This document shows positions 1 through 50,902 of a stretch of 50,902 nt of DNA, one piece after another. The stretch is from positions 1 through 50,902 of the forward strand of contig JAKLGH010000010.1 in assembly GCA_022710775.1 (NCBI GenBank). Direction: 5' to 3'. Numbering within the stretch: position 1 is the stretch's first letter; every line of letters starts with the position of its first letter. The DNA comes from Patescibacteria group bacterium (GTDB lineage: Bacteria; Patescibacteriota; Minisyncoccia; Minisyncoccales; UBA5738). The notes below the pieces were generated by a model, which was given only the letters and a program-made list of their open reading frames with translations, did no database searches and was not told the DNA's origin. A program made the translations under genes and the position numbers.

Positions 1-20
1 GCTGCTTTGCTTTCAGCCAT
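1..20 (-). CDS. Start of a leftward gene, partial (product unknown)
   Basis: Only the first few codons are in the window: reading leftward from position 20 gives MAESKA and then the sequence ends. A second possible start lies at 29 (MKTMAESKA). A strong Shine-Dalgarno GGGAGGAG lies at 38-31 on the minus strand. It sits about 10 nt before the ATG at 20 but only 1 nt before the ATG at 29, so the inner start is preferred. Too little protein is present to name a function. It diverges from the gene at 144. Confidence 0.45.
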
Positions 21-85
21 AGTTTTCATGCTCCTCCCAGCTTAGCAAAAAGGCGCAAAATGTCCTTGCACATTACCATTTTTTG

Positions 86-114
86 TTGACAAGAACCGTA
101 AATTAATTTAATTA
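86..114 (+). promoter_or_regulatory. Sigma70-type promoter for the gene at 144
   Basis: TTGACA at 86-91 is followed after 17 nt by TAATTA at 109-114. The -35 is perfect; the -10 is weaker. The downstream gene has AAGGAGG at 128-134. Confidence 0.55.
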
Positions 115-143
115 ATTACCAATGGTCAAGGAGGATGATTGAG

Positions 144-623
144 ATGGGAAGCGAAGAAAAAGAACTTAGCCCGGTGATGGCGGGCGACCGGCTGGTCGAT
201 ATTTTTCAGCAGGCAATGGATTTGCTAGCCAAAAAAGCCAGCGATGAAAAGAGGGTTGATTGGGCCGCGATCTTGGTCGCTAACGGCCTCGATATTTCGA
301 TATTGGCCAGAAGCTGCCTGCAAGAAGATTTCAAAGAAGCCGGCGAACATCTGCGCCAGCTCCTGATCGTCAAGGATATCGGCCAATTATTGGCCGACAG
401 CCTGGCAGTCGGAGCGCTCCGCTACGGCATTGAAATGTCAGACAGGGAAGGCTCTTTGGCCGAGCATCGCCTAAATGTTTTTAGCGCTATAACCGGTATT
501 TACGAAGCGGCTATTATCGCGGCCAAGAGTTTTCCGGAGTTGGCCAACCGGATAGATCAAGCCCAGTTCCAATATTTTTCCTGGAATTACGAGGCTGTGA
601 GGCAGAAGTGGGGCTCTCTTTAA
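144..623 (+). CDS. Hypothetical helical protein, 159 aa
   Basis: I do not recognise this protein. It is predicted cytosolic and mostly helical, with no signal peptide, membrane segment, Cys cluster or nucleotide-binding motif. Start choice: an ATG at 135 is open in frame, but AGGAGG ends at 134 and would leave no spacing. The ATG at 144 (MGSEEKELS) has ideal 9-nt spacing and is used here. The gene is a self-contained unit with its own promoter at 86-114 and an intrinsic terminator overlapping the stop. A clear Shine-Dalgarno is rare in this window. The neighbour at 763 has the same layout, although the two proteins do not look homologous by eye. Confidence 0.75.
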   Translation: MGSEEKELSPVMAGDRLVDIFQQAMDLLAKKASDEKRVDWAAILVANGLDISILARSCLQEDFKEAGEHLRQLLIVKDIGQLLADSLAVGALRYGIEMSDREGSLAEHRLNVFSAITGIYEAAIIAAKSFPELANRIDQAQFQYFSWNYEAVRQKWGSL

Positions 624-649
624 CTCCTTTATTTCAAGGAGTTTTTTCT
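622..649 (+). terminator. Intrinsic terminator after the gene at 144
   Basis: Stem AACTCCTT (622-629) and AAGGAGTT (636-643) around a 6-nt loop, followed by a T-rich run. It overlaps the stop codon of the gene. Confidence 0.8.
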
Positions 650-697
650 TGATGGCTGGAATAATTTTATAATAAATAAGCGGTCACATTTTTGCCC

Positions 698-726
698 TTG
701 ACATTTCAAAAAAAGCATTATAAAAT
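698..726 (+). promoter_or_regulatory. Strong sigma70-type promoter for the gene at 763
   Basis: TTGACA at 698-703, a 17-nt spacer and TAAAAT at 721-726. Only one base differs from the full consensus. Confidence 0.75.
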
Positions 727-762
727 AAAAATACGAAAGAACAGCTTGAGAGGTGTTTAAAG

Positions 763-1200
763 ATGGCGAAGAAAGGAGTATCGAGCGAGACTGCGGTAAG
801 ATTGATTTTGGATGCGTCCGACCAGTCTCCGGAAATCGTCAAACTGATGGCTTTTTTCACAATTTACAGGCCGTCGGAAATCGAGGAACTGCAAGAGGAT
901 GATTTTTTGGCTTTGGCCGGATACTGCGCGGACCGGATCATTAAAGCGAATCCGGGACTGGAAGATGTTGAAATAAGTCAAAAAGAGATACTGACCAAGA
1001 TCCGGGCGGAGCTAAATCAATGCTCTATCCAGATCCAAAAACTTCCGCTGGAACTTTCTTTGGGTAAAATAGCCGAAATGGTTTTTGTGAAAAATATCAT
1101 AACGAGAGATATTTTCAACCGCGTTGTCGACGGCGTGATCAAAGAATATTGCAAAATGTTGCAAATACCCCGATTCATCACCGTTAATGACCAAATTTAA
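763..1200 (+). CDS. Hypothetical protein, 145 aa
   Basis: Unrecognised cytosolic protein, MAKKGVSSETAV at the start, with no signal peptide or membrane helix. Amphipathic helical stretches run through the whole length. The start is supported by AGAGGTG at 749-755, 7 nt before the ATG. Like the gene at 144 it is a single-gene unit bracketed by a near-consensus promoter (698-726) and an intrinsic terminator (1202-1227). I cannot assign a function; its only informative context is the neighbouring orphan cassette. Confidence 0.75.
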   Translation: MAKKGVSSETAVRLILDASDQSPEIVKLMAFFTIYRPSEIEELQEDDFLALAGYCADRIIKANPGLEDVEISQKEILTKIRAELNQCSIQIQKLPLELSLGKIAEMVFVKNIITRDIFNRVVDGVIKEYCKMLQIPRFITVNDQI

Positions 1201-1201
1201 C

Positions 1202-1227
1202 AACCCTTTTTCAAGGGTTTTCTTTTT
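1202..1227 (+). terminator. Intrinsic terminator after the gene at 763
   Basis: Stem AACCCTT (1202-1208) and AAGGGTT (1213-1219) with a 4-nt loop, followed by a T-rich tract. It closely resembles the terminator at 622-649. Confidence 0.75.
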
Positions 1228-1246
1228 GGCGGAAAAAACCGGCAGA

Positions 1247-1741
1247 CTATCTTTCGGCCGAGAAATTTTTCTTGAGGAAAGTTCGGAACTGTTTTTTTAA
1301 TGCCGGGGTGACTTCCAGCAGGCAGATGCCTTGGTTGGGGAGGCCGTAAACAATCAGGTCGTTATCCTTGGCTTGGAGAACGGCGGGAATCACCAGCAGG
1401 TCTTCTTCTCCGTCAACGCACAAATTGGTTCTTTTGCCAAAGGCTTTTTTTATCGCATTCCAGCTTTCTTTTTGGATGGTGCCTGGCTTATTGGTGATGC
1501 TTTCGGCACACAGCATCTTGTGTTCAAAATTTTTCCGCTGGACTTTCCGGTCGAATATCTTGATGTCGGACCTTAAATGGAACGAGCAGTAATCGCCAAC
1601 CGTAATAATTAAGCGGTATTTTTTTTCTTTAATGAATTTGTTATACTGGGATTCGACTTCCGAAGCGCTGCCGTAAAACGGTATTCCCCAGGCTTCCTGA
1701 AGTTTGGGCCGGGATTTTTCTGGCAAAAAGAGGGTATTCAT
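1247..1741 (-). CDS. GTP-dependent dephospho-CoA kinase (DUF359, archaeal type)
   Basis: The 164-aa protein shows the signature blocks of the DUF359 family (PF04019): VGD (48-50), a D-R-K-V-Q-R segment (64-69), NKPGTI (84-89), VDGEEDL (109-115) and YGLPNQG (132-138). In archaea this family catalyses the last step of coenzyme A synthesis, phosphorylating dephospho-CoA with GTP. It is unrelated to bacterial CoaE. The length is typical and the acidic VDGEEDL block is intact, so activity is plausible. The gene is divergent from the acyl metabolism cluster that begins 117 bp away and would feed it CoA. Finding the archaeal form in an otherwise bacterial gene set suggests transfer or an unusual ancestral CoA route. 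Family assignment is firm; that it is the sole dephospho-CoA kinase is inference. Confidence 0.82.
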   Translation of the reverse strand: MNTLFLPEKSRPKLQEAWGIPFYGSASEVESQYNKFIKEKKYRLIITVGDYCSFHLRSDIKIFDRKVQRKNFEHKMLCAESITNKPGTIQKESWNAIKKAFGKRTNLCVDGEEDLLVIPAVLQAKDNDLIVYGLPNQGICLLEVTPALKKQFRTFLKKNFSAER

Positions 1742-1857
1742 CGTATAATGTGTAATTCCAGGCCTAGTCTGTTTTTTTCCTGGGGCCGGAAAATCGCATA
1801 ATCCAATATTCTAGCATAAAATTAAAGTTTAAAAAGATTAATCATTAACAGGCGCCT

Positions 1858-2898
1858 ATGGCTTTCTATCGATGCGGCAAATGCAATTTAACCTGGCAGT
1901 ATCCGATCAAAAAATGCCCCCGCTGTTTTGAAGCTTTGACGGAACAAAAGGGAAAACAAGCTCGCGTTATCGCGGTTTCGCGCGTTGGCATTCCGACTTT
2001 ATTCCATCCCGGAGTGCCTTATTTTATCCTGCTTTTACAGGATGAGAACGGTAACGTTTGGGCCCACAAATCATCCAAAGAATACGTGATTGGGGCTGAA
2101 TTCAAGGCCGACCCGGTTTTGGAGGCCGGCGCCGTGGCCGTATGGAAAGTAAAATATGATTGGCCTGAAGCAATTGATAAGATCATTTCGCTGCTTGGCG
2201 GGCTAAAGATCGGCGGATCAAAAAAAATCCTGCTTCTGCCTACGCTGAACGCGGCGAGCCATTATTACTTCCGCGACAATACCAGCCCGCAATTCTTTAC
2301 GGCGGTTTTTGAGTATTTGCTGGAGTCGGGCGCAAAAACGGAAAATATAACCGTTGGGGCTCAAAGTTTTAGCGATGTTCCTGTCGGTGCGATTGCCCAA
2401 AAATCCGGTTTGTTGGAAATTTGCTCAAAATATAAAATCACGCCTAAAGACCTGTCTGCTTCGACATTTGAAAAGGAAGGCAAATACGAGATCGTAAAAG
2501 AGGCTTTGGATGCGGATTTGATTATTAACTTGGCTATGTTGAAGATAGGACAAGCATCGGCCACGCAGAATTTTTTCAAAATATTAAAAAAGGAAAATTT
2601 CCTGGAGTTGAAAAACCTGGGATCGGAAGCGGATATTGTAAAGTGTTTTAAAGAAATTGAAGGCAAGATTATGACTGTTGCCGACGGCGAAACCACGCAA
2701 CGATCCAACAAGCTGGCCGGGTTTACGGGGTTGGCGCTGGCGGGGAGAGATCCTTGCGGCGTGGATCTGGTTTTTAACGAAATTACCAAAGCTAACCGGA
2801 TGCCTGATATTCTTAAAAGTTTGGAGTTAAAGCTTGAAGACATACCGATTGCCGGGCGGACCGTTGCCGAAGCGCAATATCTTGCCGAGTATTTTTAA
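1858..2898 (+). CDS. DUF35 zinc-ribbon/OB-fold protein fused to DUF362
   Basis: The N-terminus has a rubredoxin-like zinc ribbon with C6-x2-C9 and C20-x2-C23, followed by an OB-fold-like segment to about residue 100. This is the DUF35 architecture known from acyl-CoA-binding partners of thiolases and HMG-CoA synthase. From about residue 115 to the end the sequence resembles DUF362 (PF04015): a KKILLLPTLN opening, a conserved GAQSFSD block and a long stretch of Asp/Asn-rich turns. I know of no characterised protein with this fusion. It is the first gene of a long same-strand run of acyl metabolism genes, which suggests a role in presenting acyl-CoA to an enzyme of that pathway. No ferredoxin-type 4Fe-4S motif, sometimes found with DUF362, is visible. 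Domain calls are fairly secure; the function is inference. Confidence 0.65.
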   Translation: MAFYRCGKCNLTWQYPIKKCPRCFEALTEQKGKQARVIAVSRVGIPTLFHPGVPYFILLLQDENGNVWAHKSSKEYVIGAEFKADPVLEAGAVAVWKVKYDWPEAIDKIISLLGGLKIGGSKKILLLPTLNAASHYYFRDNTSPQFFTAVFEYLLESGAKTENITVGAQSFSDVPVGAIAQKSGLLEICSKYKITPKDLSASTFEKEGKYEIVKEALDADLIINLAMLKIGQASATQNFFKILKKENFLELKNLGSEADIVKCFKEIEGKIMTVADGETTQRSNKLAGFTGLALAGRDPCGVDLVFNEITKANRMPDILKSLELKLEDIPIAGRTVAEAQYLAEYF

Positions 2899-2911
2899 AC
2901 AAACCAATAAA

Positions 2912-3658
2912 ATGAAAACATTGGAAAACAAAGTAGCTCTCATTACGGGATCTTCGCAGGGGATAGGCAAGGCGATAGCGTTAAAGTTCGCGTCGCTTGG
3001 CGCCAAGATCGCGCTTAACGATATTGCCATGCAGGAGGAAAACCTGAAAAAATTGCAGGAAGAGATCAAAGAAACTGGTGTTGAGGCTAAGTATTTCATG
3101 GCCGATGTATCAAAATACGACGAAGTAGAGGCTATGATGCAGGCAATCCAGCAGGAATTTGGGCGTCTGGATATTTTGGTGAACAATGCCGGAATCGCTA
3201 AAGACAGGACATTGGCTAAAATGACGGTCGAAGAATGGCAGAAGGTAATCGATATCAACCTGACCAGTGTATTTAATTGTTCAAAAACCGCGTTGCCGAT
3301 GCTGATCCAGAACCAAGGCAATATCATAAGCTTATCTTCCTTTTCGGGATTAAGAGGTAACTTTGGCCAAACGAATTATACCGCGGCTAAAGCCGGCATT
3401 ATCGGTTTTACCAAAACATTGTCAAAAGAGGTTGGAAAATTCGGGGTCCGGGTCAATGCCGTGGCGCCTGGTTTTATCGAATCGAAAATGACCGAAGTGA
3501 TGCCTGAAGAAGTCAAGGCGATGGTTAAAAAACTGACATCTCTGGGAAGAACCGGAAAGCCCGAAGAAGTGGCTAGCGTGATCGCGTTCTTGGCTGGGCC
3601 GGACGCCAGTTTTATCACCGGAGACATTATCAATATCGATGGAGGTTTGGCGATCTAA
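2912..3658 (+). CDS. fabG: 3-oxoacyl reductase, SDR family (FabG-like)
   Basis: A classical short-chain dehydrogenase of 248 aa, the usual FabG length. It has the cofactor motif TGSSQGIG (12-19), NNAG (91-94), the catalytic triad S143, Y156 and K160 in the Y-x3-K arrangement, and the C-terminal GDIINIDGG. It would reduce 3-oxoacyl thioesters with NAD(P)H. An upstream in-frame start at 2834 would overlap the previous gene by 65 nt and add 26 residues before the Rossmann strand, so the ATG at 2912 is chosen. The gap to the previous gene is 13 nt, consistent with co-transcription. Whether it works on ACP or CoA substrates cannot be read from the sequence; no acp gene is nearby. Confidence 0.88.
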   Translation: MKTLENKVALITGSSQGIGKAIALKFASLGAKIALNDIAMQEENLKKLQEEIKETGVEAKYFMADVSKYDEVEAMMQAIQQEFGRLDILVNNAGIAKDRTLAKMTVEEWQKVIDINLTSVFNCSKTALPMLIQNQGNIISLSSFSGLRGNFGQTNYTAAKAGIIGFTKTLSKEVGKFGVRVNAVAPGFIESKMTEVMPEEVKAMVKKLTSLGRTGKPEEVASVIAFLAGPDASFITGDIINIDGGLAI

Positions 3659-3703
3659 CCGGATTAGGGCTTTTTTTGTTTTTAGCAAATAATAACTTAA
3701 ATT

Positions 3704-4924
3704 ATGGATAGTCCGCTGGATAAACTTTTTCGACAAATCAGTAAAAGTTACCCAGACACTCCCTTCGAGGTGCACTTTTGGGATGGATCGAAGGAAATAT
3801 ACGGAAACGGGAACAAAAAGTTCGTTTTAAAAATCAATAAAAAAGAAATAGTCAGCCGGATTTTAGCGGAAGGTAATTTGGGTTTTGGCGAAGAGTATAT
3901 GAAAGGCAATATCGAAGTAGAGGGAGATTTGCAGGAACTGATGCAATTTGGAAACAGCGAAGTTTACCGGTCGATCCGTTTTCCCATTAGAGAAAAGGCC
4001 CGGCTTATCCGGGATTTTATTACGATGCGCTGCACCGTAGCCAATGCTAAAAAGAACATAGGCCGGCATTATGACATCAGTAATGATTTTTACAAGCTGT
4101 GGCTGGACGATACTCTTACTTACTCTTGCGCTTATTTTGAAAACGTTTCAGACACGCTCAAAGGCGGCCAATTGGGAAAATATGAACATATTTGCCGGAA
4201 ACTGCGCTTGAAGCGCCAAGATAAATTGGTGGACATCGGCTGCGGATGGGGCGGGATGATGATCTATGCGGCCAAAAACTACGGAGTAAAAAGCGTTGGC
4301 TGCACCCTTTCGGAAAAACAGTATGAATACGCGGTTAACGCGGTTGAAAACGAGGGTTTGCAAGATAAGATCAAAATCCATCTGAAAGATTACCGGGAAA
4401 TTGAGGGTCAGTTCGATAAGTTTGTGAGTATTGGGATGCTGGAGCATGTAGGCAAGGAATTTTATCCGGATTTTTTTGCCGCAGCCAAACGATTGCTCAA
4501 ACCGGGAGGAACGGGGGTTTTGCACCATATTGGCACCATCGAGGACCGGCCAACCGATCCCTGGATCGTGAAATATATTTTTCCGGGCGGCTGGCTGCCG
4601 ACTTTGCCGGTCGTTCTGGATATGATGAATAAACACGGCTTTGCTTATTACGATATCGAAGATTTGCGAATGCACTATGCCAAAACTCTGGATTGCTGGA
4701 TAGCCAATTTCGAAAACCGGATCGAAGCGGTAAGCAGTTTAATGCTTGACAATTTGGGCAGCCAAGATAAGGTTAGGGAGTTTGTTTTAATGTGGCGCTT
4801 GTATTTGAATGGAAGTTCCGCGGCATTCAAATACGGAACCAACCGTTTATACCAGATCGTTTTTTCCAACGGTTTAAAAAACGATCTTCCTTTAACCAGA
4901 AAATATCTTTATCTGCCGCGGTAA
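3704..4924 (+). CDS. cfa: Cyclopropane-fatty-acyl-phospholipid synthase
   Basis: SAM-dependent methyltransferase of 406 aa, close to E. coli Cfa in length. An N-terminal lipid-binding region of about 95 residues precedes the catalytic domain. Diagnostic blocks are HYDISNDFYKLWLD, TYSCAYF, the SAM-binding DIGCGWGG, EHVG and YIFPGG. It converts cis double bonds of membrane phospholipid acyl chains into cyclopropane rings, or methylates them in related enzymes. Its presence implies unsaturated fatty acyl chains in the membrane. It lies 45 nt after the FabG-like gene on the same strand. Substrate chemistry within the Cfa/UfaA/mycolic acid methyltransferase group cannot be resolved by eye. Confidence 0.92.
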   Translation: MDSPLDKLFRQISKSYPDTPFEVHFWDGSKEIYGNGNKKFVLKINKKEIVSRILAEGNLGFGEEYMKGNIEVEGDLQELMQFGNSEVYRSIRFPIREKARLIRDFITMRCTVANAKKNIGRHYDISNDFYKLWLDDTLTYSCAYFENVSDTLKGGQLGKYEHICRKLRLKRQDKLVDIGCGWGGMMIYAAKNYGVKSVGCTLSEKQYEYAVNAVENEGLQDKIKIHLKDYREIEGQFDKFVSIGMLEHVGKEFYPDFFAAAKRLLKPGGTGVLHHIGTIEDRPTDPWIVKYIFPGGWLPTLPVVLDMMNKHGFAYYDIEDLRMHYAKTLDCWIANFENRIEAVSSLMLDNLGSQDKVREFVLMWRLYLNGSSAAFKYGTNRLYQIVFSNGLKNDLPLTRKYLYLPR

Positions 4925-5107
4925 GCTGATTTTCCGAATTAATTTTTACGGCTAATTTTTCCCATTTAAGGGCAAATCGGACGATTTGCGTTCTAAAAAA
5001 GTCGCGCATATTGGAGGTTAGACATAATTTTGCTATATTGTGGCCATATCGGCTAAGGTAAAAAAGCCAATTTGAGAAATTTAAGAAATCGGTCAGAAAA
5101 AATAATA

Positions 5108-6145
5108 ATGAAAATTGCCAGGTTGTATTATGCAGGATCGGCCGGCGATTTCGAAAAACAAAAAGCCATGCTAGTAATCAATCAAAGCCAGGTTAAGAAA
5201 GTGATGCCGCTAAGCAAGATCAAAACCGTAATTAGCTCCGTTGAGAACGCATTCGGCGATTATGGCCGGGAATTGGTCCAAATGCCTCCCAAGGCCTATC
5301 TTTATTTTACGGCCAACAGCGGCGATTTGAGGATCATGCCGTCTTACAGTTCGGTTTTGAAAATGGCTTCAACCAAGATTGTCAATGTTCATCCGGAAAA
5401 TCCCAAGAAAGGGTTGAAAACCGTTATGGCCAGCATCCAGTTGAACGATCCGAAGAACGGTTTGCCGATCGCTTTGATGGATGGTACTTACATAACCGCG
5501 ATGCGCACCGGCGCGGCCGGGGCGGTGGCCGCCAAATACCTGTCTCGCGAGGATGCTTTTTCCATGGGAGTCATTGGAGCGGGTGTTCAGGCTGTTTACC
5601 AGATCGCGGCAACGACCAAAGTCCGCAAGATCAAGACCGTGATTGTCCACGATCTTAACGCCAAGAACGTCCAAGATTTGATCAAGACCATGGCTAAGGA
5701 AGGGATCAAAGTCCAGCCGGGTACTATTGAGGAAGCTTGTGCTTGCGATATCGTGGCTACGACCACGCCGGTCAGGAAGCCGATTGTCAGAAAAGAATGG
5801 ATCAAGCCCGGAACTCATATCAACGCTATCGGAGCCGATGCCGAGGGCAAGGAAGAGTTGGATCCGGAAATTTTGAAAGGCGCCAAGATCGTCATCGATG
5901 ATTGGACGCAGGCCAGCCATTCCGGAGAGATCAACGTTCCCGTGCATCAGGGTATTATCAAACGCGAAGACGTTTGGGCGGGATTGGGAGAGATCGTTGC
6001 CGGAAAGAAGCAGGGAAGGACGAATGCCCAGGAGGTTACAGTTTTTGATTCTACCGGTTTGGGATTGCAAGATCTTTACACGGCTGTCGCCGTTCTGAAG
6101 TCGGCTAAGGCGCAGAAAATCGGAAAAGAAATAGTTTTAATATAA
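5108..6145 (+). CDS. Ornithine cyclodeaminase/mu-crystallin family dehydrogenase (alanine dehydrogenase-like)
   Basis: The 345-aa protein has the family's N-terminal substrate region, with MPPKAYLYF and a conserved MDGTYITAMRTGA segment. The Rossmann domain follows (GVIGAGVQA), then INAIGADAEGKEELDP and a C-terminal FDSTGLGLQD. The GADAEGKEELDPEIL block is closest, by memory, to archaeal NAD-dependent alanine dehydrogenase rather than to bacterial ornithine cyclodeaminase. It therefore probably interconverts an amino acid and its keto or imino form with NAD(P). The start is the ATG at 5108; a TTG at 5072 would add 12 unsupported residues. No Shine-Dalgarno is visible. A 183-nt gap separates it from cfa, so it may begin a new transcript. 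Its link to lipid metabolism is only positional. Confidence 0.78.
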   Translation: MKIARLYYAGSAGDFEKQKAMLVINQSQVKKVMPLSKIKTVISSVENAFGDYGRELVQMPPKAYLYFTANSGDLRIMPSYSSVLKMASTKIVNVHPENPKKGLKTVMASIQLNDPKNGLPIALMDGTYITAMRTGAAGAVAAKYLSREDAFSMGVIGAGVQAVYQIAATTKVRKIKTVIVHDLNAKNVQDLIKTMAKEGIKVQPGTIEEACACDIVATTTPVRKPIVRKEWIKPGTHINAIGADAEGKEELDPEILKGAKIVIDDWTQASHSGEINVPVHQGIIKREDVWAGLGEIVAGKKQGRTNAQEVTVFDSTGLGLQDLYTAVAVLKSAKAQKIGKEIVLI

Positions 6146-6160
6146 TTTGTGCCGGTAATT

Positions 6161-6192
6161 GCCATTCCCTCCGCGAAAGCGGAGGGAATGGC
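6161..6192. repeat. Perfect 14-bp palindromic hairpin with GAAA loop
   Basis: GCCATTCCCTCCGC (6161-6174) and its exact complement (6179-6192) enclose GAAA, a GNRA tetraloop. There is no T-tract, so it is not a standard terminator. It lies in the 83-nt gap between two same-strand genes and may be a REP-like element or an RNA-stability hairpin. Confidence 0.7.
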
Positions 6193-6228
6193 GGTTAAAG
6201 CGGAAGGGAGACGGTTAATTATTCGAGT

Positions 6229-7737
6229 ATGTTGTACAACAAAGAACAAATCAAAAAAATCATTCCTTACGACGATCCTTTTTTATGGGTTGACGAGATC
6301 GAAAGATTGGAAGGCGATGTTGTGGTGGGATACAAAAATACGTCCGTTGACGATCCTTATTTTAAAGGCCATTTCGTCGATTTTCCGATAATGCCGGGCG
6401 TATTGGTCGTAGAAGGGATTGCTCAAACCGCCACCTTGCTGCTTAGGCAAAAGCTTGGCGAGGACCACAAGAAAGCGCACCTTTTGGCTTACCAGGTCAG
6501 GAGCGCGATTTTTTATTCGCCTATTATGCCGGGGAACAGGATTAAATACCGCGTTCAGCTTCTTGGTATCTATAAAGCCAAGATCGCCAACTTTGTCGGC
6601 GAAGCCTATGTGGATAACGTGTTGAAAAGCGAAGTCCGTTTTTCGGTTGCTGTGATGGATAAATCCGAGATGAAAGAAAAATTTCTGGAACAGGACGCTG
6701 CCGGCGGAAAATCCGTTCCGGTGGAATTTCGCCAATTGCCGCCGTTGAAGATCGGAAACATCACTGCCCGTTTGCCGATCATCCAAGGCGGGATGGCGGT
6801 GCGCGTATCTTTGCATAATCTGGCCGGAAACGTGGCGAAAGAGGGGGGAATCGGCATAGTGGCGTTATCTGGGATGAAAGACCCAAACGAGGCTAAAGCC
6901 GAGATCCGCAAGGCTCGGGAAATAGCCGGTCCGGGAGGCGTTATCGGAGTAAATATCATGGGGGTGCTTGGCCAGTTTGAAACGCTGGTACGGACGGCAA
7001 TCGAAGAAAAAGTCGATCTTATTGTCCAAGGGGCGGGATTCCGTCCCGAAATATTCAAAATGACCCGGGGCACCGGTGTTCCGGTTTTTGCCATGAGTTC
7101 AAGCGTTAAATTCGCCAAGAAAGTGGAAGCGGCCGGCGCAACCGCTATTGTGGTTGAAGGCGCGGATGCAGGAGGGCATCTGGGGTTTCGCGAAGGCCAT
7201 GAGTTCCGAAAAACGGCAGACATCCTTAGAGATATCATTGCCAGCGGCGTTAAAGTTCCGCTGATAGCCGCCGGCGGCGTTTTTTCAGGCGCCGATATCG
7301 TTGGAATGCTGCGTGCCGGAGCTAAAGGCGTGCAGATGGCTACGCGGTTCGTATCGACGGAGGAATGCGACGCCAATATAAAATTCAAAGAAACCCACCT
7401 TAACGCAAAACCGGAAGACGTTGTCATTATCCATTCTCCGGTCGGTCTGCCCGGGCGCGCGGTTAAGACTCCGTTCGTGGAAAAATTGCTGAAAGGGACG
7501 GCGCCCAAACCCGATCCCAAGGAGTGCCAGGGATGTATTGGGCCGGTTTGCGATAAAAGTTATTGTATCTTAAAAGCTCTTGAGAATGCCCGGAAGGGCG
7601 ATTTGGACAACGGCTTGGTTTTTGCCGGAGCCAATGTTTGGAGGGTCAAAAAAATGATGACGGTAAAGAGCTTGATCAAAGAATTGGTCGATGAAGCCAA
7701 CGCGATCTTAGAAAAAGATCCGCTTGTGATCCGTTAA
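6229..7737 (+). CDS. Fusion: FabZ-like hot-dog dehydratase + FabK/NMO-like flavin enoyl reductase
   Basis: Residues 1 to about 150 form a FabZ/FabA-type hot-dog domain with GHFVDFPIMPGV and VVEGIAQTA. H48 and E62 match the FabZ catalytic pair. From about residue 172 a complete TIM-barrel of the nitronate monooxygenase/FabK family follows: PIIQGGMA, a glycine-rich FMN region, EGADAGGH with the family's active-site His, and AAGGVFSGADI. A C-terminal Cys-containing tail (CQGCIGPVC, then YC) is common in this family. The fusion would dehydrate a 3-hydroxyacyl thioester and reduce the resulting enoyl product in one polypeptide. Both halves keep their key residues. It may use CoA or ACP substrates. 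No Shine-Dalgarno precedes the ATG. The next gene is a second, stand-alone copy of the reductase domain. Confidence 0.82.
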   Translation: MLYNKEQIKKIIPYDDPFLWVDEIERLEGDVVVGYKNTSVDDPYFKGHFVDFPIMPGVLVVEGIAQTATLLLRQKLGEDHKKAHLLAYQVRSAIFYSPIMPGNRIKYRVQLLGIYKAKIANFVGEAYVDNVLKSEVRFSVAVMDKSEMKEKFLEQDAAGGKSVPVEFRQLPPLKIGNITARLPIIQGGMAVRVSLHNLAGNVAKEGGIGIVALSGMKDPNEAKAEIRKAREIAGPGGVIGVNIMGVLGQFETLVRTAIEEKVDLIVQGAGFRPEIFKMTRGTGVPVFAMSSSVKFAKKVEAAGATAIVVEGADAGGHLGFREGHEFRKTADILRDIIASGVKVPLIAAGGVFSGADIVGMLRAGAKGVQMATRFVSTEECDANIKFKETHLNAKPEDVVIIHSPVGLPGRAVKTPFVEKLLKGTAPKPDPKECQGCIGPVCDKSYCILKALENARKGDLDNGLVFAGANVWRVKKMMTVKSLIKELVDEANAILEKDPLVIR

Positions 7738-7753
7738 TATAATTTTGGTTTTT

Positions 7754-8698
7754 ATGTTCGAGAATAACAAATTAACTAAAGCACTGGGGATAAAATATCC
7801 TATTATTCAGGGAGGGATGGCCGGCGTTTCGGAGTCGTCGCTGGTATCAGCCATATCCAACGCTGGAGGGCTGGGCGTCATCGGATCGGGTTTTGCGCTG
7901 GCCGAATGGCTCGACGAAGAGATCAAAAAAACCCAGCAACTTACGGATAAGCCTTTCGGCGTGAATCTTTTGCTTCAAAATCCCGGAGTCGCTGATTTGG
8001 TAAAAGTGGTTATCGACCGGAAAGTCCCGGTTGTTTTTACGGGCGGAGGAAGCCCGTTGCCGATCATGCCTTATTTGAAAAGCGTTGGCATAAAAGTAAT
8101 TCCGGTTGTTCCTTATGTGAGGCTGGCTGTAAAAATGGAACAATCGGGGGCTGATGCCGTTGTCGTGGAAGGGCTGGAATCGGGCGGCCATATCGGGGAA
8201 AGCACCACTTTTTGTTTAATACCCCAGGCAAGCTCTCGAATAACAAAGATACCCTTAATTGCCGCCGGAGGAATTTACGACGGAAGAACATTTGCCGCGG
8301 CTTTGATGCTTGGAGCCGACGGTGTTCAAATTGGAACGCGGTTTATGATTGCCGATGAATGCCAGGTCCATGACAATTACAAGCAAGCGATCATAGATGC
8401 CAATGACGAAGATATTACGGTGATAGCCCGTTTCACCGGCCATCCGGTGCGCGTAATTAAAAATAAATTTGTCGATACGATCAGGAAGATCGAAGAAAAA
8501 AATCCTTATCCGGAAGAAGTTAAAGCCGACCGCTTTGCCGGTTCTAAGGTTGGAGCGGGCAATATCGAGATGTCGCCGCTTCTTTGCGGAATTTGCGCCG
8601 GAGGAGTTAAGGCAAAAATGACTTGTAAAGAAATAATGGAAGAAATTGTTAATGACGGACAGAGTTTGCTAAAAACGGCTTACAAGCTGACTGACTGA
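7754..8698 (+). CDS. fabK: Enoyl-thioester reductase II (FabK-like, FMN)
   Basis: FMN-dependent TIM-barrel protein of 314 aa, the typical FabK length. Motifs are YPIIQGGMAG near the N-terminus, FTGGGSP, EGLESGGHIGE with the active-site His, AAGGIYDGRTFAAAL and GADGVQIGTRF. FabK reduces trans-2-enoyl thioesters in fatty acid elongation; members of the same superfamily oxidise nitronates, but the GGHIGE context and the neighbours favour FabK. The start is the ATG at 7754; the TTG at 7745 would add three residues. It lies 16 nt after the dehydratase-reductase fusion, which already has a related domain, so the window encodes two paralogous reductases in tandem, perhaps with different chain-length preference. 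Confidence 0.85.
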   Translation: MFENNKLTKALGIKYPIIQGGMAGVSESSLVSAISNAGGLGVIGSGFALAEWLDEEIKKTQQLTDKPFGVNLLLQNPGVADLVKVVIDRKVPVVFTGGGSPLPIMPYLKSVGIKVIPVVPYVRLAVKMEQSGADAVVVEGLESGGHIGESTTFCLIPQASSRITKIPLIAAGGIYDGRTFAAALMLGADGVQIGTRFMIADECQVHDNYKQAIIDANDEDITVIARFTGHPVRVIKNKFVDTIRKIEEKNPYPEEVKADRFAGSKVGAGNIEMSPLLCGICAGGVKAKMTCKEIMEEIVNDGQSLLKTAYKLTD

Positions 8699-8736
8699 TT
8701 TTTTACAGGAATTTTGCCTTTTTTCATTGTTTTGAT

Positions 8737-9390
8737 ATGAAAAAAATCGTTTCAGTCCTTTCCTGGATATTGCTTGCCCCCCTTTATCATTTAATGGTTA
8801 AAGAAGTGAAAGGCAAGGAAAATATTCCGAAAGGCAATTTTATCCTGGCTTCCAACCATTCGAGCCACCTGGATTGGTTCATTAACGGTTATTTTTGCAC
8901 GCCTAGAAGGTTTACGTTTATTGGCCAGGTTGATAAAATGACCGGCGCCGCGGCTTTTTGGCGGGACAGGCTTTACGATTATTCCGAAGTTATACCGATG
9001 AACCGTAAAGATCCCGAATCCCGGAAGCAGGCGCTTATTGAAGCCGCGGAAAGGCTGAGGCAGGGCTCGATTCTGATTATTTATCCGGAAGGCACGCGTA
9101 CGCGCGACGGCAAGCTGCATGAATTTAAACCTGGAGTCGCGAGGCTGCATTTTGAAACCGGAGTGCCGATTCTTCCCGTTGCGCTTAAGGGAACTTACGA
9201 ACTGATGCCTCCCGGCGGAAAGCTGAAAATTAAAAAATCTGTTACCGTAATTGTGGGAAAACCGCTTGATTTGGAAAAAGAACGGAATGCCGCGGCCAAG
9301 CTTGACAAAAGCTCCGACGAATACCGCGGACTATGTTTGGATGTTGCGAAGCTGGCGGAAAACAGCATGCAGCAACTTTTGAATAACTAA
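8737..9390 (+). CDS. plsC: 1-acyl-glycerol-3-phosphate acyltransferase (PlsC family), copy 1
   Basis: The 217-aa protein has the acyltransferase signature NHSSHLD (H41 and D46), then YPEGTRTRDG, FKPGVARL and PILPVALKGTYELMPPG. The first 20 residues are hydrophobic and probably anchor it to the membrane. It would esterify an acyl chain to lysophosphatidate in phospholipid synthesis. The paralogous copy 2 starts 2 nt after its stop, so the two are surely co-transcribed and may act on sn-1 and sn-2, or on different acyl donors. Whether it uses acyl-CoA, acyl-ACP or acyl-phosphate is not visible. Confidence 0.9.
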   Translation: MKKIVSVLSWILLAPLYHLMVKEVKGKENIPKGNFILASNHSSHLDWFINGYFCTPRRFTFIGQVDKMTGAAAFWRDRLYDYSEVIPMNRKDPESRKQALIEAAERLRQGSILIIYPEGTRTRDGKLHEFKPGVARLHFETGVPILPVALKGTYELMPPGGKLKIKKSVTVIVGKPLDLEKERNAAAKLDKSSDEYRGLCLDVAKLAENSMQQLLNN

Positions 9391-9392
9391 TT

Positions 9393-10064
9393 ATGAACAC
9401 TATTGTTTCGACGATATCCCGGGCGCTTCTGGGATGGTATATAAAGGGCGCTTTTATCGAAAAGATCGAGGGTTTGGAGAATATTCCTAAAACCGGGAAT
9501 TTCATCCTGGCTTCCAACCACTTGAGCCATTTGGATTGGTTTATGTGCGGCTATATTGTCAGTCCGCGCAAATTTACCTACATTGGCCAGGTTGACCGTT
9601 ATAATTCCGGCATCGAAGGGATAGGGCGGAGAATAATGTACTTATGGGCCGATGTGATTCCGATCGATCGGACTAACGATGAATCGAAGCGGCAGGCATT
9701 GATAAAGGGCGTGGAAATGCTAAGAAAGGGTTATTGCGTGATAATCTATCCCGAAGGAGGCAGGTCTTATGAAGGCAAAATGAAGGATTTCAAGCCCGGC
9801 GTGGGGATGCTCCATTTGCAAAGCGGGGCGCCGGTTTTACCTGTGGCTTTCAACGGCACTTACGAACTGATGCCTCCCGGCGGAAAGCTGAAGGTGAAGA
9901 AGATAGTGAAAATAGCGATCGGGAAACCTTTGGACTTCGTTGACCTGAAAAAGAGAGCCCGGAAAACGGATACTTCTTCCAAAGAATATCGCTCAATGTG
10001 CGTTAAGGTTGCTTTGGATATCGAGGATAAGGTCAGAGATCTTTATGCGCGGGTCGTCGGCTAG
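9393..10064 (+). CDS. plsC: 1-acyl-glycerol-3-phosphate acyltransferase (PlsC family), copy 2
   Basis: Tandem paralogue of the preceding gene, 223 aa, with NHLSHLD (H43 and D48), YPEGGRSYEG, FKPGVGML and APVLPVAFNGTYELMPPG. The two copies share the same block order and the same YELMPPGGKLK ending of the core, so they derive from a duplication. The third motif differs (EGGRS against EGTRT), which may indicate divergent acyl preference. A short hydrophobic N-terminus suggests peripheral membrane attachment. No Shine-Dalgarno is present; translation is probably coupled to copy 1. Confidence 0.9.
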   Translation: MNTIVSTISRALLGWYIKGAFIEKIEGLENIPKTGNFILASNHLSHLDWFMCGYIVSPRKFTYIGQVDRYNSGIEGIGRRIMYLWADVIPIDRTNDESKRQALIKGVEMLRKGYCVIIYPEGGRSYEGKMKDFKPGVGMLHLQSGAPVLPVAFNGTYELMPPGGKLKVKKIVKIAIGKPLDFVDLKKRARKTDTSSKEYRSMCVKVALDIEDKVRDLYARVVG

Positions 10065-10105
10065 CTTATTGTATCGCCAAAGCACGCGAATAAATTGCCG
10101 ATAAA

Positions 10106-11656
10106 ATGCAAATAAAAAAAATTCTAATTGCCAATAGGGGAGAGATCGCTTTGAGAATTATCCGTACCTGCAAGGAGATGGGTATCCAAACGGTTGCTTT
10201 GTGTCCGATGCCCGGCCAGGAAAAGAATTTTCTGGAAACGACTCTGGCGGATGAATATTGTTATTTGGATCAAGAGGGTTCCCAAGGTTATTTGGACCGG
10301 CAAAAATTGATTGAACTTGCCAAAAAAACCAAAGCCGATGCTATCCATCCCGGTTACGGTTTTTTGGCGGAAAACTGGCAATTTGCGCTTTTTTGCGAGA
10401 AGAACCGGATCAAATTTATCGGGCCCCAGTTCAAAACATTGCGTAAATTCGAAGACAAGATCGAAGCCAAGAAAATTGCCAGAAAGATCGGGATTCCTGT
10501 TCTTCCGGCATCCGATAAGCCTATCAAAAGCAAAAAAGATCTCATTAAATGGGCGACTCAGATCAAACCGCCGTTCGTGCTTAAAGCCCAGCGGGGCGGA
10601 GGCGGAATCGGGATTAGGATTATCAACGGCGAGATCAGTTTTGGCGACTTGGTGACCATTTCTTTGGGAGTCCAGCGCCAAATGGCTACGGCATTTTCCG
10701 ATATTGATTTTTTCCTCGAAAAATATTTGCCCGAAGTAAAGCATGTGGAATTCCAGATTATCGGCGATGGAAGGAACGTGGTTCATTTGGGCGAGCGTGA
10801 ATGTTCGGTTCAGCGCCGTTTCCAGAAGCTGCTGGAAGAAGCTCCGTCAGCCTTTTTGGACGCCGATCTTAGGAATAAAATGGGAGCATGGGCGGTAAAG
10901 ATCGGCCGGGAGCTTCATTATCAAGGTGCGGCAACCGTGGAATTTTTAGTGGACAAAGAGAAAAATTTTTATTTTATGGAAGTTAATCCGCGCATCCAGG
11001 TGGAACATCCGGTAACCGAAGCCATTACGGGCGTTGATATTGTGGAACAGCAGATCAGGGTGGCCCAGGGGCAGAATATCGGTTTTTCCCAGGAAGACGT
11101 CTATTTTAACGGATGGGCGATCGAGGCGCGGGTGAACGCCGAAGACCCGCAAAAAGGCTTTCAGCCTTCGCCCGGGCGCGTGGTGAAATACATACCGCCG
11201 GGCGGACAGGGGGTGTTTGTCCATAGCTTCCTCCAGGAAGGCCAGGAGATCTATCCTTATTTTGATTCGCTTTTGGCCAAAGTAATTGCCACGGGCAAAA
11301 CGCGCAAAGAGGCGATCGGAAAGTTGAAGCGGGCGCTGGGAGAAACGGTTATCGACGGCGTAGCCACGACAATCCCGTTTTTCAAGATGCTTCTTGAAAA
11401 AGAAGAATTTGTAAGCGGTGATTATTACACCAATTTTATCGAAAAAAGCGGTATCGTAAAGGAGCTTTCCTTAAAACCGTATTTGCAGAAGAAATGTTCC
11501 AGTGATCTGATTGCCAAGCTTGAAGAAAAAGAAGTGGCGGAGATAGTTTTTAATATTTATCAAGGTCTGAGCAAGCATGGCGGCCAGGAATTGTCCGATC
11601 GATCCGTTTCCAAATGGGCATTTGCCGAAAGAATGCGGATGCTTGAAGATGAATGA
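10106..11656 (+). CDS. accC: Biotin carboxylase subunit of an acyl-CoA carboxylase
   Basis: ATP-grasp biotin carboxylase of 516 aa. It begins IKKILIANRGEIALRIIRTC and keeps HPGYGFLAEN, the glycine-rich ATP loop KAQRGGGGIGIRI, ERECSVQRRFQKLLEEAP and MEVNPRIQVEHPVTE. It carboxylates biotin on the carrier protein with ATP and bicarbonate. E. coli AccC is about 449 aa, so roughly 65 residues at the C-terminus are extra, but no biotinyl domain is fused; the carrier is the separate gene at 11822. Together with the carboxyltransferase at 12850 it would form an acetyl- or propionyl-CoA carboxylase, supplying malonyl-CoA or methylmalonyl-CoA. Confidence 0.92.
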   Translation: MQIKKILIANRGEIALRIIRTCKEMGIQTVALCPMPGQEKNFLETTLADEYCYLDQEGSQGYLDRQKLIELAKKTKADAIHPGYGFLAENWQFALFCEKNRIKFIGPQFKTLRKFEDKIEAKKIARKIGIPVLPASDKPIKSKKDLIKWATQIKPPFVLKAQRGGGGIGIRIINGEISFGDLVTISLGVQRQMATAFSDIDFFLEKYLPEVKHVEFQIIGDGRNVVHLGERECSVQRRFQKLLEEAPSAFLDADLRNKMGAWAVKIGRELHYQGAATVEFLVDKEKNFYFMEVNPRIQVEHPVTEAITGVDIVEQQIRVAQGQNIGFSQEDVYFNGWAIEARVNAEDPQKGFQPSPGRVVKYIPPGGQGVFVHSFLQEGQEIYPYFDSLLAKVIATGKTRKEAIGKLKRALGETVIDGVATTIPFFKMLLEKEEFVSGDYYTNFIEKSGIVKELSLKPYLQKKCSSDLIAKLEEKEVAEIVFNIYQGLSKHGGQELSDRSVSKWAFAERMRMLEDE

Positions 11657-11821
11657 AGCGCCTCTTGGAGGATTATCTTGGACTGCCGTCAAATTCCGGT
11701 TGTTAAAAGTTCACGCTCGTCGAAAGATTCTTAAACATATTTTCCCGCGATACATTTTTCTCGTTCGTAATTTTGAAAATTCCGTTCCAAAGATAATTTG
11801 CTTAGAGACCGCAAAAAAATA

Positions 11822-12202
11822 ATGAAACTGAAGATCAAAGACAAAGAATACGACGTGGAGATATCCGACCAGGGTGCCGGCGGCCAGGTTAAGATTGTGG
11901 TCAATGGCAACGCTTACATGTTTGGAAAGGCGGGCGCGGCCGGCGAGATCAGCGCTCCTCAAACCGCTTTGCCCAAGCGCGATTTTTCCTCAAAAACCAT
12001 CAAGGCCGCGCTGGCCGGCGTAATCACCGAGGTGTTTGCCAAGGAAGGAGACATGGTCAAGGAAGGCCAAAAGCTTTTAACCTTATCGGCGATGAAAATG
12101 GAGAATGAGATTGTTTCCGAGTTTACCGGGAGAATTAAAGAACTTAAGATCAAGCAAAACGACAAAGTCAAAGAAGGGGATGTCCTCATAGTGCTTGCTT
12201 GA
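11822..12202 (+). CDS. Biotin carboxyl carrier protein
   Basis: A 126-aa protein ending in a biotinyl domain of about 70 residues with the biotinylation motif AMKMEN (K92). The first 45 residues form a beta-rich region like the N-terminus of carboxylase gamma subunits. The Ala/Pro-rich linker that usually joins the two parts is short. It carries CO2 on biotin between the carboxylase and the carboxyltransferase. The start is the ATG at 11822; a TTG at 11798 would add eight residues. A 165-nt gap separates it from the biotin carboxylase, with no gene I can support in it, and the biotin ligase gene follows 12 nt later. Confidence 0.9.
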   Translation: MKLKIKDKEYDVEISDQGAGGQVKIVVNGNAYMFGKAGAAGEISAPQTALPKRDFSSKTIKAALAGVITEVFAKEGDMVKEGQKLLTLSAMKMENEIVSEFTGRIKELKIKQNDKVKEGDVLIVLA

Positions 12203-12214
12203 TATCCGGCCAAT

Positions 12215-12757
12215 ATGCCAGAAGCAACAAACAAAATTATAATTTTTGAAACGCTTGATTCAACTAACATAAAAGCCAAGGAACTGGCAAGCCAGGGGGC
12301 AAAACCTTGGACCGTAGTTAGGGCCGTCAAGCAGGAAGAAGGCTACGGGAAGAAGGGAAGCGGCTGGTTTTCGCCGGAAGGCGGTCTTTACTTTTCGGTA
12401 ATCCTGCCTAAGAGCAATACCGATGATTTGCAGGCTTTAACGATCCTGGCCGCTTATATTGTGGCCAAGGTAATCAAAGAAGCTTTTAACGTGGAACCGC
12501 TTATCAAGCTTCCAAACGATGTGTATTTGAACGGTAAAAAGATTTGCGGCATTCTTACCGAAAACATTATCGGATCGGATGTTAAATCATCGGTGATGGG
12601 GATCGGCCTTAATACCAATACCGAAAAGTTCGATTCGGAATTGGAAAACACCGCCACATCGCTTAAAATAGAATTAAAGCGTGAGATTGACAACGAAGCT
12701 CTTTTGGGTCAGATTATTGAAGGCTTGAGAAAAACGCTGGCGACGATCAGCCAGTGA
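12215..12757 (+). CDS. birA: Biotin-[carboxylase] ligase, minimal form
   Basis: Class-I-like biotin protein ligase of 180 aa. It starts directly at the catalytic domain (FETLDSTNIKAKEL). The biotin/ATP loop appears as GYGKKGSGWFSPEGG, in place of the common GRGRxGRxW, and KLPNDVYLNGKKICGIL matches the conserved KWPND block. E. coli BirA is 321 aa; the DNA-binding N-terminus and probably the C-terminal SH3-like domain are missing, so it should be an enzyme without repressor function. It lies directly after its substrate gene. The altered Gly/Arg loop may affect release of biotinyl-AMP. Confidence 0.87.
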   Translation: MPEATNKIIIFETLDSTNIKAKELASQGAKPWTVVRAVKQEEGYGKKGSGWFSPEGGLYFSVILPKSNTDDLQALTILAAYIVAKVIKEAFNVEPLIKLPNDVYLNGKKICGILTENIIGSDVKSSVMGIGLNTNTEKFDSELENTATSLKIELKREIDNEALLGQIIEGLRKTLATISQ

Positions 12758-12770
12758 ATAAATGGAGCAA

Positions 12771-12827
12771 GGTGGAAAACGCAAGACAGCAATCCGGGTT
12801 TTAAATTGTTGTTTCGCGTTTTTCACC
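12771..12827 (+). other. Long imperfect RNA hairpin between birA and the carboxyltransferase gene
   Basis: Two 23-nt arms (12771-12793 and 12805-12827) pair at 19 Watson-Crick positions; three of the four remaining positions are G-U in the transcript and one is A-C. The loop is 11 nt. No T-tract follows, so it looks like a processing or stability hairpin, or a remnant of a palindromic repeat, rather than a terminator. Confidence 0.6.
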
Positions 12828-12849
12828 CATAAGGTACACGTTTAATCAT

Positions 12850-14400
12850 ATGAAGTTTGAAAAAGAAATCGAACAATTAAATAAGAATATTGAGGCAATT
12901 GACAGCCAGGAGCTTATTGAAAAACAGCATCAGAAAGGCAAGCTGGCGGCTCGGGAGCGGATAAGCTATCTGCTTGACCCGGAAACTTTCGTTGAGTTGG
13001 ATCCGTTTGTTGAGACCCGTTTCAATAATCTGGGGCTGGATAAGAAAAAAGTGGCCGGCGACGGCGTGGTGACGGGTTTCGGAAAGGTCAATAACCGGCT
13101 GGTTTACGTTTTCAGCCAGGATTTTTCGAAAATGGGGGGATCTTTAGGGGAGATGCACGGGCAAAAAATAGTCCGCGTTATCGAAATGGCCAAAAAAACC
13201 GGCAATCCGGTGATCGGTATTATCGATTCCGGAGGGGCGCGGATCCAAGAAGGGATTGCCAGCCTGGATGGCTATGCTTCCATTTTCAACGCCATGGTGA
13301 AAGCTTCGGGCGTAATTCCGCAGATTAGCGTGATCGTCGGACCTTCGGCGGGAGGGGCATGTTATGCCCCAGGTTTATCGGATTTTATTTTCATGGTGGA
13401 AGGTTTGTCCCAGATGTACATTACCGGTCCGGAGGTGGTTAAAAAAGTGACAGGAGAGGAAGTCAGCTTCGAAGATCTTGGCGGGGCCAATGCCCATGGA
13501 ACTAAAAGCGGCTGTTCCCACTTCGTTTTTTCCAACGAAAAGGAATGTTTTAACCAGGTTAAAAAAATCTTGTCTTATCTTCCGCAGAATAACATGGAGG
13601 ATCCGCCCAGGCTTAAAAGCATCCTGGCCGAATTATTTGAAAAAGAAGACAACCAGCGCTTGTTGGAACTGGTTCCCGAAGAGAGTGAGAAGGGCTACGA
13701 TATGAAAACCGTGATCGAGGAACTGTTCGACAAAAACACTTTTTTTGAAATCCATCAGGGTTTTGCGGTAAATTCGATAGTCGGGTTTGCGAGACTGGGC
13801 GGGATAGTTATTGGCGTGGTTGCCAACCAGACCAAATTCATGGCCGGGGTTCTGGATATCGATTCTTCCGACAAAATCGCAAGGTTTGTTCGTTTTTGCG
13901 ATGCTTTTAACGTACCGATCATTAATCTTGTCGATACGCCCGGCTATCTTCCCGGCGCCAGCCAGGAGCACCAGGGAATCATCCGCCACGGAGCCAAGGT
14001 TTTATACGCCTACGCCGAGGCCTCGGTGCCAAAGATCAGCTTGATCATGCGCAAGGCGTTTGGAGGTGCTTATATCGCCCTGGCCAGCCGCAAACTCGGT
14101 TATGACAAGGTGCTGGCTTGGCCATCGGCTCAGATCGCGGTGATGGGCGCCGAACAGGCAGTGAAAATTATTTACAAAAAAGAAATTTCCGAATCGAAAG
14201 ACCCGGAAAAAACCGAGAAGGAGAAGATTGAAGAGATCAAGCAATTATTCTTGAATCCCATGCAGGCGGCCAGGCTCGGCCAGGTTGATATGATCATCAA
14301 TCCCAAAGATACCCGCCTGATCCTGATGAAGTGCCTGGAACCCTTGCTGACCAAGCGGGAAGGCAAGATAGCCCGGAAGCACGGCAACGTGCCCTTATAA
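12850..14400 (+). CDS. Acyl-CoA carboxylase carboxyltransferase subunit (PccB/AccD5-like)
   Basis: A 516-aa crotonase-fold carboxyltransferase with fused N and C halves. Visible blocks are KLAARERISYLLDP, FSQDFSKMGGSLGEMHGQKI, IDSGGARIQEG, the oxyanion-type loop PSAGGACYAPGL, VDTPGYLPG and GGAYIALASRKLG. It transfers the carboxyl group from biotin to acetyl- or propionyl-CoA; the same fold also occurs in methylmalonyl-CoA decarboxylases, but the separate biotin carboxylase and ligase upstream argue for a carboxylase. This is the last gene of the acyl cluster and is followed by an intrinsic terminator at 14439. Substrate chain length is not readable by eye. Confidence 0.9.
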   Translation: MKFEKEIEQLNKNIEAIDSQELIEKQHQKGKLAARERISYLLDPETFVELDPFVETRFNNLGLDKKKVAGDGVVTGFGKVNNRLVYVFSQDFSKMGGSLGEMHGQKIVRVIEMAKKTGNPVIGIIDSGGARIQEGIASLDGYASIFNAMVKASGVIPQISVIVGPSAGGACYAPGLSDFIFMVEGLSQMYITGPEVVKKVTGEEVSFEDLGGANAHGTKSGCSHFVFSNEKECFNQVKKILSYLPQNNMEDPPRLKSILAELFEKEDNQRLLELVPEESEKGYDMKTVIEELFDKNTFFEIHQGFAVNSIVGFARLGGIVIGVVANQTKFMAGVLDIDSSDKIARFVRFCDAFNVPIINLVDTPGYLPGASQEHQGIIRHGAKVLYAYAEASVPKISLIMRKAFGGAYIALASRKLGYDKVLAWPSAQIAVMGAEQAVKIIYKKEISESKDPEKTEKEKIEEIKQLFLNPMQAARLGQVDMIINPKDTRLILMKCLEPLLTKREGKIARKHGNVPL

Positions 14401-14438
14401 GTTAAAAAAAGTTAAAAAGGCGGGATTTGGTTTAGAAG

Positions 14439-14459
14439 AGCCGGCGGAAGCCGGCTTTT
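14439..14459 (+). terminator. Intrinsic terminator at the end of the acyl metabolism cluster
   Basis: Stem AGCCGGC (14439-14445) and GCCGGCT (14450-14456) around a GGAA loop, followed by T residues. The T-run is short. Confidence 0.65.
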
Positions 14460-14520
14460 GGTTAAGATTGTTAAGCCGATTTTCCCGGGTTTTTTCCACG
14501 GCACCAACAACTATTTTTGA

Positions 14521-14549
14521 TTGACAAAGATTATAATTTATGATATAAT
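14521..14549 (+). promoter_or_regulatory. Perfect consensus sigma70 promoter
   Basis: TTGACA (14521-14526), exactly 17 nt, then TATAAT (14544-14549). This is the only fully consensus promoter I saw and implies strong constitutive expression of the secreted protein at 14609. Confidence 0.88.
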
Positions 14550-14608
14550 TAATTTAGCAGAAATGCCAGGGTTTAGTGTTAGATTGCCTGGCAAAAAAGG
14601 TGAATAGG

Positions 14609-15076
14609 ATGTACAAAGAACTTGTGCAGGCGGCCCTTCTGGCCCTATGCCTGCTCGGATTAGCCGCGGCCCAAGATGGGCCCGGCCGAGTAGCCGACGA
14701 GAACGAGAATATGTCAGTTTTTGCCGAGCTATCTCTAACGCCCGGCGAGGACGGGACCGTTAAGGTCGAGAGTATTATCAAAGCCGATGCTCTCGGTAAC
14801 GGAACCGAGGATTTGGTGTCCGAAGCCAACACCTCCGTAAATTTGGAGGTAGTGGGCAAGGACGGCCGGCGCCAGCCTCTGCTGGAGGGGCTGGGAAACA
14901 TTTTCCTCGCGAACGGCGAGGCCCGGATATTCGGGACCAACCTCACCGACGGGAACAACTCAACCGTCGACGGGGTGGAGATGACCCTCCGGGTCCAACC
15001 CCCGGGCGAAGAGGAGCCGTTTGAGCTGTTCATCAGCCAGCGGTTTCCACAAGGTTTTGGAAGCCTGCTTGCCTAG
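14609..15076 (+). CDS. Small secreted protein with signal peptide, function unknown
   Basis: The 155-aa protein starts MYKELVQAALLALCLLGLAAAQDG, written here only as far as the cleavage region: a short charged end, a hydrophobic core and an Ala-x-Ala-like site. The mature part is acidic and looks beta-rich, with no Cys and no domain I recognise. An upstream in-frame start at 14576 would add 11 residues ahead of the signal peptide; AAGGTG at 14597-14602 supports 14609. Its DNA is visibly richer in G and C than the flanking genes, and it has its own perfect promoter and a double-hairpin terminator. That points to a high-expression, perhaps acquired, surface or exported protein. Confidence 0.75.
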   Translation: MYKELVQAALLALCLLGLAAAQDGPGRVADENENMSVFAELSLTPGEDGTVKVESIIKADALGNGTEDLVSEANTSVNLEVVGKDGRRQPLLEGLGNIFLANGEARIFGTNLTDGNNSTVDGVEMTLRVQPPGEEEPFELFISQRFPQGFGSLLA

Positions 15077-15113
15077 GCTTCCAAAACAAAGAGGCTATCA
15101 TCTAGCCTCTTTT
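15054..15113 (+). terminator. Double-hairpin terminator after the secreted protein gene
   Basis: A 12-bp stem (GTTTTGGAAGCC at 15054-15065 with its exact complement at 15076-15087) overlaps the stop codon. It is followed by a second stem AGAGGCTA/TAGCCTCT (15090-15097 and 15103-15110) and a short T-run. The second hairpin is the likely terminator. Confidence 0.8.
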
Positions 15114-15122
15114 ACGTTAAAG

Positions 15123-15150
15123 TTGACAACGTTTGATAAACTGCTAAAAT
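15123..15150 (+). promoter_or_regulatory. Promoter of the nusA-tig-clpP operon
   Basis: TTGACA (15123-15128), a 16-nt spacer and TAAAAT (15145-15150). The predicted transcript has a leader of roughly 135 nt before nusA. Confidence 0.7.
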
Positions 15151-15157
15151 ATAAACA

Positions 15158-15176
15158 GTCCGTTGAGTAAACGGAC
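15158..15176 (+). promoter_or_regulatory. 5' leader hairpin of the nusA transcript
   Basis: GTCCGTT (15158-15164) and AACGGAC (15170-15176) form a 7-bp stem at the predicted transcript start. Three TTCGAG repeats follow near 15260-15285. These may matter for NusA autoregulation or RNA stability; that is inference. Confidence 0.45.
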
Positions 15177-15292
15177 ATTGCTGTTAATAACAACAAACAT
15201 AAATAACAAATAAGCCGAAACGCGGGGCGCGAAATCAAAAACAGGAAATTATGTTTTAAGTTTCGAGCTTCGAGGATTCGAGTTTAATTACG

Positions 15293-16660
15293 ATGGATAT
15301 TAAAGCGTTTGGCCTAGCCATTGCCCAGATCGCCGAAGAAAAGGGTTTGGCCCGGGAAAAAATAATTGAAAGCATTGAGACCGCTTTGGCGGCCGCGTAC
15401 AAGAAAGAATATGGGGAAAAAAGCCAAGTGATCAAGGCTAAAATGGATGTAAGGACCGGTAAAATGGAATTCTGGCAAGTGAAAACGGTTGTTGAGCCGA
15501 GCATGCTTTACACCGATGAAGAGTTGGAACAGCTAAAAGACAAGGCGATCGAAGCCAGCGAAGAAAAGATTAAATTCAACCCTGAAAAGCATGTGATGCT
15601 TGAGGATGCTTTAAAGGATAATGCCGATATCAAGATCAACGACGAAATCAAGCTTCCTTTGGAGGAGAAGGCGGATTTTGGCCGTATTGCCGCCCAGACC
15701 GCGAAGCAAGTGATCATCCAAAAGATCCGCGAAGCGGAAAAGGAAAGCATTTTCCAGGACTTCAAGCTTAAAGAGGGCGAGATTATGTCGGGCGTTATTC
15801 AGCGGCTCGAGGGAAAGACCGTGTTTATGGATATTGGAAAAACCCTGGGTATTTTAAACCGCGAGGAGCAGGTGATGGGCGAATTTTACCGGCCAGGCCA
15901 GCGCCTCAAAGTGTTTATTATGAAGGTGGAGCAAACCTCGAAGGGACCGGTCATCTTTTTATCGCGAGCTTATCCGAAATTCGTTTCCAAACTTTTTGAA
16001 TTGGAAGTTCCCGAGATCGCATCCGGCCAAGTTCTGATAAAGTCGATTGCCCGCGAGGCGGGATCGCGCACGAAAATTGCCGTGGCTTCGACCGTTGAAG
16101 GTATCGATCCGATCGGCGCGGCCGTAGGACAGCGGGGAACGCGCGTAAGCGCGGTGATCAATGAATTGGGCGGAGAAAAAATCGATATTATTGAATATTC
16201 CGGCGAACCGGAGAAATACATTGTTAACGCGCTGTCGCCGGCCAAGATCATGGAGGTGAGGCTTTTGCCGAAAAACAAGGCGCTGGCTATCGTTCCCGAC
16301 GATCAGTTGTCGCTGGCTATCGGAAAAGACGGCCAGAATGTCCGATTGGCGGCCAAGCTTAGCGGATGGAAGATCGATGTCCGCAGCCATGAAAATCTTG
16401 ATGAGGAAGCGCTGGCTTTGGAAATGAAGCAAGCGGCGCAAGAGGAGGCGGCGGAAGCGGAACGCTCCGCCGAAGAAACAAAGGAGAACGGCGAGGCAAA
16501 AGCCGCGGTTGAAGGCGCAGACAAAGAAGAAGAGTTAAAAGAAAAGAAGGGCAAAAAAGCCAAAAAGGCGAAAACCGGTGAAAAAACCGAAACGAAAATC
16601 GAGGACAAGCCGAAAAAGGAAAAGAAATCGAAGTCTAAAACAAAAACAAAAGAAAAATAA
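15293..16660 (+). CDS. nusA: Transcription termination/antitermination factor NusA
   Basis: The N-terminal domain (IESIETALAAAYKKEYG) binds RNA polymerase. An S1 domain follows around residues 160-230 and tandem KH domains around 235-375, with DPIGAAVGQRGTRV and IAIGKDGQNVR-like signature loops (LSLAIGKDGQNVRLAAKL). The last 80 residues are a Lys/Glu/Ala-rich tail instead of the acidic repeats of E. coli NusA. It modulates pausing, termination and antitermination. The usual neighbours rimP, rbfA and infB are absent; tig follows with a 1-nt TAATG overlap, so the genes are translationally coupled. Confidence 0.95.
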   Translation: MDIKAFGLAIAQIAEEKGLAREKIIESIETALAAAYKKEYGEKSQVIKAKMDVRTGKMEFWQVKTVVEPSMLYTDEELEQLKDKAIEASEEKIKFNPEKHVMLEDALKDNADIKINDEIKLPLEEKADFGRIAAQTAKQVIIQKIREAEKESIFQDFKLKEGEIMSGVIQRLEGKTVFMDIGKTLGILNREEQVMGEFYRPGQRLKVFIMKVEQTSKGPVIFLSRAYPKFVSKLFELEVPEIASGQVLIKSIAREAGSRTKIAVASTVEGIDPIGAAVGQRGTRVSAVINELGGEKIDIIEYSGEPEKYIVNALSPAKIMEVRLLPKNKALAIVPDDQLSLAIGKDGQNVRLAAKLSGWKIDVRSHENLDEEALALEMKQAAQEEAAEAERSAEETKENGEAKAAVEGADKEEELKEKKGKKAKKAKTGEKTETKIEDKPKKEKKSKSKTKTKEK

Positions 16661-17538
16661 TGAATAAAGCAACGATCAATAAATTGCCGAAATCAAAGAT
16701 CGAAACCTTGGTTGAAATACCGGCAGAAGAATTTGGTAAATTCATAGAAACCGCGCTGGATGAATTTGTGAAAGAGCTGGAAGTGGAAGGCTTTCGCAAA
16801 GGAATGGCTCCTAAGGAGCTTGTGGCCCGCAAGGCCGGAGATGCCAGGATTCTGGAAAGAGCATCAAAAATCGCCATTGAAGACAGTTATCCTAAAGTGA
16901 TAACCGAAAACCATCTGGAGCCGCTGGGTTATCCGGAAGTTGAGATCGTCAAACTAGCCAAAGGCAATCCTTTTGAATACAAATTCATTATTTCGGTTTT
17001 TCCGGATGTGACACTTGGAGATTATAAAGAAACCGCCAAACAGATTACTTTTAAGGAACCCGAAGTAACCGACGAAGATATTAAGCGGTTAAAGATGGAA
17101 AAAGCCCAGCACGAAAAAGAGCACATCCGCGAAGATCTGCTTGATAAATTGCGCGTTATTGCCACGATCGAAGTTCCGGAAGTCATGATAGCGCGTGAAA
17201 CCGAACGCATGATGGAAGATCTCCGCCGCAAAACCCCGCAGGCATTGAACATGCCTTTTGAGGATTATTTAAAGAAAATCAAGAAAACCGAGGACGAGCT
17301 GAAGGCGACTTTCAACGACGACAACGAAAAAAAGATCAAGAATTTCCTGATTCTCCAAGAAATTGCCAAGATCGAAAAGATCGAACCGACCGAAAAGGAG
17401 ATTGAGGACGTGATAGAAAAAGTTACTTCCGGGGAACAAAAAGAAAATCTTGATATGAACTATTTGAAAGAATATTACAAAGACATCGTCAAAAACGAGA
17501 AGGTTTTTGAATTGCTGGAATCTTTTTTCAAAAAGTGA
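16660..17538 (+). CDS. tig: Trigger factor without PPIase domain
   Basis: The N-terminal ribosome-docking region carries the signature [12 protein letters not shown] around residues 44-55, corresponding to the GFRxGK loop that contacts ribosomal protein L23. The sequence then passes straight into the helical C-terminal chaperone domain (from about residue 125). At 292 aa it is about 140 residues shorter than E. coli trigger factor, and the FKBP-type PPIase module is missing. It should act as a nascent-chain chaperone without proline isomerase activity. Co-transcription with clpP is the common bacterial arrangement. Confidence 0.87.
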
Positions 17539-18173
17539 CGCAGCCAATTCAGAATAAAAGCCCATTGATGATAAAAATCGATGGGAAAGCAATGAATCTA
17601 ATACCAACAGTTATCGAAAAGACCCAATACGGAGAACGGGCTTACGATATTTATTCCCGTTTGTTGAAGGAAAGAATAATTTTCCTTGGCGGACAAGTGA
17701 ATGATGTTGTGGCTAATTCCGTGATAGCCCAGTTTTTATTCTTGGCTTCCAAGGATGAAAAAAAGGATATCCAGCTTTATCTGAACAGTCCGGGAGGTTC
17801 GGTTACAGCCGGTTTGGCAATTTACGACACGATTCAGCATATCAAGTGCCCGGTATCGACCGTTTGCGTCGGTATGGCTGCTTCGATGGGAGCTGTATTG
17901 CTGACTGCCGGCGCTAAAGGCAAGCGTTTTGCGCTGCCCAACTCCGAGATCATGCTGCATCAGGTGATGGGCGGAGTGACTGGGGAAGCCGTTGAAATCG
18001 AGATCACGGCGAAACAGATTCTCAAAATTCGGGAGAAGCTGAATGCGATAATCGCCAAACATACCGGCAAAGATATCAAGCAAATAGCGAACGATACGGA
18101 TCGGGATTTCTATCTGTCGGCCCAGGAAGCCAAGGAATACGGCTTGATCGACGAAGTGATAAAAACCAAATAA
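17535..18173 (+). CDS. clpP: ATP-dependent Clp protease proteolytic subunit
   Basis: Serine protease of the ClpP family with the catalytic Ser in GMAASMGA, His in MLHQV and Asp in DTDRDF, plus the chamber motif [11 protein letters not shown]. ClpP forms tetradecamers with ClpX or ClpA/C; no ATPase gene is nearby. Start choice is uncertain. The GTG at 17535 overlaps the tig stop as GTGA, a typical coupled junction, and gives 212 aa. The ATG at 17568 is also possible, and the ATG at 17592 (MNLIPTVIE) matches the family N-terminus most exactly. ClpP propeptides of this length are common, so the extra residues could be cleaved. Confidence 0.93.
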
Positions 18174-18218
18174 TCGAATTTATATTTTTCACAGGAATTT
18201 CGCCTCCCGGGGTGGCGG

Positions 18219-18270
18219 CCAAAGGATGCTTCCTTTGGCATCCTCATTTCTGCCCGCTTTTTGCGGGCAG
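18219..18270. repeat. Palindromic intergenic repeats, two overlapping hairpins plus a third
   Basis: CCAAAGGA/TCCTTTGG (18219-18238) and GGATGC/GCATCC (18224-18243) share bases and cannot form together. CTGCCCGC/GCGGGCAG (18250-18270) follows with a TTTTT loop. The segment lies in the 304-nt gap between clpP and the secreted protein gene, which otherwise holds the terminator at 18340 and a promoter. REP-like elements are the most likely explanation. Confidence 0.6.
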
Positions 18271-18339
18271 GAAGCCTAAGGATTCATTTTGTTCCCAGGA
18301 TCCGCCCGGGGTCTAAAAATTAATAGATCGTGATTTAAG

Positions 18340-18369
18340 AAGCGCCCCCTTGCTAACGGGGGCGCTTTT
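18340..18369 (+). terminator. Intrinsic terminator of the nusA-tig-clpP operon
   Basis: GC-rich stem AGCGCCCCC (18341-18349) and GGGGGCGCT (18358-18366) followed by TTTT. Confidence 0.82.
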
Positions 18370-18376
18370 GGTCGTA

Positions 18377-18405
18377 TTCCCAAATAAAAGCGGTTATGTT
18401 ATAAT
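18377..18405 (+). promoter_or_regulatory. Putative promoter for the ENIGW-repeat protein
   Basis: TATAAT at 18400-18405 is perfect; the matching -35 position 17 nt upstream reads TTCCCA, which is weak. Confidence 0.4.
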
Positions 18406-18477
18406 TTACAATACGTAATTTTAAGACGCTAACGCCTAGGCCTAATAAGCTTGGTAAGGCGTAAGCATCCGTTAAAA

Positions 18478-19830
18478 ATGGAATTAAAAAATAATAAAGG
18501 TTATGTTTTGTTTTTAGTTTCGATTTTCCTAGCGGTCGCTTGCGTTCTATCGCCCGGCGCTATAACGGCGAATTCTGGTGATAATGTATCGGGCTTTGCC
18601 TGGTCGGAAAACATCGGTTGGATTAGTTCAAATTGCACCGATACCGGAACTTGCGCGTCAAGCGATTACGGAATAAACGTAGCTGTTGATGGAAAAATGT
18701 CGGGCTTTGCCTGGTCGGAAAACATCGGTTGGATAACGTTTAATGAAATCGATTTGACCGGATGTCCGACCGCCCCTTGCGTGGCTACCGTGGATTTAAG
18801 CTGTCCTGCGGGCAAATGTACGGTGAGCGGATGGGCCAGGGTACTGGCCAACGGAGGAGGTTGGGATGGATGGGTAAAGCTGGGAGGAATTGCCCAAGAT
18901 GGCAGTCCTTACCCTTTGTATATAGACGCTGCCACAGGAGAGTTTCATGGTTGGGCATGGTCAGACCAGGTTTTGGGATGGCTAAGCTTCAATTGCCAAG
19001 ACCGGGCTGTTTGCGGGACTTCGGACTATAAACTTAAAACCAATTTTGGTTTTGCCCATTCCCCCGAAGCGGCGATGTCTTGCGAAGGCAGCCAATGTAG
19101 CGGCGGTACGTGTAATGTGACAACCTGGGTATCGTATCGCCCCGTAGCCGATCCGACGCCTTGTATTTACAAGATTGTTAACGATTCTACGGATCCCGAT
19201 GGACAAGCTGATATCGCCAAGTCCGAATGGACTTATAAAGTTCAAGGCGCGGACGATTCGACCTATCAAACGATACCGGGCTGTCCGGATTTCGACGGTA
19301 TAAGCGATTGCACGCTTCAATCCGGTTTGGCAGCTGGAAATTATACGATCAGATTGACGGTTCGGGATTTCGGCTCCAATTCAGATTCAGTAACGCACGA
19401 TATTACTATCAAGGCGGAGATAGCGGCTGGTTTTATGTGTTCTTTGGACAACATTAATTGGCGGGATTGCGGGCCTTTGTCCGGCAAAATCGCTAAAGAC
19501 GCGACTGTATATTTCAAAGATGATCCGTCTTTAAGCATCCATTCTGTTGCTAGCGACGGCGAGTCGATCGATACCAGGGAGTGGCTTTGGAAGGGCGGGG
19601 TTATAGGGGGAAACAGCGAATCTGCTTTTGTTACTATAGTTGATAAAACTAATACAATAAGGCTGACCGTATCCGATACTGGCGGAAGGTCTGATTACTT
19701 GGAATACGAATTAAAGTCAAAATCTATTCCTGACTGGGAAGAAGTTACAATGACTGTTCCCGAACAGAGAAAAATGAATTTGGTTGGTTTTATACTGGAC
19801 AGATTTTTGGCTGGTATATATCGTTTTTAG
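18478..19830 (+). CDS. Secreted surface protein with ENIGW repeats
   Basis: The 450-aa protein begins with a signal peptide (MELKNNKGYVLFLVSIFLAV, then small residues). Two near-identical copies of SGFAWSENIGWI lie near residues 37 and 76, and a third degenerate copy, GWAWSDQVLGWLSFN, near residue 165. The rest is beta-rich with many paired Cys and reads like Ig/PKD-type domains (GNYTIRLTVRDFG, NTIRLTVSDTGG). No C-terminal membrane anchor is obvious, although the last 20 residues are hydrophobic. Such repeats occur in surface proteins of Patescibacteria; adhesion is a guess. The ATG at 18478 is chosen over 18451 because it starts directly at the signal peptide. Confidence 0.75.
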   Translation: MELKNNKGYVLFLVSIFLAVACVLSPGAITANSGDNVSGFAWSENIGWISSNCTDTGTCASSDYGINVAVDGKMSGFAWSENIGWITFNEIDLTGCPTAPCVATVDLSCPAGKCTVSGWARVLANGGGWDGWVKLGGIAQDGSPYPLYIDAATGEFHGWAWSDQVLGWLSFNCQDRAVCGTSDYKLKTNFGFAHSPEAAMSCEGSQCSGGTCNVTTWVSYRPVADPTPCIYKIVNDSTDPDGQADIAKSEWTYKVQGADDSTYQTIPGCPDFDGISDCTLQSGLAAGNYTIRLTVRDFGSNSDSVTHDITIKAEIAAGFMCSLDNINWRDCGPLSGKIAKDATVYFKDDPSLSIHSVASDGESIDTREWLWKGGVIGGNSESAFVTIVDKTNTIRLTVSDTGGRSDYLEYELKSKSIPDWEEVTMTVPEQRKMNLVGFILDRFLAGIYRF

Positions 19831-20175
19831 CCTTTTATTGTTAATAGAATAGAAGCAGTTAAAATACCTCTAAACGCGTCTTTTTAAACCTAGCCTGGGC
19901 TTGTTTTATGCTATATTGCGCAAACAAGCTTTGCAGAACGGGGTTATCCTTTTGTCGGTACTTTCGGGAATAAATGGCGATAGCGCTTCTCCGATTTATT
20001 GTACTGAAGAGAAGGAAGGATTTTATAAATCGCAGAATGTCCAATAACTAAAGAAAGTTAATTCAAAGAAACAGTTTAAGAAAAAAACGAGTTTGGCCTT
20101 TCGTTCAGAATAATTTTTGTTGATAGTTTTTCCGGCCAGCCCGGAGGAGGCGGGACCAGATTCGCAATTAAAATC
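19831..20175. other. Intergenic region of 345 nt without a supported gene
   Basis: A 61-codon minus-strand reading frame exists here but looks like chance. The stretch is AT-rich, with a TATATT near 19910 and a purine-rich GGAGGAGG about 30 nt before the RNase Y start. I see no strong hairpin or RNA gene. Confidence 0.4.
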
Positions 20176-21696
20176 ATGGATCCATTAATTATAGAAATCA
20201 TTGTCTTGATCGTCGGCGTGTTTATGGGCTATTACGCCCGCCAGATGATAGCGCAAAAAAGAGCAGGCACTATTGAGAAGATACTTGCCAAGAAAATTCA
20301 AAAAGGGAAATTGGAAGCCCAAAAGATTTTGGCTGAGGCTGAAGAAAAAGCCCAGAAGCTTACTGAATCGACGAAAAATGAAATTCAGCAGCGACATAAG
20401 GAGCTTATTCGGACCGAGTCATTGGTTTTAAAAAGGGAGAGTATGTTGGAACAGAAGATTACGGAGTTTGAAATAAAAGAAAAAGATTTTCAGGAAAAAA
20501 TAAAAAAACTCAAGTCTTTAAAGGAAAATTTGGAAGAGGTCCACAAGCAAGCGGTGGATAATTTAGAACGAGTCGCGGGTTTGTCCAAAGCAGATGCCAA
20601 GAAGGAATTGTTTGAAGCTTTGGAAAAAGAGTATCAGCGGGATCTTCTCGATAAATCCCGCAGCCTTGAGTCTGACGGAATTGAAAGGTTTAAAAAAAGG
20701 GCCAAAGAAATTTTAGTCCAGGCGATTCAGAAATGCGCCCTTTCCCAGGCGCAGGAAGTGACAACATCGATAGTCAGTTTGCCGTCAGACGATATCAAGG
20801 GAAGGATTATCGGCAAAGAAGGACGCAATATCCGTACCTTAGAGAGGCTTACGGGAGTGGAAGTGATTATCGATGAAACTCCGGAAACCGTTGTGATTTC
20901 CGGTTTTGATCCTACTCGCCGGCAGATCGCGAAAATTGCCTTGGAAAAATTAATACAGGATTCGCGTATTCAGCCGGCCCGCATCGAAGAAACGGTCAAA
21001 GTGGCCGAAGAAGAAATAGCTAACCAGATCAAAGAAGCGGGAGAGCAAGCATGTTATGATGTTGGAATCCTTGATTTGCCTCCCAGACTGGTGCAATTGT
21101 TCGGACGGTTGCGTTTTCGGACGAGTTACGGCCAGAATGTTTTGCTCCATTCCATGGAAGTGGCCCATTTGGCGGGAGCCATGGCTGCCGAGGTGGGAGG
21201 AAATGTCCGGGTAGCGAAAAAGGCCGGATTATTGCACGATATCGGAAAATCGATTGATCAACAGATAGAGGGATCTCATGTGGAGATCGGTATTAAGATT
21301 TTGGAGAAGTTTAATATAGATCCGGCCGTAATTTCGGCCATGAAGTCCCATCACGAAGAGTTTCCTTATGAGGGTTTGGAAGGGATATTGGTTCAGGCCG
21401 CCGATCAAATATCGGGAGCGCGTCCCGGAGCGAGAAAAGACACGGTCGAAAATTACTTGAAGCGGTTGGGAGAATTGGAAGGCATTGCGACTTCGTTTAA
21501 CGGCGTAGAAAAAGCTTGGGCTTTGCAGGCCGGCCGCGAGATCAGGGTTTTTGTAAAGCCAAAAGAAATTGATGATTGGGGAGCCAAGAAAATGGCCAAA
21601 GAGATTGCCAAAAGGATTGAGGAAGAATTAAGGTATCCAGGGGAAATTAAAGTGAACGTTATTCGAGAAACCCGCGTAACCGAATACGCAAAGTAG
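20176..21696 (+). CDS. rny: Ribonuclease Y
   Basis: Membrane-anchored endoribonuclease of 506 aa. The N-terminal transmembrane helix (residues 4-20) is followed by a long charged coiled coil to about residue 190, then a KH domain (GRIIGKEGRNIRTLERLTG), then an HD phosphohydrolase domain with LLHDIGK (His-Asp metal ligands) and SHHEE. Length and order match B. subtilis RNase Y. It initiates mRNA decay at the inner membrane. No Shine-Dalgarno is at usable distance before the ATG. A strong terminator follows. Confidence 0.95.
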   Translation: MDPLIIEIIVLIVGVFMGYYARQMIAQKRAGTIEKILAKKIQKGKLEAQKILAEAEEKAQKLTESTKNEIQQRHKELIRTESLVLKRESMLEQKITEFEIKEKDFQEKIKKLKSLKENLEEVHKQAVDNLERVAGLSKADAKKELFEALEKEYQRDLLDKSRSLESDGIERFKKRAKEILVQAIQKCALSQAQEVTTSIVSLPSDDIKGRIIGKEGRNIRTLERLTGVEVIIDETPETVVISGFDPTRRQIAKIALEKLIQDSRIQPARIEETVKVAEEEIANQIKEAGEQACYDVGILDLPPRLVQLFGRLRFRTSYGQNVLLHSMEVAHLAGAMAAEVGGNVRVAKKAGLLHDIGKSIDQQIEGSHVEIGIKILEKFNIDPAVISAMKSHHEEFPYEGLEGILVQAADQISGARPGARKDTVENYLKRLGELEGIATSFNGVEKAWALQAGREIRVFVKPKEIDDWGAKKMAKEIAKRIEEELRYPGEIKVNVIRETRVTEYAK

Positions 21697-21708
21697 CATT
21701 AAAAAACA

Positions 21709-21735
21709 AAAAAAGCCGCATAATGCGGCTTTTTT
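21709..21735 (+). terminator. Bidirectional intrinsic terminator
   Basis: AGCCGCA and TGCGGCT (21714-21730) form a stem flanked by an A-run on the left and a T-run on the right. It can end the rny transcript on the plus strand and the tRNA transcript on the minus strand. Confidence 0.85.
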
Positions 21736-21742
21736 CTACTAT

Positions 21743-21768
21743 CAAAACCGACCAATAGGCCGGTTTTG
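21743..21768. other. Hairpin between rny and tRNA-Gly
   Basis: CAAAACCG (21743-21750) and CGGTTTTG (21761-21768) form an 8-bp stem just downstream of the tRNA genes on their own strand. It may serve 3' processing or termination of the tRNA transcript. Confidence 0.5.
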
Positions 21769-21777
21769 AAATTACGG

Positions 21778-21848
21778 AGCGGGCGATGGGAATCGAACCC
21801 ACGTCACAAACTTGGAAGGTTTGGGCTCTACCATTGAGCTACGCCCGC
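21778..21848 (-). tRNA. tRNA-Gly (anticodon TCC)
   Basis: On the minus strand the gene runs from GCGGGCG (21848-21842) to CGCCCGC (21785-21779) plus a T discriminator. The D arm TAGCTCAATGGTAGAG, the anticodon stem CAAAC/GTTTG around CTTCCAA and the T arm with GGTTCGATTCC are all intact. The loop gives anticodon TCC. CCA is not encoded. Confidence 0.95.
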
Positions 21849-21921
21849 ATTTTCTAACTTTTGGCTTCGGATATTAGATTATATCAGATATGCAATCCCA
21901 TTTCCGATAGGAGAACTCTCT

Positions 21922-21992
21922 TCGGGGTGTCCAGACTCGAACTGGAATTAAATCCTCCCAAAGGACTTGTGCTGCCGTTGCACTACACCCCG
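21922..21992 (-). tRNA. tRNA-Pro (anticodon TGG)
   Basis: Minus strand, acceptor CGGGGTG (21992-21986) pairing with CACCCCG (21929-21923), and an A discriminator. Anticodon stem AGTCC/GGATT around TTTGGGA gives TGG. T arm AGTTCGAGTCT. CCA is not encoded. It is upstream of tRNA-Gly in the same transcript. Confidence 0.94.
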
Positions 21993-22043
21993 ATTAAAAC
22001 CGGGAAAAAATTAAAAACAAAAACTTCCGTTCCTTTCAGGAAT

Positions 22044-22072
22044 ATAATATCTTTTTAAGGCCGGTAAGTCAA
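22044..22072 (-). promoter_or_regulatory. Promoter of the tRNA-Pro/tRNA-Gly operon
   Basis: Minus strand TTGACT (22072-22067), a 17-nt spacer and TATTAT (22049-22044), about 50 nt before tRNA-Pro. Confidence 0.72.
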
Positions 22073-22101
22073 CCTTTGGCGGGATCAGGCTGGTACTGGA
22101 T

Positions 22102-22130
22102 TTTCCAACATTATGATTATTTAGTATAAT
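22102..22130 (+). promoter_or_regulatory. Putative promoter for the histidine kinase gene
   Basis: TATAAT at 22125-22130 is perfect; the -35 position reads TTTCCA (22102-22107), which is weak. The leader would be about 160 nt. Confidence 0.4.
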
Positions 22131-22205
22131 AAATAATACCTTAATTATTTTGCAGGCCAAGGATTTGTTATGGGAATAAAAAGCAACCCAAAGTATGAAT
22201 CTTCT

Positions 22206-22220
22206 GCCCGCCTGCGGGGC
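22206..22220. repeat. Short GC-rich palindrome in the kinase leader
   Basis: GCCCGC-CT-GCGGGGC with a one-base bulge. It resembles the palindrome at 18250-18270 (CTGCCCGC arm), which suggests a dispersed element. Confidence 0.4.
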
Positions 22221-22296
22221 TTCATACCGCTCCTGGCGAAACAACATTTGTAAAACATAAAATTGAATTTTAAACGCATTAAACTTTTTAAAAACC

Positions 22297-23274
22297 ATGC
22301 CTGAATCTTTTTATAAACAGATCAACATTATTGAACAGTGTAAAAAATACGGGATACCGCTTTGGCAATGCCCCCAATTTCTTTTCCTTTTGATGGGATG
22401 CGTGATTATGGCAACTTCAATCACGATTTATTTGATAGGCAGCCATTATATTTCCGATCCTGAAATTATAGTGCTTATCGTCTTATTTTTGGCTACTTTC
22501 TTGATTTCCATCGCTTTTGTCATTGTTCAGAGTTTTGAGCGGCTGGCGGAAACAAACCGTTTGAAATCGGAGTTCGTAAGTATCGTTTCGCACCAGATCC
22601 GGTCTCCTTTAACCAACTTAAAATGGATCGTGGAGCTGCTGATGTCCGGGATATTGGGCAAGATCGAAGAAAAGCAAACGGAGTATTTCAAAATTCTGAA
22701 AGAAAACCTTGAAAGGATGCAGGAACTGGTTTCCGAGCTTCTTACTGTTTCGCGCATAGAAGCGACCAAATTGGTTTTTAAAAAAGAGGAATTTTCAATG
22801 GAAAATCTTGTGCGGGACTTAGTTGCGGAATTTAAGCCAATCGCAAAATCTTCGAATATCAAGATAAATATGGATTTGGAAAAGAACGCCCCTAAGGTTT
22901 ATACCGATCCTTTTCAGATATTGCAAGTAGTCGAGAATCTTTTATACAATGCGATAAGGTATATGAATTTTGCTACCGACACCGTCCAGAAAGACAAGGA
23001 GCGGGAAATCAATATAAAAGTGTATCACAAGAATTCCCATATTTTCTTTGAGATTGCCGATAACGGCATCGGCATACCGAAAGAAGACCAAAAGTATATT
23101 TTTCAGAAGTTTTTCCGGGCTGACAATGTGAGGCGTTATCAAACCAATGGTTCGGGATTGGGTCTTTATATATCCAAAAACATAATTGAACGATCCGGGG
23201 GAAAGATCGGTTTTGAGAGCCGCGAGGGCATTGGCACAACGTTCTGGTTTAAATTGCCGGTTTGTCAAAAATAG
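22297..23274 (+). CDS. Membrane sensor histidine kinase
   Basis: 325 aa with two hydrophobic helices (about residues 26-50 and 54-75), almost no extracytoplasmic loop, then HisKA and HATPase domains. The phospho-acceptor is H99 in FVSIVSHQIRSPL. The ATP-binding N box (ENLLYNAI), G1 (DNGIGIP), F box (FQKFFRA) and G2 (GSGLGLY) are all present. With no periplasmic sensor domain it probably senses a membrane or cytoplasmic signal. A single-domain response regulator follows after 105 nt and the type IV pilus cluster after that, so pilus control is a reasonable guess. Confidence 0.92.
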   Translation: MPESFYKQINIIEQCKKYGIPLWQCPQFLFLLMGCVIMATSITIYLIGSHYISDPEIIVLIVLFLATFLISIAFVIVQSFERLAETNRLKSEFVSIVSHQIRSPLTNLKWIVELLMSGILGKIEEKQTEYFKILKENLERMQELVSELLTVSRIEATKLVFKKEEFSMENLVRDLVAEFKPIAKSSNIKINMDLEKNAPKVYTDPFQILQVVENLLYNAIRYMNFATDTVQKDKEREINIKVYHKNSHIFFEIADNGIGIPKEDQKYIFQKFFRADNVRRYQTNGSGLGLYISKNIIERSGGKIGFESREGIGTTFWFKLPVCQK

Positions 23275-23379
23275 AAAGCTAAAAAAAACGCTTAAAAATT
23301 AAAACGTTCAAGTTAATAATTGCGGGAGGCAGAACGAATCTAAAAAAGGTTAATTAAGAAATTCATTCATTCATACATT

Positions 23380-23760
23380 ATGCCAAAAACTATTCTTTTT
23401 ATTGAGGATGAGTCAGCTATGCAAAAAACTGTTGGTGCGATAATCCAGCAAGAAGGTTATAATATGATTTCCGCTCTCGATGGCGATTTGGGTATAAAGC
23501 TGGCTAGGGAAAAACATCCGGACATGATTCTTCTGGATCTCGTTCTTCCCAAAAGAGACGGGTTTGATGTTCTAAGATCTTTAAAACAGGACGAACAGAC
23601 GAAATCAATACCTATAATCGTTCTCACTAATTTGGGGGAAATGGAAAATATTGATAAAGCCATAGAATTGGGCGCCACGACCTATCTGGTTAAGAGCGAT
23701 TACTCTCTCAAGGAAATCATCGAAAAGATAAAAAAGACCGTTGATGGTCCCGCTATGTGA
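23380..23760 (+). CDS. Single-domain response regulator (CheY-like)
   Basis: A 126-aa receiver domain with the acidic pocket E9/D10, phosphorylation site D53 (LLDLVLPKRDG), T83 and K105. There is no output domain, so it acts by protein contact rather than by DNA binding. It is the likely partner of the kinase at 22297. Because the pilus extension ATPase gene pilB starts only 98 nt downstream, the regulator may act on pilus function. That is inference from position. Confidence 0.9.
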   Translation: MPKTILFIEDESAMQKTVGAIIQQEGYNMISALDGDLGIKLAREKHPDMILLDLVLPKRDGFDVLRSLKQDEQTKSIPIIVLTNLGEMENIDKAIELGATTYLVKSDYSLKEIIEKIKKTVDGPAM

Positions 23761-23858
23761 CCTCTTGCCGGTATTATCTCGTTTTTAACGTTAAATTGAG
23801 CCGCCGGCGAAGCATGGGGCTTTTGTTTGATTAGTATTGCGCCAGTTTTCCTAAAAAA

Positions 23859-25667
23859 ATGAAGGTAGAGCTGCAACAACTTAAAGCTTTTTTACTGGAC
23901 GCGGGTTTGCTCAATGAGCAACAATTTAGCGAATGTTTGGAAAAAAGCAACGATCTCAACTGCAAAATTGACGATATTTTGGTTTCGGAGAGTTATATTA
24001 CGCAAGAGGAGCTGATAAAACTAAAAGCTTACATCTTAGGGATTCCTTTTGTTAATCTTGAAAAAGAGGTTATTGCGCATGATGTATTGAAAATGATTCC
24101 GGAAGCAATAGCAAAAGCTAACAATATTATTGCTTTTAGGAAAAACATTTCTTCTCTTGAAGTTGCGATGTTGGATCCGGAAGATCTCCGGATGATCGAA
24201 TTTATTAAAAAAACCACTAATCTAAGGATTTTGCCCAGGCTTACCACTCCTGAAAGCATCAAGAATGGCCTTTTGCAGTATCAAAAGACGCTTCAGGCCG
24301 AATTTGGCGAGCTGATCAAGGATGAAGGCGCGGATTTAAAAGATTTAAAAAACGGAGAATCGAAAAACAAGAAAGACGGAAAAGAGTTAAAAATGATAAA
24401 AGATGACGAAAGGGGCGTGGAGAGAGTGGAGAAGGAGGAATTAAAAAAAGTTGCCGAGGAGATGCCGGTTATCAGAGTGGTAGACACGCTAATTAAGCAC
24501 GCGATTCTGCAGCGGGCCAGCGATGTTCATATCGAACCGACCGAAAAGGAAGTTTTAATCCGGTACCGTATCGACGGAATATTGCGCGATGCCATGACTT
24601 TGCCGAAAACGGCAGCTTCAGGCATCGTTGCCAGGATTAAGGTTTTATCGAATTTGAAACTTGACGAACATCGTTTGCCGCAAGACGGCCGGTTTAAAGT
24701 GGAAAGCGAGGAGTGGCGCTATTCTTTGCGCGTATCGACTTTGCCCGTCTTTCACGGGGAAAAAATCGTTATGCGCCTTTTACCTGAGACTTCGAGGGCG
24801 GTAGATTTGAAAAAACTCGGTTTCCGCGGAACACAACTGGATCTAATCGAAGATACTCTGAAAAAAACGATGGGTTTGGTTTTAATTACCGGCCCGACCG
24901 GATCAGGAAAAACAACAACGCTTTACTCGATGATGGATATTCTTAACGAGCCGGGAGTTAACATTTCCACCGTTGAAGATCCTATCGAGTACCAGATGCC
25001 CAGGATTAACCAGACTCAAGTGAATGCCAAAATCGGCTTAACCTTTGCTTCCGGTCTAAGGACGCTTTTGCGTCAGGATCCCGATATTATCATGGTGGGA
25101 GAAATACGTGATAATGAAACAGCGGCGTTAGCGATTAATGCCGCTCTTACCGGGCATTTGGTGTTATCGACTTTGCACACTAATTCGGCGGGAGGCGCCA
25201 TTCCGCGGCTTATCGACATGAAGGCCGAGCCGTTTTTAATTTCCTCAACCTTAGATTTGATCGTTGCCCAGCGGTTGATCCGGTGTCTGGACGAGCAAAA
25301 AGAGGAATATCGTTTAAAGGAATCGGATATTAAGAATTTATCCCGTTATTGTGATTTAAGCCGGATAATGAAAATTCTAAAAGAAGAGAAAATTGTTGGT
25401 TCCAAGGCTACTTGGAAAAGCATTCCTTTTTTCCGTCCCACTCCAACGAAGGATTGTCCGGATGGTTATTTGGACAGGATTGGAATTCATGAAACATTGC
25501 ATCTGTCATCCGCGATAAAGGATTTAATAGTGAATAATTCGACTGCCGATCATATTCAGGCGCAGGCCAAAAAAGAGGGCATGATAACCATGTTTGAAGA
25601 CGGATTTATCAAAGCGGCCCAAGGAACAACTTCCATTGAGGAAGTTTTAAGGGTAATTGTCGAATAA
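23859..25667 (+). CDS. pilB: Type IV pilus assembly ATPase PilB
   Basis: 602 aa. The N-terminal T2SSE-N-like domain (about 1-145) is followed by a charged Lys/Glu linker (about 150-200), then the GspE/PilB ATPase core. Walker A GPTGSGKT is at 345-352, the Asp box at VEDPIEYQMP, Walker B at DPDIIMVGEIRD and the His box at TGHLVLSTLHTN. The tetracysteine zinc motif common in PilB is not visible; only scattered Cys occur after residue 480. It powers pilus extension from the inner face of the membrane. No pilT retraction ATPase is in the window. Confidence 0.94.
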   Translation: MKVELQQLKAFLLDAGLLNEQQFSECLEKSNDLNCKIDDILVSESYITQEELIKLKAYILGIPFVNLEKEVIAHDVLKMIPEAIAKANNIIAFRKNISSLEVAMLDPEDLRMIEFIKKTTNLRILPRLTTPESIKNGLLQYQKTLQAEFGELIKDEGADLKDLKNGESKNKKDGKELKMIKDDERGVERVEKEELKKVAEEMPVIRVVDTLIKHAILQRASDVHIEPTEKEVLIRYRIDGILRDAMTLPKTAASGIVARIKVLSNLKLDEHRLPQDGRFKVESEEWRYSLRVSTLPVFHGEKIVMRLLPETSRAVDLKKLGFRGTQLDLIEDTLKKTMGLVLITGPTGSGKTTTLYSMMDILNEPGVNISTVEDPIEYQMPRINQTQVNAKIGLTFASGLRTLLRQDPDIIMVGEIRDNETAALAINAALTGHLVLSTLHTNSAGGAIPRLIDMKAEPFLISSTLDLIVAQRLIRCLDEQKEEYRLKESDIKNLSRYCDLSRIMKILKEEKIVGSKATWKSIPFFRPTPTKDCPDGYLDRIGIHETLHLSSAIKDLIVNNSTADHIQAQAKKEGMITMFEDGFIKAAQGTTSIEEVLRVIVE

Positions 25668-25732
25668 CCAGCAGTTTTGGCGATTAGGTTCGAAGAAATC
25701 ATATTGAAGACGGAGTTATTTTCAAAAAGAAC

Positions 25733-25761
25733 TTACTTTTTTTCAAAAAAGCAATTATAAT
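25733..25761 (+). promoter_or_regulatory. Putative promoter before the HTH membrane protein
   Basis: TATAAT at 25756-25761 with TTACTT 17 nt upstream (25733-25738). The expected transcript would start only about 13 nt before the GTG, giving a very short leader. Confidence 0.45.
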
Positions 25762-25780
25762 AAATCTGTAATATAAAAAA

Positions 25781-26521
25781 GTGGAGGAGCATATCAACAC
25801 GGAATACATAAGTTTATTTGAAGCCAGCAAACTTTGCTCTTATTCGGAGCCGTATTTGCGTTTGCGCGCGAGGCAGGGAAAACTGAAGTCGATTAAATTG
25901 GGAAAAAAATGGATGACGACCGAGTTATGGATAAAAGATTACGTTAAAAAAACCAAAGAGTGGAATGCTAAAATAGCTGCAAAAAAGGCTCAAGTAAAGG
26001 AATTCGAGGCGGAAATGAAGGAAGAGATAAAAGAGATAAAAGAAATTCAAACAAGCATAACTTCGGCAAAAGAAGAAGAAATCATTCAGGAAATTGCGCA
26101 ACCCGTCTCCATTGAGGAACCGGAGGTTCTGACGGTTAATGAAAATTCCGCGAAACAGATCAGAGATAAGGTCAAGAAAAAAAATTGGGATGAACCGAAT
26201 CTTATCGACAGAAACCCCGTGCCTGATTTCGCGTTGGTTATCGGCTCGGCTTTGATGTTTGCCTTAGCTATATTTTTCGCCGTATCATCCGTAAACAGTC
26301 CTTACGCGCCCTTAAATCCGCCCAAGGAACTTATAGGTTCGGGGCAGGCAACGGCTAAAAATGGCGTTGATACGGTTGTTTTGAGGGAATTTTCCAACGA
26401 TCTGGTAATGCCGCAATGTTATTGCCAGGGCGAAGAGATATCGCGCAACGGCGCGGGTTTAAAAGACGATTTCTTTACAAGAGCAGCTCAAGCAGTAGCC
26501 GAAACGTTTTGGCCTTGGTAG
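25781..26521 (+). CDS. Membrane-anchored helix-turn-helix protein
   Basis: 246 aa. Residues 9-55 form a MerR/excisionase-like HTH (SLFEASKLCSYSEPYLRLRA, then GKLKSIKLGKKWMTT). A Lys/Glu-rich coiled coil spans about 60-110. A single transmembrane helix lies at about 147-168 (FALVIGSALMFALAIFFAV). About 75 residues follow outside, with CYC. The start is GTG; no other start keeps the whole HTH, and GGAGGAG lies inside the first codons. It sits between pilB and pilC. A DNA-binding head with a membrane tail could couple transcription to the pilus apparatus, or the HTH fold may have been reused for protein binding. No characterised homologue is known to me. Confidence 0.7.
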   Translation: MEEHINTEYISLFEASKLCSYSEPYLRLRARQGKLKSIKLGKKWMTTELWIKDYVKKTKEWNAKIAAKKAQVKEFEAEMKEEIKEIKEIQTSITSAKEEEIIQEIAQPVSIEEPEVLTVNENSAKQIRDKVKKKNWDEPNLIDRNPVPDFALVIGSALMFALAIFFAVSSVNSPYAPLNPPKELIGSGQATAKNGVDTVVLREFSNDLVMPQCYCQGEEISRNGAGLKDDFFTRAAQAVAETFWPW

Positions 26522-26597
26522 ATTGACAGCCAATTAATTTATGCTGTTTGTGCCGGGGAAATGCCCGGTTTTTCGTTTTATTTGTCCGTTTTCTTAA

Positions 26598-26626
26598 TTT
26601 CGTTAAGGCCAAAAAAGAGGTATAAT
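26598..26626 (+). promoter_or_regulatory. Putative promoter for pilC
   Basis: TATAAT at 26621-26626 with a weak -35 (TTTCGT, 26598-26603). The leader would contain the 12-codon upstream frame at 26694. Confidence 0.42.
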
Positions 26627-26693
26627 TATTTAAGATAGCGAGGAAAAATATTTCTTATTAAAAGGATAATACTATTGGGAAAATAAATATTTG

Positions 26694-26732
26694 ATGTCCA
26701 AGCACTCTTATACCAAGCAATCTTATGTCTAA
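26694..26732 (+). CDS. Upstream 12-codon reading frame duplicating the pilC start
   Basis: Reading from 26694 gives M-S-K-H-S-Y-T-K-Q-S-Y-V and a TAA at 26730-26732. The first 18 nt match the pilC start (26725-26742) at 16 positions. The frame ends 8 nt inside pilC, in another frame. It may be a leader peptide coupling translation to pilC, or just a small duplication. Expression is unproven. Confidence 0.35.
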   Translation: MSKHSYTKQSYV

Positions 26733-27939
26733 GTACTCTTATGTTGCGAAATCGCTGGAAGGGGTTCAAAAGATAGGCGAAGTTGAGGCTAGCGATTCCC
26801 GAGAAGTGGCGAAAATTCTCCATCAAGAGGGTTTTGTGTTGCTTGAAGCGAAATGTGAAGATAAGGTAAAAAGAGGTTTCAAGATCTCGCTTCCGTCTTT
26901 TGGGGTTAGCGTCAAAGAAAAGATCTTTTTTACAAAAAATCTCCAAGTTATGATCGCTTCCGGCTTGTCGCTTCCTCGTTCGATTAGCATACTTTCTGCC
27001 CAGGCGAAGAATAAGAAGCTAAAAGAAGCGTTAGAAGCGATAAAAACGGAGATTACCCAAGGTAAGAATTTTTCCGAGTCGATGCAAAAATATCCTGGAA
27101 TATTTTCCGATTTTTATTGCAGCATGGTGAAAGTGGGGGAAGAAACAGGAACCCTTGAAAAAGTACTGGATATTCTCGATAAGCAGCTGGAGAAAGATTA
27201 TGATCTTCAGTGTAAGGTAAAAGGAGCTTTGATATATCCGGCCGTAATTTTCGTATTGATGATTGGTATCGGAGTTTTGATGCTGGTTTACGTCGTACCT
27301 ACCTTGTCGGCAACTTTCATTGAACTGAAGGTTGAGCTTCCAATGACCACCCGGATCGTTATGGGCATGGGGAATTTTTTTAAGAGCAATATATTGTTAA
27401 TTGTTCTTTTAACCGCGTTATTTATCGCCGGTATGGCTAAATTTATCAGAACTAATGTTGGAAAAAGATCTTACGACAATTTAATGCTTTTAATGCCGAT
27501 TATTTCTCCTATCGTAAAAAATATCAATTCGGCATATACGGTTAGGAATCTAAGTTCTCTGATCGCTTCAGGCGTATCTCTTCCGCGGGCCTTGGAAATA
27601 ACGGCCAATACTTTAGGCAATTATCAGTATAAAACAGCCTTGATTGAGGCTGAAGAGAAAGTGAAAAAGGGCGAAAAATTTTCGGAAACGTTAAAACAAT
27701 ACGATTCAATTTATCCGGCTACTTTGATCCAAATGATTGCTGTCGGAGAGGAGACGGGAGAGACGAGCGTTATCCTTTCCAAGCTGGCCGATTTTTATGA
27801 AAATGAAGTTAGCGAGGCGACAAAAAACCTTGCATCTGTAATTGAACCATTTTTAATGATTATCATTGGAGCCGTTGTGGGGTTTTTTGCCGTTTCCATG
27901 ATCCAGCCGATGTATTCGATGATGGATTCCATCAATTAA
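26725..27939 (+). CDS. pilC: Type IV pilus inner membrane platform protein PilC
   Basis: 404 aa of the GspF/PilC family with the typical repeat of two cytoplasmic helical domains (about 60-185 and 260-385). Each is followed by membrane segments, at about 170-195, 222-240 and 375-397. Family blocks GEETGTLEKVLDILD and GEETGETSVILSKLADFYENEV are clear. It forms the platform that PilB drives. The N-terminus MSKYSYVAKSL fits the family (usually MPxFxYxA), supporting the ATG at 26725. The 203-nt gap before it contains a promoter candidate and a duplicated start region. Confidence 0.94.
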   Translation: MSKYSYVAKSLEGVQKIGEVEASDSREVAKILHQEGFVLLEAKCEDKVKRGFKISLPSFGVSVKEKIFFTKNLQVMIASGLSLPRSISILSAQAKNKKLKEALEAIKTEITQGKNFSESMQKYPGIFSDFYCSMVKVGEETGTLEKVLDILDKQLEKDYDLQCKVKGALIYPAVIFVLMIGIGVLMLVYVVPTLSATFIELKVELPMTTRIVMGMGNFFKSNILLIVLLTALFIAGMAKFIRTNVGKRSYDNLMLLMPIISPIVKNINSAYTVRNLSSLIASGVSLPRALEITANTLGNYQYKTALIEAEEKVKKGEKFSETLKQYDSIYPATLIQMIAVGEETGETSVILSKLADFYENEVSEATKNLASVIEPFLMIIIGAVVGFFAVSMIQPMYSMMDSIN

Positions 27940-28027
27940 CACTGAAAACAAAAATAGGCCGGGTTTAAAATACCGGATTCACCGCGGTTCAGGTTCGACA
28001 GAGCGTAAATAATTCATCAAACCTAAG

Positions 28028-29791
28028 ATGATTTTCAGAAAAAAACAAACAATCAAAAATAAAGGATTTACGCTGATTGAAGCCTTGGTCGGAGTAACGA
28101 TTTTTGCGATTGTTTTTTTCGGAATATTCGGTGCTTACCGGCTTGGTTTGAAAGTTATCGGAGTAAGCAAGAATAAAATAGTTGCGACTGCGCTAGCCAA
28201 CAGCCGGATCGAAGAGATAAAAAACCTTACTTACGAATCGGCGGGATTGGTAGACGCGGTGCTTCCAATGGCAGAGGGAATTTTAGAGCAGGAAATCGTT
28301 AAAACCATAAACGGGGTTGATTATACGATTGAAACTAAAATTCAGTTTGTAACGGATTCGGAAGACGGATTCGGAGCAGCGGATAATTGTAATTGGGATT
28401 ATAAAAAAGCCGATGTGACTGTTACGTGGCAGGATAGTTTCGCCGGCCAGTTGACGGTCTCCGCCGCTATTTCTCCAAAAAACGCAGTTCAGGAGGCTCA
28501 AACATGCTTAAGCCAGCCTGGAGGGATATTGACGGTTACTGTATTTGATTCGACCGGAGCCCTCGTTTTGTCTCCAACGATATCCGTTTATGAAGAAGCG
28601 ACAAGCAATTTGATTGATACTGCGGTTCCGTCAAGCGGAAAACATTCTTTTACTTTACCGGTCGGCACCTACCGGGTGGAAGTTGATAAATCCGGATACG
28701 GAAATGCCAGAACTTACAGCACTGCTGAAGTTGCGGTTCCCGATAGTCCCAATCCTGCCGTATTGAATGGCGATGCTACCGAGATGAGCCTTATGACCGA
28801 TCAAAATAGTACGTTGGTTGTTGATGGGGCTGTTCCGAACGGCCATGATAATTTCGGCGATACTTTTTCAGACCAATCATTGATCTCGGATATATTCGAC
28901 GCGCAGGTGGTTTCCGGAGCCGTGTTAATAGCGGGGCCCGCGTATTCGGAGGACGGATATGTAATTTCTAATTCCGTAGCTCCGTCAGATCTGGTTTCTT
29001 GGGATTACGCGGAATTTACCGATCACCGTCCGGCATCCACTGATATCAAATATCAAATTCTTTATTTTGACGGCGCTGATTGGACATTAGTGCCCGAAGG
29101 CAGCTTGGGAGGGAATACCATTGGTTTTGGAAGTTCGCCTATTAATCTTTCGGGATTGGATAAGAACATCTATTCGCAGCTGAAGATTAAAGGGACTCTT
29201 TTATCAAACGATCCGTTAGCTACGCCCGAGATCAGAGACTGGAGAATTTCTTGGACAAACGATACGAGCGTTCCGATAGGAGATGTCGCTTTCAATTTAT
29301 TGGGATCTAAAACTATCGGGAAAAACGGGGCAGGCGAAACCGTATATAAATACTCCGCTAACCATATTCTTGATGCTTCGGGACATTTGGATATAGAAGA
29401 TATTGAGGGTGACGCATACACTATAGCTGTTGACCCGTCGGAAGGATTAAGCCTGATTGGCATTGATCCGAGCCCTCAGCCCATAAATGCCGTTCCGGGA
29501 AGCGTTGTACCGGTAAAATTATTTTTACGGGCCCAGAATGCATTATTGGCAACGGTTGAAAACGATGTTACTTTGGGTCCGGTTTTCTCCGCCTCGATCA
29601 GGCTTCAGAATGCGTCGCTTGGCTATGATAAAACCCAATACACAAATGAGGATGGCCAAACTTATTTCGCGCCGCTGCAAAACGGGGTTTATGACCTGAC
29701 GGTTTCTCTCCAGGGTTATACGGATTATTCAGGCACGGCGACGGTATCCGGGGAAACGGCAAAAATCATCAGTATTCAACAGAATGAGTGA
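28028..29791 (+). CDS. Large prepilin-like protein with C-terminal beta domains
   Basis: 587 aa with a prepilin peptidase site and hydrophobic helix near the N-terminus (KGFTLIEALVGV, cleavage after Gly; the Glu at mature position 5 is present). The first 140 residues resemble a minor pilin. Beyond that are carboxypeptidase-regulatory-like repeats, e.g. TVFDSTGALVLSPTISVYE with GTYRVEVDKSGYG, and a second near the end (NGVYDLTVSLQGYTDYSG). Minor pilins are usually below 250 aa, so this one displays an extra exposed module, perhaps an adhesin at the pilus tip. Next to two more prepilin-like genes. Confidence 0.78.
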   Translation: MIFRKKQTIKNKGFTLIEALVGVTIFAIVFFGIFGAYRLGLKVIGVSKNKIVATALANSRIEEIKNLTYESAGLVDAVLPMAEGILEQEIVKTINGVDYTIETKIQFVTDSEDGFGAADNCNWDYKKADVTVTWQDSFAGQLTVSAAISPKNAVQEAQTCLSQPGGILTVTVFDSTGALVLSPTISVYEEATSNLIDTAVPSSGKHSFTLPVGTYRVEVDKSGYGNARTYSTAEVAVPDSPNPAVLNGDATEMSLMTDQNSTLVVDGAVPNGHDNFGDTFSDQSLISDIFDAQVVSGAVLIAGPAYSEDGYVISNSVAPSDLVSWDYAEFTDHRPASTDIKYQILYFDGADWTLVPEGSLGGNTIGFGSSPINLSGLDKNIYSQLKIKGTLLSNDPLATPEIRDWRISWTNDTSVPIGDVAFNLLGSKTIGKNGAGETVYKYSANHILDASGHLDIEDIEGDAYTIAVDPSEGLSLIGIDPSPQPINAVPGSVVPVKLFLRAQNALLATVENDVTLGPVFSASIRLQNASLGYDKTQYTNEDGQTYFAPLQNGVYDLTVSLQGYTDYSGTATVSGETAKIISIQQNE

Positions 29792-29806
29792 TTTTTAATC
29801 AATAGC

Positions 29807-30811
29807 ATGAAATTTATTACTGATAAAAAAGTAAAATTGGCAGATAAAGGGTTTACTTTGATTGAATCAATCGCGGTTATTTTTGTTTTTGCTTTAATTT
29901 TTGGAGTGGTATCGGCTTCGATAGTTATGATTTATCAAACTCAAGGATATTCTATTCAGCAATCTATGGCGATAGACGAAGCCAGGCGCGGGGTTGAAGT
30001 CATGGCTAGCGAAATCCGGCAGGCTAATTACGGAGAAAACGGGGCCTATCCCATAGAAATGGGCGCGGGGAAAGAATTTATTTTTTATAGCGATGTTGAT
30101 GCGGACGGCACTATCGAAAAAGTCCGATATTTTTTGGCGACAGTGAACAGCGGATCCGATACCGGACAGTGTTCAACCAATTCAAAAGGGGGGTCGTGCA
30201 ATGTTAATTTTACGAACTTCCTGACAGGAACTTTAAAATCAGCTCAATTGAAAGTATCGGTAGAGGGAGACCTTGGCAGCAGCAACGAAACGGCTTCTGT
30301 ATATATCGACGGATCCAATATTGATACTCTGTGCGTGAGCGGATGCAATGATTGCGCTGCGGCTTGGCAGGGCGTGCAAACTTACGATATTACTTCGGCG
30401 GCCCAGGATGATTCCGTGCAAGTTATGGTTGACGGCAGCAACCAGGTTGATCCGGGGTGTTCCTGGGGAGGATCCCATTCGTTGAAAGCGCAGTTTGAGT
30501 TCTCGTTTGTTGAAGAGATTCCTAACGTCGGGAATCAGCTTAAAAGAGGCGTAATTGAACCGTCAGGAGTGCCGCCGGTTTATCTGGACAGCCAGGAAGA
30601 AGTAAAAATTATTACTTCTTATGTCAGGAATGCTCCGCCGATCTTTACTTATTTCGATAAGGACGGCAATCAAATTATTCTGGACCCGGCGATATTACGC
30701 GATACGAAAATGATGAAACTTTTCATGGTTATCAATATCGATCCCAACCGCCCTCCGGGCGATTATGACTTGGAACAGTATGTGCAATTGAGGAATTTAA
30801 AAGAAGAATGA
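29807..30811 (+). CDS. Prepilin-like protein (PilW/GspJ-like)
   Basis: 334 aa with the class III signal KGFTLIESIAVIFVFALIFG, then a helical spine and an EARRGVEVMASEIRQANYG block typical of PilW/GspJ minor pilins. The C-terminal 200 residues are beta-rich with several Cys pairs (CVSGCNDC). Probably a minor pilin at the tip or initiation complex. The next gene starts inside its stop codon (ATGA). Confidence 0.78.
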   Translation: MKFITDKKVKLADKGFTLIESIAVIFVFALIFGVVSASIVMIYQTQGYSIQQSMAIDEARRGVEVMASEIRQANYGENGAYPIEMGAGKEFIFYSDVDADGTIEKVRYFLATVNSGSDTGQCSTNSKGGSCNVNFTNFLTGTLKSAQLKVSVEGDLGSSNETASVYIDGSNIDTLCVSGCNDCAAAWQGVQTYDITSAAQDDSVQVMVDGSNQVDPGCSWGGSHSLKAQFEFSFVEEIPNVGNQLKRGVIEPSGVPPVYLDSQEEVKIITSYVRNAPPIFTYFDKDGNQIILDPAILRDTKMMKLFMVINIDPNRPPGDYDLEQYVQLRNLKEE

Positions 30812-32283
30812 TCGTTAATTGCAAAAGAAGCATAATGGATGTATTAATTTCAAAAAAAGATAGGCAAGAAAAAGGGTTCATTGTGTTTTATGTGCTGATT
30901 TTTGGCGCGGTCTTTCTGGTCCTTATAGGCGCCCTTTTCGGGCTTATTTTAATGCAGTTGCGCCATTCGGCCCAAAAGGTAAGCTGGAACCAATCGTTGA
31001 ACATTGCCGAAGCTGGCGTGGAATATTATCGCTGGTGCTTGAACCATGGTGTTGAGGCCGGTTGCTCCGGAACCAAGGATTATCTGGACAATAACGGCAA
31101 CTCGATCGGAAAGTTTACCATTGACTCCGACTCCGCGGAAATGTGCGGGCAAGTTATCCAAAGAACGATTACTTCGGTTGGCTGGACCAATAATTATCCT
31201 TCAAGCAAGCGAACTATCAGGGTGCTGTATGCCAAAGACTCCATAGCTAAGTATTCCTATATTTTAAACAGCAACGTTTGGATTGGAGACGACCATATTA
31301 TTAACGGCCCTTACCATTCCAACGGAGGAATCCGTATGGATGGAAGCAACCAGTCGCTTATCAGCAGCGCTGCGGTGCGCAACAATGCCGGGGAATGGAT
31401 TTGTACTTCTTCCTTTGGCTGCAATCCGTGCCCGACCGGCGATGGCTGCTATACCTCTGGAGGAAACTGTATCTGTCCCGGAGTTTTTACAACCACCGAT
31501 AATCCTACAGTCAGCCTTTTTAAATATCCTACACCTCCGTTTGATTTCAACGCGATTACCATCGATTTGGCAATGATAAAAGACAAGGCTCAAAACGGAG
31601 GCGGTTTGTATTTTCCGAAATCAGTTGATCTTGTTCCGGGAAGCAAAGGCTACCATTTAAAATTTTTGAGTAACGGCCGAGTGGAAGTTTGGGCGGTAAG
31701 AGCTCTTCAACAGACAAATGGTTATAGCGAAGAAGAAGGCTGGCAGCAGGATCGTTTTACCATTAATAATGAGAGCCTATACGGGACCTACAGCATACCT
31801 GCCGATTGCTCGGTGATATACCTGGAAGATAACCTATGGGTTGAAGGTACGGTGAAGGGAAAGGTTGTTGTCGCTTCGGCCGACCTCATAAACATTAATG
31901 TCGATACGAGCATCGTTCTTCCTTCCAACATCACTTACTCCACTTATAGCGGTTCCGATGGGTTGGCGCTTATTGCCGAAAAGAATGTTTTGATCGGTCC
32001 CCAGTCTCCTAATAATATGGAGCTGCACACAATTATTGTTGCCCAGAAAGGAAGGTTTGGACGCAATCATTATCCGAATAATTTTCGTGATTCTCTAACA
32101 ATATATGGTTCGATAATTTCCAACGGGCGGGTCGGTACCCAATGGACCAGCGGCAGCCAGATAGTTTCCGGGTACACGAATCGCTATACTTATTACGACA
32201 GAAACCAGGTCTATAATCCTCCGCCATTCATAGCTTCAACAAGCTCGGATTTTAAAATTGTAAGGTGGCAAGAGATAGATTAA
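30808..32283 (+). CDS. PilX-like pilus-associated membrane protein
   Basis: 491 aa. The N-terminus has KGFIVFYVLIFGAVFLVLIGALF, a single transmembrane helix that resembles PilX proteins. The usual Glu-5 of true prepilins is not present, so cleavage by prepilin peptidase is uncertain. A helical part with SLNIAEAGVEYYRW is the conserved PilX_N feature. The rest is beta-rich with a Cys cluster (CNPCPTGDGC near residue 208). The ATG at 30808 overlaps the preceding stop (ATGA); an inner ATG at 30835 is also possible. Probably assembles with the two preceding minor pilins. Confidence 0.72.
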   Translation: MIVNCKRSIMDVLISKKDRQEKGFIVFYVLIFGAVFLVLIGALFGLILMQLRHSAQKVSWNQSLNIAEAGVEYYRWCLNHGVEAGCSGTKDYLDNNGNSIGKFTIDSDSAEMCGQVIQRTITSVGWTNNYPSSKRTIRVLYAKDSIAKYSYILNSNVWIGDDHIINGPYHSNGGIRMDGSNQSLISSAAVRNNAGEWICTSSFGCNPCPTGDGCYTSGGNCICPGVFTTTDNPTVSLFKYPTPPFDFNAITIDLAMIKDKAQNGGGLYFPKSVDLVPGSKGYHLKFLSNGRVEVWAVRALQQTNGYSEEEGWQQDRFTINNESLYGTYSIPADCSVIYLEDNLWVEGTVKGKVVVASADLININVDTSIVLPSNITYSTYSGSDGLALIAEKNVLIGPQSPNNMELHTIIVAQKGRFGRNHYPNNFRDSLTIYGSIISNGRVGTQWTSGSQIVSGYTNRYTYYDRNQVYNPPPFIASTSSDFKIVRWQEID

Positions 32284-32333
32284 AATGGTAAATGGGCGTT
32301 CTCTTAATAGAATGCGGATGCAATTGATTTATT

Positions 32334-33491
32334 ATGGAACTATTAAGTTTAAAAACTGCCGCGTTCGGCCTTGAAATAACAGATTTTTATCTGCGTGCGG
32401 TTGATTTGAAGAAAAGAAACGGAAAAACAGTTATTTCGGCGATTTCGTGTCTTGAGATTGCTCCGGGGATTGTTGAAGCGGGGGAAGTGAAAGACGATAA
32501 AAAACTGGCTGAAGCGATAAAAAACTGTATAAAGAAAGCCAAGGGACAAAAGATAGAAAAAAAATACGTGGTTGTTTCCTTGCCCGACGATAAGGCTTTT
32601 TTACAAGTTATCCAAATGCCGAAGATGTCGGAAAAGGATCTGCGTTCGGCAGTTTCCTTTGAGGCGGAAAACTATATACCAATGCCTTTAACGAAGGCCA
32701 GTTTTGATTATCAGGCGATACCGGAGCCAAGCGGAAAAATTGATCATCTCGATATTCTGATTGCCGCCTTTCCGAAAACTGTGATCGATCCTTATGTTGA
32801 TGCTGTTAAAAAAGCAGGCTTGTCTCCTATTGCTTTCGAGCTGGAGTCGCAGGCTGTTGCCCGTATACTGGTCAATGATGGTTTTTCCGACGCTCCGGTT
32901 CTAATAATCAACGTTGGCGACGTAAAGACCAATTTGGCAGTATATGCCGGTTATTCGTTGCGCATCTCTTTTTCCATTCCTATTTCCAACAAATATTTTA
33001 TTAATACGATTTCAAAAAGCCTTGGCGTTAATACGAAGGAGGCGGAATTTATCAAAATCAATTACGGAATAGAAAAATATAACAGCGGGGAAGCCTGTTT
33101 GAAAGAAAAAAAGGATGATATCAAACTGGCGAAAGGGCGAACCGAAAAAGACCAAAGGGCGATTTTCGAATCTCTTTTGCCCGGGATCATAGATTTCACC
33201 CAACAAACGGAAAAATACTTGAATTATTATCATACCCATGCCAGCCATGAACATCTTGGGAAAGATAAGCGGATGGTTAGAAAGATTTTCTTGTGCGGTT
33301 CCGGAGCCAATTTGAAAGGATTGGATCAATTGATAAACATGAAATTAAAGCTTCCGGTCAAAAAGGGAGATATATTTTCAAACGGCTTATTGGCGGAAAA
33401 AGAAAAAAAGTCCGTTATCCCTGATGGAGATACAAGCCAATTTGTTACTGCTTTCGGGCTGGCCGTAAGGGGATTGGTCGGCAAAGAATAG
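32334..33491 (+). CDS. pilM: Type IV pilus assembly protein PilM
   Basis: Actin-like ATPase family, 385 aa. It begins FGLEITDFYLRAVDLKK, with later blocks SLPDDKAFLQVIQMPKM, INVGDVKTNLAVYAG and FLCGSGANLKGLDQLI. PilM is cytoplasmic and binds the N-terminal tail of PilN to form the ring under the platform. pilN follows after 20 nt and pilO after that, the standard order. No Shine-Dalgarno is evident. Confidence 0.92.
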   Translation: MELLSLKTAAFGLEITDFYLRAVDLKKRNGKTVISAISCLEIAPGIVEAGEVKDDKKLAEAIKNCIKKAKGQKIEKKYVVVSLPDDKAFLQVIQMPKMSEKDLRSAVSFEAENYIPMPLTKASFDYQAIPEPSGKIDHLDILIAAFPKTVIDPYVDAVKKAGLSPIAFELESQAVARILVNDGFSDAPVLIINVGDVKTNLAVYAGYSLRISFSIPISNKYFINTISKSLGVNTKEAEFIKINYGIEKYNSGEACLKEKKDDIKLAKGRTEKDQRAIFESLLPGIIDFTQQTEKYLNYYHTHASHEHLGKDKRMVRKIFLCGSGANLKGLDQLINMKLKLPVKKGDIFSNGLLAEKEKKSVIPDGDTSQFVTAFGLAVRGLVGKE

Positions 33492-33511
33492 GCCAAAGAA
33501 AGTTTTTAAAA

Positions 33512-34045
33512 ATGATAAACCTTCTTCCCAAAAAACAAAAAGACGAACTGGAACAGGAGCAAATGTTTCGCGTCATTATGATCTTAGGTATTGTGATGGT
33601 TGCCAGTTTGATTTGCCTGGCTTTGATGTTTCTCGTAGTCAAATTCCTTTTTGAAGCAAAGTTGGACGTTAAGAAGATTTCCGTTGAAGATAAGAAGAAG
33701 ATGATCCAAATCATGAAGGTTGAAGATGAAGAAAAAAGCATTTCTTATTATAATGCTAATTTTACCAAATTGGTTGCTATCTATAAGAACCAAATTAATG
33801 CTTCTTCAATGTTTCAGGATTTGATAGGCTCATTGCCCAATGGGATATATCTCAAGAATTTGTCATTGACAGGCAATAAAGTAGCGGTTTCGGGGTATTG
33901 TCCCGACCGGGCCAGCCTTGTTGCTTTCAAAGAAAACTTGGAAAAAAATCCCGGTTTTCAGAAACTGGATTTCCCGGCCAATGACTGGGTGGAACAGAAA
34001 AATATCAATTTCAGTTTAAATTTCGTATATGTACCAAATAAATAA
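33512..34045 (+). CDS. pilN: Type IV pilus assembly protein PilN
   Basis: 177 aa with the diagnostic PilM-binding N-terminus MINLLPKKQKDELE, a transmembrane helix at about 25-48 and a periplasmic-side ferredoxin-like domain (PNGIYLKNLSLTGNKVAVSG). The stop lies 17 nt inside the next gene, typical of pilN-pilO. Length is normal for the family. Confidence 0.9.
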   Translation: MINLLPKKQKDELEQEQMFRVIMILGIVMVASLICLALMFLVVKFLFEAKLDVKKISVEDKKKMIQIMKVEDEEKSISYYNANFTKLVAIYKNQINASSMFQDLIGSLPNGIYLKNLSLTGNKVAVSGYCPDRASLVAFKENLEKNPGFQKLDFPANDWVEQKNINFSLNFVYVPNK

Positions 34046-34592
34046 AATATCAGCGGCCATACTGTTTTTTTCGGTAATTTTATTGGTTATTATCGGAACG
34101 GTAATCGGTCCGCTGGTTTTTGAGATAGAAGATATCGGAGCCAGTATTAAAGAACAAAACCAGAATATTCTGGTATTGGAAGAAAGAACAATAAAAGCTA
34201 AAGAATTCCGCGAATTCCGCGCCAAGAACGGGGAAGATCTGGCAAAGTTGGAAAAGGCTCTTGTAAATATGGAAATGCCGCTGGATTTTATTAATTTTCT
34301 TGAAAAAGTTTCAGAGGAATGCCAGGTGGATTCTTCTTTTTTCCCCGCGCCTTCTTCAAAAGCGGAAAAAGACAGCTTGCCGTCGGTAAGCTTTCAGATT
34401 GTTCTTACGGGTAATTTTTCTTCAGCGATGAAGTTCTTAAAAAAAATTGAATCGGGCCCTTATCTAATTGAAATACGCAACTTAACGGTAAAAAATGAAC
34501 AAAATACTTTGGATGTGGAGGGGAATGATGATCAGAAGGGCCAAGTTAAATTGGATATTTCCATAAAAGCTTACGCGAAAAAACAGATTTAA
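34029..34592 (+). CDS. pilO: Type IV pilus assembly protein PilO
   Basis: 187 aa. A short cytoplasmic end is followed by one transmembrane helix (about 7-29), a coiled coil (about 35-85) and a C-terminal ferredoxin-like domain with FINFLEKVSEECQVDSSFF and FLKKIESGPYLIEIRNL. It overlaps pilN by 17 nt and would form the PilN-PilO heterodimer. No PilP or secretin gene follows, which fits a cell without an outer membrane. Confidence 0.85.
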   Translation: MYQINKISAAILFFSVILLVIIGTVIGPLVFEIEDIGASIKEQNQNILVLEERTIKAKEFREFRAKNGEDLAKLEKALVNMEMPLDFINFLEKVSEECQVDSSFFPAPSSKAEKDSLPSVSFQIVLTGNFSSAMKFLKKIESGPYLIEIRNLTVKNEQNTLDVEGNDDQKGQVKLDISIKAYAKKQI

Positions 34593-34609
34593 CGGTTCAT
34601 CATCCGAAT

Positions 34610-34918
34610 ATGAAAACAATTAGATTCAAAGCGAAAAACATCAATGTTCGGTTGAAAAAAATGGCATCGAACCCTTTTTTGGTTTTTTGCTGTTTGTTGT
34701 TTGTATCCGCGGCAATCTCTGTTTGTTTTTTTCTTTATTGCGAAGCCGTGCTCTCCGGAGCCGGAGCCGCTGAAGAAGGATCGGTATTGCAAGTCAAAGA
34801 ATTTGACAGTTCCTCGGCGGTTAATGTTTTTAATATTTGGCAAACCAGGGAACAGGATTATAGAAACGCCGATTCCATCTCTTATCCGGATTTGTTCAAG
34901 GATATCGCAATTGACTAA
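34610..34918 (+). CDS. Small single-pass membrane protein at the end of the pilus cluster
   Basis: 102 aa. A basic N-terminus (about 1-20) precedes one transmembrane helix (about 23-45), then a 55-residue exterior part ending YPDLFKDIAID. It is in the position where PilP would be in diderm bacteria, 17 nt after pilO, but has no recognisable PilP or lipoprotein motif. Probably a pilus accessory protein. The promoter of the tRNA-Arg region overlaps its last codons. Confidence 0.6.
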   Translation: MKTIRFKAKNINVRLKKMASNPFLVFCCLLFVSAAISVCFFLYCEAVLSGAGAAEEGSVLQVKEFDSSSAVNVFNIWQTREQDYRNADSISYPDLFKDIAID

Positions 34919-34938
34919 AGATTTCTATTGTCTATAAT
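34911..34938 (+). promoter_or_regulatory. Promoter of the tRNA-Arg region
   Basis: TTGACT (34911-34916), a 16-nt spacer and TATAAT (34933-34938). It overlaps the stop codon of the preceding gene. Confidence 0.75.
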
Positions 34939-35010
34939 ACCGTTGTTCGCGTTTTCCCATAGCTTAATATCCTGGTTTTTTTTCGAGGAAGCTGGAACAT
35001 CTGCCAATTT

Positions 35011-35046
35011 GCTCCCATAGCTCAATGGATAGAATACTAGCCTTCG
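35011..35046 (+). pseudogene. 5' half of a tRNA, fragment related to tRNA-Arg
   Basis: GCTCCCATAGCTCAATGG and the following bases match the first 36 nt of the intact tRNA-Arg at about 30 positions, then stop matching after the anticodon loop begins. A weaker trace (CCCATAGCTTAATATCC) lies near 34958. No 3' half follows directly, so it is not a working tRNA. Confidence 0.6.
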
Positions 35047-35061
35047 TTTCGCTTGTCGTAT

Positions 35062-35133
35062 GCCCCTGTAGCTCAATGGATAGAGCATCTGCCTTCTAAG
35101 CAGAAAATACAGGTTCGATTCCTGTCAGGGGCA
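35062..35133 (+). tRNA. tRNA-Arg (anticodon TCT)
   Basis: Acceptor GCCCCTG (35062-35068) pairs with CAGGGGC (35126-35132), with an A discriminator. D arm TAGCTCAATGGATAGAG, anticodon stem TCTGC/GCAGA around CTTCTAA (anticodon TCT) and T stem ACAGG/CCTGT are all intact. No CCA is encoded. Confidence 0.95.
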
Positions 35134-35160
35134 CAAGTGCATAGGCAAGAAAGCTGGATA

Positions 35161-35189
35161 TGTAGGTTCGATTGCTACTAGGGGCACCA
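35161..35189 (+). pseudogene. 3' end of a tRNA, fragment with CCA
   Basis: TGTAGGTTCGATTGCTACTA then GGGGCACCA resembles the T arm and acceptor end of tRNA-Arg, but one T-stem pair is broken. It has no attached 5' half. Such 3' fragments are typical scars of integrative elements. Confidence 0.5.
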
Positions 35190-36947
35190 ACAGGCATAGC
35201 GCCAAAATAGCAAGATATTAAAGATTGAAATAATTGACAAAATAAGGTAGCATTGTTTTGTAAAATGATAAGGTGATGTTACGGTGGCCATGGTGTAATG
35301 GCAGCACGAGAGTTTGTGGAGCTCTCTGTACGGGTTCGAATCCCGTTGGTCACCCCATTCGTTCTGAATTGCGGCTAAAGCCTCATTTTTAGCTTCAAAA
35401 GTGAGAGTTTTAGTTAGTTCGAGCCGCCTATATTTGTCTTCCAGCGCCGGATAGCCTTTTTCTATCGGAACAAGCCATTCATTGGCTTCTATAAGCAGTT
35501 TTTTATCCTGAATGGAAAAGTTCGAGCCAAGCGCGGCGAGTAGTTCGTGCTTTTGCCTTATATCGGCACGAAGGAAAGCGGCGCGGGCGTAGGTTATGAA
35601 GTTAAACGTCTTTTCCGTAAGCTCCAGCCATTTTTCCGCACGAGTTTCGGTCTGCCGCAGGGTTTCCTTCAGTTTGGCGATTTTTTCCTTCAGTAATTCG
35701 CTTTCCTTGATGAAAGTTTCATCGTCAATCAAATCCCTGTAGCGCATACGGGTCAGGTTGTCGAGCTCTTTCTGGGTTGCAACCAGCGAGGTGTGTTGCA
35801 TTTCGTATGTTTTGGCGCGGTCGGTTATCTCTTTGTCATTCTGTCTGTTCAAAATATCCAAAGCCCACTGGCGGAATACCGGCAAGATTGTGTATTTTTC
35901 AATTTCTTCTTCAATCTGTTGTTCGAGTTCTTCCACGCGGATGGGTTTCGCGTGCAAGCACTTAACGCCGCGCTTCTTTTTGGTGCAGTGGTAATAAGTA
36001 TAGCTTTTTAATCCCCCAGTGCGTTTCACTATTTTTATTTTTTCAGTGGCGGTATACATTGCGCCGCAATCTTTGCAGTAAATAATCCCAGTATACGCAA
36101 AATCGTGGTCCTTGGCCCGTGGCTTGCCCCTTTTGCCGAGAATGACCTGAACTCGGTCGTATTCTTCCAGAGTAATCATCGGCGGATGATTGCCTTGGTA
36201 GGTTTTGCCAGACCATTCAAACATCCCAGTATAAAAAATGTTGGTGAAAAACTTGTAAATTGCGGTATTTGAGATTTCATCGCCGCCCTTTCTCTTATAC
36301 TGTTTCGTTTTGAAACCCCATTCATTATTAGCGATTTTTCTTATTTGGGGTGGGGTATAGTTGTCGGTAAGCATCAAATCCCACATCTTGCGGACCAAAT
36401 CAAAGCGTTCGGGGTCTTTTTCAATCGTATGTTCCAGCTGGTTGTTGACATAGCCCATTGGCGCGTGGCAAGGGAGCCAGCCACGTTCAGCTTTGCCTTC
36501 CATACCTCTCCGGCTGTTTTTGCGCAGGTCAATAATGAATTGATTGGCCATTCCGCTCTCCACACTAAAAAGAAGCACGTTGTCATCGGGCAGGTATTTG
36601 CGGTCTATTGTTTGGATGCATTGAATTACTCCTTGCTGGAGCATCCAGCTCAAGGTTCCGCTATCAACGGGGTTGCGGGAAAGCCGATTGATTTGCCAGC
36701 AGAGGATGCCATTGGCCTCGCCTTTTTTAATACGATTTATCATATCGCTAAAAATAGGGCGATAGTCTGGCTTTTTGGCGGATTTGGCTTCGGTTAGGAT
36801 TTCCTTTATTTCCAAATTAGAGTTACGCGCTAATTCTTTAAGCCGGTTCACTTGGTCCTCGATGGATTGGACTTGCCGGTCCTCGCTTTCAGAGGATTTA
36901 CGGGCATAAAGGAAATATGTGATTTTTTGGTTATTTTGTGTGTTCAT
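35178..36947 (-). CDS. Large serine recombinase (element integrase), hybrid C-terminus
   Basis: 589 aa in the integrated state. The resolvase catalytic domain (about 10-150) has YARKSSESEDRQ, with the likely nucleophile S18. The recombinase domain follows (about 170-290), then a zinc ribbon starting CKDCG with later HC and KC ligands, and a coiled coil (about 360-470). The start is the ATG at 36947; the longer frame to 36977 runs into a structured leader. Shared sequence ends at about residue 532 (NEWG). The next 57 codons (DQRDSNP onward) are antisense tRNA-His and flanking chromosome, so the present C-terminus is not native. A 28-residue alternative tail ending EYVEK lies at 50591-50676. 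It catalyses integration and excision of the element. Confidence 0.9.
   Translation of the reverse strand: MNTQNNQKITYFLYARKSSESEDRQVQSIEDQVNRLKELARNSNLEIKEILTEAKSAKKPDYRPIFSDMINRIKKGEANGILCWQINRLSRNPVDSGTLSWMLQQGVIQCIQTIDRKYLPDDNVLLFSVESGMANQFIIDLRKNSRRGMEGKAERGWLPCHAPMGYVNNQLEHTIEKDPERFDLVRKMWDLMLTDNYTPPQIRKIANNEWGFKTKQYKRKGGDEISNTAIYKFFTNIFYTGMFEWSGKTYQGNHPPMITLEEYDRVQVILGKRGKPRAKDHDFAYTGIIYCKDCGAMYTATEKIKIVKRTGGLKSYTYYHCTKKKRGVKCLHAKPIRVEELEQQIEEEIEKYTILPVFRQWALDILNRQNDKEITDRAKTYEMQHTSLVATQKELDNLTRMRYRDLIDDETFIKESELLKEKIAKLKETLRQTETRAEKWLELTEKTFNFITYARAAFLRADIRQKHELLAALGSNFSIQDKKLLIEANEWLVPIEKGYPALEDKYRRLELTKTLTFEAKNEALAAIQNEWGDQRDSNPYRELHKLSCCHYTMATVTSPYHFTKQCYLILSIISIFNILLFWRYACWCP
35234..35266 (+). 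promoter_or_regulatory. Putative promoter of tRNA-His
   Basis: A perfect -35 TTGACA (35234-35239) is followed by TTGTAA (35258-35263, spacer 18) or TAAAAT (35261-35266, spacer 21). The spacing is not ideal. Confidence 0.45.
35283..35357 (+). tRNA. tRNA-His (anticodon GTG), integration target
   Basis: G-1 at 35283 pairs with C73 at 35354, the tRNA-His hallmark. Acceptor GTGGCCA (35284-35290) pairs with TGGTCAC (35347-35353), with one G-U. Anticodon stem AGAGT/GCTCT around TTGTGGA gives GTG. T arm ACGGGTTCGAATCCCGT. CCA is encoded (35355-35357). The 3' end overlaps the left attachment repeat of the mobile element; the tRNA is left intact by the insertion. Confidence 0.94.
35351..35362. repeat. 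Left attachment core (attL)
   Basis: CACCCCATTCGT, identical to 50677-50688. It includes the encoded CCA end of tRNA-His and, on the minus strand, codons for the NEWG segment of the recombinase. Confidence 0.8.
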
Positions 36948-36967
36948 ATACCAAAAGGGACGGTCTG

Positions 36968-37074
36968 GTTGTCCCAACTCACTTAATCCGAAGAGTAAGC
37001 CTCATTGGCAGACCGCCCCTTTAGGGCAACGAGGCAAATAAAAACTCTCCGTTTTTTATAATGAGTGGGACAAC
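36968..37074 (-). promoter_or_regulatory. Nested inverted repeats in the recombinase leader
   Basis: Outer arms GTTGTCCCAACTCA (36968-36981) and ATGAGTGGGACAAC (37061-37074) pair with one bulged base. Inner pairs are AGAGT/ACTCT (36992-36996, 37044-37048), GCCTC/GAGGC (36999-37003, 37031-37035) and GCCC/GGGC (37015-37018, 37024-37027). All nest into one long structure directly upstream of the recombinase start. It could be a leader RNA that controls recombinase translation or a protein-binding site. Confidence 0.6.
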
Positions 37075-37081
37075 ACAATTA

Positions 37082-37687
37082 TTATATCATCTTTTCCGCT
37101 TTTAGGCGAGAGTAATTGATTGCTGTCCGTTGATAAAGCTTTTCAAGCTGTTGTTGCTTTTTTGTCGGTTTTCCGGCGTAAAATCGCTTTTTGATTTTCT
37201 TTTCCAGTTTATCAATTTTATCTTTGGTTAGCAGGGTTTCAAAAAGGGGATGCATACGATAGCGCCGGTTTGTGTTCCTCTCGCTATAGGTCAGGTTATA
37301 GCAATGGCGGCAGGCAAAATAATCGCCAGCTTTATAGAGCGTTCTTACGCGGCGGCCACAATATACCCCGTTCTTATACCAAGGGCAGGCAAACCAATAT
37401 CGTTGACCGCCATAATTACAGGGGGTTGAGGTAATCGGAATGCGATAATCAAAATCCCTTTTTTCGCCGTTTTGTTCGGTTTGGGTATAGTGGATGCGGG
37501 CGTATTTATCATCGTCCAAAAGGGCAACTTCAATGCCGATACTGCTTTTGTCGCCAGTGAAACCATTTGTCCAAGATATTGTGCTTGAGTGCCATCGTTG
37601 CAATAGACCTTGTTGTTTTAGCCAGCTTATATCAATTTTTTTGAGATAATCAGCTTCGGGTTTTGTTGATGAGTAATATCTTCCCAT
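37082..37687 (-). CDS. Zinc-ribbon-like protein of mobile elements, function unknown
   Basis: 201 aa. A central Cys-rich stretch (CNYGG, then FACPWY and YCGRRV, then FACRHCYNLTY) suggests one or two zinc sites. A basic C-terminal third (about 140-201) is rich in Lys and Arg with a coiled-coil look. I recognise the pattern as a protein common in bacterial integrative elements, but know of no assigned function; nucleic acid binding is likely. It is upstream of the recombinase in the same minus-strand block, separated from it by the nested repeats at 36968-37074. Confidence 0.7.
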   Translation of the reverse strand: MGRYYSSTKPEADYLKKIDISWLKQQGLLQRWHSSTISWTNGFTGDKSSIGIEVALLDDDKYARIHYTQTEQNGEKRDFDYRIPITSTPCNYGGQRYWFACPWYKNGVYCGRRVRTLYKAGDYFACRHCYNLTYSERNTNRRYRMHPLFETLLTKDKIDKLEKKIKKRFYAGKPTKKQQQLEKLYQRTAINYSRLKAEKMI

Positions 37688-37777
37688 ATTTTTTTGTGCC
37701 GAAATTTTGCCGAAATCATTAAGGAAAACCCAGTTTTATCCATTATTTTCCATTATGATTTTGCGAAACGAACCCAA

Positions 37778-38284
37778 TTATTCTTGCTGGTTAACGTCAA
37801 TATCAATGGCCGCGGGGAGAGCTACTTTTTGCCCGTTGCGAATGGCTTGCAGGCGCTGTAATTCGTGGAGGGCCTTATAAATACCCCGCTCCAAACAGGT
37901 TTCATAGCGGGTAAATTTACCGTAGCTGTCGTAATTGGCAAAGTCATAGCTTAGCGCCGTGCCAAAGTTTTTCTCATTTTCCGTGTCGTGTTCAATCATT
38001 TCCCGTTCCGCGATAATCGCCCGTTTCAACCGCCAAGTATTTGAGATTATCCTTTCGGCCAACAGCATTTCTACCTCATTGGCAGGTTTAAGTTCCGACC
38101 TTATCGCTTTCCCAAGCTCTTCCAGTTCGGTTTCGTTTTCGTTTTCCAGAGCCAGCGCGGTAGTAAGTATGCCGTGTTTTATGGCATTATATCGGCTCAC
38201 CGCCTTACCTTCTTCGGTTTTGACGCCGCCGAGTTTGGCATTTTGGCGGTTAGCTTCAATCTGTTTTTGAGATGTTTCTTCCAT
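37778..38284 (-). CDS. Conserved mobile-element protein of the 'RQNAKLGGVKTEEGKAVSR' type
   Basis: 168 aa. The N-terminus has NRQNAKLGGVKTEEGK and NAIKHGIL, the hallmark of a widespread small family often found beside transposases and phage genes. The remaining 120 residues are helical, with an EVEMLLAERIISNTWRLKRA segment. No catalytic motif is visible. It lies 9 nt after the primase gene in the same block. Function unknown; perhaps DNA-associated. Confidence 0.7.
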   Translation of the reverse strand: MEETSQKQIEANRQNAKLGGVKTEEGKAVSRYNAIKHGILTTALALENENETELEELGKAIRSELKPANEVEMLLAERIISNTWRLKRAIIAEREMIEHDTENEKNFGTALSYDFANYDSYGKFTRYETCLERGIYKALHELQRLQAIRNGQKVALPAAIDIDVNQQE

Positions 38285-38293
38285 AGTTTTGTT

Positions 38294-40447
38294 TTAATTA
38301 TGATTTACCCCACCCTCGCCCTCACCATTTTTATTGTTAAGAAGTTGGCGGACGGAAGCGGGGAAGATAATGACTTTTCTTTTATCGTTGCGGTCCTGTT
38401 CTTGGGTGATTAGACCGGCGGTTTCCAGCATTGGCAGGATTTGTTGCCTCAACTGGCAGTTATCGAGTGGCCTTCCGTAAACCTCGTAATGACGGGACAA
38501 CATATCCTGACGCGTTATCCCTATAATTCCCGCGTAGTTGCCCAGCGCTTCAATCTCTTCGTCATTTGGGTTTTTCTCTTTCCACAGCGGCAGGATAATT
38601 TCCTGATAGAGGTTATAGATATAAGGGGGCAGGTTCAGTTCTTGGCAAAGCGAGATTTTGTCCCATAGATTAAAACCCTCATCAATGTCGTTATCGTTGG
38701 CGATTATGGTTGTGTCTTGACGTTCCCGCCAGAAGAGGTTGAGGAGCGCGAAAGATTTAATCAGGGCAAGGAGCCGCCGGATGTCCCGCTGATGCCGTGG
38801 TTTTAGCATCTTGTTATCGCCAAAAAACTTGTTTTTGATGCGTTCTTGGTTGGCAATTTTTATTTCTTTAATACCTTCCAGCTTGATGGCGCGGATGCGT
38901 TCTTTGAGCAAGCCGCGGTTCGGGTCCTCATCCAGCCAGCTGGTGTATTTGTCATTGTCGGCTTCCTTGCGGATGGTGGCATCAATGCCTTGCTGGATTT
39001 TGTTTTGGTTGACTTCCGGCGACAGCAGGAGAAATCGGGTTGCTTCCTGTTCGTCAATTCGAAGTCCTGCCGTGCAAAAGATTACTGCCGGATAGCCGCG
39101 CAAAAGGATAGTCTTTGTCTTAAGGCCGAATTTTTGCGACTTGTCGGTGATTTTTAGGGTGATTTCTTTTTTATCGTGTGATAGAAGTGGGCGCAGGCGA
39201 GCGAGAAGTTCGTTGTGCGGCTGGTCAAGGAAAATCAATATTTTATGGGAGAGGTCAACCAAATAGCCTTTGTGCTCCTTATCAAATTCGCCGACATCGT
39301 GAAAGAACGCCGTGGGACTGCAATAAGCAATTTCCATCACATCCTCCTTGGGGAACAATTTGGCGATTTCGGTCGGGATGTAGCTTTTGCCGGTGCTGGA
39401 TGGGGCGTTATAGGAAATATTGAACTGGGCGTTTTCCGAGTAGGCGGAAAGCTGACAGAGAAAAGTCGCAAGCTTATTTTGTTTGTCCTCCTTGATGGTG
39501 AGGCCAAGTGTTTCCGCGAGTTGGTCCGCGGTCAGGGGAGCGAATTGGGAAACGTCAATCTTTTCAGGATAAGGGTGGGCGTATTTTTCAAACAAGTCAT
39601 CGGTTACTCCATTGAGCTTTGCGAAATAATCAGTTAGGTCGCCCTTTTCACCAACCTCTTGCGGCAGGGTAATGATGGAAATATTTTGACATCCAAAATC
39701 GCTTAGCATCTTGGCAACCCGTTGCGCCCCGTTCCGGCCCGCTTCATCGTTGTCAAAGCAAACATAGATATTCTGATATTTTCCGATAACCTTTTTCGCC
39801 CATTCTTCCTTAAAGGTTCCGGCTCCGTGGGTGGAGGTAATGGCAGTAATGCCTTTTGATACCGCAATCAGGCGGTCCAGTTCGCCTTCGCATATCAGGA
39901 TGGTTTCGCCGCCCTTTTCGATGGTTTCCCAGTCATAAGGCTGGGCCTCAACCCCCTTGGGATAGGTGATTTTGTCGTTGCCGTAGGCGGGGTCTTGCCG
40001 AAGCTTAAAAAAGGAGAAATTACCAAAGCTGTCTTTGATTGGTATGGTTATCCACCAGCTTCCGTAAAACTTACCGTATCCGAGCTTGTAAGCGTCTATT
40101 GTGGCGTCAGCAATGCCCCTAAGGTTGAGATATTGCCGCACATTCGGGCGAAGTGCTTGTTGGCACTCATCAACCAGCTCCGCCCCGAATAAACGGCGAT
40201 GTGGCGATTGCGTGCGTGCGGGGACATAATCGCCAAAGAATTTCTGGAGAGTGATGAGGTTTCCCTTGGCCCCACATTTTTTGCAGTCGTATTGGCCGGT
40301 TTCGTTGTCAAAATACAGATGCCAGTCGCCGGTAGGGCTATCTTTGTCGCAATCGCCGAATAGGCAGGCGGTAACGATTTCCTTACCGGCTACCCTGAAC
40401 TTAATGCCCTTCTGGGCCAGATACTCTCCGATGGTAATGTTTGTCAT
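38294..40447 (-). CDS. Primase-helicase with zinc finger, TOPRIM and P-loop domains
   Basis: 717 aa. A CHC2-like zinc finger uses C28, C33, C55 and C58. A DnaG/Twinkle-type TOPRIM domain follows with ILICEGELDRL (catalytic Glu) and CFDNDEAGRNGA. From about residue 330 there is a P-loop ATPase-like domain with APSSTGKSY, and an acidic LIFLDQPHN block that could be Walker B. The C-terminal 150 residues look like a winged-helix region. It would prime and possibly unwind DNA for element replication. The ATP motif SSTGKS is atypical, so helicase activity is less certain than priming. The stop region carries the 15-mer GGGTGGGGTAAATCA, also found near the ncRNA cassette. Confidence 0.82.
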   Translation of the reverse strand: MTNITIGEYLAQKGIKFRVAGKEIVTACLFGDCDKDSPTGDWHLYFDNETGQYDCKKCGAKGNLITLQKFFGDYVPARTQSPHRRLFGAELVDECQQALRPNVRQYLNLRGIADATIDAYKLGYGKFYGSWWITIPIKDSFGNFSFFKLRQDPAYGNDKITYPKGVEAQPYDWETIEKGGETILICEGELDRLIAVSKGITAITSTHGAGTFKEEWAKKVIGKYQNIYVCFDNDEAGRNGAQRVAKMLSDFGCQNISIITLPQEVGEKGDLTDYFAKLNGVTDDLFEKYAHPYPEKIDVSQFAPLTADQLAETLGLTIKEDKQNKLATFLCQLSAYSENAQFNISYNAPSSTGKSYIPTEIAKLFPKEDVMEIAYCSPTAFFHDVGEFDKEHKGYLVDLSHKILIFLDQPHNELLARLRPLLSHDKKEITLKITDKSQKFGLKTKTILLRGYPAVIFCTAGLRIDEQEATRFLLLSPEVNQNKIQQGIDATIRKEADNDKYTSWLDEDPNRGLLKERIRAIKLEGIKEIKIANQERIKNKFFGDNKMLKPRHQRDIRRLLALIKSFALLNLFWRERQDTTIIANDNDIDEGFNLWDKISLCQELNLPPYIYNLYQEIILPLWKEKNPNDEEIEALGNYAGIIGITRQDMLSRHYEVYGRPLDNCQLRQQILPMLETAGLITQEQDRNDKRKVIIFPASVRQLLNNKNGEGEGGVNHN

Positions 40448-40458
40448 AGTGTGTAATG

Positions 40459-40650
40459 TTATTTTTTTGTCGCCTTGCGGCGCGCTTCAACTCGGTCCAG
40501 TTCTTCTTGGGTTATGGGCTTATAGATGAGCGACATCAAATTGACCAGCTTGATGCCTTTTTCGTAGGCCTCCTGCTTGCCGATTTTCTTGCCAAGATAC
40601 TTTTCGTAAAGCTCTTGGAATTTAGCGATGTCGTTATCCGATAAGACCAT
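40459..40650 (-). CDS. Small conserved element protein, 63 aa
   Basis: The frame is open further upstream (to 40827), but the real protein starts at the ATG at 40650. It runs MVLSDNDIAKFQELYEKYLG and then through KKIGKQEAYEKG, ending RKATKK. Helical, with a central 'GKKIGKQEA' loop that resembles a tiny family I associate with Patescibacteria elements. No known function. It sits 4 nt after the 40655 gene and 11 nt before the primase, so it is co-transcribed with both. Confidence 0.7.
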   Translation of the reverse strand: MVLSDNDIAKFQELYEKYLGKKIGKQEAYEKGIKLVNLMSLIYKPITQEELDRVEARRKATKK

Positions 40651-40654
40651 AGTG

Positions 40655-40936
40655 TTACTTAGAATAAAGACGATTTTTGAGCGCCTTGATGGCGTCAAAG
40701 AACGAGCGGGCCTTAACTTCCAGACGGTCAGCCCAGTAGCCGTCAACGGTTTCATCAATGCCGTCCTCACGCTTGAATATGAACAAGGATTTATAAGGGT
40801 TTTCCTTGTTAAGCGACAGCAACTCAAAACCCGCGCATAGGAGCGCGGCGGAACAGCCGAGGTCGTAAGTGCTGAACACTTCGGAACTATCCTTTAGGGG
40901 GATGAATTGCACATCCTCAATATGTTTTTTTGCCAT
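40655..40936 (-). CDS. DUF5659-like small protein
   Basis: 93 aa. The pattern STYDLGCSAALLCAGFELL, followed by LFIFKRED, fits my memory of DUF5659, a small family found in phages and integrative elements. It may be a structural or regulatory partner of the replication protein, but no function is established. It is the first gene of the left block on the minus strand; a palindrome (40959-40975) lies in its upstream region. Confidence 0.6.
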   Translation of the reverse strand: MAKKHIEDVQFIPLKDSSEVFSTYDLGCSAALLCAGFELLSLNKENPYKSLFIFKREDGIDETVDGYWADRLEVKARSFFDAIKALKNRLYSK

Positions 40937-40958
40937 AGTAATGGTGTTTAATTATTTG

Positions 40959-40975
40959 AGCTTTTGGCCAAAGCT
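40959..40975. promoter_or_regulatory. Palindrome upstream of the replication block, possible operator
   Basis: AGCTTT and AAAGCT flank TGGCC in the 191-nt gap before the DUF5659-like gene. A plausible repressor site for that promoter region; no convincing -10 was found. Confidence 0.35.
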
Positions 40976-41047
40976 TTACTGTTAATGATTTTTTTGCCTT
41001 CACTTGAAAACTCGTCAATGGGCTATTAAATTAAAGACGCCAAAACG

Positions 41048-41075
41048 AAAAATCCCCCTTTATTTCGGGGGATTT
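41048..41075 (-). terminator. Terminator of the unknown gene pair
   Basis: CCCCC (41054-41058) and GGGGG (41067-41071), extended by AAAT/ATTT, form a stem. On the minus strand it is followed by TTTTT, so it ends transcription from the 42165 gene. Confidence 0.72.
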
Positions 41076-41127
41076 GGGGTGAATGGCGTTCTATTTATTC
41101 ACAGGAGTCAGTTATCAAGTGAACTTT

Positions 41128-42165
41128 TTAGTGAAAATATCCAAGGTCGGAATTAAGGCCGTATTTTGCGCCATCATACTTGTGGAGTATCGGGAGCGCT
41201 TTGTTCTTTTTGCACAAGCCATTGATGATTGCAATTCGGTTAAGTATTGATTTCTGACTGCCGTTCTTGCTCATTTCCGCGCCAAGTTGGCGTGAGGTTT
41301 GGGCCATTTCATTATGGGCCTTGATTGAGAACAGGTAGGATACCAAATTTGCGTCAAGTCGAGTAATGTTCTCCTTAGCGCGGAACTGACCACCGCGGAT
41401 TTTATCAAAGAGGAGTTGAGGCGGGTTTATTCTAAGGGCGATATTATCATCAAGAATGATGCTGTCGTTGTCGGTTTGGTAAATATTTTGCGGAAAATTA
41501 GAGTTCAAAAACGGCTCATTGACGGTAATGCCGCTACTTTCTATCGCTTGGATATAATCAGCGAGAGGCGTTGTAATGACTTTTGTTGGGAGTTGGGTAT
41601 GAGGCGTTCCTACATAAAAAACAACACTGTGAAGGGGGGTGTTAACTATTGATAATTTTGGTTTTTCAATCTGGTCAATGTTTGCGGCAAAAAATGGATG
41701 ATAAGTCGCGCCATTTAACTGGCAATTCCCAAAATCCCAAAGCAGGTTGGGTATGTTTTCCGTAACCTTGGGCGATTTGATGCCCAGCGCATCTTGGAAT
41801 AATTCAAGGAAGCGGTCCACATCGAAATCCCATTGTTTTAGCTCTTGCGGGTTGAAGTAATCGCGGCCCGCGTCTTCATTCTGTTCGCATTGGGTAAAGG
41901 CCTTTGTGTCGTTGATAAAATGCGCGTCCAAAAACTCATTGCCGCAGGTGGGGCAAAGTCTTTGTTTCGCATCGCTTGCTACCCGCAAGATGCCGAGGGA
42001 AAGGAGGATTTCAGCCTCTTCTTTATTGGCCTGAAATTCCTTGTTGGGCAAGGATACGGGGGGTAGGGTTGCCAGATTGTTGAGCAGTTGGGTTATTAAA
42101 GCCACAGTCAAGGTGTGATTTTTTAAGGATTTTGCGCGTTCGGATATGAAATTCATCCGTGCCAT
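41128..42165 (-). CDS. Unrecognised 345-aa protein, second of an overlapping pair
   Basis: I do not recognise this protein. It has one CxxC (CPTCGNEFLDAHF, a possible half zinc site or rubredoxin-like knuckle with further Cys at CEQNE) near residue 70, and a Tyr/Asp-rich middle. The C-terminal third is helical with FSIKAHNEMAQTSRQLGAEM. No signal peptide or membrane helix. Its start region overlaps the upstream gene by 143 nt in another frame, far more than normal coupling. Either the start is further in (an ATG at 42156 is possible), or the two frames are read as one protein by frameshifting at an A6 run. Terminator at 41048-41075. Confidence 0.65.
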   Translation of the reverse strand: MARMNFISERAKSLKNHTLTVALITQLLNNLATLPPVSLPNKEFQANKEEAEILLSLGILRVASDAKQRLCPTCGNEFLDAHFINDTKAFTQCEQNEDAGRDYFNPQELKQWDFDVDRFLELFQDALGIKSPKVTENIPNLLWDFGNCQLNGATYHPFFAANIDQIEKPKLSIVNTPLHSVVFYVGTPHTQLPTKVITTPLADYIQAIESSGITVNEPFLNSNFPQNIYQTDNDSIILDDNIALRINPPQLLFDKIRGGQFRAKENITRLDANLVSYLFSIKAHNEMAQTSRQLGAEMSKNGSQKSILNRIAIINGLCKKNKALPILHKYDGAKYGLNSDLGYFH

Positions 42166-43279
42166 TCAATGAGCAACTGTCTTTCCAGTTGATATTGAAA
42201 GTAACGGTGCCTTTTTGGCGCGGGCGGACCGGCGTGTATTTTATTTTCATCTCAACCCGATTGATGACCATATTATTCATTCTGGCGGCAAGGTCAAGGC
42301 GGCTAAGCTGGTCCCACATTGCACGGGTTTCGCGCATTGTATCGTCCCTTAGACTTACCCTTATCTGTGATTTGCGGTCGGGGGTGGCCATATCAATGGC
42401 TTTGAGATACCACCATTCTACTTGGTCGCTGGCCTCTGTGATAAGATTAAAACTTGGGTTTTTAATCAAATCAAGATTAAAAGTTTGCCGCGTGTCGTCA
42501 AAGTCAACACCAAAGACCGCTTTCAAAAAAACTCCCAACAGTTCTTGCTGTTTTTGAAACCCGCCCTTCGCTTTAATTTCCAACTCGCTTCCTTCTTCAG
42601 TGTTGATTTTCCGATAGAGATAATAGATTTCAAAAATCGGACGGTGCGTGCCGTTTTGGATTACTTTACTGGTGCCTTCTTCAGGGACAAAATTGGCTTC
42701 GGCGTGGTCGGTCAGTCGCGCAACGACATAAACATTATTTCCTTTTTGATACATTTCCACCGAACCATATTTACCCTTTGCCTCCTTTTGGAGAAAGTAA
42801 TTTTTCAGGGCGACTTCCAGTTGGTTCTTCTTACCCAGAACGAAGCTGGGCGCTTTTGTCGGGGCGGGGGTGCGTTTCCAACCGGTTAGGTCAAGGAATT
42901 GCTGGACCGCATCCGCATTGTCAAAAACTTCGGGGTAATTTAAGAAAAACCAAAATGCCTTGTCGTAGTTGTTCATTTGCGAAAGTTCTGTCATCGGCAA
43001 GGCGATATTTCTATCAGCCGCTTCGCTCAAAAGGTTTAACACGCCTTTCTCGTTTGCCATATTGTTAATGCGCTGGAAATCACTTTCGGTGCTTTGCCTT
43101 TTGCCGTCTGGTTGCTGGCCCATAAAGGCCCTGATTTCAGCAACTGTTTGGTTGTTGCTTTGGTGTTGACCCGCGGTATAGGTGTAGCCGGTAATGTTGC
43201 GGGAAGTGAAGTATTGCTCAATTAGCGAGTAATTCCCGATTTCCTGAAGGAAGCCTTCCTCCGAATATTCTCTTGCCAT
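42023..43279 (-). CDS. Unrecognised 418-aa protein, first of an overlapping pair
   Basis: Cytosolic protein without a signal peptide or clear catalytic motif. It has an N-terminal QxxY/NQT-rich part, a central mixed alpha/beta part around residues 150-300 (SFVLGKKNQLEVALKNYF, and LEIKAKGGFQKQQELLGVFL), and a C-terminal domain with SQIRVSLRDD and KYTPVRPRQKGTVTFNINW. The last 45 residues, from about SLNGTDEF, are encoded in the 143-nt overlap with the next gene and may not be native. The gene is transcribed away from the type III restriction system, from the shared divergent region at 43280-43379. In this position a defence or replication-control function is possible, but there is no direct evidence. 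Confidence 0.65.
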   Translation of the reverse strand: MAREYSEEGFLQEIGNYSLIEQYFTSRNITGYTYTAGQHQSNNQTVAEIRAFMGQQPDGKRQSTESDFQRINNMANEKGVLNLLSEAADRNIALPMTELSQMNNYDKAFWFFLNYPEVFDNADAVQQFLDLTGWKRTPAPTKAPSFVLGKKNQLEVALKNYFLQKEAKGKYGSVEMYQKGNNVYVVARLTDHAEANFVPEEGTSKVIQNGTHRPIFEIYYLYRKINTEEGSELEIKAKGGFQKQQELLGVFLKAVFGVDFDDTRQTFNLDLIKNPSFNLITEASDQVEWWYLKAIDMATPDRKSQIRVSLRDDTMRETRAMWDQLSRLDLAARMNNMVINRVEMKIKYTPVRPRQKGTVTFNINWKDSCSLNGTDEFHIRTRKILKKSHLDCGFNNPTAQQSGNPTPRILAQQGISGQ

Positions 43280-43379
43280 AGTATTGTAATAGTAATTACG
43301 CTCCCGTTGGGGAGCGGTTTTTGCCGAAATCCTTTCGGTGGTGTATTATGAAATAGTATCAAAAGTGATGTAAAAATCA
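43280..43379. promoter_or_regulatory. Divergent control region between the two halves of the element
   Basis: Plus-strand promoter: TTGCCG (43321-43326), 17 nt, TATTAT (43344-43349), for the HTH gene. Minus-strand candidate: TTGATT, 16 nt, TACTAT within 43353-43380. Two hairpins lie between the genes, CGCTCCC/GGGAGCG (43299-43316) and CCGAAA/TTTCGG (43324-43337). The HTH protein encoded at 43380 is an obvious candidate to bind here. Confidence 0.5.
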
Positions 43380-43580
43380 ATGGCTAAAGAACCATCTCAA
43401 AATCAAAAAATGCCGGAGCTTTTAACCCTTCAGGAGGCGTGCGATTTGTTAAAAGTCCACCCGAACACCTTGCGTAAGTGGGACGCCCAAGGTGTTTTGC
43501 CTGCAATCCGCATCGGGACCAAGCGGGTGCGGCGTTATCGCAAGGATGACCTCATCAAGTTCCTGCAATCGGGAAAGTAA
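43380..43580 (+). CDS. Excisionase-like HTH DNA-binding protein
   Basis: 66 aa. It is a single MerR/excisionase-type helix-turn-helix: LLTLQEACDLLKVHPNTLRK, then the wing WDAQGVLPAIRIGTKRVRRY. Such proteins act as recombination directionality factors or as local repressors. It begins the plus-strand block of the element and lies 23 nt before the methyltransferase gene, so it could control both the restriction-modification operon and excision. Confidence 0.82.
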   Translation: MAKEPSQNQKMPELLTLQEACDLLKVHPNTLRKWDAQGVLPAIRIGTKRVRRYRKDDLIKFLQSGK

Positions 43581-43603
43581 CTACCAATAAAATTACAATT
43601 ACA

Positions 43604-45493
43604 ATGGCAAAAGAAATCCAAAAAATTGAACAGGCCAAAGGCCGCCCCCTGCTCCAGTGGGTCGGCAAACATCCGCTGGAAAGCATTGAATACTATCCGG
43701 CGCAGGAAAAAGAAGCCTACGGCGATTTGGCGTCAAAGGAGTTCAATAAACTTTTTTGGGGCGATAATCTGCAAGTGCTGGCCCATCTGCTCAAGGAATA
43801 TCGCGGCACGGTGGATTTGATTTACATTGACCCGCCGTTCGACAGCAAGGCTGATTATGTGAAAAAAGTGAAATTACGCGGTGAACAATTTGAGGGTCAG
43901 CAACAAAATGTTTTGGAAGAAAAGCAATATACCGATATTTGGGAGCAAGACGAATACTTGCAGTTTATGTATGAGCGCTTGATGTTGATGAAGGAGCTTC
44001 TTTCGGATAAAGGTTTTATAGTCGTTCATCTGAATGTCGAACGTTCGCATTATATTAAAACCGTGATGGACGAAGTTTTTGGGAATTTTAATTTTCGTAA
44101 CGAGATAATCGTTCGCAGGATAAGAAAAAGTTACGTGGAAGAAAAGGGTGTTTCAACCTTAAATGAAGGTGTGGATTATCTGCTTCTCTATTCTTCAAAT
44201 CCGGCTACTCGCTTCAAAGCCCCCGTAAAATTTTCTCCCAAGGAAGAAAGATGGCACGGATTTGATGCCCCGAATATTCGGCCAAATTTGACTTACGAAC
44301 TTTTTGGAAAGCTTCCGCCAGCAGGTCGTTGTTGGATGATGTCAAAAGGAGAGGCGGAAAAAATGATTAAAGATGGAAGCTTAAGGCCAAATCAGAAAAC
44401 TGGCGTGCCTGAATATAAGCTTGAAGCCACCGATTTTATAACCAGAGATACACTATGGGATGATATTACCGCTTATGCCTTTACAACGGGTTACCCCACA
44501 GAAAAGAAAGAGGATATGCTTGAAATCCTTATCCAAACATTTGCGGGAGAGGGGGGTGTTGTCGCGGACTTTTTTATTGGTTCGGGGACGACTTGCGCAG
44601 TAGCCCAAAAGCTGGGTCGCCGGTGGATTGGGTGCGACATCAATCTGGGCGCGATACAGACCACTACCAAGCGGCTCAATCAAGTAATTGAAGACCAGCG
44701 CAAGGATAAGAAAGGCGGCAAGGATTTCAAGGGTCTGTTGGCGTTCAAGGTTTTGAACGTCAATGATTATGATGTTTTCAAGAACGAGCTGGAAGCCAAG
44801 GAAATTATAATGGAGATGTATGGGGTGGAGCCGGTTAAGCGGACTTATTTTGATGGGACGCTGGATAAGAGCTTTGTTAAGGTGATGCCGCTCAACCGCG
44901 TTTTGAACAGAATGGACATTCGCACGCTCATCAAAAACATCAATGAAAAGATTGATGGTTTTACGGCTAAAGCAAAGTCAAAGTCTGGTGAGCCGGTTTA
45001 TGAGGAAGGTGTTTTAGTGATTTGTTCGGGGGTGGAGCTGGATGTTTCGGATTTCATCAAAAAAGAGAATAAGACTGGCGTTAAGATTGATGTGCGCGAT
45101 ATTCAAACCGACAAACAAAACCTTATTTTCAAGCAAAAGCCGGAGGCCAAAATTAAAGTGAAAGCGGCAGGGGGTAAATTGGAGGTTAAGGTTTTGGATT
45201 TCCATTCCCCGATTTTGATGCGCAAGCTGGAGATTGAGAACAGTAAAGTTGTTAAGAAAGAGAACCGTGCCAAGGTGGGAGATTTCCGCCAAATTATTGA
45301 CAGCGTGGCGGTTGATGTTGACTATAACGGCAAACTTTTCAATGCCGAGATTATGGATTTACCCGATAAGAAAGAGGTAATCAAGGCCGATTATTCGTGG
45401 GATTACAAAAAGAAAGGTGATTATACGGTGGCGGTCAAGGTGGTGGATGTTTTGGGCGAGGAGTATTTTGAAACTTTTAACGTAACCGCATAA
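43604..45493 (+). CDS. mod: Type III restriction-modification system DNA methyltransferase (Mod)
   Basis: 629 aa, N6-adenine/N4-cytosine methyltransferase with the DPPF catalytic motif (76-79) before the SAM-binding motif DFFIGSGTT (about 325-333), i.e. beta-class order. The N-terminal FWGDNLQVLAHLL and RYGTVDLIYIDPPF-like block (RGTVDLIYID) is characteristic of Mod. The target-recognition region lies around residues 160-290. The C-terminal 200 residues are beta-rich. The restriction subunit gene follows after 4 nt. Together they protect and cleave DNA at unmethylated sites. Intact by eye. Confidence 0.92.
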   Translation: MAKEIQKIEQAKGRPLLQWVGKHPLESIEYYPAQEKEAYGDLASKEFNKLFWGDNLQVLAHLLKEYRGTVDLIYIDPPFDSKADYVKKVKLRGEQFEGQQQNVLEEKQYTDIWEQDEYLQFMYERLMLMKELLSDKGFIVVHLNVERSHYIKTVMDEVFGNFNFRNEIIVRRIRKSYVEEKGVSTLNEGVDYLLLYSSNPATRFKAPVKFSPKEERWHGFDAPNIRPNLTYELFGKLPPAGRCWMMSKGEAEKMIKDGSLRPNQKTGVPEYKLEATDFITRDTLWDDITAYAFTTGYPTEKKEDMLEILIQTFAGEGGVVADFFIGSGTTCAVAQKLGRRWIGCDINLGAIQTTTKRLNQVIEDQRKDKKGGKDFKGLLAFKVLNVNDYDVFKNELEAKEIIMEMYGVEPVKRTYFDGTLDKSFVKVMPLNRVLNRMDIRTLIKNINEKIDGFTAKAKSKSGEPVYEEGVLVICSGVELDVSDFIKKENKTGVKIDVRDIQTDKQNLIFKQKPEAKIKVKAAGGKLEVKVLDFHSPILMRKLEIENSKVVKKENRAKVGDFRQIIDSVAVDVDYNGKLFNAEIMDLPDKKEVIKADYSWDYKKKGDYTVAVKVVDVLGEEYFETFNVTA

Positions 45494-45497
45494 TCCG

Positions 45498-48038
45498 ATG
45501 GACAGCTTATTTCTGCAACAAATCAAAAAACAAGTTGAGGAGTGGCGGGGCAAAAAGTATCAGGGAGCGGAGCCGGAAACTTTGAATATCCTGACTCACA
45601 TCAAGCGGGTCGGGTTTTTGCACGCGCCGCAGGTGGAGGCTTTGGAAACCTACATCTATCTCAAGGAAATTATTGGGAACAAGCCTTCGCTTGAGGTTTT
45701 TCGTTTATCGTTTGCGAGTGAGAAGGAATTATTGATTGGCTTGGGTATTCCAAAAAGCGAAGCGTTTGAGCTTATCGGTAATGATAAAGAGATTGAGCGG
45801 CGGTTGGCGGAGGCATTTGGCACTTCGGATTATGCCAATCAGGTTTACGCGCTAACGATGGGGTCGGGTAAGACCATACTGATGGCGGCGATGATGCTTT
45901 ATGATTTCACTTTGTCGTTTTATCATCCCAAGGACGGGCAGTTTGCCAAGAACGCTCTCGTGTTTGCACCCGATACCACGATTATTGAAAGCCTGAAAGA
46001 AATAAAGACATTTGACTATTCCAAGGTTTTGCCTAAGGAATATGCCAATATCGTCTTGAACATCAAATACCACTATCTTGAAAGCCCCGAAAGCGCTCTT
46101 GCTCCCATCGGGAATTACAATGTCATTGTTTCCAACTCGCAAAAGATAATCCTGAAAACAAGGAATGGCAACGGTAATGGCAATGCCACGAAGCGGCTTT
46201 TTGGCGATACCAACGAAATGGAGCGCCGCGAGGTTGAGAACGCCCGTTTGCAGGCAATCCGCCAGCTTTCGGGTTTGATTGTGTTCGTTGATGAGGCCCA
46301 TCATTCCTACGGCCAGACCCTTGAAGGCACTTTGAAGAAAACCCGCCAAACCATTGAATATTTACACAAGAACACGCCGCTGACGGCGGTTATTAACTTG
46401 ACCGGCACTCCGTATGTGAACAACAAGATGATTGCCGATGTGGTTTATCACTTCGGGCTAAAAGAGGGTATTGAGCGGGGCATCTTGAAGCAGGTCCATA
46501 TTTCAGATTACGGCAATGTTAAATCCCAGCAATTTGTTTCCGAGGTCGTTGATACTTTTTTGAGCGAGTATGGAACGAAAAAGCTGGAAGGAAGGTTGCC
46601 CAAGATTGCCTTTTATTCGGCCAGCATAGAGGATTTAAGGAAAGAGCTTAAGCCAAAGCTGGAAAAGGAACTTACCCAGAGAGGTATTTCGTTTGATAAA
46701 ATTCTTGAATACCACACCGAAGCCGAAGAAAGCAAAGATGAATTTTTGAAATTGGACACGGCGGAAAGCAAAAAGCAGTTCGTTTTGTTGGTGGGTAAAG
46801 GCACCGAGGGCTGGAACTGCCGGTCGTTGGTAGCGTGCGCCCTATACCGCAAGCCGCACAGCTCAATTTTCGTTTTGCAATCTTCAACCAGATGTTTGCG
46901 AAGCATCGGCGACAATTCCACGAAAGCCCGCATTTTTCTGTCGCTGGAAAATTACAAAATCCTTGACCGCGAACTGAAGAGTAATTTTTCTTCAAGTATC
47001 AGCGAGCTTAATGCGCAGGACCAGAATACCGTTGAGCATACCTTGAAAGTTGAAAAGCGCCGGACGGTCAAAGTAAAAAAGGTTTTGAAAGAAATTGTTG
47101 CCGTTCAAAACAATAAAGCGGGTCAAATTAAAGTTGATTTTTCCAAGTTCAAAAAAGAAAATTACCAGCATTATATCAACGAAGGCGGGATTTTTCTGGG
47201 CGATGGCGGGCGGGCTGGTTATGCGGAAGTGCGGGCAACAAGGAAAATCACCGAAACCAACGATTTTACTTTTTACGAAATTGCCGAAATCATCAACCGC
47301 CGAACGCATCTTTCTTGTTTTGCCATTGAGCAAATTGTTTCCGATAGCGGCAAAAACCGTACCGCGTTTGTAAAGGAAGTAAATGAATGCTCCGCCCTAT
47401 TGCCCTTTACCGTGGATGAAATCTTGAACAAGGCTTATAGCTACGAAGAGAAAACTGAAACCGTTGAAGAGATGCTTGAGCTTACCAAGCTTTACCCGTT
47501 CAAAATCAGCGTCCAGCAGGGTAAAAATAAGCTTGTTATTTATCGTGAGAATGAGGAGCGGGATGGGCGCAAGGGTCGCATCGGTTTTCATATCAACCCC
47601 TACAACTTTGACAGTGGCGATGAAAAGGACCTTTTCCGTTATTTGAGGGATGTCCTTGAGAGGCGAGAAGCCATTAAAGATGTATATTTCACCGGCGGCG
47701 TCCACGATGCCAGTCATAACGATTTCTATTTTGAGTATTGGAGCCCTGAAAAACAGCGGATTGCCCGTTACTTCCCTGATTTTCTGGTTGAAACTACAAA
47801 GGGCCGGTTCTTGGTGGTGGAAGTGAAGAGCACTGGCGAGAAGCTTGATTACGAGGCAAACAAAAAGTCGTATGGCGGAACAATAAAGACGCTGACCAAC
47901 GAGGTCTTTGCCAAAGAAGTTGGTTTCAAGGATTTTCAGGCGGCCAACAAAAACTTTGATTACCGCATTGTTTTTGACGCTTCAATCCAAAGGGAGCAGG
48001 TTAAACTTTTTGAAGAAATAGAAAAGGCAGTCCAGTAA
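45498..48038 (+). CDS. res: Type III restriction-modification system endonuclease/helicase (Res)
   Basis: 846 aa SF2 helicase with Walker A MGSGKT (121-126), motif II VDEAHHSYG (about 255), motif III-like NLTGTPYVN and motif VI region QSSTRCLRSIG. A C-terminal PD-(D/E)xK nuclease has FPDFLVETTKGR and VVEVKSTGE. Typical Res proteins reach about 970 aa, so this is a compact version. It requires Mod to recognise DNA, and cleaves after ATP-driven translocation or sliding. Directly downstream of mod (4-nt gap). Confidence 0.92.
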   Translation: MDSLFLQQIKKQVEEWRGKKYQGAEPETLNILTHIKRVGFLHAPQVEALETYIYLKEIIGNKPSLEVFRLSFASEKELLIGLGIPKSEAFELIGNDKEIERRLAEAFGTSDYANQVYALTMGSGKTILMAAMMLYDFTLSFYHPKDGQFAKNALVFAPDTTIIESLKEIKTFDYSKVLPKEYANIVLNIKYHYLESPESALAPIGNYNVIVSNSQKIILKTRNGNGNGNATKRLFGDTNEMERREVENARLQAIRQLSGLIVFVDEAHHSYGQTLEGTLKKTRQTIEYLHKNTPLTAVINLTGTPYVNNKMIADVVYHFGLKEGIERGILKQVHISDYGNVKSQQFVSEVVDTFLSEYGTKKLEGRLPKIAFYSASIEDLRKELKPKLEKELTQRGISFDKILEYHTEAEESKDEFLKLDTAESKKQFVLLVGKGTEGWNCRSLVACALYRKPHSSIFVLQSSTRCLRSIGDNSTKARIFLSLENYKILDRELKSNFSSSISELNAQDQNTVEHTLKVEKRRTVKVKKVLKEIVAVQNNKAGQIKVDFSKFKKENYQHYINEGGIFLGDGGRAGYAEVRATRKITETNDFTFYEIAEIINRRTHLSCFAIEQIVSDSGKNRTAFVKEVNECSALLPFTVDEILNKAYSYEEKTETVEEMLELTKLYPFKISVQQGKNKLVIYRENEERDGRKGRIGFHINPYNFDSGDEKDLFRYLRDVLERREAIKDVYFTGGVHDASHNDFYFEYWSPEKQRIARYFPDFLVETTKGRFLVVEVKSTGEKLDYEANKKSYGGTIKTLTNEVFAKEVGFKDFQAANKNFDYRIVFDASIQREQVKLFEEIEKAVQ

Positions 48039-48041
48039 AAT

Positions 48042-48548
48042 ATGGATAATCTACTTATTTTTGGAGGATTATTGGTTTTAGCGGTTTTGGCGTTTAAGTT
48101 TTTCCAAAAACCGCAGGATGATGAAGGTGGCGATTTTGTTAAAAAAGGATACCAATACAAGAAAAAAGACTTTTTCCTGACGCGGGCCGAACACCAGTGT
48201 TATGACGCGCTGATTGAAGCGGCAGGCAAGGATTACTATATATTTCCGCAAGCCCACCTGTCTTCAATAGTGGATAATAAGGTTATCGGCCAGAACTGGA
48301 ACGCCGCCTTCCGCCATATAAATGGCAAATCGGTTGATTTTGTTTTATGCGATAAAAGCTATATCGCACCCAGATTGGCGATTGAGTTAGATGACCGCAC
48401 GCACCAGCGCATGGACCGGCTGGCGCGGGACGGCGAAGTTGAGCGTATTCTTAACCAAGCCGGACTTCCCTTATTGCGATTGGATAATCGCGGCAATTTC
48501 AATCCCACTGAAATTAGTCAGCAAATTAAAGCTTATCTTGCAAAGTAA
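48042..48548 (+). CDS. DUF2726 nuclease-like protein with N-terminal membrane helix
   Basis: 168 aa. One hydrophobic helix (4-21) precedes a DUF2726 domain: LTRAEHQCYDAL, SVDFVLCDKS, AIELDDRTHQR and AGLPLLRLD. The Asp in SVDF and the Glu-Leu-Asp in AIELDD fit a PD-(D/E)xK-like active site. It lies 3 nt after res, so it is part of the restriction operon. A membrane-tethered nuclease in this position might act on incoming DNA; that role is inference. Confidence 0.8.
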   Translation: MDNLLIFGGLLVLAVLAFKFFQKPQDDEGGDFVKKGYQYKKKDFFLTRAEHQCYDALIEAAGKDYYIFPQAHLSSIVDNKVIGQNWNAAFRHINGKSVDFVLCDKSYIAPRLAIELDDRTHQRMDRLARDGEVERILNQAGLPLLRLDNRGNFNPTEISQQIKAYLAK

Positions 48549-48575
48549 TGAATTGCAGGTTAAGAGAACACACAT

Positions 48576-48785
48576 ATGTTTAGGTCGGTTAATGGGTTAA
48601 CCCCAAAAGAAAACAAAATACTTGGAAGTTTAACCAAGGCTGTTTTTATGATTATCGGGTTGGCTATTTCTTATGCAATCTGGGGGAATAATATATTATT
48701 TGAGCCTTTATTTTATTTAATTGAAGGTGTCAGTTATGGCCTTGCTTGGATTTTATTGAGAGTTACTGGTATTTGGAAATATTGA
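48576..48785 (+). CDS. Small two-helix membrane protein
   Basis: 69 aa with two hydrophobic segments (about 21-36 and 43-64) separated by a short polar loop, ending GIWKY. The gene is between the DUF2726 gene (27 nt) and the UDG-like gene (2 nt). No homologue recognised. It could be a membrane effector or accessory protein of the island. Confidence 0.5.
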   Translation: MFRSVNGLTPKENKILGSLTKAVFMIIGLAISYAIWGNNILFEPLFYLIEGVSYGLAWILLRVTGIWKY

Positions 48786-48787
48786 TT

Positions 48788-49324
48788 ATGGACGCAAAAC
48801 TTGAAGCTTTGAAGGAATTAAACCAAAGATTAACGCCACCCAGAGAATTGGGCGGCGTGTTTTTGCCGGTTGGGGTAAAGGAACAATTTGAGATAATGTT
48901 TGTTGCAGAGATGCCTTCTATGAATGAGCCAAAGAACGAAGAGGGCAAGGCGCTAAATTTTAATTTTGGCATAACCGCAAAGGACAGGTTGCTGATAAAT
49001 ATGATGAAAAAGTATGGGGTTGCCGGTAGCTATGTAACCGACATAGTGAAAGAAAGAGATATTCCAAGAAAACCGACAAAGGAGGAAATCCGTAAATGGT
49101 TACCGTTCTTGCTTGAGGAAGTAAGGATAATCCAGCCTCGCGCCATTATTGTTTTGGGCAAGAGGACTTACGAAGCCAGTTTTAGGCCATATGTTGAACC
49201 GGCTATACCCAGCGAGATAAAAATTGATTACGTGTTCCATTATAGCCAGCAGGGCGCAAAGACAAATCTGGAAGTAGAGCAAAGGTTTAGTGAGGTAGTG
49301 CTGAAAATAAAAAATAGTGTATAG
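48788..49324 (+). CDS. Uracil-DNA-glycosylase-superfamily-like protein
   Basis: 178 aa. FVAEMPS fills the place of the UDG motif A (GEAPG), LPFLLEEVRIIQPRAIIVLGKRTYEA matches the conserved middle of family 4/5 UDGs, and VFHYSQQG takes the place of motif B (HPS). Because both catalytic motifs are altered, it may have another base-excision specificity or only bind DNA. A longer frame from 48746 overlaps the small membrane gene by 40 nt; the ATG at 48788 is preferred. End of the restriction operon before the ncRNA. Confidence 0.65.
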   Translation: MDAKLEALKELNQRLTPPRELGGVFLPVGVKEQFEIMFVAEMPSMNEPKNEEGKALNFNFGITAKDRLLINMMKKYGVAGSYVTDIVKERDIPRKPTKEEIRKWLPFLLEEVRIIQPRAIIVLGKRTYEASFRPYVEPAIPSEIKIDYVFHYSQQGAKTNLEVEQRFSEVVLKIKNSV

Positions 49325-49325
49325 C

Positions 49326-49341
49326 GGGGTGGGGTAAATTA
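49326..49341 (+). repeat. Left direct repeat of the ncRNA cassette
   Basis: GGGTGGGGTAAATTA here matches GGGTGGGGCAAATTA at 50576-50590 with one difference. A third related copy (GGGTGGGGTAAATCA, minus strand) is at the end of the primase gene, near 38301-38316. Confidence 0.6.
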
Positions 49342-49368
49342 GACGGAATGAGCGAAATGTGTTAAAAT
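49340..49368 (+). promoter_or_regulatory. Promoter of the structured RNA
   Basis: TAGACG (49340-49345; four of six consensus positions), 17 nt, TAAAAT (49363-49368). The predicted transcript start, near 49376, coincides with the closing stem of the RNA. Confidence 0.55.
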
Positions 49369-49375
49369 AAAAATG

Positions 49376-49571
49376 TAAGAGCTTAAAAATTTAATCCTGT
49401 GCGCAGGGTAATGCGCCGGATAATTCTGCCCGAAAGGGAAAGGCAAGCGGGGAAATCTGCCGTGAGCCGAATGGATTATCCCGACTAACTGCAAAGGCGG
49501 TTGGGAGATTTCACTAATCTAAGAGGTATAAATCTTAGGGTATTCGTGAAAGCTCTTAGCCGCTTTTTCTT
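49376..49571 (+). ncRNA. Structured noncoding RNA, possibly HEARO/omega-RNA-like
   Basis: About 195 nt without a coding frame. Closing stem TAAGAGCTT (49376-49384) with AAGCTCTTA (49550-49558), then a T-run at 49564. Inside: GCGCA/TGCGC (49401-49405, 49412-49416); GGATAAT/ATTATCC (49418-49424, 49475-49481) enclosing CCC-GAAA-GGG and the arm AAGGCAAGCGGGGAAA (49440-49455); AACTGC/GCGGTT; CTAAGA/TCTTAG (49519-49524, 49533-49538); and TTTCAC/GTGAAA (49509-49514, 49546-49551). AATCC (49393-49397) competes for GGATAAT, which suggests a pseudoknot or switch. By memory only, the AAGGCAAGCGGGGAAA arm recalls HEARO (IscB omega) RNAs, but no IscB gene is near. Not a tRNA, tmRNA, RNase P or SRP RNA that I recognise. 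Confidence 0.62.
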
Positions 49572-49615
49572 ACAAATGTCGACGGATACTCTATGGTCTA
49601 TGCTCCTACACAAAT

Positions 49616-49879
49616 ATGGAAGACGTAAAAAGAAAAATGTTCTTTGTTGAATGTGATGAATGTGGGTTTGCCGTTGGGTTTGACTACCCTAATGAAACAT
49701 TCTTTTTCTGCAAGGAACACAAATTTGGCGTTAATGTTCCGAACGATGACCTCGGTATAAATCACATATGCAAAGGGTGCGACAAGCGAATGGAGCGTTA
49801 TGATTTATATGAAGAAGACAATGTGTGCCCGATTTGTAATGGAATGATGACTATGTGCTATCAATTCGTGAAGGATTAG
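49616..49879 (+). CDS. Small zinc-ribbon protein
   Basis: 87 aa with CDEC, a single FC, CKGC and CPIC pairs, enough for two zinc sites. The rest is acidic. No homologue recognised. It follows the structured RNA by about 45 nt and is inside the direct-repeat cassette. It may bind RNA or DNA, or be a partner of the RNA; this is inference. Confidence 0.6.
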   Translation: MEDVKRKMFFVECDECGFAVGFDYPNETFFFCKEHKFGVNVPNDDLGINHICKGCDKRMERYDLYEEDNVCPICNGMMTMCYQFVKD

Positions 49880-49923
49880 CGGCGAAATGTTAGCGGTAAA
49901 TAAATCTAACCAAATAAAACATT

Positions 49924-50544
49924 ATGAACATCTATTTCGTCCGCCACGGACAAACAAAAATGAACGAATTTCAATTAAGCCAGAGCGAGCACGAGCCGCT
50001 TTCTGAAACTGGCTTAAAACAGGCGCAAATGATTGCCCAGCGGGTTAAAACCTTGCCGGTTGAGATAATTCACGCCAGTCCGATGAAACGGGCTTCCCAG
50101 GCCGCGGAAATTATAAGAGAGGCGATTGATAAAGAGATTATCTATTCCGACTTAATAAAAGAACATCGGCGGCCTTCGGTTATGATTGGCCACGCCAATG
50201 AGGAGGAGTTTGTAAAAAAGATAAATTACGAGTGTAACCAGCATCAAAATGATATAAGCTGGCATTATTCCGATGAGGAGAACTTTTTGGAATATAAGAC
50301 GCGGGCAAGGAAAGCGTTGGAATACCTGTCAGCGTTGCCGCAAAAGAACATCTTGGTGGTTTCCCACGGCAACTTCATCAAAATGCTTGTTTTAACTATG
50401 GCTCTCGGCGATTTAATCCAGCCAGCGGTCCTTTATTCATTTGCCAATAAGTTCCGTTTGCGCAATACCGGCCTGACGTATTGTAAGAAAACCGCTACGG
50501 GCTGGAGCATCGAAGCTTTCAATGATCATCAGCACTTAGGCTAA
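49924..50544 (+). CDS. Histidine phosphatase family protein (phosphoglycerate mutase-like)
   Basis: 206 aa. It opens with the catalytic FVRHGQTKMNE, then HASPMKRASQAAEI and a second His block VVSHGNFIKM. It belongs to the broad cofactor-independent-of-context branch 1 phosphatases (CobC/PhoE/SixA-like); the substrate cannot be told. It lies 45 nt after the zinc-ribbon gene, near the right end of the element. The gene is intact, with no sign of decay. Confidence 0.85.
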   Translation: MNIYFVRHGQTKMNEFQLSQSEHEPLSETGLKQAQMIAQRVKTLPVEIIHASPMKRASQAAEIIREAIDKEIIYSDLIKEHRRPSVMIGHANEEEFVKKINYECNQHQNDISWHYSDEENFLEYKTRARKALEYLSALPQKNILVVSHGNFIKMLVLTMALGDLIQPAVLYSFANKFRLRNTGLTYCKKTATGWSIEAFNDHQHLG

Positions 50545-50575
50545 TCAAACTATTGCGAAGAAATAGTGAATTGTA

Positions 50576-50590
50576 GGGTGGGGCAAATTA
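50576..50590 (+). repeat. Right direct repeat of the ncRNA cassette
   Basis: GGGTGGGGCAAATTA, one base different from the copy at 49326. The two copies bracket the RNA, the zinc-ribbon gene and the phosphatase gene. Confidence 0.6.
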
Positions 50591-50676
50591 TCACTTTTCT
50601 ACATACTCAAGAGCGGGAATGTATACGGTGGCATCGTTTCTTCTCTCAAAAATAGTTCGAACGTCCTCTACTGTGG
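50591..50676 (-). pseudogene. Displaced C-terminal segment of the serine recombinase
   Basis: Reading the minus strand into this segment from the right repeat gives EWG-ATVEDVR to PALEYVEK and a TGA (50593-50591). The frame through the 12-bp repeat is the same as in the recombinase at the left end. Joining the two ends, as in a circle, would extend residue 532 of the recombinase by these 28 codons. As it stands the segment is cut off from its gene and has no start of its own, apart from a chance frame continuing into the flank. Confidence 0.75.
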
Positions 50677-50688
50677 CACCCCATTCGT
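50677..50688. repeat. Right attachment core (attR)
   Basis: CACCCCATTCGT, identical to the copy at the tRNA-His end. Confidence 0.8.
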
Positions 50689-50788
50689 CGCTTGCGTTCC
50701 TCAGGGTCTTTGACCTGCCAAAGTTTGAAGCTAAATTTAACATGCCCCCTGCGTGAAATCCGAACCGATAGTTGACCCCGTAATTGTT

Positions 50789-50902
50789 TTAGGCAAACAC
50801 ATTTTGCACTCTCAACGCCTCATTAGGAGTGAGTCCGTTAAGAGCGCAATGCTCCAAATTATTGTAGCATGCGTTCCAAGTTTTCACCCTGGATCTCAAT
50901 TC
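50789..50902 (-). CDS. Transposase C-terminus, IS481/rve type, partial
   Basis: The last 37 codons of a leftward gene are visible: VKTWNACYNNLEHCALNGLT and then PNEALRVQNVFA before the stop at 50791-50789. 'ALNGLTPNEALR' is typical of the end of DDE transposases of the IS481/IS3 integrase-core group. Between it and the element end (50689-50788) the GTGAAATCCGAACCG stretch near 50754 looks like a terminal inverted repeat. It belongs to the flanking chromosome rather than the element. The 5' part lies outside the window. Confidence 0.68.
   Translation of the reverse strand, partial: ELRSRVKTWNACYNNLEHCALNGLTPNEALRVQNVFA

Follow-up and report, generated by a model that had tools for sequence, protein, structure and literature searches.

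In the stretch of DNA analysed here (the window, 50,902 nucleotides), a structured noncoding RNA lies between a 23-bp repeated site with its adjoining promoter and a probable operon for a double zinc-ribbon protein and a histidine phosphatase (Table 1). Directly upstream (43604-48548) come the two genes of a type III restriction-modification pair, N6_N4_Mtase and ResIII, and one for a DUF2726 protein, and after them a gene for a small UDG-family protein (48746-49324); together they form a defence-like island. On the other side of the unit, the minus strand at 50789-50902 encodes a C-terminal protein fragment, ending in NNLEHCALNGLTPNEALRVQNVFA, that adjoins the degenerate copy of the 23-bp site and within which the contig ends; by eye it was likened to an integrase-core transposase, and Pfam gave no match to its 37 residues.

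Table 1. Positions of the features of the RNA-gene unit in the window.
Feature	Position	Strand	Basis
23-bp site TAGTGTATAGCGGGGTGGGGTAA (consensus TAGTGAGTAGCGGGGTGGGGTAA), resembling an insertion-sequence end; left boundary of RNA-gene unit	49315-49337	+	motif scan
Promoter-like site: -35 TAGACG, 17-nt spacer, TG-extended -10 TAAAAT	49340-49368	+	sigma-70-like motif
Structured leader RNA, from the predicted start through the U-tract	49375-49568	+	fold z -3.77 and homologues
P1 hairpin (49401-49405:49412-49416)	49401-49416	+	fold, homologue comparison
Three-way junction, P2 (49417-49426 with 49473-49480 and 49482-49483, bulge 49481)	49417-49483	+	covariation
P3 hairpin CCC-GAAA-GGG	49429-49438	+	fold, alignments
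P4 hairpin (49442-49444:49466-49468 and 49447-49450:49460-49463)	49442-49468	+	covariation
P4 loop GGAAAUCUG, 9 nt	49451-49459	+	invariant in close members except divergent L113
Pseudoknot 5' strand GAAAUCU in P4 loop, pairs with 49506-49512	49452-49458	+	covariation
Candidate antiterminator hairpin CUAACUGC (49485-49492):GCGGUUGG (49497-49504)	49485-49504	+	pairing potential
Intrinsic terminator, stem 49497-49507:49553-49563 (extended by 49508-49513 and A-tract), U-tract 49564-49568	49494-49568	+	fold, alignments
Pseudoknot 3' strand AGAUUUC, overlaps terminator base	49506-49512	+	covariation
87-aa double zinc-ribbon protein gene	49616-49879	+	homologue also 3' of RNA in L038
Histidine phosphatase (His_Phos_1), second gene of probable operon	49924-50544	+	domain match
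Degenerate second 23-bp copy (ATAGTGAATTGTAGGGTGGGGCAAA), right boundary of unit	50563-50587	+	read from sequence; under scan threshold

Folded alone, the segment 49376-49571 gave a minimum free energy of -67.5 kcal/mol (z = -3.77), which none of 200 dinucleotide shuffles equalled; the reverse strand, in the same test, gave z = -1.83. The segment holds no ORF of at least 60 amino acids, and attenuation by a leader peptide was rejected, as no small ORF is conserved. The sigma-70-like site places the predicted transcription start at 49375. An earlier note, made from the sequence alone, had described this segment as a noncoding RNA with a promoter, several helices, a competing pair suggestive of a pseudoknot and a U-tract end, and in all these respects our analysis agrees with it: compensatory changes preserve the fold in the homologues, and one competing pairing would suit a pseudoknot. 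We have hardly any doubt that a real RNA lies here and that it is both structured and conserved.

The note had also raised the possibility of an unknown RNA class and had proposed a search of Rfam, including the HEARO model. That search returned no family at the gathering score, and at E<=10 it gave only chance-level matches, far under the family cut-offs and none of them at the RNA, so that tRNA, tmRNA, HEARO/omega and all other Rfam families are without a match there. The riboswitch covariance models of Rfam 15 matched neither the RNA of the window nor its homologues, and no counterpart was found in the open-licence literature searched. As judged from its sequence and predicted fold, the RNA fits no known family tested, while its structure is conserved in 13 other genomes.

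Homologues of the RNA

When 59 related genomes were searched at the DNA level, a single divergent copy came to light in a genome of the same genus; it lies in another genomic context, is 76% identical over the core and folds alike (z = -4.10, with none of 200 shuffles as good). A covariance model built from the window sequence and this copy alone then detected members, at E = 3e-21 and 3.5e-20, in two further families of the order, and models of the 3' module and of nine sequences widened the search to the class, the phylum and a second class. In total, covariance searches of about 1,200 related genomes, inferred to be Patescibacteria, gave 13 close copies besides that of the window, and these 14 close members are spread over 13 families; so rare and scattered an occurrence is what would be expected of a mobile trait. 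A divergent extra member, L044, has the same junction. Three distant relatives (L017, L018 and L019) have only the 3' module in common with the RNA and carry other 5' domains; that in L017 (1500-1640, minus strand) lies 33 nt ahead of a gene for an Obg GTPase, and that in L019 precedes a gene for a zeta-toxin-like protein.

Phage and plasmid collections gave no match to the RNA, nor did a strict pattern scan of viral contigs, and the same scan of genome contigs returned only an already known neighbour. A number of candidates were rejected: L055, on a viral contig, is a chance match within phage coding sequence; the weak model matches L024-L030, L045-L047, L059-L061 and L114 were judged to be due to chance or too distant, and were excluded from the counts; and the minus-strand R2 matches that overlap true ones are a product of the palindromic terminator. 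More distant hairpins of the form GCGATTGGGAGATCTCTTC, preceded by a AGGAGAGAG to which the terminator arm is complementary, were seen in L044 and L047 (genomes G556 and G567) and in L043, L045 and L046, and possibly represent a wider attenuator superfamily. Genome G192 contains, in addition, a second repeated element of about 180 bp, in three copies that are 90-91% identical (L015 2325-2515, L019 2605-2785 and L093); in two places it lies 3' of the gene that follows the RNA, and it contains a promoter-like TATACT and matches no Rfam family.

The conserved junction and competing pairings

The core common to all close members is a three-way junction in which P2 closes the hairpins P3 and P4. 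MAFFT alignments (A2 and A3) misregistered P2, and a hand-curated alignment was used instead. In the nine-sequence alignment, whose curation was guided by the structure and is biased in its favour (single bulged bases were omitted in a few places to hold the register), 98.2% of cells are paired and eight pairs show double changes, a result reached by none of 500 shuffles; when the partners were slid by 1-3 columns, pairing fell to 38-49%. The model built from two sequences is independent of the sequences found later and so supports the conserved fold despite the curation. Across fifteen sequences the junction is 96.3% paired, and 16 of its 20 pairs are changed on both sides (0/500 shuffles). 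Within it, P2 is 93.3% paired, with nine of ten pairs changed on both sides (0/500 shuffles), and P4b is 98.3% paired, with 15 double-change cells (0/500 shuffles). A 5' hairpin, P1 in the window, is present in most homologues and absent from L015 and L040.

Two further details of the earlier description fared less well. One of its two GNRA loops, that of P3, is present in the window but varies among the homologues (UUCG, GCGA, UUUUA and others), and the second is not there, the 9-nt P4 loop, invariant among close members, not being of GNRA type. The 9-bp closing stem (49376-49384 with 49550-49558) can be found in the window sequence, yet it is not conserved; it beats shuffles in only two of the 11 members tested, the window (9 bp, P = 0.007) and L016 (9 bp, P = 0.02, where the match is A/U-rich and differs from that of the window), and it competes with the terminator.

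On the 3' side of the junction the segment CGACUAAC is followed by the terminator, GCGGUUGGGAGAUUUC...CUCUUAGCCGC-UUUUU, which is 99.4% paired and kept in all fifteen aligned sequences, with a nearly invariant hairpin. Complementarity continues past the U-tract, where the outer helix CGACUAA:UUGGUCG stands out against shuffles (2/1000), though not when the members are permuted (268/2000). Such an extension, the length of the palindrome and the mobile setting would all be in keeping with a hairpin that serves mainly as a DNA palindrome, at a site of recombination or replication, the RNA fold being secondary. We regard this as improbable, since the upstream junction covaries with G-U pairs, as an RNA does, and the promoter is conserved, whereas an inverted repeat needs neither.

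The base of the terminator is also the partner of the P4 loop. The pairing GAAAUCU:AGAUUUC is 98.1% paired over fifteen sequences and invariant in 13 of them. In L044 (GAGGUCU:AGAUCUC) all seven pairs are kept, two of them in altered form, and in L113 (GAGACCU:AGGACCC) five of seven are kept, two by double change, and two are mismatched. There are three compensatory cells across these two divergent members to set against the two mismatches in L113, and the sequence comparison supports the pseudoknot in part. The candidate antiterminator hairpin, CUAACUGC:GCGGUUGG, can be formed in nearly all members. Its 3' strand doubles as a terminator arm, which is why no covariation is seen within the close set; in the distant relative L017 the hairpin is changed on both sides (UCAA:UUGA) while mismatching that relative's own terminator.

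Downstream genes and the mobile setting

An extended -10-like promoter lies 5' of the RNA in the 11 members analysed, mostly of the form TGCTATAAT with a start at GTAG or GTAA, and the predicted product is 165-211 nt long. The gene that follows is on the same strand, its start codon lying 38-85 nt from the terminator in ten members and about 105 nt in L113.

What follows is, in nearly every case, the same kind of gene. In 11 of the 14 close members (L002, L015, L016, L037, L039, L040, L041, L058, L111, L112 and L113) the downstream unit encodes an HD_4 protein resembling small alarmone hydrolases, one small ORF being interposed in L016 and L111, where the HD_4 gene is the second ORF. In the window and L038 the next gene encodes the double zinc ribbon, the two proteins being 38% identical to each other; over 85 residues, that of the window shares 60% identity with the C-terminal part of the HD_4 protein of L112, which has the same RNA upstream, and is therefore a free-standing form of that domain. 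Thirteen of the 14 close members accordingly precede an HD_4 or HD_4-linked zinc-ribbon gene, always on the same strand, and the lone exception, L042, is followed by small ORFs of no known family. This linkage makes the stand-alone guide RNA of the earlier note doubtful.

A representative HD_4 protein matches small alarmone hydrolases in the PDB (4yf1, 7qoe, 7qoc and 3nr1) as well as SpoT/Rel hydrolase domains, and thus resembles the MESH1/SpoT HD group by sequence, whereas several of the downstream proteins differ from that group in bearing an additional zinc ribbon. An orphan bacterial small alarmone hydrolase with promiscuous activity has been described (PMC9765508). The RNA was not found upstream of the close hydrolase homologues L063-L067; the leader is hence optional, and the gene can do without it.

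The unit also has the appearance of a mobile one. A scan for TAGTGAGTAGCGGGGTGGGGTAA with up to three mismatches in 21 genomes gave six matches in five genomes and none in the other 16, and the reversed control gave none; all six matches lie on the contig of the RNA, within about 2.5 kb of it and in its orientation. In the window the site abuts the promoter and the degenerate copy lies 3' of the phosphatase gene. The motif looks like an insertion-sequence end or cassette boundary, and the RNA with its genes has the look of a passenger unit flanked by such sites. Outside the window, copies were seen at L095 2893, 3765 and 4545 and in L100 and L101, and in genome G472 it is repeated at gene-length spacing, with an NYN-domain gene within one interval. 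On the minus strand, a stretch reading VEDVRTIFER(R/Q)N..YIPxL recurs to the right of the site, after unrelated sequence, in the window, L095, L100 and L096; it may be non-coding, a conserved part of the insertion sequence at its end.

Such surroundings bring to mind the transposon guide RNAs. The earlier note likened AAGGCAAGCGGGGAAA to HEARO/omega RNA, with which the RNA shares a similar size, a short GGCAAG..GGGGAAA-like string and the proximity of mobile-element ends, and an insertion-sequence-end-like site lies beside the promoter. A HEARO/omega-type or bridge-type guide is nevertheless very improbable indeed: RF02033 has no match at E<=10; neither IscB (as the note had already remarked) nor TnpB nor an IS110 protein occurs among the neighbouring proteins examined, a part of the neighbouring ORFs comprising HD_4, zinc-ribbon, phosphatase, UDG and type III restriction proteins; there is no variable guide, the loop being constant among close members; and a fixed, conserved terminator forms the 3' end, with HD_4 or zinc-ribbon genes after it. 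The note's own argument against an omega RNA, which relied on the closing stem, thus fails in its premise, that stem not being conserved, while its conclusion holds on these other grounds.

Proposed mode of action

The presence of HD_4 or zinc-ribbon genes downstream in 13 of the 14 close members, on the same strand, points to a leader acting in cis. We find, before a specific gene family, a conserved structured 5' leader with an intrinsic terminator between the two, and attenuation leaders have just this order, a promoter, then a junction that covaries, a terminator for which a second partner competes, and a gene family that stays constant. We think it reasonably likely that the RNA acts in cis, as the riboswitch-like leader by which a mobile gene unit is controlled through transcription attenuation, and by this working mode it would belong with the attenuator leaders. 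RNA polymerase would start at 49375 and make the 5' hairpin and the three-way junction first. In one fold, the loop GAAAUCU would pair with AGAUUUC, beside the hairpin CUAAC..:GGUUGG, so that the 5' arm of the terminator would be occupied and transcription would run on into the gene; in the other, the GCGGUUGGGAG arm would pair with CUCUUAGCCGC and transcription would stop at the U-tract, giving an RNA of about 195 nt. A small molecule or protein bound at the junction would set the choice, and the gene switched would be that of the hydrolase-like HD_4 protein or of its zinc-ribbon partner. Counting against attenuation, the terminator is so strong that most transcripts could simply end there, and in L017 (Obg), L018 and L019 (zeta-toxin-like) the 3' module stands before other genes.

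The main rival is a stand-alone small RNA with its own promoter and terminator, which would travel with the HD_4 or zinc-ribbon gene and act elsewhere in trans, for example by base pairing or by binding a protein through the exposed GGAAAUCUG loop. The promoter found in each member examined, the very strong, conserved terminator and the loop of nine nucleotides invariant in close members would all suit such an RNA, and the insertion-sequence-end-like sites near RNA and genes alike would be enough by themselves to keep them together. Co-mobility alone, however, requires no fixed order or spacing, whereas the RNA is always 5' of the gene, on the same strand and at a short distance, and at the terminator base the loop finds a partner that does not vary; we consider action in trans possible but rather doubtful.

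In type III toxin-antitoxin systems the order is promoter, RNA, terminator and gene, and the same order here, together with the type III restriction pair nearby in the window and the zeta-toxin-like gene after one distant relative, could suggest a toxin-antitoxin-like or defence-linked RNA that binds or restrains the protein encoded past the terminator. This is unlikely: the RNA, unlike ToxI, has no tandem repeats (no direct repeat of at least 16 nt occurs within 48400-50902), it has a single junction rather than repeated pseudoknots, and the downstream proteins are SpoT-like hydrolases or zinc ribbons, with no ToxN-like nuclease.

To return to the attenuation leader, a natural candidate for its ligand would be a nucleotide handled by the hydrolase, and an alarmone is attractive given the gene. 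We set aside (p)ppGpp as the obvious choice, because the presence of a RelA_SpoT synthetase domain (in six of 11 RNA-bearing genomes, against five of 14 others, and not in the genome of the window) is uncorrelated with the RNA. By regulated biology the nearest known RNAs are the ppGpp and PRPP riboswitches of the ykkC group. With riboswitch and attenuation leaders in general the RNA shares a 5' position with a promoter, a multi-helix junction, a pseudoknot-like pairing over the terminator and an adjacent gene; it differs in matching no Rfam riboswitch and in preceding hydrolase-like HD_4 or zinc-ribbon genes. In the open-licence literature searched we found no description of a leader RNA for small alarmone hydrolase genes and none of native riboswitches in Patescibacteria, the one match treating riboswitches as tools only. 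More tentatively, the RNA might represent a new class of riboswitch, restricted in the genomes tested to ultrasmall bacteria of the Patescibacteria-like kind. Its junction would then bind an alarmone, or some other nucleotide substrate, and so turn on a small alarmone hydrolase that is mobile.

A leader that covaries and stands in front of genes for small alarmone hydrolases would offer a direct handle on nucleotide-signal sensing in Patescibacteria. Many of the genomes searched, including that of the window, are without a RelA/SpoT synthetase domain, and the RNA makes the signal of their hydrolases a testable question. The leader would account for a mobile hydrolase cassette staying regulated in new hosts; if the RNA is such a riboswitch, hydrolase-zinc ribbon cassettes would bring their own sensor when they move between genomes.
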